Source: Tolypothrix sp. PCC 7910
GTDB taxonomy: Bacteria; Cyanobacteriota; Cyanobacteriia; Cyanobacteriales; Nostocaceae
DNA length: 64,000 nt
Direction: 5' to 3'
Assembly: GCF_011769525.1 (NCBI RefSeq)
Contig: NZ_CP050440.1
Location: forward strand, 4,899,501-4,963,500
Positions 1-64,000 of the stretch are shown here, piece by piece (within the stretch, counting starts at the first letter, position 1; each line of letters begins with the position of its first letter). Under the pieces are notes generated by a model, which had not been told where the DNA came from, did no database searches, and saw only the letters and a list, made by a program, of their open reading frames with translations. The translations under genes were made by a program, and so were the position numbers.

Positions 1-203
1 AGAAATGTATAAAAATTAATATAAGCTCCATAATATAGCAATCTCAGATATGTCATGAGCTAAAAATTATTACCACGAAACGCGTCGCGGAGGGGCTTTC
101 CACAGGGTAGTACAAGTTCGATGAAGTCGTTCCCCAAAGGGTAGAAATAAAATTTAGGTTTGCTGTATCTTATAATTTAAGTTTTGCCACTATATTTATA
201 ATT

Positions 204-245
204 AAAAAAATCAGGGTAAAAAGTATCTCTTACTCTTCACCCTGA
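204..245 (-). terminator. Rho-independent terminator after chlB
   Basis: On the minus strand an inverted repeat with outer arms TCAGGGT and ACCCTGA, extended inward by a second paired segment, is followed directly by seven T residues. It lies about 25 bases past the chlB stop codon, so it probably ends the chlB transcript. Confidence 0.75.
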
Positions 246-268
246 ATTTTCTAAATTCAACTATTCAA

Positions 269-1795
269 TTAAGCACCAACAGCTTCTTTCGCAGCATACA
301 GAACTTCAGAATTGATATCTTTAATGCCGCGATCGCGTGCAAATTTCTCGGTGTTGCGTTTCACTTTACCGCGCACAAATCCGGGGATTTTGTTGAGTTC
401 TGCTAAACCATCTTTTGTCCAATTCAAATCAGATTCGGCAGAAATTCCTTTGGTAATCACTTCTTTGGTATCATGTCCACCAAAGATTTCTAACAGATGA
501 TCTTCCATTCCTAAAGTAAAGGAATTGTAGATTAAATCTGTGACCTGATTTGTACCTTCGTAACCCAAGAATGGTTTGTAACCGATGGGGAAGTTTTGCA
601 CGTGGATAGGTGCAGCAATTACACCGCAGGGAATATTCAAGCGCTTACCAACATGGCGTTCCATTTGCGTACCGAAAATAGCGGAAGGTTCGACGCGGGC
701 GATCGCATCCCCAATTTCCCCGTGATCGTCGGTAATCAGAACTTCATCGCAATATTCACTGACTTGTTCACGGAACCAGTCTGCATCATATTTGCAGTAA
801 GTTCCCGCCCAAACAACGTGAATCCCCATTTCTCGTGACAAAATCTTAGTCATGGCGGCGGCGTGGGTGTTGTCACCAAACACGACGGCTTTTTTACCAG
901 TTAAGTTTTGACAGTCAATGGAACGGGAGAACCAAGCAGCTTGCGATACATACAGAGTTTGTTCGTTGATGAACTCTTCGTAATCTACATCCGCGCCTTG
1001 GGCGTTAATTACCTGCTGAATTTTGCGGATACAACGGGCAGTTTCTACAACACCCATTGGGGTAATATCTACGTAAGGAGTACCGAATTGTTCTTCCAGG
1101 TAACGCGCTGTTGTTAAACCGAGTTCGCGATAAGGTACTAGGTTAAACCAAGCTTGGGGCATCTTCTTCAATTCACTAACAGAAGCGCCTTCAGGAATCA
1201 CAGTGTTCACCTCAATTCCCAAATCAGCCATCAGCCTTTTGAGTTCGGTGCAATCATGCTGGTTGTGGAAACCCAGGGTAGAAATCCCGATGATATTGAC
1301 TGAGGGGTTTGCAGTTTTGCCTTCTGGTAGTTCGCCTTTTCTGCGGGCTTTCTCAATGTAGAATTGCACTATTTGTTGCAAAGTGCGATCGGCTGCTTGC
1401 AGTTCGTTATAGCGGTAGTGGTTCACATCCGCTAACATAACATCGCCTTTCGATTCTATTTGTGCCCGTTCTACAAAGTTGTGCAAGTCTTCTTGCAAAA
1501 TACTAGAAGTGCAGGTGGGAGTTAAAACAATTAAATCTGGGTGTTCCTCGGCATCTTTGCGGGTAATATTTTCTACTACCTTTTCTTGAGAACCACGTGC
1601 TAAAACGTTGCGATCTACAACACTGGCTGTTACCGGAGTAAAGTTCCTTTCCCGCGATAGCATGGAGCGCATGACATTAAAATAGTCATCGCCTAGTGGG
1701 GCGTGCATGATGGCATGGACATTCTTAAAAGAACTGGCAATTCGCAGCGTACCAATGTGCGCTGGCCCTGCATACATCCAGTAAGCCAATTTCAT
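269..1795 (-). CDS. chlB: Light-independent protochlorophyllide reductase subunit B (ChlB)
   Basis: ChlB is a subunit of the dark-operative protochlorophyllide oxidoreductase (ChlL/ChlN/ChlB), a nitrogenase-like enzyme that reduces ring D of protochlorophyllide to chlorophyllide without light. The 508-residue length is normal for the family, and the N-terminus ([15 protein letters not shown]) is typical. Asp36 in the HAPLGDD segment matches the residue known to ligate the shared 4Fe-4S cluster in the family. The segment VLTPTCTSS is also conserved. A purine-rich ribosome binding site (GGGAGAAAA) precedes the ATG. The gene stands alone here; chlL and chlN are not in the window. A hairpin terminator lies just downstream. 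Confidence 0.97.
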
Positions 1796-2194
1796 CAGGT
1801 TTTCTCCCTTTTAAACTGAAATAACACAGAGTCCGTTAACAGATGGACTTATGATTGCTGGTTTTCTCATCGTTGTCTGATTGTCTCAAAACTTGTAGCC
1901 CACATAAAACGGGGAAATTATTAAGTTTCACGACAACTGCGATCGCCCAAACTCCTGTACCATCTGGGGTTTAGAGCCTAATTTAAACAATATTGATGTT
2001 GTTTAAGTGACATAAATCTTTATTTTCTGCAACCTTTCATTAAACATTAATTGTTCACTGATGACTGTTAACTGTTAACTGTCAATAAGCAACAATAAAA
2101 ATGCAATATTTTTTTACTTGAAAATTCCTTAAATCAATTACTAAATCTCCTAAAGCCTATAATTAAAAAACTGAACGCCCGCGAGATAACGACT
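1796..2194. other. Divergent intergenic region between chlB and a Uma2-type gene
   Basis: About 400 bases without a credible gene. It must hold the promoters of two divergent genes. A TATAAT at 2158-2163 is a plausible -10 box for the rightward gene, but I see no convincing -35 box. Near 2061-2085 the heptamer-like unit GTTAACT is repeated. Confidence 0.4.
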
Positions 2195-2899
2195 ATGCTG
2201 TCCCACAATCTCAAAAATGCGTTACCAAGCACAGATGAATTGCCTTGTAGCGACGATACGCCGGTGGATAACGAAGATCAGAATTTGTTGCCTAATATTC
2301 TCCTGTTTTTACTCAACTCGATATGGGCAACAAGGATGGATTGGTACTTTGGCGTAGATATGGGTGTTTATCACACCACAGGTATTAATCCTAGAGTACC
2401 AGTAGTGCCAGATGCATTTTTGAGTTTGGGAGTAGAAAGGAAAAAAGGCGGGAAATCACGCAAAAGTTACGCAGTTTGGGAAGAAAACGAAGTAGTTCCT
2501 ATCCTCACCTTAGAAATGGTATCGCATACGCCAGGGGGTGAATATGACGAAAAGATGGAGATATATACCAAACTGGGCGTATTGTACTACGTGATTTACA
2601 ATCCAGAATTTTGGCGACGCGACCAACATCAACCTTTTGAAGTGTATAAGTTGGTAGACGGTAAGTATCAATTGCAGATAGGTGAACCCTACTGGATGAG
2701 CGAAATCGGTTTAGGGATTGGCAGATATCAAGGTGTAGTTGCTGGCATTCCGCAAGAGTTATTGTCATGGTATGACGAAAAAGGCGATCGCTATTTAACC
2801 CCAGAAGAACAAGCACAGCAAGAACGACAACGCGCTGAACAATTAGCGCAGTACCTACGCTCAATTGGCGTTGATCCTGATAATCTACCTACTAGCTAA
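2195..2899 (+). CDS. Uma2 family (DUF820) PD-(D/E)XK endonuclease-like protein
   Basis: A 234-residue protein of the Uma2/DUF820 family, which is strongly expanded in filamentous cyanobacteria and has a restriction-endonuclease-like fold. The core is visible: an Asp in VPDAFLSLGV, then an acidic residue in LTLEMVSHTP, then Glu/Lys in GEYDEKMEIYTKLGV, followed by YYVIYNP. The C-terminus is charged and Gln-rich (EEQAQQERQRAEQLAQYL), as is usual for these proteins. Substrate and role are unknown for most members; links to mobile DNA have been suggested. It is transcribed away from chlB and converges on the amine oxidase gene 13 bases later. Confidence 0.85.
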   Translation: MLSHNLKNALPSTDELPCSDDTPVDNEDQNLLPNILLFLLNSIWATRMDWYFGVDMGVYHTTGINPRVPVVPDAFLSLGVERKKGGKSRKSYAVWEENEVVPILTLEMVSHTPGGEYDEKMEIYTKLGVLYYVIYNPEFWRRDQHQPFEVYKLVDGKYQLQIGEPYWMSEIGLGIGRYQGVVAGIPQELLSWYDEKGDRYLTPEEQAQQERQRAEQLAQYLRSIGVDPDNLPTS

Positions 2900-2912
2900 T
2901 ATTAAGCGATCG

Positions 2913-4907
2913 CTATTTAACAGATATTGGTTCAGGTAAATTAATCGCAGGATTACGGCTAAAGAATCCTCTAGGGGCAAGTTTAAAGCTAACTCGGTGC
3001 GTTGGCATCACAGGCCAATCTTCAGGGCGGGGAATATGGGTAACGCCCATTGTGTACCAAAGTACTATATCTTCACCAGTTAAAGGTTCATCATTGGCAA
3101 TATATTGAGGTAAACCTTTTCCTGGTTGAGTTTGATTAGGATAATCACCCCCAGCGTAGAGTTCATTTGGCTGATATTTTGTCACCCAAACATGATGTGT
3201 CGCAAAGCCAGCTTTTTCTCGAATCTTAGAACCTTCTACAGGGAAGAATACTGTATTAGCGCCTGGCATGAGCATATATGCTGGTGGAGTTCCTAAAGTA
3301 TTTTGGCGATTAGCGTTAGCAATCATCCATTCTCGGCTGTGTTTCATATCCAAATCGCGCACAGCAGCTTTTTCTGTAGTTAAGGGAGTATCTGTAACTG
3401 CGATCGCATTTCCTAGAGAATTATGATTATCCAACGGTAAGGCTTGCACATTCATTTCCATCACAGAATTAGCCTGTCCGTCTACATCCATATCTAGACG
3501 GTAGTTGAAGAAGTGTTGATGATTTACTCCAAAAATATTCTTGGCTAGCAGCCTTCCATAGGAATTATCTTCAGACTGTTTTTCCGCTGCTGTCCCTTGT
3601 ACTAAAACAATTCCCGTTAAATCATTCTCAATTTCTAAACTGCCATCTTGGTGAAAAATCCAATTCAGGCTGTAATCATAATTATCCACTGCTGCCGTCA
3701 TAGTCAGCACTAGTTCGCGATTACGACGGACATAATTTTTCTGGGTATTGTACTCATAATGTTTCCACAACATCCCATTATCTCGTTCATAAATACCAAT
3801 TACCTTTGGCATTTCGTAAGGTTCTCCCTGTTCGTTAGCCATTACCGCATTCAGCAATAAGCCATTTTCGGGAATATCTTTACCTAACTCCATTGAAGTT
3901 GCGAGAGAACCAAAGTTATATTCCCCCACATCAAAAGCATTTCTAAATGCCCAGTTAAAATTAGGATGACCATAAGGAACTACCATTTCTGATAGGCTAG
4001 CGCGGTATAAAACTGGGCGAATTTTTTCCCCGTCGTCATAAGTTACTTGGTAAAGAACTAACCCACTACGAGGATGCATCAAATAGCGAAAATTCCAACT
4101 TTGCCAGCTAATTGTATTACCGCGAATGCGGAAACTAGTACCTTGAGGTTGGAGAATTTTTAATAATTTTGGTGGTGACAGTAATTTACCTAAAGATTGG
4201 ATATCGTAATTCCAATTTTGTTGAGAGAAAGGTACAACCCCATTATCTATAAAACTATCGATTTTACCTGCGTTTAAATCAACAGTAGCTAGAACACCTT
4301 CAATTGGACTAGCAAAATAGTTCCAATGTTTACCTTTGTAGTAAGATAAAGCACGACAAAGACGCTTACCTTTAGCAGTTTCGATATCAGTTAAAATCCC
4401 TGATGCCCAGCAATTAATTTTAACTTTTTCAAAATCTGTAATTCCCCGTTTTTTCATTGCTGCTTGCCATTGGGGGTCAGATTGTACAATTTCTCGTGCT
4501 AAATCATATTCGGGGTTGATTAATGCAGGTTGGGCGTTAGGTATTTGCTTCCAAGAACTCAATGTTTGAGTTTTTATATCAACTACAGCTTCATAGGTTT
4601 GATTTGTTTTTCTCTCATACACTACCAAAAAAGCTTGACGTTGAAAAGATTTAGCTGGTGTAAAATTAATAACTTTTTTTTTATCGGGTTCTTGCAAAGT
4701 TATTAAAGGAAATACAGCTTTGTCAGTAAGATTTTTATCTTTCTTCACCACCGAAACTGCTGTATTAATTTCTGCTGATGTTAACGCTGTTAAAGGATGG
4801 GAAATCGCAGGTGGTTGTGCAAATAACATTTCCCTAGAACCTAAAGCGCCAACAATAAAAATAATAATGGCAATAGCTAAACTAAAGAACCGTAACTTCT
4901 TAATCAT
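2913..4907 (-). CDS. Copper-containing primary amine oxidase
   Basis: A 664-residue copper/topaquinone amine oxidase, which oxidises primary amines to aldehydes with release of ammonia and hydrogen peroxide. The N-terminal hydrophobic stretch (residues about 7-30, ending near MLFAQ) suggests export to the periplasm. The topaquinone precursor is Tyr410 in VDNYDYSLNW. Asp326 in NAFDVGEYNFG matches the catalytic base. Copper ligands are His463 and His465 (NHQHFFNYR) and a His in the HHVWVTKY segment near 571. It is somewhat compact but has every catalytic element, so it is probably active. It is monocistronic, and the substrate cannot be read from sequence. Confidence 0.92.
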   Translation of the reverse strand: MIKKLRFFSLAIAIIIFIVGALGSREMLFAQPPAISHPLTALTSAEINTAVSVVKKDKNLTDKAVFPLITLQEPDKKKVINFTPAKSFQRQAFLVVYERKTNQTYEAVVDIKTQTLSSWKQIPNAQPALINPEYDLAREIVQSDPQWQAAMKKRGITDFEKVKINCWASGILTDIETAKGKRLCRALSYYKGKHWNYFASPIEGVLATVDLNAGKIDSFIDNGVVPFSQQNWNYDIQSLGKLLSPPKLLKILQPQGTSFRIRGNTISWQSWNFRYLMHPRSGLVLYQVTYDDGEKIRPVLYRASLSEMVVPYGHPNFNWAFRNAFDVGEYNFGSLATSMELGKDIPENGLLLNAVMANEQGEPYEMPKVIGIYERDNGMLWKHYEYNTQKNYVRRNRELVLTMTAAVDNYDYSLNWIFHQDGSLEIENDLTGIVLVQGTAAEKQSEDNSYGRLLAKNIFGVNHQHFFNYRLDMDVDGQANSVMEMNVQALPLDNHNSLGNAIAVTDTPLTTEKAAVRDLDMKHSREWMIANANRQNTLGTPPAYMLMPGANTVFFPVEGSKIREKAGFATHHVWVTKYQPNELYAGGDYPNQTQPGKGLPQYIANDEPLTGEDIVLWYTMGVTHIPRPEDWPVMPTHRVSFKLAPRGFFSRNPAINLPEPISVK

Positions 4908-5009
4908 TCTTTAGATATTTGCACGAATGTATAGCTATCTATATTCCTAGGTTGTGTTGATAAACAGAATAGATTTATTTGAATTTGCAAAATGTAATCA
5001 AAAATTCAA

Positions 5010-5037
5010 GGTGCGTTAGCCTACGGCGTAACACACC
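5010..5037. repeat. Dispersed hairpin repeat (GGTGCGTTA / TAACACACC)
   Basis: An imperfect inverted repeat, GGTGCGTTAGCC facing GGCGTAACACACC, of a kind common between genes in Nostocales. A second repeat-like string with GCGTAGCGGCTTCCCGC follows at about 5052-5077. Confidence 0.5.
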
Positions 5038-5095
5038 CTATCTCTGAATTACGTAGACGCGTAGCGGCTTCCCGCACGGGATTACGCATTACCAA

Positions 5096-6472
5096 TTACC
5101 AAGGGTATGGCGCATAATCTTTGAGAAAATGACCATATAAAGGTTCAGCAGAATTTTCTATACCTTGGACAATTGGATCGTAAATTCGTGCCATCCCATC
5201 AATAACATCTAGGGGTGTATGAAAACCTCTAGTTTGTTGTAAATGGGTTTTCTTTGGATGAGGATTTTCGTTAGTAATCCAACCTGTATCTACACTATTC
5301 ATAAAAATGCGATCGCGCGCATAATCTGCTGCTGATGTGCGCGTCATCATATTTAATGCAGCTTTTGCCATGTTGGTATGGGGATGATATACCGTTTTAT
5401 CTTTGCGATTGAATTGCCCTTCCATTGCTGATACATTAATAATGAATCGTCGCTCAAAAGGCGATCGCATTAGCAAAGGTTTGAGTTGACTGTTTAAAAT
5501 AAAGGGTGCGATCGCATTCACTAATTGCACCTCTAACATTTCTACTGTACTGATTTCATTCAGCTTCAATACCCAACTATTAATCGGACGCAAATCTACT
5601 TGTTCTCCGTCTGCGTCAAATGTATTGGCTGGGAAATATTCGCTGCTGTTAGCTAAATAATCTTTGTAGTATGGTTGAGTTTCTAATAATGGCGAACCGA
5701 CAGCATTATATTTAATTAAACCCTGTGCTTGCTCTGCTAGAATTTCTCTTGGGTTTTCTTCCTCCGCCAAAAGATGCTGATAGAAAGCTAGGGGACGTTT
5801 AATTGTTTGTGCAGCGTTATTAATAATAATATCGAGTGCAGATTCCGTATCTAGAAGATGACGCGCAAACGCTTCCACCGCCGGAATGTAGCGTAAATCT
5901 AAGCCATATATTTCCAACTGCGATCGCCATTGGCTAAAATCAGGTTCCGCACTAAAGCGACGTACAGTATCATGAGGAAATCTGGTGGTCAAAATTACTC
6001 TTGCACCATCGTGCAGCATTCGTAATGCAACTTGATAGCCAATTTTGATCCGCCCGCCTGTAATTAATGCTACTCGTCCAGTTAAATCGGTGCTTTGGTT
6101 GCGCTTGTCATAATTCAATTCAGCGCAACTTGGACATAGCATATGGTAAAAAAAGTGCAGATCAAAATAAGCCTTCTTGCACACATAACAAGTTGCTGAT
6201 TTTTTGAGCTTCGCTGAAACAGCAGCATTTGACAAAGCCGCTGCTGGCTGATGCTGGATTTGATTTTTCAACATCACAGTCATCGCCTTTAGCTGTTTAT
6301 CTTCAGCCTCTTGACTTTGTCGAATTGCACGACGTACTTCTTTTCTGCTGTTTTTGTAGATTTTAGCAATCAGACTGTGGAAGCGTTCATCAGAATTGAT
6401 GAGTGCTGAATCTTCGGATATCTGCTGCAAAACCTGCAGACAAATTTGCCATTCCTGCTGTGGAATCTGCAT
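5096..6472 (-). CDS. Zinc-ribbon-bearing SDR-family protein without the usual catalytic Tyr
   Basis: The ATG at 6472 (MQIPQQEW, 458 residues) is preferred because it has a good ribosome binding site (GGGGGAGAAA); the longer reading runs into intergenic STRR repeats. Residues 1-90 are helical and charged. A zinc-ribbon-like CxxC-x14-CxxC follows at Cys95, 98, 113 and 116. From about residue 131 there is a short-chain dehydrogenase/reductase Rossmann domain with TGGRIKIG (138-145) and NNAAQ (218-222). The active-site Ser is likely Ser348 (INVSAM). In the YxxxK position the sequence is TNMAK: Lys370 is present but Thr366 replaces Tyr. It may act by a different mechanism or bind a nucleotide without redox chemistry. 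Physiological role unknown. Confidence 0.75.
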   Translation of the reverse strand: MQIPQQEWQICLQVLQQISEDSALINSDERFHSLIAKIYKNSRKEVRRAIRQSQEAEDKQLKAMTVMLKNQIQHQPAAALSNAAVSAKLKKSATCYVCKKAYFDLHFFYHMLCPSCAELNYDKRNQSTDLTGRVALITGGRIKIGYQVALRMLHDGARVILTTRFPHDTVRRFSAEPDFSQWRSQLEIYGLDLRYIPAVEAFARHLLDTESALDIIINNAAQTIKRPLAFYQHLLAEEENPREILAEQAQGLIKYNAVGSPLLETQPYYKDYLANSSEYFPANTFDADGEQVDLRPINSWVLKLNEISTVEMLEVQLVNAIAPFILNSQLKPLLMRSPFERRFIINVSAMEGQFNRKDKTVYHPHTNMAKAALNMMTRTSAADYARDRIFMNSVDTGWITNENPHPKKTHLQQTRGFHTPLDVIDGMARIYDPIVQGIENSAEPLYGHFLKDYAPYPW

Positions 6473-6560
6473 TTTCTCCCCCTCACTCCTGGGAAAGTTC
6501 AGTAGTGCTGAGTCGCAAGTGCTTGCGCTACTACTTGTGTAATACAATGTAGTATAGCAT

Positions 6561-6592
6561 TGGGGATTGGTAATGGGTAATGGGTAATGGGA
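6561..6592. repeat. STRR heptamer-type repeats
   Basis: Short degenerate tandem units built on GGGGATTGGTAATGGGTAAT. This is intergenic filler typical of heterocystous cyanobacteria. Confidence 0.7.
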
Positions 6593-6623
6593 AAACAAAT
6601 ACCCAACACCCAAAACCAACTAC

Positions 6624-7148
6624 TTATGCAGAAACCAAACGGCGCAAAGATTCCGCACGACGTTTAGCAGTAGAATTATTGGGCGCAAATTTGAGGGCTT
6701 CTTCGTAGGTTTGTAGTGCTTGTGTAGTTAATTTTTTCTGCTCATAAGCATGGGCGAGATTATTGAGTGCTGTAACATAATCAGGTTTCAATTTCAGGGC
6801 TTCTTTGTATTGCCGAATTGCTAAATCATACTGCTCTTGGGCAAAGTAAGCATACCCTAGCCCATTGTAGATAGGAGCAACAGCTTCTTCTCCTTCTTCT
6901 TCCGCTGCTTTGAGGGCTTTTTGGAAAAGAGCGATCGCTTGGGAGTAGACTTTCTTTTGAGAATAAATACTCCCTAACTCGTAATATTCTTGAGTAGTAC
7001 CTTTATCTTTACTCAACTTGTTTTTTAAGCGAGACAAGGAACTTTCAATCTTACGAGTTTTGAAAATTTGCTGGAAAACACTCACGACGGCAAATGTGAG
7101 TATAACTACGAAAATCGCGAGATAAACAACCGCTAGACTGTTATCCAT
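6624..7148 (-). CDS. ycf37: Ycf37-like TPR membrane protein
   Basis: A 174-residue protein with one N-terminal transmembrane helix (about residues 7-27) followed by three tetratricopeptide repeats (YYELGSIYSQKK..., IYNGLGYAYFAQ..., VTALNNLAHAYEQ...). Length, a single N-terminal anchor and three TPRs match Ycf37, a thylakoid protein implicated in photosystem I assembly or stability in cyanobacteria and some plastids. The call rests on architecture and general resemblance, so another small TPR protein is possible. It lies 150 bases upstream of the SDR gene on the same strand. Confidence 0.65.
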   Translation of the reverse strand: MDNSLAVVYLAIFVVILTFAVVSVFQQIFKTRKIESSLSRLKNKLSKDKGTTQEYYELGSIYSQKKVYSQAIALFQKALKAAEEEGEEAVAPIYNGLGYAYFAQEQYDLAIRQYKEALKLKPDYVTALNNLAHAYEQKKLTTQALQTYEEALKFAPNNSTAKRRAESLRRLVSA

Positions 7149-7200
7149 TGTCTTGAAATACGAGATTATAAAGAGTCTTCTTATTTATTATCAGCTGCAA

Positions 7201-7337
7201 GGGGACTGGGATTGGGGATTGGGGATTGGGGACTAGGGATTGGGGAACTCGGGGCCCCCTCTGGGGATAAGGGGTAATGGGGATTGGGGACTGGGGAAGA
7301 AAATCTGATTACCAATTACCAATTACCCATTACCCAA
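7201..7337. repeat. STRR tandem repeats
   Basis: Runs of GGGGATTGGGGACT units followed by the complementary-looking ATTACCAATTACC units. Together the two halves could form a long imperfect hairpin between the substrate-binding protein gene and the Ycf37-like gene. Confidence 0.75.
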
Positions 7338-7359
7338 TGACAAATGACAAATGACAAAA

Positions 7360-8166
7360 TTATGGTAACCCCCAATATTGAGCGCGTTGCTTGAGCCAAC
7401 CTTCGTCTATATAACGTGCGATCGCGCCATTTACCTGTAGTCTTAAATCATCGTATTGCAAGCCTTTGGGCATGACTACAGATAAAGGTGCTGTAGATAG
7501 TTTGGTTGGCAGTAATCGATACTGGGGATATTGTTGCACCCAACCACTCAAAACGCTAGCATCGGCGGCAAAGGCTGTTACAGCATTGCTTTCTATTTTT
7601 TCTCTCGCTTCTTCATAGGACTTTACTCCTACTAACTCAACATTCGGTACATAGTACCTAACATCGGCAATTGTCGTGGAGTTATTGAGTACAGCGACTT
7701 TGCTTTTTGCTAAATCATTGATTCTCTGTATTTCAGTATCCTTTACTACTATATAACTACCATCAAAGTAGTAAGGAACACTGAAACTTACTAAGCGAGA
7801 ACGTGACTCTGTTGCTGTTACCCGCGCAATGGCAAAGTCAACTTGATTGTTAAATACTACAGATAAGCGATCGCGATTGGCTACTGGTTGTAACTTCACA
7901 GCGTTTGCTTTACCTAGCAAGTCACTTGCCAAACGCTGTGCTAAGTCAATTTCCAAGCCTTGCAAATTACCCTTAGTATCTCTAAATCCCAAGGGACGCA
8001 AGTTATCTTTGACAGCAATAGTGAAATAGCCTCGCCGCTGAATTTCCGGCATTTGGGCGGCGGATGCAATTGGTACTGTCCCCAAAAAGCAAAAACAAAC
8101 AATTAATAAAAAGGATAAAGAGTAAAGGATAAAGGATGAAAACCAGTATTGCTGCAAGACACGCAT
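7360..8166 (-). CDS. Periplasmic solute-binding protein, family 3 (amino-acid type)
   Basis: I start this at the ATG at 8166 (MRVLQQYWFSSF, 268 residues), which gives a clean signal peptide (FILYSLSFLLIVCFCFLGTVPIASA). The longer reading adds non-conserved residues from a repeat-like sequence. The mature protein is a bacterial extracellular solute-binding protein of family 3: RGYFTIAVKDNLRPLGF, then GNLQGLEIDLAQRLA, then VDFAIARVTATESRS. Members capture amino acids or similar small molecules for ABC transporters or signalling receptors. No permease or ATPase gene is adjacent, so its partner lies elsewhere. The ligand is unknown. Confidence 0.85.
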   Translation of the reverse strand: MRVLQQYWFSSFILYSLSFLLIVCFCFLGTVPIASAAQMPEIQRRGYFTIAVKDNLRPLGFRDTKGNLQGLEIDLAQRLASDLLGKANAVKLQPVANRDRLSVVFNNQVDFAIARVTATESRSRLVSFSVPYYFDGSYIVVKDTEIQRINDLAKSKVAVLNNSTTIADVRYYVPNVELVGVKSYEEAREKIESNAVTAFAADASVLSGWVQQYPQYRLLPTKLSTAPLSVVMPKGLQYDDLRLQVNGAIARYIDEGWLKQRAQYWGLP

Positions 8167-8253
8167 TCTGTGTAGTACGGTGTCTTTGTCCCAGCCCCCC
8201 AATTTATTGGGGTATACTTCAGCCTTCATACTTTATACTTCATCCTTAATCCT

Positions 8254-8613
8254 TTATGCTTTAGCTTGGCTAGCAGCTAATTCAGCAATTTTGCCAAAGC
8301 TAGCTGGATCGACAACTGCTAATTGTGCCAACATTTTGCGATTGAGTTGGATATCGGCTTTTTTGAGATTGCCGATGAGCTTGCTATAGCTTAAACCATG
8401 TACCCTTGCAGCAGCGTTAATGCGGGCGATCCAAAGGCGACGGAAATCGCGCTTTTTCTTTTTGCGATCGCGATAAGCACTCCGCAGTGCTTTCATTACC
8501 TGTTGATTAGCGGTTCTAAACAGAGTTGAGTGGGAACCGCGAAAACCTTTAGCTATTTTGAGAATTTTATTGCGGCGTTTACGAGCTACGTTACCGCGTT
8601 TTACCCGTGTCAT
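8254..8613 (-). CDS. rplT: 50S ribosomal protein L20
   Basis: A 119-residue L20, a primary rRNA-binding protein needed early in 50S assembly. The Arg/Lys-rich N-terminus ([18 protein letters not shown]) and core ([28 protein letters not shown]) are diagnostic. It lies 21 bases downstream of rpmI on the same strand. infC, often upstream of this pair in other bacteria, is not next to it. Confidence 0.98.
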
Positions 8614-8634
8614 AACTTAATTTTCCTGAAGGAC

Positions 8635-8832
8635 TTACAAATAGGGGAGCATCAAACGTACATTATCTTCGTCACGTTCATGTACAAGTCCAGACTTGGA
8701 CATACTACGCTTCTTATCTGAACTTTTATGCTCTAGAAGGTGGTTTTTATAAGCTTTGCGACGAACGATTTTACCTGTACCGGTGGCACGGAATCGCTTT
8801 GCCGCTGCTTTACGAGTCTTGAGTTTAGGCAT
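8635..8832 (-). CDS. rpmI: 50S ribosomal protein L35
   Basis: A 65-residue L35 beginning [14 protein letters not shown] at the ATG at 8832; the in-frame upstream extension is not conserved-looking. It forms an rpmI-rplT operon. In many bacteria L20 represses this operon through the mRNA leader. The roughly 300 bases upstream contain a perfect palindrome but nothing I can identify as an L20 mimic. Confidence 0.97.
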
Positions 8833-8914
8833 GGTTTGGCTTTGATCGACACAATCTATCATTATATACTAAGCCAATCAGATTGCATGACCAAAAAATC
8901 ACCCCAGAATGCGA

Positions 8915-8939
8915 ATAGATCTGCCATTGGCAGATCTAT
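8915..8939. repeat. Perfect 25-bp palindrome upstream of rpmI
   Basis: ATAGATCTGCCA and TGGCAGATCTAT are exact inverted repeats around a single central T, about 80 bases upstream of the rpmI start. It could be an operator or a strong RNA hairpin in the leader of rpmI-rplT. Confidence 0.5.
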
Positions 8940-8942
8940 ATA

Positions 8943-9038
8943 GTTTATACAGGTAAAGCCTGCGATAGTTTTAAGGGCGGTAATACTTGTTGGTTACTAG
9001 AAGAAGGACAAGAAAAAACTTTAACCCTTTTCAATTAA
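8943..9038 (+). pseudogene. Possible coding remnant without start codon
   Basis: An open stretch back to 8919 reads VYTGKACDSFKGGNTCW and ends EKTLTLFN before a TAA. Its composition looks protein-like, but there is no start codon and I do not recognise the family. It may be the decayed tail of a gene or chance. Confidence 0.2.
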
Positions 9039-9150
9039 CCTTTACTCAAAACCAAGGCACCAGTTCAAAACACTATTCATTCTAGTCTTAATCTTGTTTG
9101 GATATTTCCCCTTATCTTTTATTTATATTTAATTGCATAATCTGCTCTAT

Positions 9151-9417
9151 CTAATAGAATTTGTAACGGGCTGAACCATTGGGATCGTACCAATAATCAG
9201 CTATAGAATTGGTTGTATATGAAGATGAATTCCATTGTTCACCAACTAGAACATACTCTGTTATTTTAAATGTTCCATCCTCTTGTGTTTCAATTTCACA
9301 TTCATTTCCTGCTGGGTTATACCAGCCGCAACCACCTACGCAACTTGCAAGTTCTTCATCACTTAATTCTGCAATTAAAGAGTCTATTTCTCTGACATTT
9401 TCTGCTATTTCTTTCAT
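9151..9417 (-). CDS. Orphan double-glycine leader peptide (RiPP/bacteriocin-like precursor)
   Basis: An 88-residue peptide whose first part is acidic and helical and ends LSDEELASCVGG, the classic double-glycine leader motif cut by C39-type peptidase/ABC exporters (Nif11-like, lanthipeptide and bacteriocin precursors). The putative core, starting after Gly29, is CGWYNPAGNECEIET and then a Thr/Ser/Asn/Tyr-rich tail of about 45 residues. Known precursors of this kind may be modified or exported unmodified. No modifying enzyme, protease or transporter gene is adjacent, so maturation would have to come from elsewhere. The core is long for a RiPP and could instead be a small secreted protein. Confidence 0.65.
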   Translation of the reverse strand: MKEIAENVREIDSLIAELSDEELASCVGGCGWYNPAGNECEIETQEDGTFKITEYVLVGEQWNSSSYTTNSIADYWYDPNGSARYKFY

Positions 9418-10090
9418 GTTCGCTCAACATCAATCAACTTTAAATACATTCTCTACTTAAATAGACGGAATGTAAAGATTGCGATTTCACTAATATTTAG
9501 TAAAGCAGGGAATAATATTACTTAGAATAGGGATGATAATTTTATAAAAAATTTTATTTACATCATAAAATTTTCATAAATAACAAGTAATACTACTATA
9601 ACTTTCATTTATTTTTTGGATAAGTATGAGTACTGAAAAACGTAATATCTACCTAAAGTGCTTGATATATAATGTTTTTGAGTTTATAGAAAAGCTAAAA
9701 AATATAAATAACGATGGTTTGGGGAAATGAATTATATCCTCAATTAATTTAATTAAGTATCTCAGTAATATTACTAACCTATTCATTAGGATACATATTC
9801 AAGTTCACAAAAACCTTAAAAAAATATACAGTATTTGCCCGCAAATTAAGTATCAAGCAGGAGATATATAAAGGGGAAAAGGAAAACCAGGAATTGTCAG
9901 ATGCGGAAACTTTTACTCTACAGTTTGGGCTTCATAATAAGCGGACTTTTGCAACTCACAAAGTTATCCTTAGAGTAAGCAAGTTAAGCATAACCTTGCA
10001 CAGTGAAGCCTTTTCCCCAACCAAAATTTTAAATTTAAAATGTTAGGCTTTAATGTTTACCTATATGGTTTTAGGTAAAGCAACATTTGC
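9418..10090. other. AT-rich intergenic region with two small open frames
   Basis: About 670 bases without a clear gene. Two small plus-strand frames exist. 9626-9730 encodes 34 residues starting MSTEKRNIYLKCL. 9901-9978 encodes 25 residues, MRKLLLYSLGFIISGLL and a short tail, which is hydrophobic like a toxin-type or membrane peptide. Neither has a convincing ribosome binding site, and I would not annotate them as genes without conservation or expression data. Confidence 0.3.
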
Positions 10091-11089
10091 CTATACCTTA
10101 ATTTTTGGATCTAAAACAATTTGCGAACCAGATTTATTCACATGGTAAGTCCAAGATTGCTCTTTTACTTTGACGCTGACTTCCCATCCTTCAACAGGAT
10201 TAAATTCCTTAGTACAGATGTCACCAAAGTTAAATTCGCAAGGATTACCAAAGTTTTTAGCTGTAGCTTGGGTAATTTGTAAATTCACAACTGCTACTCC
10301 AGAACGTTTAGCCGCATCTGCTAAAACTCTATTTGTGATCGCTCTTGCTAAAGTAGCATTTGGCGATACTTTAATTTTTGGATCTAAAACAATTTGTGAA
10401 CCAGATTTATTTACATGGTAAGTCCAAGATTGCTCTTTCACCTTAACGATTACTTCCCAACCTTCAACGGGTTTGTAAATCTCTGCACAGACTTCACCAA
10501 AATTAAAATGACATTCGTTACCAAAGGTTTTGGCTGTAGCTTGAGTGATTTGTAAATTCGCAGCTCCTACCCCAGAACGTTTAGCCGCATCTGCCAAAAC
10601 TTGATTGGCGATCGCTCTTGGTAAATTAACATTTCCCGATGCATTAATTTTGGGATCTAACAGAATTTGCGAACCATTTCTATTGGCGTGATAAGTCCAA
10701 GATTGCTCATTAACTTGAATAATTACCTCCCAACCGCGAATTGGCCTGTATTCCCTTGTACAAACTTCACCAAACTGGAAAATACAAGGATTACCAAAGT
10801 TTTTGGCTGTAGCTTGGGTGATTTTCAGATTAGCGATCGCTACTCCCGAGCGCTTTGATGCATCATTAAGTACAGCTTGAGTAACAGCTTTAGGCAGCTT
10901 TTTGCCAGTATTTTGGACATTTTGGGATAATTGTACTTGCGCTGCATGTGGAGCCGCAGTAGCAGTATTGTTGCTGGTAAGTCCAATTCCGTAGGATAGG
11001 AGGCTGGTTAGCGCCAGGGTTAAAATCACCCCTTGCGGTATACGACTTGTACCGTTGCTCACATGGGATTGTTTAGGAATATTTGTCAT
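10091..11089 (-). CDS. Secreted protein with three 92-residue repeats
   Basis: A 332-residue protein with a likely signal peptide (hydrophobic VILTLALTSLLSYGIGL, then Ala-rich sequence to about residue 46), then three tandem copies of a 92-residue module from about residue 65. Each copy carries RSGVAxxNLxITQATAK, a CxFxFGxxC pair that could form a disulfide, GWEVxxxVxEQSWTYHxN and GSQIxLDPKI. The family resembles conserved cyanobacterial secreted repeat proteins of unknown function; I cannot assign an activity. The last two copies are very similar at DNA level, which suggests recent duplication or gene conversion. Export to the periplasm or exterior is inferred. Confidence 0.75.
   Translation of the reverse strand: MTNIPKQSHVSNGTSRIPQGVILTLALTSLLSYGIGLTSNNTATAAPHAAQVQLSQNVQNTGKKLPKAVTQAVLNDASKRSGVAIANLKITQATAKNFGNPCIFQFGEVCTREYRPIRGWEVIIQVNEQSWTYHANRNGSQILLDPKINASGNVNLPRAIANQVLADAAKRSGVGAANLQITQATAKTFGNECHFNFGEVCAEIYKPVEGWEVIVKVKEQSWTYHVNKSGSQIVLDPKIKVSPNATLARAITNRVLADAAKRSGVAVVNLQITQATAKNFGNPCEFNFGDICTKEFNPVEGWEVSVKVKEQSWTYHVNKSGSQIVLDPKIKV
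10094..10897 (-). repeat. Three in-frame tandem repeats of 276 bp
   Basis: The string TTTTTGGATCTAAAACAATT starts near 10098 and recurs 276 bases on, with a third related copy near 10650. The two C-terminal copies differ at few positions over long stretches, so the array is a candidate for copy-number variation between strains. Confidence 0.75.
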
Positions 11090-11480
11090 GCTTTTATTAC
11101 CTTGAGAATTGCATAGTTAAACTAGCTACCCATCCCAATTCTCCGGAATCAGCACTTAATAGTTATAATTTTTCTGGATTTATTTAAATTTGCGTACTAC
11201 TTTGCTAGTAGCGGTGACGCTGAGGTTACTAAATATTAAGTGCATCCTGGTGGCGAATGAGTAATCAGATATTTCCTTTGACGCTACAGTTGCAATCTAG
11301 TTTCCTGAGTTCAAATTATCTCTTCTAGCGCGAGGTAGGGAGTGTTTCTGTTATTTGTTGCTTGTGCCTTACAGCACTAGTTAAGAGCTTCTATTTTGTA
11401 TTTATCCTCATATACAATATGGTTTTGTTACCAATAGTATGAGATAAACTGCGTAGATTAAATTAACGCGATCGCACTTC
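11090..11480. other. Intergenic region without visible gene
   Basis: About 390 bases. A small inverted repeat CTACT/AGTAG sits near 11212-11225. I see no coding sequence or recognisable RNA. It presumably holds the promoter of the three-repeat protein gene. Confidence 0.35.
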
Positions 11481-11816
11481 CTAAGCCACACCATATCCTG
11501 TATAGGGACGCTTATAAGGTGGATGTAACCCCAAGACAATATCTTCTTTTTTTACACCCATCTCTACTAATTCCTGGGCAATATCAACATCTGTCATGTT
11601 GCGCTGAACCCAAATTTTGCTATCCTTGATGTCTAAATGCATTACACAGTTATAAACTCGCTTCATCCCCTCCCAACCAAGTTCTAACAATTGGTAATGA
11701 TCGTTTTTTGTATCAAGAATTAACTGAGATTCTATATCTAAATTACTAGAGTTAAAATCGGCATGAGAATTTAACAGTGCTTCAATACATTGGCGATACT
11801 GTTCTATTCTTTCCAT
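11481..11816 (-). CDS. xisI: XisI-like fdxN element excision controlling factor
   Basis: A 111-residue XisI-family protein (MERIEQYRQCIEALL..., LGWEGMKRVYNCVMHLDI, KIWVQRNMTDVDIAQELVEMG, ending LGLHPPYKRPYTGYGVA). In Anabaena, XisH and XisI are needed together with the recombinase XisF for excision of the fdxN element during heterocyst differentiation, but the pair is multiplied in many cyanobacteria far from any such element. It overlaps xisH by 13 bases, so the two are translationally coupled. No xisF or nif gene is nearby, so the role here is unknown. Confidence 0.9.
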   Translation of the reverse strand: MERIEQYRQCIEALLNSHADFNSSNLDIESQLILDTKNDHYQLLELGWEGMKRVYNCVMHLDIKDSKIWVQRNMTDVDIAQELVEMGVKKEDIVLGLHPPYKRPYTGYGVA

Positions 11817-12220
11817 TCAACAATAGCCTCCTCAAGCGAATTATATATAACTAACTTAACTTGATAAAGTTTGATTGATTCTTGAATAAATCTTTCTTGA
11901 AAAAAAGACTCAAATGTATCAATAGGAACTGCTAAATACAATGTTCTATCTGGTTCAGTCATCTGTAAAGCGAGGCGATAATTCAAAAACTGTCCCAGCG
12001 CTGCATGAAAGTCAGTAATCGCAGAACTGTTAAGAAAGCTTTTGATTTCAATGGCGATTTTTCTCCCTTCTTTATCAGCAGCTAAAACTTTCTCTGCTGC
12101 TAAATCTATCTCAAACTTGACACGCTCAATTCTGATTTTGAGCGGATCGGCTGTAATAATCCACTGATCCTTGATTAGTGCCTGTTTGACAGCTTCATGA
12201 AATAGGTCTTTGTCCGCCAT
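11804..12220 (-). CDS. xisH: XisH-like fdxN element excision controlling factor (PD-(D/E)XK fold)
   Basis: A 138-residue XisH-family protein. A nuclease-like core is visible: KFEIDLAAEKVLAADKEGRKIAIEIKSFLNSS, with Asp, Glu and Lys spaced as in PD-(D/E)XK enzymes, then DFHAALGQFLNYRLAL. It is the first gene of a two-gene operon with xisI. The absence of a recombinase partner here suggests a stand-alone xisHI module, a common arrangement whose function is unproven; an accessory or toxin-antitoxin-like role is only a speculation. Confidence 0.9.
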   Translation of the reverse strand: MADKDLFHEAVKQALIKDQWIITADPLKIRIERVKFEIDLAAEKVLAADKEGRKIAIEIKSFLNSSAITDFHAALGQFLNYRLALQMTEPDRTLYLAVPIDTFESFFQERFIQESIKLYQVKLVIYNSLEEAIVEWKE

Positions 12221-12311
12221 TGATCCTTACCTGAACGCGATCGCAATTTCTTAAAATTTTTTTAACCCATCCTCACAAGCTTCCACCCTGCTATTTGTAG
12301 GTGGTGCAAAA

Positions 12312-12404
12312 TTAATCGCTACGACTGAAAAACACCGCCGCTATCACAATTAAACCTAACATTGCCAAGGGAACCCAGAGATTCGGGAGATCTGACCAAC
12401 CCAT
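12312..12404 (-). CDS. 30-residue single-helix membrane peptide
   Basis: A short gene reading MGWSDLPNLWVPLAMLGLIV and ending FFSRSD before TAA. It has a polar N-terminus, one transmembrane helix (about residues 9-26) and a charged tail, like the low-molecular-weight subunits of photosynthetic or respiratory complexes. I do not recognise it as any named Psb, Psa, Pet or Ndh subunit. It lies upstream of xisH on the same strand and diverges from the fusion gene at 12459. Confidence 0.45.
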   Translation of the reverse strand: MGWSDLPNLWVPLAMLGLIVIAAVFFSRSD

Positions 12405-12458
12405 CACGCAGCCATTCCATTATCAGGGATAATTCCTTTTATACCGCAAGCAGCCTGC

Positions 12459-14996
12459 ATGGAGAACCTGATGATGACATCTCCAGATACAGTGATTTGG
12501 CTACAAGAACGCACAGCTTTAGAAATTCTCTCACCTACGGTTTTAGAAGCGATCGCTCAGGTGATGGAGTTACAAGTTGTGCCAGCTAACACTACTCTAG
12601 TAAGCGAAGGTACTCCTCCGCAAGCACTTTATATTGTCCAAAATGGTCAATTAGAAAGTGAAACTAGTCAAACTAACTTAGCTTTACCTCGAGGATTTCT
12701 CCCAGGAGAAGTAATTCACCTTAAAGAATTACTGTTAGATGAATTAACGCCATTCGCAATTACTACCCTCTCAGAATGTCAATTATGGGTTGTACCTGCG
12801 GCTAAATTTCGCGAGTTAGTAACTCAATACCCAGAAATTAATCAGGCTTTTTTCCGGCTATTAGCGCAAGAATTGGCACAGGTAACATCGGCTTTAAGCT
12901 ACGAACAAGAACGGGCTGTAGCTTTACGTCCATATTTAGTCACCAAGGCGCAACGGGGAATTGTTGGTACAAGTCGGTATGCAGTACGTCTACGGGAACA
13001 GATTCGAGAAGCTAGTAGCGATCGCAAATCTGTAGAAATCTTTGGCGAACCAGGGTTAGAAAAAGATAATATCGCTACTTTAATTCACTTTAGCTCTCCA
13101 AAGCGGCGAGAACCAATTATTAAAATTAATTGTGGCATTCTGCAAACCAGTGGTGCAGAGTTATTCGGCCGCGCTGGCGGAAAACCAGGACTGTTGGAAT
13201 GGTTGGGGGAAGGTAGTTTAATTCTCAATAATATCCAAGAATTACCCCAAGAATTATTACCCGAAGTCGCCCAGTTACTCCAAACAAATACATATACTCC
13301 CATTAGTCGCCCTGGAGAACCAAAAGCTGAACCTCTTAGTACTCAAGCCAGAATTTTCATTGTTTCCGAAAAAGCTGACTCTCAGATTGAACGATGTATT
13401 GGTCATGTGATTAAAGTACCACCGCTACGGGTACGCAAAGCTGATATTAAAGCACAGGTGGAATATTACTCCAGTCTCTACAGCCGCGCTAGAGGTCTGG
13501 AAAAACAGCGTATTACCCCCGAAGCCTTACGCCGCTTGCAAGCTTACGATTTTCCCGGTAATCTCAAAGAATTGAAGAATTTAGTAGAAAGAGCGATAGT
13601 CCAGGCAGGAGAAGGAAAAGAACTTACAGAAGAGATATTTTGGTCAGCCGAACCCCAGAAAAAGCAATTTCGCGTTAATTTATTAAATGCTTATCCTGGT
13701 TTGCGGAGGTTTTTGCGTAGTGACTGGTGGCCCGATCGCATTAATTATGGTTTTACCTTTGCAGCCTTTGCTTTTTTGGTAGGTGTATTATTTATTGGCC
13801 CCCAAACACGCGATCGCAATTTTGCTTTAAATCTCTTTTGGGCTTGGTGGTGGCCGTTCTTTCTGTTTCTGTTCCCTTTTCTAGGGCGTATTTGGTGTTC
13901 TATCTGCCCGTTTATGATTTATGGTGAAATTACGCAAAAATTATCGCTGTGGTTGTTTCCCAGAAAACTTCAGCGTTGGCCCAGAGAAAAAGCGGAGAAA
14001 TGGGGCGGCTGGTTTTTATTTGGCCTATTTACCCTAATTTTCCTATGGGAAGAACTCTGGAAATTAGAAGATACAGCTTACCTCTCAGCTTGCTTGCTGC
14101 TATTAATTACCGCTGGGGCAATGATATTTTCCGCCATTTTTGAGCGCAGATTTTGGTGCCGCTATCTTTGTCCCATCGGCGGCATGAATGGTTTATTTGC
14201 TAAACTATCCATGACAGAACTCCGCGCCCAGCAAGGTATCTGTTCCGCCAGCTGCACCACTTATCAATGCTATAAAGGCGGCCCGCAAAAAGGTGAGGGG
14301 ATGGAAACAAACGGCTGTCCTTTGTACTCTCATCCTGCACAATTAGAAGATAACAGAGATTGCGTGTTGTGCATGACTTGCCTGAAAGCCTGTCCCCATC
14401 GTTCCGTCGAGTTTAACCTACGTCCCCCAGGTATTGAACTATGGACAACTCACATAGCCCACAACTATGAAGTAGCACTATTATTTTTGCTCTTGGGTGG
14501 TGTATATCTGCATCGACTGCCAGAATTACAAGCTTGGTTAGGTTTAAACGTAGATTTAACAATTTTTTGGCAGCATTTAGGATTATCTCTGCTAGTCTTG
14601 ATAGTTCCAGCAGCAATTTGCTTAGTAGCTTATGGCTTAACGCAACTGTTTAATTCAGGGCGGAAACCTAAAAAATTTATTGAGCTTGCTTATGGTTACC
14701 TACCATTAGTATTAGGAGGTAACTTTGCCCATTATCTGCATCTAGGCTTAGGAGAAGGTGGGCGGATTCTTCCCATAACTTTTGCTACCTTTGGCTTCAA
14801 TGGAGAACAGTTACCAGTCTTGATAGCACACCCCGCAGTCATCGACTTTTTGCAAGGCAGCACCCTGATATTATCCGTGTTGTTAACCGTAGTATTAACG
14901 CAAAACATTGCGCGTCAACCTCTGAAAGCCCTGCTTTGGCAGCACTTAGCAGCGATTGGGCTGGCTGCTAGTATGTGGATGATTATCGTTTTTTAA
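12459..14996 (+). CDS. cNMP-binding / degenerate NtrC-type AAA / membrane polyferredoxin fusion
   Basis: An 845-residue fusion of three parts. Residues 15-150 form a cyclic-nucleotide-binding-like domain (LVSEGTPPQALYIVQNGQLE). Residues about 165-395 resemble a sigma-54 activator AAA+ domain, but Walker A is GEPGLEKDN (196-204), Walker B is LILNNIQEL with the Asp-Glu pair replaced by Asn-Asn, and the GAFTGA loop is missing. The C-terminal lid FPGNLKELKNLVERAI is kept. From about 425 there are several membrane helices with NosR/CcoG-like cysteine motifs: WCSICP (480, 483), FWCRYLCP (567, 571), Cys595/599/604/620 and a 4Fe-4S cluster CVLCMTCLKACP (635-645). It looks like a membrane electron carrier controlled by a nucleotide sensor. 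Cyanobacteria lack sigma-54, so the AAA part is probably structural. Confidence 0.8.
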   Translation: MENLMMTSPDTVIWLQERTALEILSPTVLEAIAQVMELQVVPANTTLVSEGTPPQALYIVQNGQLESETSQTNLALPRGFLPGEVIHLKELLLDELTPFAITTLSECQLWVVPAAKFRELVTQYPEINQAFFRLLAQELAQVTSALSYEQERAVALRPYLVTKAQRGIVGTSRYAVRLREQIREASSDRKSVEIFGEPGLEKDNIATLIHFSSPKRREPIIKINCGILQTSGAELFGRAGGKPGLLEWLGEGSLILNNIQELPQELLPEVAQLLQTNTYTPISRPGEPKAEPLSTQARIFIVSEKADSQIERCIGHVIKVPPLRVRKADIKAQVEYYSSLYSRARGLEKQRITPEALRRLQAYDFPGNLKELKNLVERAIVQAGEGKELTEEIFWSAEPQKKQFRVNLLNAYPGLRRFLRSDWWPDRINYGFTFAAFAFLVGVLFIGPQTRDRNFALNLFWAWWWPFFLFLFPFLGRIWCSICPFMIYGEITQKLSLWLFPRKLQRWPREKAEKWGGWFLFGLFTLIFLWEELWKLEDTAYLSACLLLLITAGAMIFSAIFERRFWCRYLCPIGGMNGLFAKLSMTELRAQQGICSASCTTYQCYKGGPQKGEGMETNGCPLYSHPAQLEDNRDCVLCMTCLKACPHRSVEFNLRPPGIELWTTHIAHNYEVALLFLLLGGVYLHRLPELQAWLGLNVDLTIFWQHLGLSLLVLIVPAAICLVAYGLTQLFNSGRKPKKFIELAYGYLPLVLGGNFAHYLHLGLGEGGRILPITFATFGFNGEQLPVLIAHPAVIDFLQGSTLILSVLLTVVLTQNIARQPLKALLWQHLAAIGLAASMWMIIVF

Positions 14997-15030
14997 CGAA
15001 TTTTTCTGTCTCGTGTAAGGATTACAAATA

Positions 15031-15369
15031 ATGCAAGTTATCAAAAGATCCCTAAAACCGCAAACCTACATATCCTTCCTTTATATCTACCAAACTACTT
15101 GGGGCACGGCTGGTGATATCTGTTTAATCCGTGAATCAGTAGCTAAAGAAAGTGTATCGAAATTTATTGGTCGCAAAGTCCAATTAGCACTACCAAAGGG
15201 GTTAGAGCGCGATCGCTTGGCTAACTGTCCCATAATTAAAGTTGCGGGTAATGTGGGCGAAGGACATCCTAAAGATCACCCTCTGGAATGGGAGGCTTAT
15301 GAAGGTATAGACAAAGAAATAGCCAAAGCAGCCCTCAAACCTTGGGGCTTCAAGTTAATTGACAGCTAA
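15031..15369 (+). CDS. Hypothetical protein, 112 residues
   Basis: An unrecognised soluble protein beginning MQVIKRSLKPQTYISFLYIY. It has a mixed alpha/beta-looking composition and a Gly-rich middle (VAGNVGEGHPKDHPLEWEAYEG). It starts 34 bases after the fusion gene, on the same strand, so it may be co-transcribed, though the ribosome binding site (GTAAGGATTAC) is only moderate. No motif indicates a function, and it might be a fragment of a larger family. Confidence 0.45.
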   Translation: MQVIKRSLKPQTYISFLYIYQTTWGTAGDICLIRESVAKESVSKFIGRKVQLALPKGLERDRLANCPIIKVAGNVGEGHPKDHPLEWEAYEGIDKEIAKAALKPWGFKLIDS

Positions 15370-15449
15370 TTTGGCGATTTGATCGGCTCAGATCAACTCG
15401 CTGGGGCGTAGCTTTAGCGAGTGTTTGAGCATTATAATAAATTTTTTTT

Positions 15450-15673
15450 GATTATACCTAAATACAGTTCAGTTAAAAAATTAATTAATAACAAAACCAA
15501 AAAACTAGTTACTCAACAAAAAAACCGAACAATAATTTTGGAGGGGGTTTGGGGGACGCAACCGTCACCCAATCGGGGGTTTGGGGGAGAATCCCCCAAT
15601 TCATCTGGCTTTTTTGATAAGTGACAAATCAATCACTCATGAGCTTAACTGAACAGTATTGGATTATACCTAA
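15450..15673. mobile_element. MITE-like element with 16-bp terminal inverted repeats
   Basis: AATACAGTTCAGTTAA (15461-15476) and TTAACTGAACAGTATT (15645-15660) are inverted repeats with one mismatch, 200 bases apart end to end. The same 12-base string GATTATACCTAA lies at both outer sides (15450-15461 and 15662-15673) as a direct repeat, like a target duplication or an extended end. The interior is non-coding and has G-rich repeats (GGGGGTTTGGGGGA). No transposase gene is inside. Confidence 0.5.
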
Positions 15674-15765
15674 GCATTTACACCACTTTGACAAGCGATC
15701 GCCTTTTTCCTATTAATCTACGGTTGACTATAATTGTCAATTTGCGACGCAATGAAAAATGAATG

Positions 15766-16968
15766 TTATACAAACTTTTGATTAAATTCATATATCAAAT
15801 CTACTCTGCCCTTGCGTAACATTGCCGGGTCTAATCTTTCTGTAGTATTACAAGTCATCAACACAACTAAACGCTGCTTCATCTGCAGACCAGATTCATC
15901 TACTACACTTTGATATAAAGTACCATCTAATAAACTCAGAATATGTTCTGTTTTATTGTTATACTGCGCCACTTCATAAGCACGATTTTGAGCTAAGTTA
16001 TCAGCTTCATTAATAATGATGCAAATTCTCTCTAAATAAGTGGGTGGTACAAAGTTAGTAATTGCATCATGATCTAAGATAAAAATGACAAAGCCTAAAG
16101 GTACAAGAATTTCTTGGGCTACTGCTTGTGTCCATGCAGTTTTACCTGTACCCGGTTCTCCATGTACGACAACAGCTAATTGATTTTGATTGAGAATTGA
16201 CTGTTGTACTGTGTCTGTAAAGCTTTGAATATCTGCTGGAAATGTGCGAATGGGAAATTGGCTGTTTACCTTACCTACACGACTTTGATAACCACTTAAC
16301 ATCACTGCTAAGTCATAAGTCGCTTTGCTAATTAAAGTAGCCATATCTCTGGCCATTAAAGTGTATTGTCTCCGTCCGCGATCGTAAGGGTCAATTTGCA
16401 GCCAAATATCGTATTGAGACCAATAAGCGTAAACAGTATTAATCACATCTATCCTTTCCCAATTGACAAATTTTTCAACAGGAAAGTAAAAATCACGTTC
16501 TGAATAATATTGAGTAATAATATCAGGACGGTCTAAGATTTTTAAAACTCGCAATACAGTGATTTCTTGCAAGCGATTGAGTACATAATCAATAGGAATA
16601 CTATTGCGGCTCACAAATTGCGTGATGGGAGTTTCTGTACTCAGAACTTCCTTATAGCGATTATCTGGTGTTAGCGGTTCTGGGGTAATAAAATTCCAAA
16701 ATTTTTGTAATTCTCCTCTTGTATAATCGGAAGCTACATTTAATATATTTGCCCACCAACTATAATCTCTTCTACCTAACGCATCAGCATAGTAACTTGC
16801 TAAGTTAATAGTTTTTTGGGTTAATTCGTGGGTGTCATGAAAAAGAATTTGTCCAAAATATGCCAAATCAAAGTCCCGTTGAAATGGCCGCCAACCACTA
16901 CTTAAAAGGTTTTGACGGTTGTTATTTGCGGAATTGCCTTCGTTATTTCTAAAATCATCAAAAACCAT
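15766..16968 (-). CDS. AAA family ATPase, 400 residues
   Basis: The first 240 residues form an all-alpha-looking domain with many aromatic residues that I do not recognise. The C-terminal 160 residues are an AAA+ ATPase: Walker A GEPGTGKT (270-277), a Walker B region ICIIINEAD (316-323) where Asn320 stands at the usual Asp, sensor-1 Asn374 (MTCNT) and a sensor/arginine-finger segment LDPAMLRKGRVD. The Asn for Asp change may slow hydrolysis or be tolerated. It resembles single-AAA remodelers such as FtsH/BCS1-type domains, but no protease or membrane anchor is present. Monocistronic; role unknown. Confidence 0.7.
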   Translation of the reverse strand: MVFDDFRNNEGNSANNNRQNLLSSGWRPFQRDFDLAYFGQILFHDTHELTQKTINLASYYADALGRRDYSWWANILNVASDYTRGELQKFWNFITPEPLTPDNRYKEVLSTETPITQFVSRNSIPIDYVLNRLQEITVLRVLKILDRPDIITQYYSERDFYFPVEKFVNWERIDVINTVYAYWSQYDIWLQIDPYDRGRRQYTLMARDMATLISKATYDLAVMLSGYQSRVGKVNSQFPIRTFPADIQSFTDTVQQSILNQNQLAVVVHGEPGTGKTAWTQAVAQEILVPLGFVIFILDHDAITNFVPPTYLERICIIINEADNLAQNRAYEVAQYNNKTEHILSLLDGTLYQSVVDESGLQMKQRLVVLMTCNTTERLDPAMLRKGRVDLIYEFNQKFV

Positions 16969-18117
16969 ATTTTTAGTGATGTAGCGGTAGTTGAATTAGT
17001 TGATGTTGACGTAGAAAAGCTGAAAAAGTTTTTTTTAGTATAATCTAGTACATCTATTTCGGAAAAAATAGCTTATCCGACAAAGCGATGCAGCACATCA
17101 AATCGCAATTTTGATTTTTATCAACAATCTTAGGGTAATTTTAATTTAGCGTAGTGGTAGTAGTTACTGGCGAGTTGCTAGTACTAATACACATGAACCC
17201 CCCCACTAGGTACTACCCACAACGTCAAAATTAGTGTTTCAGCTAAAATGAGACAATACACGCCCTAAAAAAATTGCTATCGAGCTAGAGTATATACACT
17301 TATCTAAAGGTGGCGGAACTTTATATTCTCAAGAATAAAAAAAAGACTGTGGTTAATTTTTGACAGTTAGTCTCTGTCTAACTGAAAGGAAGATAAAAAG
17401 GCATCTAAATATATGTAGTTGAGCATCTTTTGTATTACATTGTATTACAAAAATTCCTAACTTGTCAAGTCCGGACAATTCTGCTGGGATTGGCATCATT
17501 GTGAGTAAATATAGATCAGACATAACAATAGCAAGAAAATTATTGACTTATAGCTATTGGGCGATGCTATCCGTCTATTTTTATGCATACTTGTGAATTT
17601 AAATTAATTACAAGCTGGCTAGTGTTCGCTTAAACTCTAACTGTTATGCTGTGGGTAATCACCACTCTACAAATACTACTTAATAAGGCTATATTCATTT
17701 ATAGGATGATTTATAAGTTTTAATGCATTTGAGAAATCAGAGATAGATGAAATGGGCAGTCTCTACTTTTTTTTCTAATTATTGCAATTACTTGGTAATT
17801 TCCTTTTTTAAATACGGTGTATATTTAACTGCCAATAATGTACATAAAAGTGCATTATAGTTTGTTCATTAAGTTATATCTACTTTTTGTTATATTTGAA
17901 GTTCTTATGTTATAAACCTAAAAACATTCTTTAATTTTGCATATAATACAAGAGGTAACTGCTATAGCTTCAGATTGAGGTTTATGAACCTCAGCATATA
18001 CACCTTTGATCAATATTCTTAATTGCAAGATAGCGAAATGCTAGTCCATCCTTAATGGATAAAAATTTCTGATTCCGCTACTAACAATTACTCTTATTTC
18101 AATACTCGGGAGAAGAA
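16969..18117. other. 1.15-kb AT-rich intergenic region
   Basis: The longest gap in the window. Features visible by eye are a hairpin CAGTTAG/CTAACTG near 17362-17382, a direct repeat of TGTATTACA near 17430-17450, and a small inverted repeat TTGTC/GACAA near 17463-17479. I find no credible protein gene or known RNA. It separates the AAA ATPase gene from the signalling cluster and must hold the promoter of the response regulator at 18118. Confidence 0.4.
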
Positions 18118-18585
18118 ATGTTAGCACATCCATTCATGAGTGATGAAAAGAAGCAAAACTCTCCGCAGCCTTTAATTTTGGCAGTCGAAGATCATGATGA
18201 TAATCTCGTGTTGATGAGTTATGCTCTTGATTCACTTGGTTGTAGATTCATTTGTCAGAAAGATAGTACAAATACAGTATTAGTTGCTAAAGAGTACCAG
18301 CCAGATTTAATTATTTTAGATATTTTATTGCCTACTATCAGTGGTATAGATGTAGTACGTTATTTAAAGCAAGAGTCACTCACTTGTAACATCCCTGTAT
18401 TAGCAGTCACAGCTTTAGCTAGCAATGAAGATAAAGAACGCATTCTCAAGGCTGGTTTTGATGCCTACCTCAGTAAACCTTATATGATTGAGGAATTAGA
18501 GGCTGTTATACGTCGTCTACTTTGTGGGAAGCTTGATTCCCCATCAGGTTTTGAATTATGTAGAGAATGTTTTGATAGTTTGTAA
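18118..18585 (+). CDS. Single-domain response regulator
   Basis: A 155-residue receiver-only protein. The acidic pair is in AVEDHDDN, the phosphoacceptor is Asp68 in LIILDILLP, the conserved Thr is in AVTALAS, and Lys is in YLSKPY. There is no output domain, so it probably relays phosphate or acts by protein contact. The ribosome binding site GGGAGAAGAA supports the ATG at 18118, though MSDEKK seven codons in is an alternative. It is convergent with the hybrid kinase at 18720 and separated from it by a terminator-like hairpin. Confidence 0.9.
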   Translation: MLAHPFMSDEKKQNSPQPLILAVEDHDDNLVLMSYALDSLGCRFICQKDSTNTVLVAKEYQPDLIILDILLPTISGIDVVRYLKQESLTCNIPVLAVTALASNEDKERILKAGFDAYLSKPYMIEELEAVIRRLLCGKLDSPSGFELCRECFDSL

Positions 18586-18616
18586 TTCGTAATTAAACCT
18601 GTTATTAAGAATTTGC

Positions 18617-18662
18617 TGTGTGGAGAAGGATAAATTGTATGCTATTCCTTTACCATCACACA
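18617..18662. terminator. Hairpin between convergent signalling genes
   Basis: An imperfect inverted repeat: TGTGTGG and AAGGATA on one side, TATTCCTT and CCATCACACA on the other. It lies between two convergent stop codons. There is no strong T run, so a terminator role is only likely. Confidence 0.4.
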
Positions 18663-18719
18663 AATCCAAAAGCTGTACTTTATATAAGCTACATTTATAA
18701 ATTTTGAATTTTGAATTGC

Positions 18720-19856
18720 TTATTCCTCGGTATTCTTGGGTAAGCGTACTGTAAATTTGCTTCCTTGACCTAGAACAGAATTAACCTCAATTTTACCGCT
18801 GTGTGCTTCTACAATTCGGTTTGATAAGTGCAAACCTAAACCGCTTCCGGAGCGTTTATTTCTACCTTGACGAAAGCGCTCAAAAATTGTTGCTTGGTCT
18901 TCAGGTGCAATTCCATAGCCTGTATCTTCAACTTCAATTGTGAGATAAGTTTGCTTTTGCGGCCCATAAGGTTCTTCAGAAAAGCGAATTTCTACGCCGC
19001 CTGTATCTGTAAACTTAATGGCGTTTCCTACTAAATTGCTTAAAACTCTTCTCAGTTCTAAACTGTCACCCATAACTACACCAGCTTTGTCTCCAAGCGA
19101 GTCTAATTGATGAGTGTCTACTTTTAGAGTTAACTGTTTCTCCATTGCTAAAGGACTCAGTTCGCTGACTACTTCTTGTGCTGTTTCTTTGAGGTCGCAA
19201 TTCTCCCAGTTCAAGGTTTTTTTTCCAGCCTCGAAGCGAGAAACTTCTAGGAGGGTATTTACCATTTGCATCAAATTTTGGTTACTGCGAATCATGACGC
19301 TGATCGCCTGTTTCATCTCAGGAGAGATTTTACAGAAAGCTTCTTCCTGAAATAAATACAGCATCCGATCGGCGGCTACTAAGGGTGTTCGCAAATCATG
19401 GGTGAGGCGGGAAACAAAGTCTTCTCGCTGACGAGCCATTTTTCTTTGTTCGTCAAGACTCTCTTTGAGGCGTAAGAGCGATCGCACTCTGGCTAAAAGT
19501 TCATCTGTATCAAATGGTTTGCGAATAAAGTCGTCAGCACCAGCGTCTAATCCTTCGACTACGCTGGATTCATGAAAAGCAGTAATCAACAAAATTGGGA
19601 TATATATTTTCTTAAGTTCTGGATTTCTACGAATGCGGCGTGTAACTTCATAGCCATCCATACCTGGCATCATCACATCTAACAAAATCAAATCGAATGA
19701 TGATTGTTCAACTTTTTCTAAAGCTGTTATCCCATCAGATACTATTTCAATCTCATAGCCTTCACTCTCTAAAATTGTTTGCACCAATATGAGATTGTCT
19801 CTAGTATCATCAACAGCCAGAATCCGAAAAACTCGAGAATTTTCTGCAACAGACAT
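18720..19856 (-). CDS. Response regulator-histidine kinase hybrid (REC-HisKA-HATPase)
   Basis: A 378-residue soluble protein: an N-terminal receiver (acidic pocket VDDTRD, Asp60 in LILLDVMMPGMDG, Lys in FIRKPF), then a HisKA helix with His153 in SRLTHDLRTPL, then an ATPase domain with N box LVGNAIKFTD, G1 DTGYGIAPED and G2 RSGSGLGLHLSN. Receiver-first kinases of this kind are common in cyanobacteria and act as intermediate steps in phosphorelays. There is no transmembrane helix. It lies 32 bases downstream of the next hybrid kinase on the same strand, so the two are probably co-transcribed. Confidence 0.92.
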   Translation of the reverse strand: MSVAENSRVFRILAVDDTRDNLILVQTILESEGYEIEIVSDGITALEKVEQSSFDLILLDVMMPGMDGYEVTRRIRRNPELKKIYIPILLITAFHESSVVEGLDAGADDFIRKPFDTDELLARVRSLLRLKESLDEQRKMARQREDFVSRLTHDLRTPLVAADRMLYLFQEEAFCKISPEMKQAISVMIRSNQNLMQMVNTLLEVSRFEAGKKTLNWENCDLKETAQEVVSELSPLAMEKQLTLKVDTHQLDSLGDKAGVVMGDSLELRRVLSNLVGNAIKFTDTGGVEIRFSEEPYGPQKQTYLTIEVEDTGYGIAPEDQATIFERFRQGRNKRSGSGLGLHLSNRIVEAHSGKIEVNSVLGQGSKFTVRLPKNTEE

Positions 19857-19888
19857 GATCTATCAATTTAGCTTTTTTAGGATTAATT

Positions 19889-21256
19889 TTAGAATCTTAC
19901 GTTAGGAGAACCCATCGATACTCTGTTGGATTCTGAATGATATTTATGAAGATTCTGGCTCGATTCCGTATGAGATTGATGCGGATTCTGAGCAGAACAA
20001 ATAATATAATCATTATCATATTTTAACGCATTATCATCAAGTTTTGTTGTTGATAATGTAATTTGACGCGGCAATTCAATCCTAAACATAGAGCCAACAC
20101 CCAATTGGCTCTTCAGAATGATTTTGCCATCCATCATTTTGACTAAAGAATCGACAATTGCCAAACCCAAACCTGTACCAGGGTATTTGCGAGTAATACT
20201 TTGATCGACTTGGCGAAAGGCTTCAAAAATTAATTTGAAGTCTCGAGATGCAATGCCAATTCCTGTGTCGCGCACAGTAATTGCAATATCGTTAGTAGGT
20301 AGCTCACTTACCTCAACCCAAACACTACCAGACTCAGTAAATTTAATAGCGTTAGAAAGTAAATTAACTAATATTTGTTGGATACGACTAGAGTCATTAA
20401 ATACTAAAGAATTTTCTAACTCTGTTTGCACAAATAAAGACAGATTCTTTACTTCTGCTAAAGAACTGACTTCGGCAACTGTGGCATCAATTATTTTTGT
20501 TAAATCAAATAATTCTGGCTTTAGCTCTAACCTACCAGCTTCTAATTTGGAAAAATCGAGAACTTCGTTTAATAACATCAGCAAATGTTTACCATTATTC
20601 AGGATACGTTCTACCATATCCTTTTGCTGATTAGTTAATTGTCCAAATTTGGGGCGTAGTAATATTTGTGAAAAGCCAATAATGGCATTCATGGGAGTTC
20701 GCAATTCATGGGAAATGGTTGCCAAAAACTGCGATTTTAAGCGTGATGCCTCTAATAATCTTAAATTTTGTAGATGAATTTGTTGCCGTTGTCTTTCTAG
20801 TTCTTGATTTTTTCTTAACAGTTGCTCGTTACTTTCTTTAAGTTGTTGATGAGCCAAAGCAGCTTGCATTTCTGCTCGATGAACGCGAATTGCATTTCGC
20901 AAAACTTGCGCCAAAATCTCTGATGAAACTTTAGCTTTAGATAAATAATCTGTAGCACCGGCTTTCATCAACTCAACAGCAATTTGGTCATCACCTTGAC
21001 CTGTAAGCACTACTATGGGTACTTTAATTTCTAGAGCGCGTAATTTTTGAATCAGGGTCAAACCATCAGCATCTGGTAAGCGATAGTCAAGAAAAACGCA
21101 GTCGTAAGTAGTAGTTTTGAGGGTAGAGATCGCATCATTGCAAACACCTACTTCTGACAGTTCCATTGACACACCTGCTTGTTTCAGGGCACGTCGAACT
21201 GCCATTCGGTCTACTTCATCGTCATCTACAACCAAAATTTTCAGCGTCTCTTCCAT
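19889..21256 (-). CDS. Response regulator-histidine kinase hybrid with coiled coil
   Basis: A 455-residue soluble protein: an N-terminal receiver (VVDDDEVDR, Asp57 in CVFLDYRLPDADG, Lys in YLSKAK), a Gln/Glu-rich coiled-coil linker (about 125-168), HisKA with His183 in ATISHELRTPMNAI, and an ATPase domain (LLSNAIKFTE, DTGIGIAS, GTGLGLAI). The last 60 residues are Ser/His/Asn-rich and non-conserved-looking. It is the upstream member of a two-gene unit with the kinase at 18720, and behind a response regulator at 21442 on the same strand. Confidence 0.92.
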   Translation of the reverse strand: MEETLKILVVDDDEVDRMAVRRALKQAGVSMELSEVGVCNDAISTLKTTTYDCVFLDYRLPDADGLTLIQKLRALEIKVPIVVLTGQGDDQIAVELMKAGATDYLSKAKVSSEILAQVLRNAIRVHRAEMQAALAHQQLKESNEQLLRKNQELERQRQQIHLQNLRLLEASRLKSQFLATISHELRTPMNAIIGFSQILLRPKFGQLTNQQKDMVERILNNGKHLLMLLNEVLDFSKLEAGRLELKPELFDLTKIIDATVAEVSSLAEVKNLSLFVQTELENSLVFNDSSRIQQILVNLLSNAIKFTESGSVWVEVSELPTNDIAITVRDTGIGIASRDFKLIFEAFRQVDQSITRKYPGTGLGLAIVDSLVKMMDGKIILKSQLGVGSMFRIELPRQITLSTTKLDDNALKYDNDYIICSAQNPHQSHTESSQNLHKYHSESNRVSMGSPNVRF

Positions 21257-21441
21257 CGGCTTTTATTTTCGCTGTCAAATACAGGTTGGTCTATAGCATT
21301 ACCATTTTCAAGCTATTAAACTAATAATATTAGATTTTAGATTGGGTAATACTTACTTACTTTCTATGCTTCATCTTTATAGCTCTTGATTCCCAACGTG
21401 CAATCAAAAATCCGGTATTTTACTCCCTAGGTATGAGCTGA

Positions 21442-21873
21442 TTAAGGCATTTCGCACAATATCCAATACCTGTTAAGAGTTGCCATCATCTCGACAAAAT
21501 TGGAGAATGTGACAGGCTTTAAGATATAGCCAGCAACATTTAAGTTATAGGCTTCTACTCGGTCTTGATCCTGGTTTGAGGTTGTCATTACAACCACAGG
21601 AGTTGTTTTTAATCTTGGGTCAGAACGTAATTCTTGCAGAAATTCAATTCCGCCCATTTTCGGCATATTTAAATCTAGTAAAATCAAGCGGCGTTCTGTA
21701 GGAATTGCAGGTGGTTGCTCACCATGACCGCGAAGCATATTTAACGCTTCTAGCCCATTATTCGCTAAATAAATTGGGTTAGTAATATTAACTTTCTTGA
21801 ATGCCCGCTTGACATTCATGATATCAACTTCATCGTCCTCCACTAATAGAATGTTAATTACTCTTTCTGTCAT
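21442..21873 (-). CDS. Rcp1-like single-domain response regulator
   Basis: A 143-residue receiver (LLVEDDEVD, Asp67 in LILLDLNMPKMGG, MTTSNQDQDR, YILKPV). The extended loop and the segment ERRLILLDLNMPKMGGIEFL are typical of Rcp-type regulators that pair with bacteriophytochrome-like kinases. The kinase just upstream at 22210 has the phytochrome-type His-kinase core, so the two are a plausible cognate pair. Partner assignment is inference. Confidence 0.9.
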   Translation of the reverse strand: MTERVINILLVEDDEVDIMNVKRAFKKVNITNPIYLANNGLEALNMLRGHGEQPPAIPTERRLILLDLNMPKMGGIEFLQELRSDPRLKTTPVVVMTTSNQDQDRVEAYNLNVAGYILKPVTFSNFVEMMATLNRYWILCEMP

Positions 21874-22209
21874 CTTCTGCTTTTATATATTCTTTTTTTC
21901 AGCGATCTGGTTAATCTCTAATGTATGAGCTTAAAATAGCTATTACAGCAGAGCTAATATATTCCGAAATGGAGAACATAAAAAAATTTCTCCTGCCAAA
22001 TCAATTCACTTCAGTGTGGTGATCATTAGCAAGCTATTAATTAATAAACAGGTGGTTATTAGCCCCTGAAAGCAGACGTAGCTGATAAATAGTAAAATAA
22101 ATTACTTTATCACGCTCAACCCAATTGTAAATGAGCAGGTGCAAGCCCGTCCTCAGTCATTGGTCTGAGTTGCCTACTAATAGATTATGTACCATAAGCT
22201 TGAGCATTT
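21874..22209. other. Intergenic region within the signalling cluster
   Basis: About 335 bases between two same-strand signalling genes. It contains a short hairpin CTCAG/CTGAG near 22153-22170. The gap is large enough for a separate promoter for the regulator at 21442, so the kinase and regulator may not share one transcript. I see no gene. Confidence 0.35.
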
Positions 22210-24168
22210 TTACTCATCAGGTTGCTTGGGCCAGGTAAAACGAAAACTGCTCCCTTGATTGACTGCGGATTCTAAGCTAATCGTACCTCCTTCTGTTTCC
22301 ACAATTTTTTTGACGATCGCCAAACCAATGCCAGTATTTTCTTTGCGATCGCGCGATTCTAAAGTTTGGAAGATCGTAAATATTTTATCGTGATACTCAG
22401 AGGGGATGCCTGGCCCATCATCAGCAATGGTAAATTCATAGTATTTTCCTCTGTCTTCAACTGATATGTTGACCATACCATCTATTCGGGAGTGATGCTG
22501 AATGGCATTGCTAATTAAATTTGCAAATACTTGTTGCAGAGGTAGGCGTTTAGCAATCAAAGTAGGCATTTTACTGGCAATTTCAATTTGAAAAGTTGCT
22601 GGTGGTTGTAAAGAGTCAATGACTTCTTTGAGCAATACACCCACGTTTACCTGAGAAGATGGTGTTTGAATGCGTCCAATGCGGGAATATTCCAGCAAGG
22701 CGTTAATTAGTGATTCCATGCGTCGCACTCTCCCACGTAGCAAACGCAACTGCTGCTGATTTTCTGGGGGTAGTTGTCCCTTGAGGTCTTCTTCTAACCA
22801 TTCCGAAAGACTAGCGATCGCCCTTAAAGGTGCTTTTAAATCATGGGAAGCAACGTAAGCAAATTGGTCGAGTTCTTGATTGCGCTTTTGCAAAATTGTG
22901 GTGGTTTGCGCCAGAATTTGGTTAGAGCGTGAAAGTTCCTCAGCTCGTTGTTGTAAAGTCTGTTCAATTTGTTTGTGATGGGTAATATCAATACATGAAC
23001 CGATAAAGCCAGCAAAAGTACCATCTGTTGTAAATCTGGGAGTACCGTTATCTAATATCCAGCGATATTCACCATCAAACCGTCGCAGGCGATACTCCAT
23101 ACTAAATGTTTGGCGATTGTCAAAGGCTGTTATATAAGTTGCTAAACAATATTGCAAATCCTCGGGATGTACTCCCTGCGACCAGCCATTACCTAATTCT
23201 TGCTCCATTGTCCGACCAGTAAATTCCAGCCAGTTTTGATTAAAGAAATTGCACAGTTTATCTAATCCCGACATCCAAATCATCATCGGTGCATTATTAG
23301 CCATGATTTGAAATCTTTGCTCACTTTCTTGTAATGCTTGTTCTGTTAACTGACAATGAGCAATATGATCGTAGGCGACACCTACGCAACGATTTGATAA
23401 GGGAAATACTCTGACATTGAAAAAACTATAGGGAGTATTTTGATTGCAGTAATCAATTTGTTTAACTTCGCCTTTACCAGAAAGGGCTACTTTGGCATAA
23501 AGTTCGATATTTGCCTGATTTAATATCAACTGGTCAGGAGAAAATTCTGTAATTGATTTCCCAATATAATCTGATAAATTTATGCCCATCAACTTACTAG
23601 CAACCGGATTAGCTGCTAATAATTGTAAGGAGTTAATATTATTGGTTTTTGCTAAATGCCAAATCTGTAAACCGAAGGGAATATTGTGAAATATATCGGC
23701 ATCAAATGGCAATTGAGTGTTAGCATTTTCTATCTTTGCGGTAACGCTGTGTTCGCTATTTAATGATTTGCGATCGCCTAAATCTCGACCTTTGAAAATT
23801 AACAAAATAATTCGCCCACTTTGATTTTTAATCGGGCGAATCGTAAAATCTAGAGTAGCGACTGTATTACCACATCCCAAAATCTCTACTCGATTTTGCA
23901 CAAATTCACCACTAGCCGCAATGGCGATCGCTTCCCGGATTTTTACCTGAGTTGCTTTATTTATCTGCCACCAACTAGCTTCCCATAAAGGCAAACCGAC
24001 CACATCATTACTACTCAGTCCGCCAAAATCTAAAGCTGTCTGATTAATATCAATCAGAATGCCATCCGGCTCTAAGAGAGCAATAAATTCAAAACTTTGG
24101 TTAAATATTGCCCTCATTGGTCGCTCAATTTCTTTTATGCCAGCTTTAGTTTGTTGATATCTTTCCAT
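22210..24168 (-). CDS. Multi-PAS sensor histidine kinase
   Basis: A 652-residue soluble kinase. PAS-like domains occupy about residues 17-130 (FEFIALLEPDGILIDIN), 150-270 and 280-405 (a PAS_3 type, FFNQNWLEFTGR... with GFIGSCIDIT). A short coiled coil leads to the phytochrome-type phosphoacceptor YVASHDLKAPLRAI (His near 445) and an ATPase domain (FANLISNAIQHHS, DDGPGIPSEY, TGIGLAIVKK). No chromophore-binding GAF domain or transmembrane segment is visible, so the stimulus is intracellular and unknown. It diverges from the NarL-type regulator gene at 24456. Confidence 0.9.
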   Translation of the reverse strand: MERYQQTKAGIKEIERPMRAIFNQSFEFIALLEPDGILIDINQTALDFGGLSSNDVVGLPLWEASWWQINKATQVKIREAIAIAASGEFVQNRVEILGCGNTVATLDFTIRPIKNQSGRIILLIFKGRDLGDRKSLNSEHSVTAKIENANTQLPFDADIFHNIPFGLQIWHLAKTNNINSLQLLAANPVASKLMGINLSDYIGKSITEFSPDQLILNQANIELYAKVALSGKGEVKQIDYCNQNTPYSFFNVRVFPLSNRCVGVAYDHIAHCQLTEQALQESEQRFQIMANNAPMMIWMSGLDKLCNFFNQNWLEFTGRTMEQELGNGWSQGVHPEDLQYCLATYITAFDNRQTFSMEYRLRRFDGEYRWILDNGTPRFTTDGTFAGFIGSCIDITHHKQIEQTLQQRAEELSRSNQILAQTTTILQKRNQELDQFAYVASHDLKAPLRAIASLSEWLEEDLKGQLPPENQQQLRLLRGRVRRMESLINALLEYSRIGRIQTPSSQVNVGVLLKEVIDSLQPPATFQIEIASKMPTLIAKRLPLQQVFANLISNAIQHHSRIDGMVNISVEDRGKYYEFTIADDGPGIPSEYHDKIFTIFQTLESRDRKENTGIGLAIVKKIVETEGGTISLESAVNQGSSFRFTWPKQPDE

Positions 24169-24455
24169 TTTTGTTAGCTTATTTTAAGCTTTTTATCTCA
24201 CAACTATAGTCTGAAGTTTCATGAGCGATCGCTCTCTAGCTAAAAATGAAAGAATAGTGCAAGCGGCAGTTTATCTAAATATTTCATTTTTTCTTGTAAA
24301 ATATCTATACATCTGCGGTCAGATATTTACATCTATCTAATCCAAAAAACGTAAATTTCTTATTTCTATCGGTGGATGCACGCAAGTGGAATTATCATCT
24401 ATCTTTGGTTTGGTAAAAGTAGATAAATACCTTACAAATCTTAGTATTTAAGCAG

Positions 24456-25202
24456 ATGGAGTCACAGAACGTGAGTGTCGCAATGAGTGAAATTAGCATT
24501 ATTTTAATTGAGGATCACGATTTAACTCGGATGGGGCTAAAGGCTGCATTACAGTCCCAAAGTGGATTGAAAGTAATTGGTGAAGCAGCCAATGCCACTC
24601 AAGGATTAAAACTTTTAGAAACAGCTAAGCCAGATGTAGCGGTGGTAGATATTGGCTTACCTGACATGGATGGCATTGAACTTACCCGCAAATTTAAGCG
24701 CCAGCAAGCAGAAACCGGACAAGCCACAAAAATCCTCATCCTGACAATGGATCATACAGAGGATGCCGTACTAGCTGCATTTGCCGCTGGTGCAGACTCC
24801 TATTACATGAAAGAAACTAGTATTAGTAGATTAACCGAAGCCATTCAAGCAACATTTACAGGCAACTCTTGGATTGACCCTGCGATCGCCAACGTAGTAT
24901 TACGGAAAATGCGGCAAGGTTTACCCACAGACACCCAAGCCAGCGATAAGCCGAAGACAGTGAAAATTGAGGCTTTAGCATCAGAATATGAACAAGTTTT
25001 AGAAACCTACCCCCTGACACAACGGGAATTAGAAATTTTGGAATTAATTGTTGCAGGTTGTAGCAACGGTCAAATTGCCGAAAAACTCTACATCACAGTT
25101 GGTACCGTCAAAACCCACGTTCGCAACATCCTGAATAAACTCTGCGCTGATGACCGGACACAAGCTGCTGTTCGCGCCTTGCGTTCGGGGTTAGTGGGGT
25201 GA
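24456..25202 (+). CDS. NarL/LuxR-type response regulator
   Basis: A 248-residue DNA-binding regulator: a receiver (LIEDHDLTR, Asp65 in VAVVDIGLPDMDG, conserved Thr in LILTMDH, Lys in YYMKET), a linker, and a C-terminal LuxR helix-turn-helix (LTQRELEILELIVAGCSNGQ, then LYITVGTVKTHVRNILNKL). A second ATG nine codons in (MSEISII) is an alternative start. It lies divergently next to the multi-PAS kinase, which makes that kinase a candidate partner. It is the only output-bearing regulator in this cluster; its targets are unknown. Confidence 0.93.
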   Translation: MESQNVSVAMSEISIILIEDHDLTRMGLKAALQSQSGLKVIGEAANATQGLKLLETAKPDVAVVDIGLPDMDGIELTRKFKRQQAETGQATKILILTMDHTEDAVLAAFAAGADSYYMKETSISRLTEAIQATFTGNSWIDPAIANVVLRKMRQGLPTDTQASDKPKTVKIEALASEYEQVLETYPLTQRELEILELIVAGCSNGQIAEKLYITVGTVKTHVRNILNKLCADDRTQAAVRALRSGLVG

Positions 25203-25245
25203 GGGATTGGGGACTGGGGATTGGGGATTGGGAAAGAGTAACTCT
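25203..25245. repeat. STRR repeats between convergent genes
   Basis: GGGGATTGGGGACTGGGGATT-type heptamers between the NarL-type regulator and the LpxB-related gene. Confidence 0.65.
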
Positions 25246-25263
25246 TGACTCAGAACTCAGCAA

Positions 25264-26625
25264 TTACAATCGTGCTTGCAAACATTCAGCAATGCGTTGT
25301 GCTGCGCCTGGTTGACCCATCCGCAGTAAGCCGTTGTCGGCAATTATTTGCAACCTGTCGGGATTCTGGAATAAAGACTGCACTTCTTTGGCAACTTTGC
25401 TGGGTTGATCTACTAAAATCAAAGATGGCCCCAGAAGGCGACTTTGCGCTTCGGCAAAGCCAGGATTATATTGTGGCCCTTGACCGGGAATCGCGATCGC
25501 AGGTTTTCCTAAACCTACGAATTGTTCTGTGGCTGTACCTGCCATTGCGATCGCAAAATCTCCTAAATGCAAGCAATCGTTATAAGCTTGTTGCGTCAAG
25601 ACAAAGTACGCATTTTTTTGCTTAAATGTCAATAAATTAGGGTCGTTCAGCTGGATCGGTGACTCTGGATGAGAACGCCAGCCTTGGATGGTGAGAGTTT
25701 TGATTAAAGCGTTACAGTCTAAACTAGGTGCGATCGCTCCTAAAAATATTACTGTGCCAGAAGTATAAAAAACCGAATCTCGCTCCCGGAAACTAGAAAG
25801 TAATGCAGACACCGCAACCGTAATACTTTCCCAATTACTATAGGCCTCTGGCGCACGAGAACCAGGTAGCAGAGTTACAACCAGAGGACGGGTGATTTCT
25901 TGCTGTTGCATATCCCCACTATAAAATCGTTGTGTGGGAAAAGAAGGTGCCAATCCATCCATCATGGGATTACCCAAATCAAAGGCGGGAATCGGCCATT
26001 TTTGCAAAATTTCTGTGGTTAGGGAATCTCTAGGGAACACCGCCCGACAACGGCGACGACTCATCAACCACCGTTCCCAGGGATGATAAATCGAACCAGA
26101 AAAATTTTCCCATTTTGCGCCTTTATTTTTACGTGGTAATAAACCAGATTCATCGCGCACATAATATTCTGATTTTGCAGTGCCTACAAAAGCATAGTTA
26201 GCACCGCTAAATGTGGCAAATAAAAGTGGGACTATATCGCCTACAGCTAAAATCGCCTGATTGTTACCTAATTTTTTTTGCGATTTCACCCAACGACGGA
26301 CAGCTTTAATTTGACTGAGAGTTAATTGCACTAAACCACCACGGACATCTTTGGCTAGTTGTCGTCCATCCATATAGATAAAACCGCCAGAAGGCAAAGT
26401 CCGCACTGAACCAATCACAGGGATATCTAACTGTTGATAAGCGCGTCCTTCACCCACCAGAGGTAAAGCAAAAATATCTGGTGGGTTTGATTGTTGTTGG
26501 AGTGCTTGCAAAATCCGTACAGCAATTACATCTTCACCATGTCCATTACTTAATACAAGTAGCTGCAAACGAGAACTGGGAGATGGCGCTGGGGAAGCTA
26601 CAGATAAGGGCGATACATCATTCAT
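25264..26625 (-). CDS. Lipid-A-disaccharide synthase-related glycosyltransferase-like protein
   Basis: I choose the ATG at 26625 (MNDVSPLSV, 453 residues); the longer reading would cross STRR repeats and overlap the divergent omp85 start. The protein matches the cyanobacterial family related to LpxB: LLVLSNGHGEDVIAVRIL at the N-terminus, FALPLVGEGRAYQ, VVTLLPGSRAPEAYSNW, and the acceptor-side motif MAGTATEQFVGLGKPAIAIPG. It probably transfers a sugar from a nucleotide or acts in envelope lipid metabolism, but the true LpxB of the organism is usually a separate gene. Position next to an outer-membrane assembly gene fits an envelope role. Confidence 0.85.
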   Translation of the reverse strand: MNDVSPLSVASPAPSPSSRLQLLVLSNGHGEDVIAVRILQALQQQSNPPDIFALPLVGEGRAYQQLDIPVIGSVRTLPSGGFIYMDGRQLAKDVRGGLVQLTLSQIKAVRRWVKSQKKLGNNQAILAVGDIVPLLFATFSGANYAFVGTAKSEYYVRDESGLLPRKNKGAKWENFSGSIYHPWERWLMSRRRCRAVFPRDSLTTEILQKWPIPAFDLGNPMMDGLAPSFPTQRFYSGDMQQQEITRPLVVTLLPGSRAPEAYSNWESITVAVSALLSSFRERDSVFYTSGTVIFLGAIAPSLDCNALIKTLTIQGWRSHPESPIQLNDPNLLTFKQKNAYFVLTQQAYNDCLHLGDFAIAMAGTATEQFVGLGKPAIAIPGQGPQYNPGFAEAQSRLLGPSLILVDQPSKVAKEVQSLFQNPDRLQIIADNGLLRMGQPGAAQRIAECLQARL

Positions 26626-26667
26626 ATGAAACAAAAATTCACTATTAAATGTCTTGTTTAGCAATAG

Positions 26668-26790
26668 GGCATGGGGCATGGGGCATTGGGCATTGCTGAT
26701 GTCCTCTGATTGTTGTTGTCTCCCTTCCCTTGTTTGCCTCCTTTTTCCTCCTTGTACCCCCAACACCAAACCCCTAATCCCCAATACCAA
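26668..26790. repeat. STRR-type repeats upstream of omp85
   Basis: Heptamer-like units (GGGGCATGGGGCATTGGGCATT, then pyrimidine-rich CCCCTAATCCCCAATACC) fill the divergent interval. They are open in the omp85 frame by chance and should not be translated. Confidence 0.6.
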
Positions 26791-26800
26791 GCTAATTATT

Positions 26801-28984
26801 ATGCGAGTTTCTTCTGCAGCAATTTTTACTTTAGCGACCTTGGCGGCTAGTAATGCCACTCAGCAAGCAATGGCTGCGCCTGTCCAAGATTCTCTTCAAA
26901 CTGAAAAAGCAAGTAAATTAGTAGTTCCGGTGATTGAAGACTCGCCAGCACGGGTAGAAGCGGTTTCAGCACCGGAGACGGTAGTTGCCCAACAATTTTC
27001 CCAAAATCCTGTAGTTGTGCAAAGAGGGGTGAGTAACAACTCCGCAGTTATGGTAACTCCGGAACAGGGTAATAAGAAGAATGTACCAGTTGTACTTCCT
27101 ACTCCACCCGTAATTATCCGCACGCCTACTGCGCCTATTTCTCTCAACCAAGGAACACAGAGAAATCCTAAGACGACAATTCCTAACACCCCCACCCCAA
27201 AGGTAACGCCAGTTGTTACCCCTCCTTTTGCGACTCCCCCAGCAATTGACAATAATTTAGTTGTCACAGCCACAGATGTGCAGATATTGGGTGCAAGTCA
27301 GGAATTACAACAGATAGTTCGCCAGGTAATTAAAACCCAAAAAGGTGGCGATACTAGTCAAAGCCAGCTGCAAAAAGATGTAACAGCAATTTTGAATACA
27401 GGTTTATTTACCAGCGCTAACGTTAATAGCCGCACTACACCAGCCGGGTTGAATGTAGTGTATCAGGTACAACCCATAGTAGTGCGATCGCTGCAACTTT
27501 CTGGGGCAAAGGCGCTTACCTATCAAGTCGCCCTAACACCTTTCCAATCGCAAATCGGTGCTGTAATTAGTCCGGCTGCACTCCAGCAAGCAGTACAACA
27601 AATTAATAAATGGTATGCCGATAACGGTTACAACTTAGCGCGGGTGATGTCAATTAAACCCAACCGCGAAGGAATTTTGACTGTTAATGTTGCCGAAGGT
27701 TTGGTAGGGGATATCAAGTTTCGCTTTCTCAATGATGATGGTCAAAGCGTTGATAGCAAAGGTAATCCTGTTAGTGGGCGGACTAAACCTGATTTTATTC
27801 GCCAGCAACTCAAACTTAAGCCTGGTCAAATCTTCCAAGAAAATACTGTGAGGCAAGATGTGCAACAACTTTATCGCACAGGCTTATTTGAAACTGTCAA
27901 TGTAGCTTTAGAAGGGGATGCCAACAAGGTAGATTTAGTCTACGAACTCAAAGAAAATGGGGCCCGTGCAGTTAACGTTGGTGGTAGTTACAACGCCGAC
28001 CAAGGAATTTTAGGCACATTAACTTATCAAGACCAAAATGTTGGCGGTGTCAACAATACTGTGGGTTTGAATGTCGGTGTGGGATTGCGTGACTTTCAAT
28101 TTGATACTAAATATACAAGTCCCTATCGCGAAACTAGCCCTGATACTCTAGGATATACAATCAATGCCTTTCGCCGTCGCGAACTCTCAACGATATTTGA
28201 TGATGAAGTTCCACTAGCAAACGGTGATAGGGCTAGAGAAGGGCGGATTGGCGGTGGTATTAGCTTGCAACGCCCCATTGATGATTGGGATACATCCTTA
28301 GGATTTAACTATAACCGGATTAGTATCCGCGATCGCCAAGGTAATATTACCCCAACCGATGCCAAAGGAAATCCTTTAACTGCTAGTGGTACAGGTATTG
28401 ATGACCTGACAACAGTATCTTTTACCGCTACCAAAGACCGACGCAATAACCCCATCAATCCTACTCAAGGTTCTGTTCTCAAACTTAGTACAGAACAATC
28501 AATTCCCATTGGTCAAGGGAATATATCCATGAACCGCGTCACAGCGAATTATAGCCAGTATGTACCATTACAGATATTTTCCACCAAACAACCACAAGTA
28601 TTTGCCTTAAATGTGCAAGCTGGGACAGTTTTAGGGAATTTACCACCTTATGAAAGCTTTAACTTAGGCGGTTCTAATTCCGTGCGCGGTTACAATACTG
28701 GGGATGTGGGAAATGGTCGCAGTTATGTGCTAGCTTCCGCAGAATATCGCTTTCCTATTGTCTCAGCAGTGGGTGGTGTATTGTTTGCTGACTTTGCCTC
28801 CGATTTAGGTTCTGGTAGTAGCGTTCTAGGAGATCCCGCAGGTGTACGCGGTAAGCCAGGTACTGGTTTTGGTTATGGTGCAGGGGTGCGTTTCGACTCA
28901 CCCCTAGGCTTAATCCGGGCTGACTATGGTATTAACGACCAAGGAGAAAGCCGTGTACATTTCGGTATCGGACAACGCTTTTAA
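26801..28984 (+). CDS. Omp85/BamA-family outer membrane protein
   Basis: Start chosen at ATG 26801 (MRVSSAAIFTLATLAASNA), which gives a signal peptide; upstream codons are STRR repeats. The 727-residue protein has a Pro/Thr-rich linker, three POTRA domains (about 150-400; one contains NKWYADNGYNLARV) and a C-terminal 16-strand-type barrel. It has the family motif VRGYNTGDVGNGRSY and a terminal Phe (VHFGIGQRF). It should insert or transport proteins at the outer membrane, as BamA and the plastid Toc75 relatives do. It is divergent from the LpxB-related gene. Cyanobacteria usually have several paralogues; which one this is cannot be said. Confidence 0.93.
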   Translation: MRVSSAAIFTLATLAASNATQQAMAAPVQDSLQTEKASKLVVPVIEDSPARVEAVSAPETVVAQQFSQNPVVVQRGVSNNSAVMVTPEQGNKKNVPVVLPTPPVIIRTPTAPISLNQGTQRNPKTTIPNTPTPKVTPVVTPPFATPPAIDNNLVVTATDVQILGASQELQQIVRQVIKTQKGGDTSQSQLQKDVTAILNTGLFTSANVNSRTTPAGLNVVYQVQPIVVRSLQLSGAKALTYQVALTPFQSQIGAVISPAALQQAVQQINKWYADNGYNLARVMSIKPNREGILTVNVAEGLVGDIKFRFLNDDGQSVDSKGNPVSGRTKPDFIRQQLKLKPGQIFQENTVRQDVQQLYRTGLFETVNVALEGDANKVDLVYELKENGARAVNVGGSYNADQGILGTLTYQDQNVGGVNNTVGLNVGVGLRDFQFDTKYTSPYRETSPDTLGYTINAFRRRELSTIFDDEVPLANGDRAREGRIGGGISLQRPIDDWDTSLGFNYNRISIRDRQGNITPTDAKGNPLTASGTGIDDLTTVSFTATKDRRNNPINPTQGSVLKLSTEQSIPIGQGNISMNRVTANYSQYVPLQIFSTKQPQVFALNVQAGTVLGNLPPYESFNLGGSNSVRGYNTGDVGNGRSYVLASAEYRFPIVSAVGGVLFADFASDLGSGSSVLGDPAGVRGKPGTGFGYGAGVRFDSPLGLIRADYGINDQGESRVHFGIGQRF

Positions 28985-29004
28985 AAAAGGTATGACAGTA
29001 GTTA

Positions 29005-29048
29005 ACTGTTGACAGTTCATTCACCGTTAACAGTCAACGGTCAACAGT
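29005..29048. repeat. Inverted repeat after omp85
   Basis: ACTGTTGAC (29005-29013) and GTCAACAGT (29040-29048) are perfect inverted arms within a run of GTCAACA/GTTAACT-type repeats. It could act as a transcript end, though there is no T run directly after it. Confidence 0.4.
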
Positions 29049-29274
29049 CAACAATAACAGTCGAATATTTTTATCTGGAAGTCTTTGAGATCAGAATACT
29101 TCATCCTTTTATTTAGCAATGTATTATAAAAAAGACAAAACTGTTGCGATAATAGGGAGGTTTTAGCGCTGAGGGGAGAGACGATTTCTCAAGAAATCCC
29201 TTAAGACTCAGGATTCAGTACTTATCTGCTCACTCAGGACTTAGGACTCAGAACTCACAGAATCAAAAATCTCT

Positions 29275-30894
29275 ATGTTAGCAGGTACAACTTTACAGGG
29301 TGGAAAATATACCCTAAACCAAGAAATCGGACGTGGTGGCTTTGGCATTACGTTCAAAGCTACGCATCATTACTTAGGTCAGGAAGTAGTGATGAAAACT
29401 ATTAATGAAAGGCTGCGACAACATCCTGATTTTGCCAAGTTCGAGCGCCAATTCCAAGATGAGGCGAGACGATTAGCTACTTGTGTCCACCCCAACATTG
29501 TACGGGTAAGCGACTTTTTTGTGGAAGCTGGTTTACCTTACATGGTAATGGAATATATTCCCGGCGACACTTTGGGAGATGCATTTGTTTTACCAGGGAT
29601 ACCGTTACCAGAAGCCACAGCAATTCATTACATCCGGCAAATTGCAGCTGCTTTACAGGTAGTACATAACAACGGTTTGCTGCACCGCGATGTCAAACCA
29701 GATAATATAATTTTGCGCCAAGGCACTCAGGAAGTAGTGCTGATTGATTTTGGCATTGCTAGAGAATTTAACGGTGGTGTTAAACAAACACACACAGGCA
29801 TGGTTTCTGAGGGTTATTCTCCCATTGAACAATACCTCACACAAGCGCCACGCACACCCGCCACAGATGTTTATGGCTTGGCTGCTACATTGTATGCATT
29901 GTTGACTGGGCAAGTGCCCATGCCAGCACTACTGCGCGATCGCGAACAAATGCCATCTCCCCGGGAACTGCAACCACACCTCAGCGCTGCGGTGAATCAA
30001 GCAGTCATGCGGGGAATGGCGGTAGAATCTCGCTTCCGTCCCGCGACAGTTGGTGAATGGCTAAAACTGCTACCGGGTGATGGAGTAACAGTAGCTACAC
30101 CTTCCGCACCAACTCATACAGTGGCAACTATTAATTTATCGTTGCAAGAACAAGAAAATTTATTTGGTAATACTGGCAAAAAAGAAATTACCGTGCCAAC
30201 CACCCTCAAGAATGCAAGAGAACTGGCACAAAAACTAGCAGCATCTAAAGTATTTATTGGTACTAGCGTAGCAGTGATTGCAGCTACAGCAGGGTTTGGC
30301 ATTACTAGTATGTTGCCAAAATCCCAGCCCCAGCCCCAGGAAAACTCAACTCCGCTTTTCTCTCAACCCACACAAGAGCAAAAAACGCAAACACCTGTAG
30401 CAGATACAACGCCATCATCCAGTACTCAAGAAGCTCAAACCTCTACATCCTCTGAGGTAAAACCCGTTTCTACTTCTTCAAGGCGCAGGCGCTATCGTCG
30501 CGTTTCTCAAGAAGAATCTGCCCAAACTAATACTAATAAAACATCTCAAGAAGAAACTTCATCAAACCGTAGTTCTGAACAGCCCGCACCTACCCCTAAT
30601 CCTTCCCCTACATCATCTTTAGTAGAAAAATTACGAGCATACCAATCATCTCGTAAATCATCCCCCGCACCAGGAGTTAATAATTCACCTTCAACGACAA
30701 AAGATTCTGCTGCACCTCGCACAGAGAAGCAGTCAAATCCTGTAGTGATACCATCTTCGCCAGCAGCAGACACAAAACGTTCAGATCCTCCAGCTGTAGT
30801 GGTTCCCACTCAAGAGGTGAAACAAAATTCCAGCAGTGATAATTCTCCGAAGGTGGAGAAGTCAACGGAGAAAGCAGTGGAAGAGAATAATTAA
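29275..30894 (+). CDS. Hanks-type serine/threonine protein kinase
   Basis: A 539-residue kinase. The Gly loop is GRGGFGITF (19-27), the ATP-binding Lys is in VVMKT (about 41), the catalytic loop is [10 protein letters not shown], the metal motif is IDFGIARE, and the activation segment has [10 protein letters not shown], the form common in cyanobacterial kinases. A predicted transmembrane helix (about 323-345, [18 protein letters not shown]) is followed by a roughly 190-residue Ser/Pro/Thr-rich tail with a basic RRRRYRRV patch, so the tail may lie in the periplasm or against the wall. Substrates unknown. Monocistronic. Confidence 0.93.
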
Positions 30895-31022
30895 ACGCCA
30901 TGCGGGGATAGAAGTGTTATTGGGTAATGGGTAATGGTTAATGGGTAATTGGTGTTAGGTGTTTGGGGTTTGCCATTAATTCTCCCCTGCTCCCTGTCTC
31001 CTGCCCCCTTGCCTCATCTCCC

Positions 31023-31703
31023 TCATTTCTGAATCAGCCGATCGCGATCGCACAATCGAATGCTGGAACCGTTCATCTCAATGATTCCTTCTTGAGTGAG
31101 TTTATAGAAGGCGCGGGAGAGGGTTTCGGGAATTGTTCCTAAAAGTGCGGCGAGTTGTCTTTTGGGTAAGTCCAGTTCAACTACATCCTTACCTGTGCGA
31201 TCGCTTAATGTTAATAAGTAGTTTCCCAGCCGTTCAGGGACTTCCTGAAACGACAGGGTATCAACTAAATAGGTTAGCTTTCGTAAGTGTCGCGCAAAGG
31301 TTGCCAAAATTGCGATCGCTAAGTCTGGATGTTGTTGTATTACCATCAAAAATGCTGTTCGGGGAACAAATACCACCTCAGAATTTTCAATTGCTGCGGC
31401 TGAGGCTGGATAATGTCCACCATCGAAGGTAGGTACTTCGGCAAAATGTTCTTCAGCCGTAAATATATGCAGAATTTGCTCTTTGCCATCTTTTGCTACT
31501 TTAAAAACTTTAATTCTGCCAGATTTAACGATAAAGAATCCTGTACATTCATCTCCTTCTAGAAAAACTGTTTTTCCTTTTTTATAAGTTTGTACGATAG
31601 CAATATTCGCTAAGGCTTGCAGCTGCTCATCCAAAACATTCTGAAAAATCTGTGTTTTTCGCAAAAAATCTTGAATTTCTAAGACACGTTCACTAACACT
31701 CAT
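31023..31703 (-). CDS. Crp/Fnr-family transcriptional regulator
   Basis: A 226-residue protein: an N-terminal cyclic-nucleotide-binding-type beta roll (FLEGDECTGFFIVKSGRIKVFKV), a dimerisation helix (about 125-155), and a C-terminal winged helix with recognition helix in LPKRQLAALLGTIPETLSRAF. There are no Cys residues arranged for an Fe-S cluster, so it is not FNR itself; a cAMP or redox-independent ligand, or no ligand, is possible. It is not NtcA, whose sequence differs. It is followed by roughly 800 bases of AT-rich DNA on its upstream side. Confidence 0.92.
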   Translation of the reverse strand: MSVSERVLEIQDFLRKTQIFQNVLDEQLQALANIAIVQTYKKGKTVFLEGDECTGFFIVKSGRIKVFKVAKDGKEQILHIFTAEEHFAEVPTFDGGHYPASAAAIENSEVVFVPRTAFLMVIQQHPDLAIAILATFARHLRKLTYLVDTLSFQEVPERLGNYLLTLSDRTGKDVVELDLPKRQLAALLGTIPETLSRAFYKLTQEGIIEMNGSSIRLCDRDRLIQK

Positions 31704-32196
31704 ATTATTGAATTTTCGAGGTTGGATGATTAATTAACTTCTATATATTGCTGGTGTGAATATATCTATTACATCCTTCTTATAACAGGTTTATGATATT
31801 TTCAGTACCCACTGATTTTTGATTATGCAAATTTATATAAAAAGTTAAGAAATACTAATTTTTTATACTCTCAGGCTAATCTATTCCCTATTTAAAGCAG
31901 AGCTATATATAAATATTTTTTTATTTTACGCAGAAATGTAATGTCGGGCAAAAACGCAAGAAAAAGCTTAAAAATTAATTTAAACGGATTAAAGATGTTT
32001 AGTATATATAATTAATACGCTTAATTCAGGTAATTGCCATTTAATTTGTATTATCAAAAATAAAATTACCTGAAACTAAACATCAAAGTTACTACATTGC
32101 AAGGGTTAGCAAGATATTAGAGTCAAGTCGTGAACTCCTAAAATTGTAATACTTTAGCTTTTTCCTTTAAAAAATCTAGTTTTTAAATTGAATGAA
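31704..32196. other. AT-rich non-coding DNA upstream of the Crp-like gene
   Basis: About 490 bases with no credible gene. It holds the promoter of the Crp/Fnr gene and runs into the transposon-end-like segment next to tRNA-Ala. An imperfect inverted repeat AGGTAATT...AATTACCT is present near 32026-32073. Confidence 0.4.
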
Positions 32197-32241
32197 GTTT
32201 CAATTGACTATAAAGGCAAATTAATATTTCATAAATTAACA

Positions 32242-32268
32242 GGTTTGAAAGGAGCACTTCAATGGCAT
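32242..32268 (+). ncRNA. Putative truncated repeat-spacer unit (homing guide) matching tRNA-Ala
   Basis: GGTTTGAAAG followed without gap by 17 bases that match the tRNA-Ala gene. In type V-K transposons, single truncated repeat-spacer units with roughly 17-20 base spacers against tRNA genes are known to guide insertion. The match covers tRNA positions 22-38, not the 3' end, and is in inverted orientation, so it is not an integrase att duplication. Transcription is unproven. The 5' part of the repeat is not recognisable by eye. Confidence 0.5.
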
Positions 32269-32347
32269 ATTGCCAGAGTCTGTGCTATTTATACTTAGCT
32301 TGCACAATAGATCTACAGTCTATCTGACGGTAAGCTTGCCTTTATTT

Positions 32348-32498
32348 TGGACAAAAATTATTTAAAACTGGTTTCAACCCTGGACAAAAATTATTTAAAA
32401 CTAGATTAACATCTGAAAGCTTTAATAATAGGTCACTTATGTCCTATCAAATTGTCAAATTGGACAATAATTCTTTAAAACTGACAATAATAATTTAA
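32348..32498. repeat. 22-bp direct repeats (TnsB-site-like) beside tRNA-Ala
   Basis: Two identical 22-bp copies starting TGGACAAAAATTATTTAAAA lie at 32348-32369 and 32381-32402. A third with two mismatches lies at 32461-32482, and a shorter related copy, TGACAATAATAATTTAA, overlaps it at 32482-32498. The size, spacing and closeness to the presumed end resemble the multiple transposase-binding sites of Tn7-like ends. Confidence 0.7.
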
Positions 32499-32506
32499 TG
32501 TCCAAA

Positions 32507-32579
32507 TGGAGCTAAGCGGAGTCGAACCGCTGACCCCTTCAATGCCATTGAAGTGCTCTACCAACTGAGCTATAACCCC
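32507..32579 (-). tRNA. tRNA-Ala, anticodon GGC
   Basis: A 73-base tRNA that folds as a complete cloverleaf: acceptor GGGGTTA with TAGCTCC (two G-U pairs), D arm GCTC...GAGC, anticodon arm CTTCA-ATGGCAT-TGAAG with anticodon GGC (reads Ala GCC/GCU), T arm AGCGG-TTCGACT-CCGCT, discriminator A. The CCA end is not encoded. The 3' end abuts the transposon-end-like repeats. The gene itself appears intact. Confidence 0.95.
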
Positions 32580-32661
32580 AGAATACGCGTTACTGATTAT
32601 CGCTGAATCCTACTATCGTTGTCAAGATGTGTAAATGAGAATCTCTACACTCGGCACTCAA

Positions 32662-32853
32662 CTAAGATACTTGCAGCAAATAGCTGATACAGTGTCCCAT
32701 TAAAAAGTAAACTACTAACATAGCCGCAGCTGCTAGGGCCACTAAGGTTCCAGCCAACATCAAAGAGAATTCCTTGTGCTCAAAGGCTTTTTCCATTAGG
32801 TGCAGCGACCAAGCTACCAGCGCCACATCAAATAACAAAATAGGAATCAACAT
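32662..32853 (-). CDS. Small two-helix membrane protein, 63 residues
   Basis: The protein reads MLIPILLFDVALVAWSLHLM, then a short charged loop with EKAFEHKEFS, then a second helix LAGTLVALAAAAMLVVYFLM and a short tail. Two transmembrane helices with a cytoplasmic or lumenal charged loop. I do not recognise it, but the regular architecture and isolated position between tRNA-Ala and hisF suggest a real conserved small gene. Confidence 0.65.
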   Translation of the reverse strand: MLIPILLFDVALVAWSLHLMEKAFEHKEFSLMLAGTLVALAAAAMLVVYFLMGHCISYLLQVS

Positions 32854-32953
32854 ATTTATTAATATTTATTCATAGTAGTTAATTTATATTAACACTGTTT
32901 CAAGAATGCGTCTCTGACTTGGGATAAATGTCCCTATAAGAATAAGTTGTTGC

Positions 32954-33727
32954 TTAGTTAAGCATTCTTACTGGAACGGAGCGATCGCGTAAATAATTTT
33001 TGATTTGGGCTACACTTAATTGCCCATAATGTAAAAGCGATGCTAACAACGCTGCTTCTGCTCTCCCTTCAGTCAGTGCAGCGTGAATATGTTCGCAATT
33101 TCCTGCCCCACCCGAAGCAATCACAGGAATTTGTACAGCGTTAGCGATAGATTTTGTCAATTCCAAGTCATAACCTGCTTGAGTTCCATCAGCATCCATA
33201 CTTGTAACCAATAGTTCTCCAGCACCACGCTTTTCTACTTCTTGTGCCCAGAGTAAAGCATCTTTGCCTGTATTTTCTCGGCCACCTCGCACATACACAT
33301 CCCAACCTGGATTTTCTGGGTCAACTCTGCGTCTAGCATCAATAGCAACAACTATGCACTGATTACCAAAGCGATCGCTTGCCCGATTAATCAAGTCTGG
33401 TTCACGTACTGCCGCAGAATTAATACTAACCTTGTCTGCCCCGGCTCGTAACAAACCTTTAACATTTTCTAAGGATTGAATCCCACCGCCTACGGTTAAG
33501 GGGATAAAGACCTGCTCTGCCGTGCGGTACACCACATCTATAATTGTATCTCGGTCTTCATGAGTGGCGGTAATATCTAGAAACACTAACTCATCAGCAC
33601 CGGCTTCGTTGTAAACCTTTGCCAGTTCTACCGGATCACCTGCATCTTGCAGGTTAACAAAGTTAACACCTTTTACAACTCGTCCCGCCTTCACATCTAA
33701 GCAAGGTAAGATTCTTTTAGATAACAT
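32954..33727 (-). CDS. hisF: Imidazole glycerol phosphate synthase subunit HisF
   Basis: A 257-residue (beta/alpha)8 cyclase subunit that, with the glutaminase HisH, makes imidazole glycerol phosphate and AICAR in histidine biosynthesis. Catalytic Asp11 lies in [14 protein letters not shown] and the second in [10 protein letters not shown]. Phosphate-binding loops are seen in [10 protein letters not shown] and [12 protein letters not shown]. Start with AGGAGT upstream. As in most cyanobacteria the his genes are scattered; no other his gene is nearby. Confidence 0.98.
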
Positions 33728-33883
33728 ATTAATTTTTGTACTCCTGGGTAATTGTCCGGAATTTAAATTTTAAATTGGCGTGCGTGTTCTCAAGCGAAAA
33801 TCTTTGTATACCTTGTTTATGCGTTGTTTTGTAGCCAACATCGTGCTTATACATTCCTTGCGTCAAAGTTGATAGCTGAAATT

Positions 33884-34984
33884 ATGGCGATTATTTCCTC
33901 GAAAAAACAGCCTCAAGAACCCGATGGACAACCACCGCAGCGTCAAGAGTCAGCAAAAGCTTCTTCTCACCAAGAACTTTTGCAAGCCGAAGCTGCGATC
34001 GATGAACAAGGTAAGCAAGAAGAAAGTATTCGCCCGCAGCGATTTGCCGATTACATTGGGCAAAAAGACCTAAAAGATGTGCTAGATATTGCCATCAAAG
34101 CTGCCAAATCAAGAGGTGAAGTGCTGGATCATTTGCTACTATACGGGCCGCCGGGACTGGGTAAAACCACAATGGCAATGATTTTAGCATCGGAAATGGG
34201 GGTAAACTACAAAATTACAAGTGCGCCAGCACTAGAACGCCCACGGGATATTGTAGGGCTACTAGTGAACTTAAAGCCAGGAGATATTCTCTTTGTTGAT
34301 GAAATTCATCGGCTTTCGCGCATGACCGAAGAAATTCTCTATCCCGCAATGGAAGATTATCGCCTCGATATTACCATTGGTAAAGGCTCCAGTGCGCGCA
34401 TCCGGAGCATACCTCTGTCAAAATTTACTCTAGTGGGAGCCACAACCCGTGTAGGTGCTTTAACTTCTCCACTACGCGATCGCTTTGGTTTAGTCCAAAA
34501 GCTGCGATTTTATGAAGTCGAGGAACTGAGCAAAATTGTACTGCGAACTGCCCAACTACTTCAAACCCCAATTACACAAGATGGGGCTACAGAAATTGCT
34601 AGGCGATCGCGGGGAACACCACGGATAGCAAATAGGCTACTAAAACGGGTACGTGATTATGCGGAAGTTAAACAAGCAGGGGAAATCAACCAAATAGTTG
34701 CAGGTGAAGCATTGCAACTATTCCAAGTAGATCCATGCGGTTTAGATTGGACAGACCGCAAGATGTTAAGTGTGATCATTGAACAATTTAATGGTGGGCC
34801 AGTGGGCTTAGAAACAATAGCCGCAGCTACAGGTGAAGATACCCAAACCATTGAAGAAGTCTACGAACCCTACTTGATGCAAATTGGCTATTTAAGCCGC
34901 ACTCCCCGTGGCAGAACCGCCACAACCGCAGCATATAAGCATTTAGGTTTTAAGCCACCTAATGAACAGTTGTCTTTGCTGTAA
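33884..34984 (+). CDS. ruvB: Holliday junction branch migration helicase RuvB
   Basis: A 366-residue AAA+ motor of the RuvAB complex that drives Holliday junction branch migration in recombination and repair. I start it at ATG 33884 ([11 protein letters not shown]); a 20-residue upstream extension is not family-like. Walker [10 protein letters not shown], Walker [10 protein letters not shown], sensor/arginine finger region TSPLRDRFG and the winged-helix C-terminus ([10 protein letters not shown]..., [10 protein letters not shown]) are all present. An N-terminal 60-residue Gln/Glu-rich extension is usual in cyanobacteria. It diverges from hisF. Confidence 0.98.
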
Positions 34985-34994
34985 TGATTTTAGA

Positions 34995-35107
34995 TAGGGC
35001 ATAGGGCATGGGGCATGGGGCATTGGGTTTAGTATTTTTCCAATTACCAATTACCAATTACCAATTACCCATTCCCCATTCCCCAGTCCCCAATCACCAA
35101 TCCCCAT
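34995..35107. repeat. STRR repeats between ruvB and a TPR gene
   Basis: GGGCATGGGGCATTGGG units followed by ACCAATTACCAATTACC and CCCCATTCCCCAGTCCCC units, which form an imperfect self-complementary stretch. Confidence 0.75.
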
Positions 35108-35132
35108 TACAGATAGACACCGATAAAGCCAG

Positions 35133-35939
35133 ATGATTCAATTAATTAGTATTTTTCTCAGTCTTTTACTTTTGTTTGGCTGGGGTACACCAGTTATGGC
35201 ACTTTCCCAAAGTTCTAGTGTCACTCAAGAACAGTTAGAACAAGGGGATGAGTTGGCTAATAAAGCTTTTGCAGCTACTAATAAAGGCGATTTTGCGACG
35301 GCGGAAACCTACTGGACACAGATTATTGAGCAATTTCCTACTAATGCTGGTGCATGGAGTAATCGCGGCAATTCTCGGGTGAGTCAGAATAAATTAGCAG
35401 CTGCGCTGACGGATTATAACAAGGCTATAGAACTAGCTCCACAAGTTACCGATCCTTATTTAAATCGTGGTACAGCTTTGGAAGGATTGGGAAAATGGGA
35501 AGATGCGATCGCAGATTATAATCATGTCCTAGAATTAGATCCTAAAGACGCAATGGCATATAACAATCGCGGTAATGCTAAAGCCGGATTGGGAAAATGG
35601 CAAGATGCAATCGCAGACTATCAAAAATCATTTGCGATCGCTCCTAATTTCGCCTTTGCCCGTGCTAACTATGCTCTCGCACTATATGAGACTGGGCAAA
35701 TTGAGCCAGCTATTCGCGAAATGCGGAATATAGTCCGTAAATATCCGAAATTTGCGGATATGCGCGCAGCACTGACTGCTGCCTATTGGGTGACTGGACA
35801 AAAAGGTGAAGCCGAAAGTAACTGGGTTGCAGCGGTAGGACTTGATACCCGCTACAAAGATATCAACTGGGTAACAACTATTCGCCGTTGGCCTCCCAGC
35901 ATGATATATGCTTTGGATAAGTTTTTGAAACTCCAGTAA
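35133..35939 (+). CDS. Secreted or lumenal TPR protein
   Basis: A 268-residue protein with an N-terminal signal peptide (IQLISIFLSLLLLFGWGTPVMA), then four to five tetratricopeptide repeats, clearest in AGAWSNRGNSRVSQNK, TDPYLNRGTALEGLGKWEDA and AMAYNNRGNAKAGLGKWQDA. The C-terminal 60 residues (YWVTGQKGEAESNW...) are conserved-looking but unassigned. Proteins of this layout act as scaffolds in the thylakoid lumen or periplasm. No specific partner can be named. Confidence 0.8.
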   Translation: MIQLISIFLSLLLLFGWGTPVMALSQSSSVTQEQLEQGDELANKAFAATNKGDFATAETYWTQIIEQFPTNAGAWSNRGNSRVSQNKLAAALTDYNKAIELAPQVTDPYLNRGTALEGLGKWEDAIADYNHVLELDPKDAMAYNNRGNAKAGLGKWQDAIADYQKSFAIAPNFAFARANYALALYETGQIEPAIREMRNIVRKYPKFADMRAALTAAYWVTGQKGEAESNWVAAVGLDTRYKDINWVTTIRRWPPSMIYALDKFLKLQ

Positions 35940-36002
35940 TATCAATAGATGGCAGAGGGGCAGGGAGCAGGGAGGAGGGGGAGAATTATCTGTAGGTAAA
36001 AC

Positions 36003-36353
36003 TCATAATGCTGGCTTTTCAACGCGCAAACCGAAGTAGGTAAGTATTAGTTCATCTTTACCTGTGTTCACAACTTCGTGAACTTCACCTGGTTCTATAG
36101 CAATACAGTTACCTGGAAGTAGGGGGTATTCCACACCATCGACATGAATTACCCCCTCACCAGCTTCTACAAAAAACACTTCGGACATATCTTGATGGGC
36201 GTGGGCTGGCGCGCTTTGTCCAGGTGCAAAACGCGCTTGCGAAAAGTTCGTCAGGTAAGGTAAATCTCCCAGACGCAGCATCACTTTTTTCTTGATTTCG
36301 GGATTATGAGAAACAGATTCTTCTGGTAAATCGTTCAAGGATGCGGTAATCAT
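36003..36353 (-). CDS. Small cupin-domain protein
   Basis: A 116-residue single cupin. Motif 1 is FAPGQSAPAHAHQDMSEVFFVEAGEG, with the usual two His and one Glu metal ligands, and motif 2 is PGNCIAIEPGEVHEV. Such proteins bind a divalent metal and act as isomerases, dioxygenases or sensors; the substrate is unknown. Its start overlaps the stop of the PlsY-PEP synthase fusion by four bases (ATGA), so the two are translationally coupled and may work in the same pathway. Confidence 0.85.
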   Translation of the reverse strand: MITASLNDLPEESVSHNPEIKKKVMLRLGDLPYLTNFSQARFAPGQSAPAHAHQDMSEVFFVEAGEGVIHVDGVEYPLLPGNCIAIEPGEVHEVVNTGKDELILTYFGLRVEKPAL

Positions 36354-39244
36354 TCAGGTCTCAAATCATTGGATAATTCCACAATACCCCTAGAGCCATC
36401 TATGCGGACTCGCTGCCCATCTTGCAACAGCCATGTAGCACCACGCACATCCATAATAGCAGGAATACGGTATTCTCGAGCGACGATCGCACCGTGAGAA
36501 AGCCTTCCTCCTGCTTCCGCAATTAATCCCCCAGCCCTCACTAGGAAAGGTGCCCAGGCGGAATCTGTGTAAGGTACGACGAGAATTGTATCTTTATCAA
36601 TTTCGGGAATTGTTTGTAAATTCCGTAACACCTTAACTTTGCCTTCAGCCTGTCCGTGACTGGCGGGAATACCATGTAAAACTTGGTCAGAATATAGCGG
36701 CGATGGGGGTAGAGGATGAGGCGGTGTGTGACCGTAAACTAGGAGGGGGATTTGAGTTATTTCGCTGTCTTGAACAAATTGCGATCGCCTTTTTTGGACT
36801 AACTTCTGTAACTGAGTGCCAATTTCTAAATCGGGATTGGCAATTAAACTACCAATTTCCTCAAATTCTAAAAAGAAAATATCACCAGCTTGAGTTAGCC
36901 AGCCAGATTTTAACCACATCTGTTCTAAGGCGATAAAACTCCAACGTAATTCGGCTAAGAGTCGAGAATAAACTTCGGTAACTCGACCTTTGAGATCCAC
37001 TCTTCTTTGCACGCTTCCCCGCTTCCGTTTCCCAGAAAATACCTGATTTATCGGATCTACGCCATCAGGCTGGGGATCATTTCCCTGCATTAACTGCACA
37101 AATAACTGCTGTACATACTGCGGGTTTTCTTTCCACGTAACCACAGAAATATCTGTGCCGACTTCACTTAAATAGCCGTAATCTTGCAGCAGTTCGTTAA
37201 AATCATACAAAAGATTTTTGCCTTCGGGAGTTTGATCCAACTGCTCAAATACTTTCTCTGGCTCAAATTCTGGTAATATTTGTTTGGCAGTTTGCGCTAA
37301 AGTACTCAAAGCTCGCAGTACTGCTACCTCTGGCGCAACACTATGATCGATTTGCCCTTCTTTGATGCGAAATATCTTCTGTCTGACGGCAGCACTTATA
37401 GGAGCAAAGATACTATAGTAAGTCCCCAGGCGCAGAACATCTAAAATTAATTCAATTCTTCTCCAGATCAGCGATGCTTCTAAATCTGTGATTGATTCAT
37501 GGGCCAACTGCGATAATACAGGTACAAATTTTTCTCGATAATCTCGCTTAAAGTCTTGCTCTAAATCCATTTCTCGCTGGACTAACCGCAGCAGTCCGGG
37601 GATACTCCGCAAAGTAGCCAGTAACGGCGGTTTACTTAATGAATCGCCTCTAGTTAAAAATTCTAAACTTTCGGGCGGTAAACCCATGCGGAGAAAAATC
37701 TCTCCGAGGAGGGATGCATTAAAATAAGCTCTAGAATAATGAAGCGTAGCGGTTTCGGCAAAGTCTAATCCTAAGACGCGATCGCCTAAACCAATAGTAA
37801 AAATTTCTCCCCAAACACCGCAAGTTAAGGGACGATTCACTGACCAAGTTAAAGGGTGAATGACACCGGGAATTACTTCCGCAGCGATTTTCCTTGTCCA
37901 AATAGGTAATAAAGTTGTAATGGGTCTAGCTTGTAATACCCACAGTGTTTGCCCGTCGTAACTCCACTCAATATCTTGGGGAACGCCGTAGTAACGCTTT
38001 TCCAGACGACGGGCTAAAAATGCCACTTGCTTAATAATGGCTTGTGGAACTCTTCCTGTCCCTTCCAATTGCACAGAGGAGAAATTCTCAGTTTCCACCA
38101 CAAAAGCCCGATATTGTTCTGGTGTAATTCTGCCGGAAACAACTTGACTGGCGCTCCCTGGTAAAGCTTCAATGACAATGGCATCACCTTGTTGAGTGAT
38201 GGGATCGCGACTGAACGCCACGCCAGAATAAACACTCTGGACTTGTTGCTGCACCAATACAGACATCGATTGGTCAGGTAAACCGCGATCGCGCCGATAT
38301 TGTACAGCTGTGGGATGATCGTAAGAAGCTATAACTTGGGCGATCGCTTCTTTTAATCCCTGTTCGCTGGTAACATTCAATATTGTTAAGTACTGTCCAG
38401 CAGCAGAGGCGGATTCTGAATCTTCCCCAATTGCCGAGGAACGTACCACTAAAGGCGATAATTCTGAAGGTTGAAAAAAATCGATAACTGCGTCTACATC
38501 GTCATTGGGTGTCAATATCCATCCCTTGGGAACGGGATAACCCCAGCGTTTAATTTGAGATAATGCTGCTGCTTTGTGCCCAACTATCGACTCATCTAAG
38601 TCTTCGTTGAGCGAGAAAAGCTTGATATCACCACCCAAAAATTCCAACATGGGCTTTGATTCGCTTTTCGCCCCTTGGACGGGTAGCTTCAAGTCATCAG
38701 GAATTCTGGTATAAATCCAACCTAGTAAACCAGCTAGACCTATAGCTGCAACCACTCTGGGGAAATCTTCCGCATGCAGCACGATCTCGAATATAGGTAA
38801 CAGCAATAAAACCCCAAATTTCACTAGCTTTTTCGATTGCAAAACTGTAAAGCCGATCGCTGCTAATAAACCTATAAACCCCGCCACAAGTGGATCATGT
38901 ACCAAAAACCCCCAGACGACGTTGGTTGTACCAGCCCCTTTAGCTAGCGAGTATCTACCTAATACTAAGGCAATCATAGCAATCAGTTCCCATGTTGATC
39001 CCTCGCCAAAGAAAGCGCGGGCAATGAGAACTGCGGCAATACCTTTAAAAGCTTCAGATAATACTGCTAGAATCCCTACCAGTTTGCCACCGTGGTAAAA
39101 AGCGGCTGACACACTGATATTCCCTGTCCCCAGTTTTGCCAGATTTTTACCCGTGATGGCATAGGTAATCCAGGCAATTAGCGGTATTGCACCCAATAGG
39201 GGGCAGACAATTAAAATAGTTAAGGCACCCCAAAGTTCAAACAT
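36350..39244 (-). CDS. PlsY-like acyltransferase fused to a phosphoenolpyruvate synthase-like protein
   Basis: A 964-residue fusion. Residues 1-190 are a multi-helix PlsY-type glycerol-3-phosphate acyltransferase-like domain (LGTGNISVSAAFYHGGKLVGIL, RYSLAKGAGTTNVVWGFL). From about 215 there is a PEP synthase/pyruvate phosphate dikinase ATP-grasp domain (VGHKAAALSQIKRWG, PLVVRSSAIGEDSESASAAGQY, DIEWSYDGQTLWVLQARP). A middle helical region follows. The swivelling His domain near the C-terminus keeps the catalytic His in GGRLSHGAIVARE. The C-terminal PEP/pyruvate-binding barrel of true PEP synthase is not evident, so it may instead phosphorylate another substrate, as rifampicin phosphotransferases do. 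The membrane anchor places the kinase part at the membrane. Confidence 0.8.
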   Translation of the reverse strand: MFELWGALTILIVCPLLGAIPLIAWITYAITGKNLAKLGTGNISVSAAFYHGGKLVGILAVLSEAFKGIAAVLIARAFFGEGSTWELIAMIALVLGRYSLAKGAGTTNVVWGFLVHDPLVAGFIGLLAAIGFTVLQSKKLVKFGVLLLLPIFEIVLHAEDFPRVVAAIGLAGLLGWIYTRIPDDLKLPVQGAKSESKPMLEFLGGDIKLFSLNEDLDESIVGHKAAALSQIKRWGYPVPKGWILTPNDDVDAVIDFFQPSELSPLVVRSSAIGEDSESASAAGQYLTILNVTSEQGLKEAIAQVIASYDHPTAVQYRRDRGLPDQSMSVLVQQQVQSVYSGVAFSRDPITQQGDAIVIEALPGSASQVVSGRITPEQYRAFVVETENFSSVQLEGTGRVPQAIIKQVAFLARRLEKRYYGVPQDIEWSYDGQTLWVLQARPITTLLPIWTRKIAAEVIPGVIHPLTWSVNRPLTCGVWGEIFTIGLGDRVLGLDFAETATLHYSRAYFNASLLGEIFLRMGLPPESLEFLTRGDSLSKPPLLATLRSIPGLLRLVQREMDLEQDFKRDYREKFVPVLSQLAHESITDLEASLIWRRIELILDVLRLGTYYSIFAPISAAVRQKIFRIKEGQIDHSVAPEVAVLRALSTLAQTAKQILPEFEPEKVFEQLDQTPEGKNLLYDFNELLQDYGYLSEVGTDISVVTWKENPQYVQQLFVQLMQGNDPQPDGVDPINQVFSGKRKRGSVQRRVDLKGRVTEVYSRLLAELRWSFIALEQMWLKSGWLTQAGDIFFLEFEEIGSLIANPDLEIGTQLQKLVQKRRSQFVQDSEITQIPLLVYGHTPPHPLPPSPLYSDQVLHGIPASHGQAEGKVKVLRNLQTIPEIDKDTILVVPYTDSAWAPFLVRAGGLIAEAGGRLSHGAIVAREYRIPAIMDVRGATWLLQDGQRVRIDGSRGIVELSNDLRPE

Positions 39245-39358
39245 CTTGGATTTTGGATTTTAGATTTATCTTGCATTTTGCATTTTGCATCTCAAATCTC
39301 AAATCTAAAATCGGTGGGAAATTTTATTGATGCTTCTAAGGGCGCTTTTATCAGGTTG

Positions 39359-39405
39359 AGCAGTGGACACTTGGCTACGGCAGAAGCTTTTACCAGTGTC
39401 CTGCT
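39359..39405. other. Bulged hairpin between two minus-strand genes
   Basis: GGACACTTGG and CCAGTGTCC pair, extended by AGCA/TGCT around a two-base bulge. It lies 30 bases past the stop of the 46-residue gene. There is no T run, so it may be a processing or weak termination site. Confidence 0.35.
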
Positions 39406-39434
39406 AAGCTACCAAATACTAAGCTGCTAATAAC

Positions 39435-39575
39435 TTAGTTTAGCGCATAGGCCGCTTGTAGGGCCCAAATGATTAGGGCAGCAATTGACCCCAAGAGCAG
39501 CACGGTAGAGATAGTGACCACTTTTGGAGAGTCAGCGCCCTCAAATTTCATAATTCCACGATTTAAGTCGGACAT
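39435..39575 (-). CDS. 46-residue single-helix membrane protein
   Basis: Reads MSDLNRGIMKFEGADSPKVV, then a transmembrane helix (TISTVLLLGSIAALIIWALQ) and AAYALN. A ribosome binding site AAGGAGG lies 9 bases upstream. The N-terminal NRGIMKFEGADSPKVV looks conserved and charged, with a single helix: the layout of low-molecular-weight photosystem-associated subunits or Hli-type assembly partners. I do not recall its name, so none is given. It is short enough to be skipped by automatic calling. Confidence 0.7.
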   Translation of the reverse strand: MSDLNRGIMKFEGADSPKVVTISTVLLLGSIAALIIWALQAAYALN

Positions 39576-40131
39576 AGCGGTGTATGCCTCCTTGGTTACG
39601 GTGCTAATTTGTCCGTTTTGATTGTAGTCCTTCTGTTTAACGATAGTGCTAAATCATCATTATTATTTTGTTTAAGCTTTGCAACGATAACTAATCTAAC
39701 TCTATATCTGCCTATGGATTTAGGGGCAATTTTATACTAGAAATTGGACGCTCAGGACTGGGGATTAGGGGAAGAAGCATCTTCTGGGTATGCTTGTATC
39801 GGCTCATCTTCAGCGGCTGTCAGAAACATTTGTGATTCTGAATTAGGTTTTAGCCATAAACAGCTTTCAACGCAAAATCTCCCACTTTTTATACCTGATT
39901 AATTTAATATTTTTGTAATAATGCTTAATAAAATATTTAGCAAGCTGAAGAATAAATCAGTCCAAAGATATACAAATTATTAGTATAATTTATTACTAAA
40001 AGTTTATTAATAGATTTTTTGCCATAGAGGTCACAAGCCAGATTTAATCTGGACTATAGATTTTGGCAATGGACAACCTTCAAGAAAAAATGTGCTATTT
40101 TATTCCCGCATGAGATGAATGTGGAGAGTCT
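39576..40131. other. Intergenic region upstream of the SGNH hydrolase gene
   Basis: About 555 bases, mostly AT-rich. A perfect palindrome CCAGATTTAATCTGG sits at 40038-40052, inside wider arms TTGCCA/TGGCAA (about 40018-40070). This could fold into a cruciform or be an operator about 80 bases upstream of the SGNH gene. No protein gene is visible. Confidence 0.4.
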
Positions 40132-41109
40132 TTGCCAGTGAAGTTAGCACTGATAGTCATTGTGGCAGTAGTGATTGGATTATTGCTAGTAATCGAGGTG
40201 GGATTGCGATCGCTGTTTGGTTTTGGTAATCCGCTAATTTATATTGGGGATCAGCAGATTGGTTATTTGTTAGCACCTAACCAGCGCACCCGCCGCTTTG
40301 GAAACCGCATTGAGATTAACGAGTATTCCATGCGTAGTGAGGCGATTACACCAATACCTGCGCCTACAACTCTGCGAATCCTGCTTCTGGGAGACTCTAT
40401 CGCTAATGGTGGTTGGTGGACGGATCAAAAGAATACTATCTCTGAATTGATGATGCGTTCTTTAAGTGCCTTACACACTGAGAAGTATCAACAGGTTGAA
40501 GTATTCAATGCATCAGCTAATTCTTGGGGGCCAAGAAATGAATTAGCTTATCTGCAAAGATTTGGGAATTTCCAAGCCCAGGCAGTAGTGTTATTAATTA
40601 ATACAGATGACTTATTTGCTACTGCTCCAACATCCTTACCAGTAGGACGCGATCGCAACTATCCAGATCATCAACCACCCTTAGCTTTAGTGGAAGTTTG
40701 GCAACGCTATATCACTAAGCAAAAGCCAATACCAGAAATTATAGCCTTGCAAAATGAACCAGGCGATCGCGTTGGAGTTAATCTAGATGCGATCGCTCAA
40801 ATTAAAGTCCTAAATCGCGAAAGAGACAGTCAATTTTTGCTAGTCATGACTCCCTTATTGCGAGAAATAGGCGATCCCGGCCCCCGGGATTACGAAATAG
40901 AAGCACGTCAGCGTTTAACAGACTTTACGCAAGCACAGCAGATTAAATATATAGACGTATTACCGATATTCAATTCAACAGTCAACGTCAAAGCGTTGTA
41001 TCACGACCATATTCACCTTAATTTACAAGGTAATCAGTTAGTCAGCCAACTCATAGAGCGATTGCTTATGGAACTGATGAAAGAGAAGCTTCCTACTGTG
41101 CTTGATTAG
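40132..41109 (+). CDS. SGNH/GDSL-family hydrolase
   Basis: A 325-residue protein starting at TTG 40132 with GGAG five bases upstream; GTG at 40138 is an alternative. An N-terminal membrane helix (LALIVIVAVVIGLLLVIEVGL) anchors or exports it. The nucleophile is in LLLGDSIANGG, and the Asp/His pair is in HDHIHLNLQG. Such enzymes are esterases, lipases or acyl-polysaccharide-modifying proteins; the substrate is unknown. Its 3' end overlaps the convergent Rpn-type gene by 17 bases, and a decayed copy of its end lies beyond that gene. Confidence 0.8.
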   Translation: MPVKLALIVIVAVVIGLLLVIEVGLRSLFGFGNPLIYIGDQQIGYLLAPNQRTRRFGNRIEINEYSMRSEAITPIPAPTTLRILLLGDSIANGGWWTDQKNTISELMMRSLSALHTEKYQQVEVFNASANSWGPRNELAYLQRFGNFQAQAVVLLINTDDLFATAPTSLPVGRDRNYPDHQPPLALVEVWQRYITKQKPIPEIIALQNEPGDRVGVNLDAIAQIKVLNRERDSQFLLVMTPLLREIGDPGPRDYEIEARQRLTDFTQAQQIKYIDVLPIFNSTVNVKALYHDHIHLNLQGNQLVSQLIERLLMELMKEKLPTVLD

Positions 41110-42058
41110 TGTCTAACCAGTTAAACAAATCTTCAATGGCTGTGAAATCCAGCAATGCCTCACCAAGTTCTTCTAACTGATTGAGAGAAAGAGTTTGGAT
41201 GCGTAAGCGAAGTTGTTCGGGTAAATCTCCAATCCGTTTTTGTAGTTGTCGGACAACCAGAGTTTGCTCACCTTCTTGTCTACCTTCTTCTCTTCCTCGC
41301 TCGTAGCCAATGCGCTCACCTGTGGTAATGTAGCTCATAGTTCGCTCCTGTTCAAATTGTTTAAAATCTTCCCAAAACTCCACTTCTAATGCTTTTGGTA
41401 AAATCATAACCCAGTCAATGAAGCGATAAAGGTTACGAATATCTTTTTCTTGCCAACCTTGTTCATACAATCGTCGAATTAAACTAAATTTCCAAGTTTT
41501 GCGTTCTTGGAGTTTTTTAGTTGTTTGTTGTGTCTTTAAATGTGCCATTACCACCGTTGCAAAAGGATTATCGCTAGCTTCTAATTCTGTCCAACGGGTT
41601 TGGTAATCCCAAAGCTTGACTGTTCCAAATTCAAAGTTCAGCTTGGTATCAGGGTAATTATAACTATATTGGTTTGGTCGCCATGTCGAGTCCGAATCGC
41701 ACAAAATAGCCAGACTAATTGCTGGTTTGCCGAATCTGTCAAAAATTCGCAGATTGTATGAAAACATTCGTTCGGCAAAGTTTGATTCTGGTTTTGCCTG
41801 AATTTCTATATGTATCAATAGCCAAATTTCTTCGCCTTGGATGTGCCAAACTTTGACTAATTTATCTGCATATCTTCTTCCTTGTTCGGCATCCCGCGCT
41901 ATTTGTTGAAATTCCTTATCTAAAAATTCGTGGGGACGTTCCCAGTTAATTAATGCAGCTGTTTGCGGAAAGAAATATTGCATCGCTTGCGGAAAGTAAG
42001 CTTCTAAAATTTCTTTCCAAGGGCTATCTTGATCAGATCTTTCGCGTTCCTCTGTCAT
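41093..42058 (-). CDS. Rpn/PD-(D/E)XK nuclease-like protein with DUF4351
   Basis: A 321-residue protein of the Rpn/transposase-31-like group, abundant in filamentous cyanobacteria. The nuclease-like core includes LDKEFQQIARDAEQGRRYADKLVKVW and EIWLLIHIEIQAKPE (the expected E-x-Q/K), followed by the family segment FDRFGKPAISLAILCDSD. The C-terminus is a DUF4351-like helical unit (LPEQLRLRIQTLSLNQLEEL). Relatives in E. coli (RpnA-E) are nucleases that stimulate recombination, with some defence-linked roles. The gene sits at the end of the SGNH gene with a remnant copy of that end on the other side. Confidence 0.85.
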   Translation of the reverse strand: MTEERERSDQDSPWKEILEAYFPQAMQYFFPQTAALINWERPHEFLDKEFQQIARDAEQGRRYADKLVKVWHIQGEEIWLLIHIEIQAKPESNFAERMFSYNLRIFDRFGKPAISLAILCDSDSTWRPNQYSYNYPDTKLNFEFGTVKLWDYQTRWTELEASDNPFATVVMAHLKTQQTTKKLQERKTWKFSLIRRLYEQGWQEKDIRNLYRFIDWVMILPKALEVEFWEDFKQFEQERTMSYITTGERIGYERGREEGRQEGEQTLVVRQLQKRIGDLPEQLRLRIQTLSLNQLEELGEALLDFTAIEDLFNWLDTNQAQ

Positions 42059-42084
42059 GAGTTGATTGGTAGTATATCAACTTG

Positions 42085-42160
42085 ATTATCGATGTATTAC
42101 CAATTTCAACTTGACCAAATTCACCTTAATTTACAAGGTAATTAATTAGTCACCCGTGAT
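42085..42160 (+). pseudogene. Decayed duplicate of the SGNH gene 3' part
   Basis: ATTCACCTTAATTTACAAGG, extended by TAAT, matches 24 bases of the SGNH gene near 41010 exactly. Flanking bases are similar in order: an earlier segment ATGTATTACCAATTTCAA resembles ACGTATTACCGATATTCAA, followed by TTAGTCA. The copy lacks internal blocks and is not open. It lies just outside the Rpn-type gene, in the same orientation as the intact SGNH gene. Confidence 0.6.
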
Positions 42161-42232
42161 TGAGCCGATCAAAGACAAACTTTTAACTTTGCTTGTGTTT
42201 GTTGGCTGGTAATTAGCCAGCCAACTTGATTG

Positions 42233-44062
42233 CTAGAAGTTCTCGAAGTTAGCGATCGCAGTTGTTAATTTATCCAAAACCTCATCCACTGCAATCACAC
42301 CCAATTCCCCAGAGGCGCGAGTACGAATACTCAAGCTGTTGGTTTCTACTTCTTTTGCTCCCACAACTGCCATCACTGGTATTTTTTGTTTCTCAGCATT
42401 GCGGATCAATTTACCCAAGCGATCGCCACTCAAATCCACTTCGGCACGAATGCCCAAAGCTTGCATCTTCGCGACGACTTCTTTTGTAAAATCAATTTGT
42501 GCTTCACCTACTGGTAGCAATCTTACTTGCACTGGTGCTAACCATAAGGGGAAATCACCGGCATACTCTTCAATTAAAATCCCTATCAGCCGTTCTAAAG
42601 AACCAAAAGGCGCACGGTGAATCATTACTGGACGTTGACGGGAACCATCTTCAGCAACGTACTCTAACTCAAAGCGTTCTGGTAAGTTGTAATCTACTTG
42701 TACAGTTCCTAATTGCCATTCTCTCTCTAGGGCATCACTAAAGATAAAGTCGAGTTTAGGGCCATAAAAAGCTGCTTCCCCAATTCCCTCAAAATGTTCC
42801 ATTCCTAGCTGTTCTACAGCACGGCGAATTGCACCTTGGGCTTTTTCCCAAGCTTCATCCGAACCAATATATTTATCGCTAGCCGGATCGCGGAAACTGA
42901 GTCTAGCTTTAAAGTTCTTCAGTTGCAGTTTATTGAATACCGACAAAATCAAATCCACCACACTGAGGAATTCGTTGTCTAGCTGTTCCGGGGTTACGAA
43001 GAGGTGAGAATCATCCACAGTAAAACCGCGAACTCTAGTTAAACCGCCCAATTCCCCTGATTGTTCATAGCGGTAAACAGTACCAAATTCTGCCAAACGC
43101 ATTGGTAGTTCCCGATAGGAACGCAATTCGCTTTTATATATTTGGATATGGAAAGGACAATTCATTGGCTTCATCACAAAGCCATTTTCTAACGCCGCAG
43201 CTGCTTCATCCTCCGCCATCAAGGGGAACATATCTTCTTTATACTTCTGCCAATGTCCAGAGATTTTAAATAAATCTACTTTGGCAATATGGGGAGTAAC
43301 TACAGGTAAATAGCCGCGTTTTAGCTGTTCCTTTTGCAAAAAGTCTTCTAACAGACTCCGCAGCAAAGTTCCTTTGGGAGTCCACAAAGGTAAACCTGGC
43401 CCCACAAGGTCAGAAAATATAAATAATCCGAGTTCTTTACCCAGTTTGCGGTGATCTCGGCGCTGTGCTTCTTCTTTGCGCCGCTTATATTCAGCTAATT
43501 GTTCGGGAGTTTCCCAAGCAGTAGCGTAAATCCGTTGTAGTTGGGCTTTGGTTTCATCACCACGCCAATAAGCACCCGCAACGCTTTCTAATTCAATAGC
43601 TTTGGGGTTAATTTCGCTGGTATTTTCTAAATGCGGCCCCGCACACAAATCCCACCATTCATTACCCAAGTGGTAAATCGTGATTGGTTCTTCCTTGATA
43701 TCTGCCAGAATTTCTAGCTTGTAAGGTTCTTTAATTTCCTGAATCCGACGTTCAGCTTCTTCTCGGCTGACTTCTTCCCGAACTACTGGTAATTTGCGAT
43801 TAATAATTTTTACCATCTCTTTGGTGATGGCTTTTAAATCCTTATCGCTAAATGGTTCTGGATTGTCAAAATCATAATAAAAGCCATTGTCAATCCAGGG
43901 GCCAATTGTTACTTGCGCCTTGGGAAACAGCTTTTGTACAGCCATAGCCATCACATGGGAAGCAGTGTGGCGGATTTTTTTTAAGTTTTCCGATTCGCTG
44001 CTACGAGGTAAATACATTTTTGCAGGTTGTTCTGATTGATTGGGAACTTGATTAGGCGACAT
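42233..44062 (-). CDS. thrS: Threonyl-tRNA synthetase
   Basis: A 609-residue class II synthetase that charges tRNA-Thr. The editing domain is present (HTASHVMAMAV and CAGPH). The catalytic core has MNCPFHIQIYKSELRSYRELP, YRYEQSGELGGLTRVRGFTVDD, and the C-terminal anticodon-binding domain (PVMAVVGAKEVETNS). The N-terminal TGS domain of many bacterial enzymes is missing, as in many cyanobacterial ThrRS. The zinc ligands (Cys in MNCPFH, His in DDSHLF) are seen. Monocistronic. Confidence 0.97.
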   Translation of the reverse strand: MSPNQVPNQSEQPAKMYLPRSSESENLKKIRHTASHVMAMAVQKLFPKAQVTIGPWIDNGFYYDFDNPEPFSDKDLKAITKEMVKIINRKLPVVREEVSREEAERRIQEIKEPYKLEILADIKEEPITIYHLGNEWWDLCAGPHLENTSEINPKAIELESVAGAYWRGDETKAQLQRIYATAWETPEQLAEYKRRKEEAQRRDHRKLGKELGLFIFSDLVGPGLPLWTPKGTLLRSLLEDFLQKEQLKRGYLPVVTPHIAKVDLFKISGHWQKYKEDMFPLMAEDEAAAALENGFVMKPMNCPFHIQIYKSELRSYRELPMRLAEFGTVYRYEQSGELGGLTRVRGFTVDDSHLFVTPEQLDNEFLSVVDLILSVFNKLQLKNFKARLSFRDPASDKYIGSDEAWEKAQGAIRRAVEQLGMEHFEGIGEAAFYGPKLDFIFSDALEREWQLGTVQVDYNLPERFELEYVAEDGSRQRPVMIHRAPFGSLERLIGILIEEYAGDFPLWLAPVQVRLLPVGEAQIDFTKEVVAKMQALGIRAEVDLSGDRLGKLIRNAEKQKIPVMAVVGAKEVETNSLSIRTRASGELGVIAVDEVLDKLTTAIANFENF

Positions 44063-44268
44063 CGGCTGCTAAACCATTGGCGAAGTGATTGCTAAAGTGA
44101 TTTATCAGTAAGTGTTCTGAAAAATCTACCCAAATATAACATGGGCAAATATGCCATCTTAACAGGCTTTTCCCTATGCTAGATCAACTCTCACAGCTTC
44201 AGCTGAAGTTGATGGAAATGGGGATTGGGTAAGGGTAAGGGGGATGAGGAAGATAAATACTTTTGTAC

Positions 44269-44288
44269 AGACGCGATTAATCGCGTCT
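44269..44288. repeat. Dispersed 20-bp perfect palindrome, copy 1
   Basis: AGACGCGATTAATCGCGTCT. Two identical copies occur at 50273-50292 and 61972-61991, all intergenic and flanked by similar GTAC/CTAC-like bases. Confidence 0.75.
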
Positions 44289-44297
44289 CTGCAACTC

Positions 44298-45557
44298 TCA
44301 ACACTCAGCACTCCCTACCCCTCGCATGGCTAAAAGCGCTGTCCCATAGGCTGCTTCTGTATTTTTGGATGAAAATACAGGAACTCGTAAATATCTTTCA
44401 CGTATAGCAGTCCAAGTATGATTAGGTGCACCACCGCCAGCAGTATAAACTTGTGTTAGCTCGTCTGCTCCCATTTGCTGTAACAATTGATACCCACGCC
44501 TTTCTATGCGGGCAATACTTTCTAACAACCCATGCAAAAATTCCACAGGATTATCTGGGCGTGGTTCTAAGCGTGGGGGTAAATTGGGGTCGTTAATTGG
44601 AAAGCGATCGCCTGGTTTCAATAAAGGATAATAATCTAATTGGCTGGTTGTACTAGCATCAATCTGACTACTCAGGCTTTTTAACTCAGCATCAGTAAAA
44701 AATTGTCGCAGCACTGCACCCCCAGTATTAGAAGCGCCACCAGCCAGCCACAAATCACCCAGGCGATGGCTGTAAATTCCATATCTTGCATCTTCAACGC
44801 GAGTCCGACTCAATAGTTTGAGTACTAATGTTGAACCTAAGGAAGTTACCGCTTCTCCTGGAGATTTGGCACCACTAGCAAGAAAAGCCGCAATACTATC
44901 TGTTGTCCCAGCACATACCAAGCAATCATGGGGTAAACCAAATTTAGCCGCAATTTCTGGGGTTAATTCGCTAATAGGTGTACCAGGAGGTAAAACTTCA
45001 GGTAGCTGGATGGGAATATGCAAATTTTCTAGCCATTCTGGGTATTGCAACTCTTCAACGTCGTAACCCAGCTTTAAGGCGTTGTGGTAATCACTGATAC
45101 CTAAGTGTCCATGCAGCAGAAATGCTAGCCAATCTGCTTGATGCAGAAAATATCTGGCTTGGTTAAAGCTTGGTAACTGCGCCATCCACAGCAACTTCGC
45201 TAGGCTAGAAGTAGCACTGACTACTGTATGATTTTCTGGGGCAATGCTTTTCAACTGTTCCAGCATCACCGATCCCCGCGCATCGTTATAAAGTAGAGGC
45301 GCGTCTACAGGCTTCCCAGCCGCGTCTACTAGCAATACTGTCGAAGAAGTCCCATTAATAGCGATCGCCTGAATTTGTTGCCGTAAAGCCTCTGGAATGG
45401 ATGCTAGAAGGGTAAATAAAGCCTTCTGCCAAAAATCTACCCAATCACCGTCAATCTCCCAAGGATACTTCATCTCTGCTTTGATGCAAGCTTCAGTGTC
45501 AATCACAATCGCCCTTGCACCAGAGGTACCAAAGTCTATCCCCAGAAATAAATTCAT
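44298..45557 (-). CDS. FGGY-family carbohydrate kinase
   Basis: Start at ATG 45557 (MNLFLGIDFGTSGARAIVID, 419 residues); the longer frame adds unlikely residues. The ATP-binding actin-like fold shows the phosphate loop DFGTSGARA, then NGTSSTVLLVDAAGKPVDAPLLYND, the catalytic Asp in CAGTTDSIAAFLASG, and an adenosine loop GGGAPNHTWTAIRERYL. Family members phosphorylate sugars such as xylulose, ribulose, gluconate or glycerol. Cyanobacterial and plant relatives of this compact kind have been linked to D-ribulose phosphorylation, but substrate specificity here is inferred. It diverges from psaM. Confidence 0.88.
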   Translation of the reverse strand: MNLFLGIDFGTSGARAIVIDTEACIKAEMKYPWEIDGDWVDFWQKALFTLLASIPEALRQQIQAIAINGTSSTVLLVDAAGKPVDAPLLYNDARGSVMLEQLKSIAPENHTVVSATSSLAKLLWMAQLPSFNQARYFLHQADWLAFLLHGHLGISDYHNALKLGYDVEELQYPEWLENLHIPIQLPEVLPPGTPISELTPEIAAKFGLPHDCLVCAGTTDSIAAFLASGAKSPGEAVTSLGSTLVLKLLSRTRVEDARYGIYSHRLGDLWLAGGASNTGGAVLRQFFTDAELKSLSSQIDASTTSQLDYYPLLKPGDRFPINDPNLPPRLEPRPDNPVEFLHGLLESIARIERRGYQLLQQMGADELTQVYTAGGGAPNHTWTAIRERYLRVPVFSSKNTEAAYGTALLAMRGVGSAEC

Positions 45558-45713
45558 AGATTTATATATTTTGTTTAAAAAGAATAAATAATAGATACTG
45601 ATGGAACACTGCTTTTGTTGCATCTTGTTACAAGATATTCCACAATTCTTGCAAAACAAGGAAAAGTAGTAAACGAACTATTCAAATAATCGATTGAGTT
45701 TAGGAGGTTTCCT

Positions 45714-45824
45714 ATGTTCCTAGCCGTAACATCTCTCTCAGATACTCAAGTTTACATCGCTTTAGTTGTAGCGCTGCTTCCAGGGCTTCTAGCTTGGCGT
45801 TTAGCTACAGAGCTTTACAAATAA
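45714..45824 (+). CDS. psaM: Photosystem I reaction centre subunit XII (PsaM)
   Basis: A 36-residue single-helix thylakoid protein. It ends with the family pattern SDTQVYIALVVALLPGLLAW followed by RLATELYK. A strong ribosome binding site AGGAGG (45702-45707) lies six bases before the ATG. The N-terminal MFLAVTSL extends five or so residues beyond the shortest PsaM forms. PsaM sits at the edge of PSI and helps trimer packing. Confidence 0.93.
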   Translation: MFLAVTSLSDTQVYIALVVALLPGLLAWRLATELYK

Positions 45825-45921
45825 AGCCAAACTGTGACACAGTTATTAGACTAAAATTCCTGGCATTAGTAAGTAAACTTGATCGACATTGATCGCTAGA
45901 TGCAATCAACAGTTTGAGCAA

Positions 45922-45937
45922 GCATACGTACGTATGC
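45922..45937. promoter_or_regulatory. Perfect 16-bp palindrome GCATACGTACGTATGC
   Basis: An exact palindrome about 140 bases upstream of the coiled-coil protein gene at 46078 and about 100 bases past psaM. Its symmetry is typical of an operator for a dimeric regulator; no named box is recognised. Confidence 0.35.
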
Positions 45938-46077
45938 CAGGTTTATTTTTTGGCATTGAATACACGTGTAGCATTTAGCGAAAAATGAAGTAATATGGCA
46001 GCTAACTCTGGCTGTAATTATTGGAAGTCAGCTTTTTAGGCTGTTCCCTGTCAATTTACAAGGTCTCTTTTTTCATC

Positions 46078-46488
46078 ATGAACGCGATTCAACATTCTAG
46101 CCCCCCGCTACAACCGATACAAAAACGTCAAGTAGTATCTCGGCCGAAACGGCATCTTCGTCAAAGGTCTCATCAAGTTATGGCTATGGAAGTGACAGCC
46201 AAGATTGCAGTGAATATTGCGATCGCCACAGCAGCCGTTTCTGCTCTTGTGCAACTTTTGCCTTATCACTGGTTACAGCAAGAAAAATTGCGAGAAATGC
46301 GGACGGAAGTCAAGCAGATGGAAAAACGTGTGGAGATTTTGCAGACCGAGTTTAGCCGCAACTTTGATCCTTCTCAAGCGAAAAGCATTATGCAACAACA
46401 ATCATACCGATTTGACCCCAACCAACGGCAAATCGTCCTGATGAATCAAGATCAAACACCAGCATCTGGTCAAGCGGCTGGGAACTAG
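46078..46488 (+). CDS. Membrane-anchored coiled-coil protein, 136 residues
   Basis: The start is taken at ATG 46078 (MNAIQHSSPPLQPIQKRQVV). The protein has a basic N-terminal part (RPKRHLRQRSHQVM), one transmembrane helix (about 52-70), then a coiled coil (EKLREMRTEVKQMEKRVEIL). The C-terminus is Gln-rich. Basic-helix-coil proteins of this kind are conserved in cyanobacteria and have no assigned function. No partner is evident in the neighbourhood. Confidence 0.75.
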   Translation: MNAIQHSSPPLQPIQKRQVVSRPKRHLRQRSHQVMAMEVTAKIAVNIAIATAAVSALVQLLPYHWLQQEKLREMRTEVKQMEKRVEILQTEFSRNFDPSQAKSIMQQQSYRFDPNQRQIVLMNQDQTPASGQAAGN

Positions 46489-46679
46489 GGATTAGAGGCT
46501 AGGGGCTAGAAACTAGAGACTATTGTTTCACTCAGCACTCAGCACTCTTTCAAAGATATTGCCTGTTTATAGTTATTGCCGCTAAGTTGCATTATCAATT
46601 ATCTATTAGTTATTTAGTTATACAGGGTGACTATCTCCAATCAAAATTTGAGATTTTTCCAGTATTCAAAAGGACGAAT

Positions 46680-47375
46680 CTAAGCATTAGGATGCTCAGG
46701 AGATAGCAGTTCGTTTAACCAATTTTCTAGTTGTATACGTAAGCGCCAACCAATAACATTTTTTCTGCTATTGGGTAGTTGCGTCAGGGCACGACGATAG
46801 TCAGCGATCGCACAATTCCAATCTCCCCACAAATGATATGTTCTGCCTCTCTCTGCCCAGATATGACCTTCTAATTGCCCGAACAGCAGTGCGACATCAA
46901 AATTCTCAATTGCCTCCTCGTATTGCCCTAATTCGCGCCAGGTGATGCCTCGGTTAATTCTTGCCCGCACATGGCTAGGATTCAAATCGATTGCGCGATC
47001 ATAATCGGCGATCGCCGCAGCTAATTTGCCACAGGCGGCGTAATAATTGGCACGGTTATTATAAGCGCTAGCTAAACTGGGATTGATTTGTAGTGCTGTG
47101 TTGTAGTCACAAAAAGCTTTTTGCGCTTCCCCACTTTGAAAATAAATTAGCCCCCGGTTGTTGTAATCAACAGCATTTTGAGGATGACGGCGAATTAGGT
47201 GGCTGAGTAGTGCGATCGCTTTTGTGTAATCTCCTTGTTGAGCTGACTTCAAAGCACAAGAGCGGACATAGCTATCTTCTATGACTAAATCTTGAGAATT
47301 AATTGTATTATTAGATACTAAATTATATAAGTTATTTTCCTTATCCCCAAAAGCTAAGTAGGAGTTATTAGTCAT
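46680..47375 (-). CDS. TPR protein, 231 residues
   Basis: A soluble protein with about four to five tetratricopeptide repeats from residue 45, of the SEL1/TPR-1 kind: AVDYNNRGLIYFQSGEAQKA, ASAYNNRANYYAACGKLAAA, VRARINRGITWRELGQYEEA and GHIWAERGRTYHLWGDWNCA. The first 40 residues are Asn/Ser-rich and look disordered. There is no signal peptide. It probably mediates protein contacts; the partner is unknown. Confidence 0.85.
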   Translation of the reverse strand: MTNNSYLAFGDKENNLYNLVSNNTINSQDLVIEDSYVRSCALKSAQQGDYTKAIALLSHLIRRHPQNAVDYNNRGLIYFQSGEAQKAFCDYNTALQINPSLASAYNNRANYYAACGKLAAAIADYDRAIDLNPSHVRARINRGITWRELGQYEEAIENFDVALLFGQLEGHIWAERGRTYHLWGDWNCAIADYRRALTQLPNSRKNVIGWRLRIQLENWLNELLSPEHPNA

Positions 47376-48097
47376 ATTTTCCTGCCGCCTATACTCTTTT
47401 TCGTGAATTAAAATATACTTTCTATGTTGCTGCTGGTTTATCCGATATGTCAGTTATTAAGGTGTCTATAATTACTCGACTATCCAAACCTTAGCCAGTC
47501 CAAGACTTTACTTCACACAATGATCCAATCTGATCATGAATACCTCATCCTCAAGTTAAATTCCAGAAAAAGCAAATATCAATCTCAAAGACTAGTTAAT
47601 CAATTTTGAATTTCGGATTTTAGATTGACCCTGGCTATGTTTGTTAGTTAGACTCAAGAATTTCAAATTTTGGCACCACTGCGTTGTAGAAATTCTGCCC
47701 ATTGTCACAAGTGGTGTGATTTTTTGGATTTTTTCCACCTTAACCTGCTGAGGTATCTAGCCTGCTTTTCTGTAGGATTACCAAAAAAATCTCAAATAGG
47801 CAATCTAAAATCTAAAATTGGTACGCTCAAGTACAGAGAGCGACAACTTGGTAGAATGCGAACAAGCCGTTCAAATTAGGACGACGCAGAGAACACAGGA
47901 AAGTGGCGATGCAAAGAAGGCAAAAGCAACTTCTTAGCTTTGCCTTATACTACTCTGAAATTGCCCAACACGGATGAACTGTGGTAAGCATCAATTGTTG
48001 CACTGCTGTCTTAGTGTGTATACCTCTAGGCTCGCATGTTACGCTTCCTAGGTTCCAGTTTCTTAATCTGACTTTTAAGTTTTGAGACAATTTTCTT
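47376..48097. other. 720-base intergenic region with hairpins
   Basis: No convincing gene. A hairpin at 47917-47946 pairs AAGGCAAAAGC with GCTTTGCCTT, with one bulge. CACCACT near 47671 pairs with AGTGGTG near 47709 and is followed by TGATTTTTT, a possible weak terminator. A plus-strand frame at 47670-47879 crosses repeats and is rejected. The region may contain a small RNA, but there is no recognisable consensus. Confidence 0.35.
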
Positions 48098-48562
48098 ATG
48101 ACAATTGCAATTTCTTATCCCAATGCCTCGGATCTCACGGCTGATGATTACATTGTCATCGGCTTGGCAACCTGCTTTGTCAAGGAAGATGGAGAAATTC
48201 ATCAAATTGAAGTTATTGAACCTATTCCCTCTGCAGCTTTGGAAGCAGTGATGAAAGGTATTCCCACATCATACAAGTTTGCTTATGCGACAACTTTAGG
48301 TTCTGTATTCACCGGGGATCAACTTTTATTACCTACAGGCTTCCCCGAATCAGCTCAATTTGGGGATGAGTTTATACCCCGCTTGTTTGCGGCCTCTCGG
48401 ACTTACAAGCGTCGTGAAAGTGCAAAATCTTTAATTCCTTTGGGTACAACCTACACAGATTTAAAATATTCCACTGAGCGTAAACGGATACTAAATGCTG
48501 CCAGAGTAGTTACTAAAGACGATAACGTTAAACAGCACTCCCATACACACAAGGTTTTGTAA
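48098..48562 (+). CDS. Conserved-looking hypothetical protein, 154 residues
   Basis: A soluble protein (MTIAISYPNASDLTADDYIV...) with an ATCFVKEDGEIHQIEVIEPIP beta segment, a Gly/Phe-rich centre (GDQLLLPTGFPESAQFGDEF), and a basic C-terminus ending in the His-rich QHSHTHKVL. I do not recognise a domain. The well-formed composition and lack of repeats suggest a real gene. A metal-binding tail is a possibility but not shown. Confidence 0.65.
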   Translation: MTIAISYPNASDLTADDYIVIGLATCFVKEDGEIHQIEVIEPIPSAALEAVMKGIPTSYKFAYATTLGSVFTGDQLLLPTGFPESAQFGDEFIPRLFAASRTYKRRESAKSLIPLGTTYTDLKYSTERKRILNAARVVTKDDNVKQHSHTHKVL

Positions 48563-48888
48563 GAAGAGTTTAAGGGTTAATCAATTTTGGATTTTGGATT
48601 TTGGATTTTAGATTAACCCCATGCACGCCACTTGCAACAAGCGGGTGAACCCGTCTACTGCAGTGGCTTATGAATGCAGGAGCTTTAATTAAAAATTTTG
48701 GATGCGTGGATTTATTCGACAAATTAATTTACTTACTCGAGACCTGTTTAAATTTTAAATCTTCTCCTGGTGGAGAGGCTGCGCCAACAATCCAAAATTT
48801 AAAATCTAAAATCTAAAATTCGGTCAAGGGTCAAATTTTCTGTTGTTTACCTTGTCCCCAATCCCCAGCCCCCAGTCCCTAGTGCTAT
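48563..48888. repeat. STRR-type repeats forming long inverted arms
   Basis: TTTTGGATTTTGGATTTTGG-type heptamers (48586-48614) and the complementary CCAAAATTTAAAATCTAAAATC series (48791-48821) lie about 180 bases apart and could pair. Between them is ordinary AT-rich sequence. Pyrimidine-rich CCCCAATCCCC units end the stretch. Confidence 0.5.
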
Positions 48889-49380
48889 TCATCGGTAATT
48901 TGTAAATTGCAAAGCTACTGGTAAGTCTTCTTGCTTCAAGCGTTGAATGACAGCTTGTAAATCATCTTTAGATTTTGCAGTTACGCGTACTGCATCACCT
49001 TGAATCGAGGCTTGGATCTTTTTAAATTCGTCTCGAATCAGTTTAGAAATTTGTTTGGCAATGTCTTGACTAATGCCTTTTTTGAGTTTGATTTCTTGGC
49101 GTACACGATTACCACTAGCTGATTCAACTGTGCCAAAATCAAAGATTTTTTGAGAGAGATTACGTTTAGCAGCTTTTTCCCGCAGAATATTTTGCACTGC
49201 GTCTAAAGTAAACTCACTATCGGTATTGACATCAATACTTTGCTCACCTAACTCAACAGTAGTGGCAGTATCTTTGAGGTCGTAACGGCCTTTAATTTCT
49301 CGTACAACTTGATCGACAGCGTTGACCAATTCTTGGCGGTCAAAGTCACTCACAATGTCAAAAGAAAAAGTAGAAGCCAT
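48889..49380 (-). CDS. yajQ: YajQ family cyclic di-GMP-binding protein
   Basis: A 163-residue YajQ/XC_3703-type protein ([24 protein letters not shown] and [20 protein letters not shown]). The family binds c-di-GMP in some bacteria and can act on transcription or RNA. Two similar RNP-like domains are visible in its length. Length is normal. Monocistronic. Confidence 0.95.
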
Positions 49381-49622
49381 AGCAAATGTTGGGTTTTAGA
49401 TGTTGGATTCAGGATGAGTCAATGGGGAATTGCGACCCTTCTCTTTACCCCTCGTTTGCGATCGCACATAAAACGACAGCAGAAACAGGCGGTTGTAATA
49501 GCGTCATCAACCCAATCAATAAGTAGCATTAATTTAAGGTTATGGGCAATAGAACCTATTACCCATTAACCATGAGTAGTTTCTTTTCTTTATAATTACA
49601 CCCACGGAAACTCGGCCTCACA

Positions 49623-50126
49623 TTAGTCAAAGTAGAAAAGTGTTACTACTTTTCTCTGTTCTTCTGCATCTTTACAAGTTTGTAGCAGAGTGCGACTGTC
49701 GTGAAAAGCAAAGCAAATGAGTTGCTGACAGCGGGAAATTATCTCCTTATTGCAAATGTAGCTCGCTTCGGCAAGAGACAGATTATCGTTACTGGGATTT
49801 TCTACCAGGTGCATTACCTGTTCTAATTGCTGGCGCGATTCATTGGGTTGGCGATCTAGACTTTGGGGTAGAATCACCGTTAACAAATTGGGGTCAGCTC
49901 GCATTGCGCCTTTAATGGCAGCTGAATTGGTACCTGTAGCCCCAGAAGTGATGACTCGATTGCCTGATAAGACTAAGGCGTAAGTCATCATTTCAATCAG
50001 AGTTTGATGCGTAATGGGGACATGACGGGAACCCAGCAAAGCAATTCTTTTAGAACCTGTTTGCTGGATTGTCGCCAGTTCTTGCGCTAATGTATCGAGG
50101 TTAATGAGGTCTATTGACTGGCTCAA
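49623..50126 (-). CDS. DprA/LOG-like Rossmann protein (DNA recombination-mediator A type)
   Basis: A 167-residue protein with a Rossmann-like core resembling DprA and LOG-family proteins: RIALLGSRHVPITHQTLI, VLSGNRVITSGATGTNSAAIKGAM, VILPQSLDRQP and EISRCQQLICFAFHDSRTL. It lacks the full DprA extensions, so a role in DNA uptake or recombination is possible but unproven; nucleotide hydrolysis as in LOG proteins is an alternative. It is monocistronic. Confidence 0.75.
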   Translation of the reverse strand: MSQSIDLINLDTLAQELATIQQTGSKRIALLGSRHVPITHQTLIEMMTYALVLSGNRVITSGATGTNSAAIKGAMRADPNLLTVILPQSLDRQPNESRQQLEQVMHLVENPSNDNLSLAEASYICNKEIISRCQQLICFAFHDSRTLLQTCKDAEEQRKVVTLFYFD

Positions 50127-50272
50127 AGATGGACTGGATGAGATTAAACGACCCAGCTATTTTACCAAACAGAGGGTAAGTGCGAAGCCAACTTAAGTTA
50201 GATTTTGCTACAATTTCTAGATAATTTAAGGTCATTTGGCATTTGGTGTCGGGGTTTGGGGTTTGTCAAGAG

Positions 50273-50292
50273 AGACGCGATTAATCGCGTCT
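50273..50292. repeat. Dispersed 20-bp perfect palindrome, copy 2
   Basis: AGACGCGATTAATCGCGTCT, identical to copies at 44269 and 61972, in the gap upstream of the DprA-like gene. Confidence 0.75.
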
Positions 50293-50360
50293 GTACAAGA
50301 GTCAAGAGTCAAAGGTTATTAGTTATTTCTCTTTTATCCCCAATCCCCAGTACCCCAACC

Positions 50361-51455
50361 CTAAGGTAAAGCTGCTGCGGGGCTTAACCCAAGTTTGGAT
50401 AATAAGCGTTCTAAGTCAAAATGCTCGCTCATCAACTGACGGATGCAGTGAACCTTTAGCGGTTCATGAACACGTACTTGTCCAAAAGTGCGGTCAACAA
50501 TTTCTACAGTGGTGAGTGTATCTAAATCAACCGATAAAATGGGGATTTCTAGTTCTTCAGCACGACTGAGGATGAACGGGGGAGGAGGTAATTGTCCAGT
50601 GAGAATGAGGCATTGGGTAGAAGTTTCCAATGCTGCTTGCTGAATTTCTACACGATCCCCACCTGTAACTACTGCCATATTTCGACGTTTGCGGAAATAT
50701 TTGACAGCAGCGTTCACATTCATCGCGCCAATGGCTAGGCTTTCTACCATTAAATCGAGGCGATCGCTACCACAAAGAATGTCAGCCTTTAGCTGCTTGA
50801 CCAGTTCTCCAACGCTCACACTGCGTAGCACATCATGTTTTGGTAGCATAGCCAATACAGGAATTCCCTGCTGTTCTAAAAACGGCCGCACAACATTAGT
50901 TACCGATTCTAGTTGTTCGCTAGGGATATCATTGAGTACAACGCCAATTAAGCGATCGCCTATTCGCTGTTTTGCAGATAAAAGTGGCTCAACTGAAACT
51001 AGAGATTTATAGCGTGCTACTAATAACACAGCAGCATCTAAGACATTGGCCACTTGCAGCAAAGATAAGTCAAACAACTTTCCTTCTTCCAAATCACCAG
51101 GCCCCTCTAGCAACACCAAATCTCCTTTGGACATTTGCAAATATTGCTGCAATAGGGACTGCTGATAATTGGTTTTGTCTTCGCCAACTAAGCGTTTTTG
51201 CACACTGGCTTCATCTAAAGCCAGTATTGGTAGCGCAACACGATTTTCTGGCAAGTTAAGGCTATGAGCAATGAACTGGACATCTTCCTCAAATACATTA
51301 CCAACAGATACATTCCAACAAGTACCTAATGGTTTGCCGTAGGAAATATCCAGTCCTGTTTGCTGTAACTGATAAGACAAACCTAGAACTGTAGCAGATT
51401 TACCACTGTAAGTTTCAGTTGATCCAATCAGCAAATATTTCGCGGATTTTGGCAC
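50361..51455 (-). CDS. BioD-like P-loop protein with DRTGG domain (phosphotransacetylase-like N-terminal family)
   Basis: A 364-residue protein: an N-terminal dethiobiotin synthetase/cobyrinate synthase-like P-loop domain (LLIGSTETYSGKSATVLGLS, LVLLEGPGDLEEG, VLLVARYKS, GVVLNDIPSEQ) and a C-terminal DRTGG domain (FRKRRNMAVVTGGDRVEIQQAAL, CLILTGQLPPPPF, DLDTLTTVEIVDR). The same pair forms the N-terminus of long phosphotransacetylases, but no acetyltransferase domain follows, so it is likely a regulatory or scaffold relative. Start has AGGAGTGC upstream. Role unknown. Confidence 0.85.
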   Translation of the reverse strand: MPKSAKYLLIGSTETYSGKSATVLGLSYQLQQTGLDISYGKPLGTCWNVSVGNVFEEDVQFIAHSLNLPENRVALPILALDEASVQKRLVGEDKTNYQQSLLQQYLQMSKGDLVLLEGPGDLEEGKLFDLSLLQVANVLDAAVLLVARYKSLVSVEPLLSAKQRIGDRLIGVVLNDIPSEQLESVTNVVRPFLEQQGIPVLAMLPKHDVLRSVSVGELVKQLKADILCGSDRLDLMVESLAIGAMNVNAAVKYFRKRRNMAVVTGGDRVEIQQAALETSTQCLILTGQLPPPPFILSRAEELEIPILSVDLDTLTTVEIVDRTFGQVRVHEPLKVHCIRQLMSEHFDLERLLSKLGLSPAAALP

Positions 51456-51663
51456 ACATGCACTCCTAAATTCAAAAGGAAGTAGAACCCAGCTTGGTGT
51501 TTCCTAATTTTAGGTCGAACTTAGCCATCGCTGTTGTTACAAACCTTAGTTACAGGAGTGAATGTCCAAATACTAAAGTGGATGAGTGGTTCACACAAGA
51601 TCTTTTTTTAGTGATATGGCTAGTAATATCTATTAATGAGAGAATTTTTAGGTTACTCCTGAT

Positions 51664-52038
51664 TTATTCATCGATACGCAGCAGCTTACGATAAAAGGCT
51701 TGAGAAAAATCAGTGGTGCGATTGCGTTTATAGTTATCCATCAGTTCGATTAAATAAGTTATAAACTCCGAATTAACCATCATTACTTCATAACTCAGAT
51801 CGGCATCACCTTGAAACTGCATTCGGCAACGCGTTAAATCTGAAGGGAGGGTAACAACATTCCATGTGGCTACAAAGGGAATAGCTTCGCTAGCCTCTAT
51901 TTTGCGGTGTCCTTCCAAAACGCCTTTTTGATAAAGGCTGATGGCATAGGGTAAGAAATTCCGCTTGTTACCTTGAATATATGGTAAATAAACACTTGCT
52001 TGTTGCTGGCTAGCTGGCTGGAGTTGCTCAATAGACAT
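51664..52038 (-). CDS. ebsA: Probable type IV pilus biogenesis protein EbsA
   Basis: A 124-residue protein (MSIEQLQPASQQQASVYLPY..., LPYAISLYQKGVLEGHRKIE, FVATWNVVTLPSDLTRCRMQ). I match it from memory to cyanobacterial EbsA, a soluble partner of PilB in type IV pilus assembly and biofilm self-suppression. It is a conserved, small, cytoplasmic protein. No other pil gene is in the window. Confidence is limited by lack of a search. Confidence 0.65.
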   Translation of the reverse strand: MSIEQLQPASQQQASVYLPYIQGNKRNFLPYAISLYQKGVLEGHRKIEASEAIPFVATWNVVTLPSDLTRCRMQFQGDADLSYEVMMVNSEFITYLIELMDNYKRNRTTDFSQAFYRKLLRIDE

Positions 52039-52832
52039 CGTTAAATGCTCCTCAAGTTATGTAAAAGTAACTAGGTATAAGAAATTGGGATAAAGAAGCT
52101 GAGTCCCCAGATTCCTGCACCCCAGTCCCTAGTTATGGAGTGTCTGATAGGGCGGGAAACTCCGACCTTGGTGGTATTTGCTAACGCTAAGACTGTTGTT
52201 AGCTAGGGATATCAGTTGGTTTCAATACTCAGTATTCCCAAAAAATTTTCGCGATCACCGAACCTCTATTTGCTGTGTACACAGCATTGGGATCTTTTTG
52301 TTTTAAATATGCTGGATTTTGACATTACCAGCCTCTACATAGAAATTTGGGACTAGGTGAATAGTAGGGATGGCACTATTCAATTTATGACTACTTAAAA
52401 AAAATTAATGATACATCCTCAAGTTGTTAACAGTACCCTAACCTTCAGTCGTCACTTGAATTTTGCCTCACCACTTAATTCCGCGCAAAGTTACTGTTAA
52501 GAAATGTGTGAATGTCAGGTACAATAGGGCCGCATTGGCTTTTATAGAAGCTGAGAGCAATAACAGTCAAAAATCTCGTCTACCTAAAGGTAGATGCTGT
52601 GATTGCGATTGATCTTAACAACTAGCTGTTGCTACTTGGCGATCGCTGTGCCTAAACCAGATTTGCCATCAGGAGGCAATTCTCCTAGCTCGATTTTGAG
52701 TGAGAAGCGGCGGAAAACTACTGCCATTCTCAGGCTAGCTCAACGTTTCTCAAGGTTGTACAGTTTGGTGTTACCTGATTCTCAGCTTCTTTATTGGCTT
52801 AGACAAATAGTGGTTTTGGAATCAAGTAACCT
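52039..52832. other. 790-base intergenic region between ebsA and the GT2 gene
   Basis: Divergent promoter region. A perfect 16-bp palindrome TGCTGTGTACACAGCA is at 52271-52286 and resembles a CRP-type half-site pair. A TACAAT near 52520 may be a -10 box for the rightward gene. A hairpin TCTACCTAAAGGTAGA lies near 52578-52593. An open frame at 52603-52932 is rejected as a shadow. No RNA family is recognised. Confidence 0.35.
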
Positions 52833-54236
52833 ATGCCAGCGAATTTCTGGCCCGAAGAAGATTCTAGCAACGAGCTGGCTCCGCTCAACTCTCTGTTGTC
52901 TGACCTCTCAGCAACCGAGGAGTCAATCGTAGAGACAGACCCTTTGTTTCTACCATTCCGGTTTCAAGGACGCAGACGCAAAGCAGCTCTAGTTTTGACT
53001 ATAGTTTGGAGTAGCACGATCGCGCTGCATTTAGTTTCCTGGGGTTCTTTGTTCGTACTGGGACTGACCACTATTCTAGGTATTCACGCTCTGGAGGTGG
53101 TATTTACCCGACCGCGCCGTCACCCCAAAAAGATAGAGGGAGAATTACCTTCTGTATCTATATTGGTAGCAGCGAAGAATGAGGAAGCAGTAATTGGCAG
53201 ATTAGTCAAGAGTCTTTGCAGTTTGGATTATCCAGATGGCAAGTACGAACTATGGGTCATTGACGATAACAGCAGCGATCGCACACCCCAGTTATTAACA
53301 GAACTGGCCAAAGAATATAAACAACTAAAAACTTTCAGACGTTCAGCACAAGCAACTGGTGGTAAGTCTGGCGCATTAAATCAAGTGCTACCACTAACTA
53401 AAGGCGAAATTATCGCCGTGTTTGATGCTGATGCTCAAGTCTCACCAGAGTTGTTGCACCAGGTAGTACCTTTATTTCAAAGAGAACAGGTAGGGGCGGT
53501 GCAAGTGCGAAAAGCGATCGCCAATGCCAAAGAGAATTTTTGGACTAAAGGTCAAATGGCAGAAATGGCCGTTGATACCTATTTTCAGCAACAGCGGACA
53601 GCGCTGGGTGGGATTGGCGAACTGCGCGGTAACGGTCAATTTGTCCGGCGTGCAGCCTTAGAAAGTTGTGGGGGTTGGAATGAAGAAACCATCACCGACG
53701 ATTTAGACTTGACGCTGCGCCTACATTTGGACAATTGGGATATTGAGTGTGTCTTCTCGCCAGCCGTAGAAGAAGAAGGTGTGACCAATGCGATCGCACT
53801 TTGGCATCAGCGCAACCGTTGGGCAGAAGGTGGATATCAGCGCTATTTAGATTACTGGGATTTGCTGCTCAAAAATCGCCTAGGAACCCGAAAAACCTGG
53901 GATTTATTGAGCTTTATGCTCATTATGTATATTTTACCGACAGCAGCGATACCAGATTTATTAATGGCGATCGCCCTTCATCGTCCCCCCATCTTCGGCC
54001 CGATTACTGGTTTGTCTGTATCTCTCTCAGTCATCGGTATGTTGACTGGTTTGAAGCGGATACATCAAGGGCAAAAATTCCAGTTTTCTACATATTTAGT
54101 GTTACTGCTGCAAACTTTACGTGGCACCTTATATATGTTCCACTGGTTTGTCGTCATGAGCAGTACCACCGCTCGGATGTCATTCCGTCCCAAACGCCTG
54201 AAATGGGTGAAAACTGTACATACAGGGGTGGAATAA
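52833..54236 (+). CDS. GT2 glycosyltransferase, probable monoglucosyldiacylglycerol synthase
   Basis: A 467-residue membrane glycosyltransferase of family 2. It has a helical N-terminal anchor (about 49-90) and an inverting catalytic domain: VSILVAAKNEEAVIG, WVIDDNSSDRTPQ, IAVFDADAQVSP, ETITDDLDLTLRL and the QRNRWAEGG (QxxRW) motif. C-terminal membrane helices follow. Layout and length fit the cyanobacterial enzyme that makes monoglucosyldiacylglycerol from UDP-glucose and diacylglycerol, the first step to thylakoid galactolipids (Sll1377/MgdA type). Other GT2 synthases of polysaccharides are alternatives. The start at 52833 is retained; no strong ribosome binding site is visible. Confidence 0.75.
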   Translation: MPANFWPEEDSSNELAPLNSLLSDLSATEESIVETDPLFLPFRFQGRRRKAALVLTIVWSSTIALHLVSWGSLFVLGLTTILGIHALEVVFTRPRRHPKKIEGELPSVSILVAAKNEEAVIGRLVKSLCSLDYPDGKYELWVIDDNSSDRTPQLLTELAKEYKQLKTFRRSAQATGGKSGALNQVLPLTKGEIIAVFDADAQVSPELLHQVVPLFQREQVGAVQVRKAIANAKENFWTKGQMAEMAVDTYFQQQRTALGGIGELRGNGQFVRRAALESCGGWNEETITDDLDLTLRLHLDNWDIECVFSPAVEEEGVTNAIALWHQRNRWAEGGYQRYLDYWDLLLKNRLGTRKTWDLLSFMLIMYILPTAAIPDLLMAIALHRPPIFGPITGLSVSLSVIGMLTGLKRIHQGQKFQFSTYLVLLLQTLRGTLYMFHWFVVMSSTTARMSFRPKRLKWVKTVHTGVE

Positions 54237-54237
54237 A

Positions 54238-54305
54238 AATGGGGCATGGGGCATAGGGCATTGGTAATTGGTAATGGGAATGTATTACCTTGTCCCCTTG
54301 TCCCT
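54238..54305. repeat. STRR repeats between convergent genes
   Basis: GGGGCATGGGGCATAGGGCATT and GGTAATTGGTAATGGG units between the GT2 gene and dnaX. Confidence 0.65.
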
Positions 54306-54315
54306 TTCTGCTTCT

Positions 54316-56328
54316 TCAATCATCAAGATCCGCTTCATCCATTAAGCCAGAATCAGCAATAGTACCGCCAAAATCTAAAGCATCGTCTGACAGGCGAATT
54401 ATTTGTCCTTGAAAGAATTCTGCTAATCGCTGCGCTGCGATCGCAACTTCATCCGTTTCCCATTCGCTAGGAGGTGGTGCAGGGGTAGGGGTTGGTGGTG
54501 GCAAAGTTTGGACACCACCTCTACCTGTTGCAGCTGGCTCGTTTCTTGCTGGTGTTGGTATTGGTGCTGGCGCTGTCACTTGTGGCGCTTTCGGGGTTTC
54601 TGGTTGCGGTATCGGCGCTATTGGTGTGTTTTGGTTATTGTATCTGGGCGTAGGTGGCTGCTGGACACGAGTAGAGTCTGCTGGTAAAGCGTTCCTTTTC
54701 ACCGAAACCCTAGATGCAGAGCTTACCTGTTCCAAAGTTACTTCAACTTCACGCTGGAAAGTCTGCTGGAAAGCTCCCTTCATCATTGACAGATCAGATT
54801 TAAGTGTTTCATACCATTTTGCTCCTTTGACAGCAATACGGGCTACATTACCTTTAAACTCTACTAGTTGGCACATTTGCCCTAATAAAGCTTGCCTAGA
54901 AGGAGGAAAATTGGTACATACCTGTTGCCAAATTTTAGTTAAATCATATTGTGCTTCTTCAACAACTTCTGCACCTACTGATTCAATTATTGCTGGTTGG
55001 ACAGGAATAGATACAGGTTCTGGGATGCTTTGTGAAACTGAGTTAGCTGCTAAATTATGATTTGTTGGTGGTTCAGCAACTTGATGATTTTGGGCAACTG
55101 CTGGAGGGTTGTGATTTGTTTGTGAATAAACAGGAGATGGTGCAGAAAGCTGATTTTGCTGCGATGCAGCAGGAACGCCAGATGATAGTTCTGTTTTTGG
55201 AACTCTGGGTGCTACGCTAGCAACTTGCACTGGAATATTGGCACTAGGTAACAATCCCAGTAATGTTACCTCTAACCACAAACGCGGTTGGGTAGTGTTT
55301 TTAATTTGTACTTCTGCTTCGCGTAAATTTTTCTGTCCCGCCAAAATTGTGCTGGTTTCTAGCTTCTGAGCCAATGCAATTAATGCTTGCCAAGTTTGTT
55401 GAGTACAAGCAACTAAATCTTGACGGTTGGGTGCAGTCTTGGCGATCAGTAAATCACGGTAAGAAGCCGCAAGATTTTGCAGAATAGTTAATGGTTCTCG
55501 ACCACGATCCAAAATTTGACGAGTGCAATCTAAAACTGCTTCAGTATTATCCTGAGCGATCGCACTTAACAATACTACTAAGTCCCGTTCGCTAACTGAA
55601 CCTACTAAATCCCACACTCTATCCGGCGTAACTTCACCAGATAACAGTGCTAATTGGTCGAGGAGACTTTCAGCATCTCGCAATCCCCCCTGAGCAATTT
55701 GGGCAACTAAAGTTACAGCATCTAGAGAAATATTAATATTTTCTTTCTGGGCGATCGCGCTTAAATGCTTGACCATCGCCTCTAAGTTAATACGTCTAAA
55801 ATCAAACCTTTGACAGCGAGAGATAATTGTCGGCAATACTCGCTGGGGGTCGGTTGTCGCCAAGACGAATACTACGTGTTTAGGTGGCTCTTCCAGTGTT
55901 TTTAATAACGCGTTGAATGCCTGCGTACTGAGCATATGACATTCGTCGATGACGTACACCTTATAGCGACACTGCACAGGAGCAAACTGCGCTTTTTCAA
56001 TAATTTCTCGGATATTATCGACACCAGTATTGCTGGCTGCATCGATTTCAATGACATCCAAAGAGTAGCCTTGAGTAATTCCCTGGCAAACATCACATTT
56101 ACCGCAAGGTTGAGCAGTGGGCTTACCACTCGCTAGACAATTGAGGGATTTGGCAAGAATACGCGCGCTGGAAGTTTTGCCTGTACCTCTAGGGCCAGTG
56201 AACAAATAGGCGGGGGCGATTTTAGCTGAGTTGATCGCATTCGTGAGGGTAGTAGCGATCGCCTCTTGTCCGACTAATTCCGCAAAACTCTTTGGGCGAT
56301 ACTTATGGTGCAGGGGTTCGTAAGACAT
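54316..56328 (-). CDS. dnaX: DNA polymerase III subunit gamma/tau
   Basis: A 670-residue clamp-loader subunit. The AAA+ part (1-370) has Walker A GPRGTGKTSSARI, a four-Cys zinc motif CLASG...CGKCDVC, Walker B VYVIDECHMLS, and sensor/arginine finger IISRCQRFDFRR. A long Pro/Gln-rich linker (about 370-600) leads to a short C-terminal tau-like acidic tail (SGLMDEADLDD). Unlike some other cyanobacteria, there is no intein or split. Convergent with the GT2 gene. Confidence 0.96.
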   Translation of the reverse strand: MSYEPLHHKYRPKSFAELVGQEAIATTLTNAINSAKIAPAYLFTGPRGTGKTSSARILAKSLNCLASGKPTAQPCGKCDVCQGITQGYSLDVIEIDAASNTGVDNIREIIEKAQFAPVQCRYKVYVIDECHMLSTQAFNALLKTLEEPPKHVVFVLATTDPQRVLPTIISRCQRFDFRRINLEAMVKHLSAIAQKENINISLDAVTLVAQIAQGGLRDAESLLDQLALLSGEVTPDRVWDLVGSVSERDLVVLLSAIAQDNTEAVLDCTRQILDRGREPLTILQNLAASYRDLLIAKTAPNRQDLVACTQQTWQALIALAQKLETSTILAGQKNLREAEVQIKNTTQPRLWLEVTLLGLLPSANIPVQVASVAPRVPKTELSSGVPAASQQNQLSAPSPVYSQTNHNPPAVAQNHQVAEPPTNHNLAANSVSQSIPEPVSIPVQPAIIESVGAEVVEEAQYDLTKIWQQVCTNFPPSRQALLGQMCQLVEFKGNVARIAVKGAKWYETLKSDLSMMKGAFQQTFQREVEVTLEQVSSASRVSVKRNALPADSTRVQQPPTPRYNNQNTPIAPIPQPETPKAPQVTAPAPIPTPARNEPAATGRGGVQTLPPPTPTPAPPPSEWETDEVAIAAQRLAEFFQGQIIRLSDDALDFGGTIADSGLMDEADLDD

Positions 56329-56853
56329 AAGATGATAGCACCCAGTAGAGTTGAAGATTTTACTATTGTAGACTACCAGAACCGAACCATAGGTTGCTCT
56401 GTGGTGGAACTTTGGCCTTCAAAAATGAGTTGTAGAAAGTTTTGCAGATTAACGCTATAGTACAGTGCTATCAACCAAACACTCAGCAAATCTGAACAAA
56501 AGATTAATTTAGTGGATAGATACCCAGCTTAAGCCCAAATAGGGCTACTTTAAAAAAGTCATCACACCTAAAAGTACTTTCCAGCTTTTAGCTCTGTGCG
56601 CCAGTGGGGTGTTTGAAAAGATGACGGATCAAGGCCAGGTAAGCCAAGTTCGTCACAAGTACTGCAAGTTAATTCACAAAGTGGATGGTTATAGTTATGT
56701 ACCATAGCCCCATTTTGCCTAGTGAACCAGTTACTAAATGAACACCGATCGCTACAATTCTTAGGGTAATCAAACTCAAAAAAAGTCCAGAATCAAGACG
56801 TGAAGAATTGCGTCATCTAGGACTTGGCGGCACCAAGGGGAGGAGATAAAATC
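56329..56853. other. Intergenic region upstream of the CHAT gene pair
   Basis: About 525 bases separating dnaX from the divergent CHAT pair. No gene or named RNA is recognised. It must hold two promoters. A good ribosome binding site (GGGGAGGAG) ends the region, before the ATG at 56854. Confidence 0.35.
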
Positions 56854-57561
56854 ATGCAGCAAATGCTCAGGAGGTTAGTTCAATGGCTGAAAAACTTGTT
56901 TCAGGGCTTGTTTGGGCGTAAAAAAACTCGCTCTCAAGTGCGTGCAGATGTACCCAAACAACCACCACCAACACTTAGCGATACCGATTTGGAATTTCTG
57001 TTCAATGAATTGTTGGAAGGAGTACACCAAGCACGTGGTCAAGCGTGGGCACAAAAGTGGCTACATAATATTGAAAATCGCATCCCTACTGAACGTTGGG
57101 TAGAGTGGTTGCGACGCTTGGGCGAAAGATTACTAGCCGCACCTACACCCAATAATGAATTAGCAGCGCGGTTAGTGCAGTTGGGTGATTTAGGCGTTGG
57201 TGAAGTAGGAGAAGTTGCCTATGATATCGGGATGCAATTGTTGACGCGCAATCAAGGCGAACCTATTTGGGAATATGAAGGGCCAGATGCTACTAGCACA
57301 TCACAACCCCAAGAGATGGACTCGGTAGCAAACGCAACAGATACAGAAGAAAATAATTCAACAGAAGGCTATGAAACTGTTACTTTAGAACAGTTGTTTA
57401 TGATGATGCAGCAAGATGAAAATTTATGCCAGCAAGTTGCCCAACAACTGGGACTGGAAACCACTGATCCACAAGTAATCATCCAAGAATTGATTAATCA
57501 ATACCATGCTGCTAATCAAGCGGCTACAGAACAGGCAGCTACAGAACCAACAGAATCATAA
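56854..57561 (+). CDS. Small paralogue of the CHAT protein N-terminal domain
   Basis: Start at ATG 56854 (MQQMLRRLVQWLKNLF, 235 residues), supported by GGGGAGGAG. Residues 4-133 align closely with residues 1-132 of the next gene: MLRRLVQWLKNLF, LEGVHQARGQAWAQKWL, IPTERWVEWLRRLGERLL and LGDLGVGEVGEVAYDIG. At 138-146 it has WEYEGPDAT, which recurs as WEYEGEDAAT in the CHAT protein. The C-terminal 60 residues are Gln-rich and helical. Being in tandem 140 bases upstream of a protease-like protein, it could be its substrate, inhibitor or adaptor. That is inference; function unknown. Confidence 0.7.
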   Translation: MQQMLRRLVQWLKNLFQGLFGRKKTRSQVRADVPKQPPPTLSDTDLEFLFNELLEGVHQARGQAWAQKWLHNIENRIPTERWVEWLRRLGERLLAAPTPNNELAARLVQLGDLGVGEVGEVAYDIGMQLLTRNQGEPIWEYEGPDATSTSQPQEMDSVANATDTEENNSTEGYETVTLEQLFMMMQQDENLCQQVAQQLGLETTDPQVIIQELINQYHAANQAATEQAATEPTES

Positions 57562-57701
57562 ATACTCAGATGAAAATATTGTTACCGCCGAGGATCATAA
57601 ATTTTTTGTAATTATACTCATGAGTTTTTACGTAATTCATGATCTTTTTAACACAACGATGGCTACAATCTAGGTTAAACAAAAATCCAAGAGTGTGACA
57701 G

Positions 57702-60700
57702 ATGCTCAGGCGTCTAATTGAATGGCTAAAAAACTTGTTCCAGCTTCCTTTTAGTAATCAAAAAGCTGGTTCTCGAACTACTGCAAGGGGATACGGGGTG
57801 ACAAAGTCACCACCGGAGCTTACCAATGCGGATCTAGAACTGTTGTTTACCCAGCTGCTAGAAGGTGTGCATCAAGCTAGAGGCCGTCAGTGGGCGCTGA
57901 AGTACCTGCAACGGATGGAACATCGGATTCCTGATGAACGCTGGATAGATTGGTTACTGAATTTTGGTGAAAGATTGTTGAATTCACCTGCACCGAACCA
58001 GCAGTTAGCAGCACGAATGATCCAGCTGGGTGAACTTGGTGTTGGCAGAATTGGAGAACTTGCTTATGACATTGGTTTAACTTTGTTGAAGCGTAACTCC
58101 GCAAGTAGTTATGAAGAAATTGATGATTTTGATCGTCATCTGGGAATGGAAAGCACTACCCCTGAAGATAATTTTCACAATACTCCAGGCCAGGAATTGA
58201 TCCGCAACTTGGGCGAACGGTTATGGGATTATGAGGAGGAAGATACCGAATCTACAATTCCCATACCCGAAATGATGTCTGTGGAGGAAGCATGGACAGG
58301 CAATATCGGGGAAGTGTTATGGGAATATGAAGGGGAAGATGCCGCAACAAGAGCTGCTATCCTCAATCCTTCAGAAGATGACGCGATCGCCAATTTATTC
58401 GATCTATTCTTAGAACCGCCTGATGATCAAGAAACGGAAATCTTAACGCCAGTTACTGACTTAAATCCGCTTCCTGAAGAACCTCCACAGATTGCAACCC
58501 CAGAAGCAGAAGTAACTACTCCCACACCCCCAGAGGAAGATACTAACCTTGTTCCTCCACCAGAGGAGAAACCCGCCGAAATCTCCGAAGCACCAACATG
58601 GGATAAATCCTTAGCTAAATTAGAGCCTAACGTCGCTCAAGCTTTGGATGAGTTGTTAGTCAGATTGGATCAAAGTACTTCCTTAGTCCAAGAACTGGCT
58701 TCGGAACTAGCCATTCAACGCCAAAGTTCGCAAATTGTACCCCAGCAACCGATTGATCGGGCGCAAGCATGGTTTTATCAAGGGTTGCAACAAGCGAGAA
58801 CGGGCGATTTATTAGGTGCGATCGCTTCTTATGATGCAGCGATAGAACTGAAACCCCATGTTGATGAATACTGGTTCAATCGGGGTTTGACACTGTTTCA
58901 TTTAGAACATTTTAATGAAGCGATCGCTTCCTATGACAGAGCCATAGAACTGCGTCCTGATTACTACAAAGCTTGGTATAACAGGGGGGGAATTCTTGGT
59001 GAATTAGGGCAATTTGATGATGCGATTATCTCCTTTGAACGAGTAATTGCCATCAAACCCGATTTCTCGGAAGCTTGGGCAAGACGGGGTTTAGCATTAA
59101 TGAAGTTAGGGCTGTTATGGGAAGCTATAGAAAGTTACGATCACGCCTTAGCTTTGGAACCACAAGACCCAGAAAACTGGTATTACCGAGGCATAGCACT
59201 AGGTATCAACGAGCAACATGAAGAAGCGATCGCTTCTTACGATAAGGCCTTAAAAATTGACCCGGATTATTATGAAGTCTGGATTGATCGCGGCGTAGTC
59301 CTGTTTAATTTAAGACAATGGTCAGAAGCGATCGCCTCCTGGGATAAAGCCCTCTCCATTCACAACGATTTCTACTTAGCTTGGTACAACCGAGGTGTAG
59401 CCTTAGATAATTTAGGCAGACGCGAAGAAGCTATCGACTCCTACAAGAAAGCGATCGCCATTAACCCAGAATTCCACTTAGCCTGGTATAACCAAGCAGT
59501 CGCCTTGTTTTATTTAGGACGCTATGCCGATGCGATCGCCTCCTATGACAGCGCTTTACAAATTAAACTTGACTACTGGGAAGCCTGGATTGGACGGGGA
59601 ACGGCTGCGGGTAATTTAGTCAATGCAGATGCACTTTCAAGTTTATTCACGAACATTACAGCTAGCAATTCCGGCTTAAAGGAAACTGGCTATGAAGGTA
59701 AAGTAGCTAGCTACGAAGCAGGCTTGAAATATGTCCGCCCAGACACTCACCCCGAAGGTTGGGGCAGATTACATTTAGCGATCGCCAATACTCATTACGA
59801 TTACGGCAAGAAAAATGTAGCTAGCCGCACTCCTTGGCAAAAAGCTGTAGCTGAGTATAATCAGGCACTATTAACTCTAACCAGCGAAGATTTTCCGCAA
59901 TTACACTTGGAAGTCTTGCAATCCCTAATTAAAACTCTTGTCGGTTTGGGACAAACAGCACAAGCACAAGACTTACTGCAATACAGCACCGATTTATTAA
60001 AAGAATTATTAACTGATTCCACACGTCCAGATGATAGTAAAAAACAGCTAGCTTTAAGATTTACTGGCTTGCGACAATTAATAGTTGATTTAGCAGTAGA
60101 GTACGGTGATTTAGTAGAAGCTTGGGAAATTGCCGAACAAGCTAAAAATGCTTGTTTAACTTGGCAACTTGATGGTTGGCAAGAAGAGATTGCATCAATC
60201 AACTATTCTGAAGTTCAGCCTCTACTCAACCCTCAAACAGCAATTATTTACTGGCATATTAGCCCAGCTTCTCTTCATACCTTTGTTCTCAAAGATCAGG
60301 CTCCTTCACCAATCCTTATATTTACACCTATGCAAGATGCAGGTGTCTTTAATTTAGGAAGAAGTCCATCACGTCTACAAGAAGTACCTTTACCAGAAGG
60401 AGTCAGGCGTTTACTGGCTTTTGAAGATTGGCTAGAAGATTGGAATCAGCAATATCAAGAATATAGTAGCCTCGCTGGAGATAAGCAGAATCAAAGCAAC
60501 CATTCCTGGCGAGTGGATATGGAACAAAGGCTTTTAGAGCTAAAACATATCCTGAATATTTCTACTGTGATCCAGGAACTCGAAGGAATTACCCATTTAA
60601 TTTTAATTCCCCACCGCGATTTGCAAAGATTGCCTCTTCATGCATTATTTGATGGCTCTACTCAATCAGAATATTTATCAAATGTAGAGTCGAATTTCAC

Positions 60701-61493
60701 TATTAGCTATTTGCCTAGTGTCCAAATCGGATTATCCATAAAACCCGAAATCATTGACGAGAAACACAATCAAGTACTTCTTAGCGTTGAACATCCCCAC
60801 AGTACAGATTATCCGCCATTAAAATTTGCCAAACTGCAATCAGAAATTATTAATCACCTGTTCCCTAATTCCTACCGCATCCAAGGGGGACAAGCTGACA
60901 AACACATTGTTAGAAATGCCCTAATTGATAATTACCATATTTTTCACTTTACAGGTCATATCATTAACAACTTAAGTGAACCGCAAAAATCCGAATTAGT
61001 TTTAGCTGGGGAAGATAAGCTCACTTTAGCAGAAATTAGTCAACCATCGTTAGTAAGTTACAACCTAGTTAACCTATCAGCTTGCGAAATTACAACTAAT
61101 AATAGTCATCCTATTACTAGTGAGTATGTCAGTTTAATCAATGCTTTTCTAAATGTAGGAGTATCACAGGTTGTCAGTACTTTATGGACTGTAGAATCAG
61201 TTGCTAACGACCTAGTAGTTTTAGAATTTTACCGACGACTACAACCAGATAAACCAGCAGTCAATACCTTAGCTGAAGTCACAACCTGGTTGAGAGAACT
61301 AACTGCCAGAGAACTCACAAAATGGTATGAAGATTTACTAAATAATCTCCATCCTGAAGATTTAAGAATCCGGACTTATGTGGCAACACAAATGTACAGA
61401 AGCAGTAAACTTTCCCCAGAACAAAAACTATACAATCATCCCTATTATTGGGCAGCATTTACAATCACATATCGGGGAATTGGGGGCTGGTGA
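57702..61493 (+). CDS. TPR-CHAT protein (caspase-like protease with TPR repeats)
   Basis: A 1263-residue protein. Residues 1-132 are the domain shared with the upstream gene, followed by the motifs WDYEEED (175-181) and WEYEGEDA (207-214), an acidic Pro-rich linker (240-300), about eight tetratricopeptide repeats (353-625) and a helical region to about 950. The C-terminal CHAT domain (LILIPHRDLQRLPLHALFDG) keeps the catalytic His1086 in FHFTGH and Cys1128 in LSACEITT, so it should be an active caspase/separase-type cysteine protease. TPR-CHAT proteins in other bacteria and phages act in defence or programmed responses, including the type III-E CRISPR-linked kind. No trigger gene is seen here. 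Confidence 0.9.
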   Translation: MLRRLIEWLKNLFQLPFSNQKAGSRTTARGYGVTKSPPELTNADLELLFTQLLEGVHQARGRQWALKYLQRMEHRIPDERWIDWLLNFGERLLNSPAPNQQLAARMIQLGELGVGRIGELAYDIGLTLLKRNSASSYEEIDDFDRHLGMESTTPEDNFHNTPGQELIRNLGERLWDYEEEDTESTIPIPEMMSVEEAWTGNIGEVLWEYEGEDAATRAAILNPSEDDAIANLFDLFLEPPDDQETEILTPVTDLNPLPEEPPQIATPEAEVTTPTPPEEDTNLVPPPEEKPAEISEAPTWDKSLAKLEPNVAQALDELLVRLDQSTSLVQELASELAIQRQSSQIVPQQPIDRAQAWFYQGLQQARTGDLLGAIASYDAAIELKPHVDEYWFNRGLTLFHLEHFNEAIASYDRAIELRPDYYKAWYNRGGILGELGQFDDAIISFERVIAIKPDFSEAWARRGLALMKLGLLWEAIESYDHALALEPQDPENWYYRGIALGINEQHEEAIASYDKALKIDPDYYEVWIDRGVVLFNLRQWSEAIASWDKALSIHNDFYLAWYNRGVALDNLGRREEAIDSYKKAIAINPEFHLAWYNQAVALFYLGRYADAIASYDSALQIKLDYWEAWIGRGTAAGNLVNADALSSLFTNITASNSGLKETGYEGKVASYEAGLKYVRPDTHPEGWGRLHLAIANTHYDYGKKNVASRTPWQKAVAEYNQALLTLTSEDFPQLHLEVLQSLIKTLVGLGQTAQAQDLLQYSTDLLKELLTDSTRPDDSKKQLALRFTGLRQLIVDLAVEYGDLVEAWEIAEQAKNACLTWQLDGWQEEIASINYSEVQPLLNPQTAIIYWHISPASLHTFVLKDQAPSPILIFTPMQDAGVFNLGRSPSRLQEVPLPEGVRRLLAFEDWLEDWNQQYQEYSSLAGDKQNQSNHSWRVDMEQRLLELKHILNISTVIQELEGITHLILIPHRDLQRLPLHALFDGSTQSEYLSNVESNFTISYLPSVQIGLSIKPEIIDEKHNQVLLSVEHPHSTDYPPLKFAKLQSEIINHLFPNSYRIQGGQADKHIVRNALIDNYHIFHFTGHIINNLSEPQKSELVLAGEDKLTLAEISQPSLVSYNLVNLSACEITTNNSHPITSEYVSLINAFLNVGVSQVVSTLWTVESVANDLVVLEFYRRLQPDKPAVNTLAEVTTWLRELTARELTKWYEDLLNNLHPEDLRIRTYVATQMYRSSKLSPEQKLYNHPYYWAAFTITYRGIGGW

Positions 61494-61590
61494 TTGGGGA
61501 TTTGGGACTGGGGACTGGGAGATGAGGGAGATGAGAAAGGAGAAATCCCAATTACCAATTACCAATTACCCATTACCAATTACCAAATGA
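61494..61590. repeat. STRR repeats between CHAT and HxlR genes
   Basis: GGGGATTTGGGACTGGGGACT and then TTACCAATTACCAATTACCC units fill the gap. Confidence 0.7.
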
Positions 61591-61596
61591 CAAATT

Positions 61597-61944
61597 ATGG
61601 AACCTCAAGCAGAAAACTCTACCAGACTAACTTGTGAAGTAGAACTTACATTAGAAGTGATTGGTGGACGCTGGAAAGTTTTAATTATTAGAGAACTAAT
61701 GTCAGGTGTAAAACGCTTTGGTGAGTTACAAAGAGCATTACATGGTATTACGCAAAAGATGCTTACCCAACAGCTAAGGGAAATGGAAGAGGATGGTATT
61801 ATCCATCGTGAAGTTTATCCCCAAATTCCCCCCAAAGTAGAATATTCACTGACAGCTTTAGGCGAAAGCTTGCAACCAATTCTCAACGCCATGCATGAAT
61901 GGGCTTTTAAACATTCTGCTCAAATCCGCCGCCAGCGAATCTGA
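61597..61944 (+). CDS. HxlR-family transcriptional regulator
   Basis: A 115-residue winged helix-turn-helix protein ([58 protein letters not shown]). The leading Cys in TRLTCEVEL is the position that senses electrophiles or redox stress in some HxlR members. It is probably a DNA-binding repressor or activator of a nearby or distant gene. It follows the CHAT gene but is separated by repeats, so co-transcription is uncertain. Confidence 0.93.
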
Positions 61945-62284
61945 TTGAGGGCTGAAAATCAAAAGTCGCAGAGACGCGATTAATCGCGTCTCTACAAAAG
62001 CTACTCTTCCTCATCCCCAGTACCCAGTACCCAGTACCCAATCCCCAATCCCCAACCCCCATGTATAAACCTTTCATCACCGCTGCGAAAATTTGGGTAT
62101 GTTTGGGGATTCTTATTTGCCCATAAATAGTACAATTGTTCTAGTAAGAAAATTTAATTCCCAACTTCCAGCAACTTGAGTGCGTAGCTGCTGTGCAGCT
62201 TGACGTTAGACATCGCCTTCTAGGAATCACCCAAGGCGGTTGATTTGTTGTGCAATATTGGGGAGTTTTTAGGAGGTCAACATC
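61945..62284. other. Intergenic region with palindrome and STRR repeats
   Basis: Contains the third copy of the dispersed palindrome (61972-61991), STRR units (about 62013-62060), a hairpin AGCTGC/GCAGCT near 62188-62202, and a strong AGGAGG before the next gene. No protein gene is seen. Confidence 0.5.
61972..61991. repeat. Dispersed 20-bp perfect palindrome, copy 3
   Basis: AGACGCGATTAATCGCGTCT, identical to copies at 44269 and 50273. Confidence 0.75.
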
Positions 62285-62962
62285 ATGATCGCACAAGTGC
62301 AGACTGTAATTTCATCCCAGGTTGACTCTAAAGTAGTTAAAAAATCTGAGTTTGAGCAATACGCCCAAGAAAAAGCCAATGCTTTGAAAAATGCTAGTGG
62401 AGAAGAATTCTCCCTACTTTCCCTAGCTGATGTCACCAAAACAATTTTACATCATGCATTTTGGTTAGCTGAACAGAAACAGAAGCTTTCATTGAGGCAG
62501 TACAAACAGCTATTGATTGAGCAAGGCTGGAAGGGTGAAGAAAAGAGATATCTGAAGATTGCAGCCGTATTTGGTGAATTTTCGCCCCAGGATTTGGCAC
62601 AGATTGAACCATTGACTGTCTATCAGCTAGCAAATAACAGTAATAAATATAAGTCAGTAATAGACGCTCTTTTAGATTTAAGGGCTATTACTCAAGAAGC
62701 TGTGCGTTCTCTAGTCAAACAAAAACGCACTCCTAAAGAACCAAAACCAGAAAAACCTAGTATTTGGCGGCGAACCAAGAATGGTGGCAGATATTGCCAA
62801 ATCCCAGCCATTCATGAAGAGGATGAGCATACAGGTGTGGCTCTGCAAAGCATGATTGACACAGAAGGTTTGAGCGCTCAACAAATAGTAGCAGAAGCGA
62901 TCGCACTGCGACAGGCATATAAGGAAGGACGTTTAGTTGTGGTGGAGGAAGATAAAAATTAA
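62285..62962 (+). CDS. Hypothetical protein, 225 residues
   Basis: A charged, largely helical soluble protein (MIAQVQTVISSQVDSKVV...) beginning at an ATG with AGGAGG nine bases upstream. It has a Lys/Pro-rich hinge (KRTPKEPKPEKPS, about 154-166), then WRRTKNGGRYCQIPAIHEEDE and a helical acidic C-terminus. I do not recognise a domain. The basic central part suggests nucleic-acid contact, but this is a guess. The transcript ends at the hairpin at 62996. Confidence 0.65.
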   Translation: MIAQVQTVISSQVDSKVVKKSEFEQYAQEKANALKNASGEEFSLLSLADVTKTILHHAFWLAEQKQKLSLRQYKQLLIEQGWKGEEKRYLKIAAVFGEFSPQDLAQIEPLTVYQLANNSNKYKSVIDALLDLRAITQEAVRSLVKQKRTPKEPKPEKPSIWRRTKNGGRYCQIPAIHEEDEHTGVALQSMIDTEGLSAQQIVAEAIALRQAYKEGRLVVVEEDKN

Positions 62963-62995
62963 ACTTGCCATAGATTTGAGCAAAATAATCATGAT

Positions 62996-63038
62996 TAGGG
63001 GGTGAAGGGACTAACGAGTATAGCCCTTTCACCCCCTA
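62996..63038. terminator. Bidirectional terminator hairpin
   Basis: TAGGGGGTGAAGGG and CCCTTTCACCCCCTA pair over fourteen bases with one bulge, between two convergent genes. AT-rich bases follow on both sides, with short A/T tracts, which suits termination in both directions. Confidence 0.7.
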
Positions 63039-63061
63039 GCTAAATATCAAAAAATCAAAAC

Positions 63062-63955
63062 TTAAAAACAGCCAACAATCATTCCACCCAATAAGATAAA
63101 ACCAATCCAGACATTTTGGCGAAACATCTCACCATAAATAGGGTTGGGTAAATTTGGTTTACTTAACTTTATTGATTGCCAAACCCAGCCAATTGTGGCA
63201 ATTACTAGGCTAATCCAAAAGGCTATGTGAAGGTGAGTCACAATTCCTAAGTAAGCCAGTAAAGCGATTGTTCCAGCAAAGAAAATCGCAATGGCTAAAG
63301 GTGCGTAATTCCCAAAAAATAGAGCGCTAGAATTAACACCAATCCGGCGATCATCTTCCTTGTCGCTCATCGCATATACAGTATCAAATCCCAATGTCCA
63401 CAGTACAGTTGCACCCCAAAGTAGCCAAGTTGGTTGGGAAATGTTTTGTGTAACTGCACTCCAGCTAATTAAGACAGCAAAACCCCAAGCGATTGACAGC
63501 ACTAATTGCGGTACGGGAAAAACTCGCTTCGCGCCTGGATATAGCAAAATTACCGGAACTGCTGCTGCTGATAACCAAAAAGTTAAAGGATTAAGATAAA
63601 ACGCCAAAACTGCGGCACAAGCCAGCGCTACTATGCCGACAACAATTCCGACTTTAATTGAAAGTGTACGGGCAGCTAGGGGGCGATCGCGAGTTCTTTC
63701 TACTTCGGGATCGATATCCCGATCCCACAAATCATTGACAACACACCCAGCCGCACTTGTGGCGAGAGTACCTAAAATAATTACGCCAACTAAAGGCAAA
63801 GGTGGTTTACCTGCGGCGGCTAAAAACACAGCCCACAGTGCAGGAATCATCAGGATTAATCGCCCTTCTGGTTTATGCCAGCGTAAAAGCCGAATAATTA
63901 TTAGCCATATCGGTTCGGAGTTGCTTTCTGGCGTTCTTAACATAGAAGTAAACAA
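63062..63955 (-). CDS. UbiA-type 4-hydroxybenzoate polyprenyltransferase
   Basis: A 297-residue intramembrane prenyltransferase with about nine helices. Both Asp-rich prenyl-diphosphate motifs are present: NDLWDRDID and DKEDDRRIG. In cyanobacteria this enzyme joins a polyprenyl chain to 4-hydroxybenzoate for plastoquinone synthesis (PlqA/UbiA type). The N-terminus (MFTSMLRTPESNSEPIW) is variable, as usual. The gene is complete, with about 45 bases left before the window end. Confidence 0.92.
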   Translation of the reverse strand: MFTSMLRTPESNSEPIWLIIIRLLRWHKPEGRLILMIPALWAVFLAAAGKPPLPLVGVIILGTLATSAAGCVVNDLWDRDIDPEVERTRDRPLAARTLSIKVGIVVGIVALACAAVLAFYLNPLTFWLSAAAVPVILLYPGAKRVFPVPQLVLSIAWGFAVLISWSAVTQNISQPTWLLWGATVLWTLGFDTVYAMSDKEDDRRIGVNSSALFFGNYAPLAIAIFFAGTIALLAYLGIVTHLHIAFWISLVIATIGWVWQSIKLSKPNLPNPIYGEMFRQNVWIGFILLGGMIVGCF

Positions 63956-64000
63956 AAAATCAAGTAATTACTTTAGCTAGATGAATTAACACATCTTTAC

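Follow-up and report, generated by a model that had tools for sequence, protein, structure and literature searches.

The window analyzed here is the whole 64-kb stretch of the genome of Tolypothrix sp. PCC 7910. It contains, between a Crp-like regulator gene and a tRNA-Ala(GGC) gene, the end of a CRISPR repeat joined to a short copy of the tRNA gene, followed by a region carrying repeated sites of the TnsB type. The features are as follows, from left to right:

31023-32240, no strand assigned: left flank outside the element, made of a Crp-like regulator gene (31023-31703, minus strand, recognized by eye) and its upstream DNA
32240-32242, no strand assigned: breakpoint at which the left flank, found in another context in relatives, is joined to the truncated CRISPR repeat (R*)
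32242-32251, plus strand: 3′ end of R* (10 nt, GGTTTGAAAG), a truncated CRISPR repeat whose 5′ part has been swapped for foreign flank
32252-32268, plus strand: anchor (homing) spacer (17 nt, GAGCACTTCAATGGCAT)
32242-32504, minus strand: region interpreted as what is left of a type V-K CRISPR-associated transposon (CAST), namely its left end (LE), with the terminus at 32504, 54 bp from the PAM
32348-32374, minus strand: TnsB-type end repeat, reading CAGTTTTAAATAATTTTTGTCCA on this strand
32381-32407, minus strand: TnsB-type end repeat
32461-32504, minus strand: terminal pair of TnsB-type repeats, GACATTAAATTATTATTGTCAGTTTTAAAGAATTATTGTCCA
32507-32579, minus strand: tRNA-Ala(GGC), the attachment gene, directed toward the LE
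32542-32558, minus strand: anchor protospacer within tRNA-Ala (17/17 match)
32559-32561, minus strand: PAM GTA (GTN), located 5′ of the protospacer

The original prediction was that GGTTTGAAAG runs straight into a 17-nt match to tRNA-Ala and that this match is preceded by GTA in the tRNA gene; all its coordinates hold, the GTA being found at 32561-32559. In the window, GGTTTGAAAG occurs once and is followed with no gap by GAGCACTTCAATGGCAT, which is the exact reverse complement (17/17) of 32542-32558 in tRNA-Ala(GGC). The anchor and its protospacer are the sole 17-nt inverted pair lying within 320 nt in the whole window, and 30 first-order Markov randomizations of the window yielded no such pair. 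A degenerate pattern of R* plus anchor has a single match across the 8.76-Mb genome; the 17-mer is thus not a sequence common near unrelated loci. A scan against Rfam recovered the tRNA alone. Despite its shortness, the 10-nt remnant of R* ends like a V-K repeat. In relatives, the full R* is AGGGTGGTTTGAAAG and lies beside arrays ending in GGTGGGTTGAAAG.

Since tRNA genes are common att sites and a piece of one is duplicated nearby, the copy could in principle be an att copy left by the integrase of a phage or an ICE, or a piece of the tRNA repeated by chance, with no link to CRISPR. An att copy should repeat the 3′ end of the tRNA in direct orientation, close to an integrase. The copy found here comes from inside the tRNA, has the inverse orientation and measures exactly 17 nt, it follows a V-K repeat end and it lies inside a TnsB-type end that is found with Cas12k in relatives; no integrase was recognized by eye among the nearby ORFs. 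The original prediction had likewise taken an inverted match excluding the tRNA 3′ end to speak against an att copy. The CASTs carried by relatives at the same site contradict this explanation, which we rejected and which has practically no chance of being correct.

The region separating the guide from the tRNA had gone unnoticed in the original prediction. It carries, within 32269-32504, three copies of (T)GGACAAWAATTMTTTAAAACT (at 32348, 32381 and 32461), with a half-site at 32483 making a fourth, and is a transposon left end with TnsB-type sites. Read on the minus strand from the tRNA side, the junction is CCA-TT-TGGACATTAAATTATTATTGTCAGTTTTAAAGAATTATTGTCCA, where relatives have TGTACATTAAAT...TTGTCAGTTTTAAAGAATTATTGTCCA. 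The tip of the LE is mutated from TGTACA to TGGACA, and the intact TGT...ACA tip is thus missing. The distance of 54 bp between PAM and LE and the repeated TnsB sites are those expected of a V-K left end (46-82 nt from the PAM).

A study of CvkR that included 118 cyanobacterial V-K CASTs described the following layout: a tRNA gene points toward the LE, which lies downstream of it; R* is a single truncated repeat of about 12 nt; the anchor spacer has 17 nt; the PAM is GTN; and PAM and LE are 46-82 nt apart (PMC9938897). A review describes att-site guides likewise, in a more general way (PMC11406308). The window shares with the CASTs of the former study a tRNA gene reading into the LE, an R*, a 17-nt anchor that is read toward the LE and matches the adjacent tRNA, and a GTN PAM. 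Unlike them, it has neither array, tracrRNA, cas12k, tnsB/tnsC/tniQ, cargo nor right end (RE), its R* has 10 nt left and its LE tip is mutated. We compared it with 19 related Nostocaceae sites made of LE, R* and an anchor with at most two mismatches to the tRNA. All of them (19/19) have a GTA PAM, and PAM and LE are 54 bp apart in 15 of the 19, 55 bp in one and 57 bp in one, the end having been misplaced by the script in the other two.

The comparison of the tRNA-Ala site in sister strains, suggested along with the original prediction, revealed the same anchor accompanied by an array, Cas12k and a right end. The segment is thus not one shared with strains devoid of any CAST history, since the nearest relatives carry a CAST at this very site. 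In a strain of the same genus (G014), whose tRNA-Ala/hisF region is 91% identical to that of the window, the order from the tRNA is LE, R* with the identical anchor, ten 37-nt repeats, Cas12k (678 aa, PADLOC E 9.7e-245), hsdM cargo, a TnsB fragment and RE, and the element is flanked on both sides by a CCATC duplication. TnsB pieces that adjoin each other in Nostoc linckia FACHB-104 (G015) and Calothrix membranacea FACHB-236 (G016) are separated in G014 by an IS66-type transposase gene; the G014 CAST therefore also looks inactive. In G015, the Cas12k gene carries stop codons. The CASTs of G014, G015 and G016 have the same tRNA, 17-nt anchor and insertion base as the window but, in contrast to it, have retained Cas12k and RE. 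In G013, the sequence to the right of the tRNA resembles the G014 sequence beyond RE, and this genome is read as having the empty site. The nearest LE by sequence (84%) belongs to a CAST from another genus, Scytonema sp. NIES-4073 (G086), which has the same anchor but differs from the window by the presence of an array, Cas12k and RE. The G086 anchor (L108/L046) differs at one position from the tRNA-Ala of its own genome and matches perfectly that of the genus of the window, a pattern that hints at a transfer between genera.

No Cas12k or Tns gene, tracrRNA or CRISPR array of a complete CAST was found at the window site, and the window has kept neither a right end nor a target duplication that would prove the transposition of this copy. 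Because these genes are missing at the site, the element is a remnant and not a CAST. Nowhere in the genome is there a Cas12k of the G014 type, the best matches having 42% identity, and the search for a second end in the genome found the end motif only at this site, plus one match with two mismatches. The mutation of the LE tip agrees with the loss of the element.

The homology to the nearest sister element begins at exactly 32242. To the left of this position, 26654-32240 matches a G014 locus located 160 kb from its tRNA-Ala, a locus that goes on without any CAST. In G015, the left flank of the window (up to 31774) abuts an intact CAST right end, with cas12k on the same contig, and in G016 this flank and RE are 1.3 kb apart. 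Since this flank adjoins or nears RE in both genomes, the element appears to have been deleted between 32241 and 32242. In the simplest reading, the flank was ancestrally on the RE side and the window lost everything up to 10 nt before the anchor; we can only infer the path of this deletion, because the draft contigs of the sister strains break in between. Two other readings of the left flank were abandoned. A history of inversion or excision, based on G014 alone, was dropped in view of the G015 and G016 contigs, which show the left flank beside the CAST right end. A right end hidden in the left flank was rejected, as its weak 81% repeat at 31970 lies in sequence that is CAST-free in G014. At the G015 junction (C156 (L136) 16417-16425), the exact RE tip is joined to the flank with no matching target duplication, as might be expected after an adjacent deletion or a recombination between copies.

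Taken together, these results make it very probable that a type V-K CAST once entered the site immediately downstream of tRNA-Ala(GGC), at 54 bp from a GTA PAM, that the LE of this element survives in the window and that its guide is now a fossil. By analogy with the known family, the transcript of the upstream tracrRNA and array would have supplied the R*-anchor RNA of the intact element; this RNA would have led Cas12k to the tRNA gene, and TnsB, TnsC and TniQ would have placed the element immediately beyond the 3′ end of the tRNA, leaving the tRNA undamaged. A later deletion with its inner breakpoint 10 nt upstream of the spacer would then have removed the array, tracrRNA, cas12k, tns genes, cargo and right end. 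The assignment to a V-K homing guide made in the original prediction thus agrees with the published anatomy, the 19 related sites and the sister CASTs.

The LE of the window is probably not simply that of the sister element minus its interior. The flanks of the window are 98.2% identical to those of G016 and 97.3% to those of G015 (95-98% across G014, G015 and G016), whereas its LE is only 79-80% identical to those of these three sisters and 84% to that of G086. By comparison, the LEs of G014, G015 and G016 are 95-97% identical to each other, which matches the divergence of their flanks. An LE that is about 20% diverged between flanks that are 2-3% diverged suggests that the insertion at this base was a separate one. 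The LE of the window would thus probably come from another CAST homed to this base or from a recombination between ends; its initial 46 nt resemble those of G015, so a mosaic LE is possible. In G016, a CAST with a CCACT duplication separates the tRNA from the remnant of an older LE. The contig (C149 (L138) 17811-17850) reads old LE terminus, AGTGG, then RE of the present CAST, that is a tandem insertion. Repeated use of a single base is a prediction of RNA-guided homing.

This tandem also bears on the idea that the remnant acts as a transposition-immunity site, either bound TnsB or mere occupation of the site shielding tRNA-Ala from CASTs of the same family. Anchor-bearing LEs without nearby Cas12k are not rare, and the TnsB-type sites of the window are well preserved, as this idea would have it. 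However, the older LE of G016 did not block the insertion of a CAST between it and the tRNA, and the persistence of such ends is equally explained by ordinary decay through deletion. We therefore consider protection of the site to be very unlikely.

The prevalence of these solo ends was estimated on anchor-bearing sites with about 10-18 kb of readable interior. A G014-type Cas12k is found near the anchor in 11 sites, among them those of G086 and G016, where, as in others, it lies 1-4 kb from the anchor. It is missing at the window and at five other sites (G108, G078, G152, G111 and G126), and it is broken at that of G165. Of these sites, only the window has its break inside R*. The numbers of mismatches to the tRNA are similar for orphan and Cas12k-linked anchors (0-1) and give no sign of selection on the orphan anchor. 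Solo anchor-bearing LEs are thus a recurrent product of the decay of CASTs.

It had been stated that no Cas12k or Tns gene remains. This is true of the neighborhood but not of the genome, since the search for such a locus elsewhere, also suggested with the original prediction, found two other V-K CASTs. One has TnsB, TnsC, TniQ and Cas12k; in the other, TnsB is split in two frames, accompanied by TnsC, TniQ and Cas12k, and the anchor matches tRNA-Arg. Both have their own arrays and anchors, different repeats and the ends TGTACATTAACTAATTATTTGTCA. The latter CAST (C1:7847944-7873767, L083/L084) is located at tRNA-Arg(CCG), with a matching 17-nt anchor, and may be inactive because of its split TnsB (L083:2222-2902 and 2970-3944). 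The other V-K CAST locus (C1:7181872-7203388, L081/L082) has the anchor ATGGGGCAAATTGAGAA, whose sole target has two mismatches and a GTC PAM; no tRNA was found nearby and its att site is possibly not a tRNA. The genome also carries, at C1:4667626-4672863 (L042:7626-12863), a Tn7-like gene set without Cas12k beside tRNA-Val (L042:13026-13099). It encodes a 900-aa TnsB-like protein of integrase type, a 383-aa TnsC-like ATPase and a 501-aa TniQ/TnsD-like protein (the TniQ domain was tested, the other assignments were made by eye), and its targeting of the tRNA is likely protein-guided.

The original prediction left two options, a fossil homing guide or a guide serving another element of the genome in trans. 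The latter supposes that an orphan guide RNA (32215-32270) is taken up by the Cas12k and tracrRNA of one of the two resident V-K CASTs and directs insertions of the latter beside tRNA-Ala. The presence of two V-K loci with Cas12k, TnsC, TniQ and arrays lends itself to this option, as does the conservation of R* and anchor, which are identical over 27/27 positions to those of functional-looking relatives, against about 76-82% for the rest of the LE. However, the resident CASTs have a diverged Cas12k (42%), other repeats, the ends TTAACTAATTATTTGTCA and their own anchors, one of them directed to tRNA-Arg, and no element of their types is found at tRNA-Ala. Furthermore, R* is shortened to 10 nt, the array promoter is lost and promoter-like matches upstream of the orphan guide are at chance level. 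Use in trans, although conceivable, is thus unsupported and very improbable; the orphan guide is probably not transcribed and has neither its own transposase nor a second end. More generally, it is very improbable that the orphan anchor-bearing LEs, in the window and at the five other tRNA sites, keep a function, be it as guides in trans or in protecting their site.

The element is of a kind already known, of which the window is a decayed member reduced to a fossil LE and homing guide, and this fossil LE reveals no new mechanism. Its different LE within the same flanks and the tandem ends of G016 suggest that the same tRNA base has been hit repeatedly by different CASTs, and the comparison of related sites suggests that CASTs frequently decay to solo left ends. 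Overall, this work indicates that V-K homing guides can be recognized from about 30 bases after the loss of all genes, so that past RNA-guided transposition at tRNA genes can be reconstructed from solo ends.
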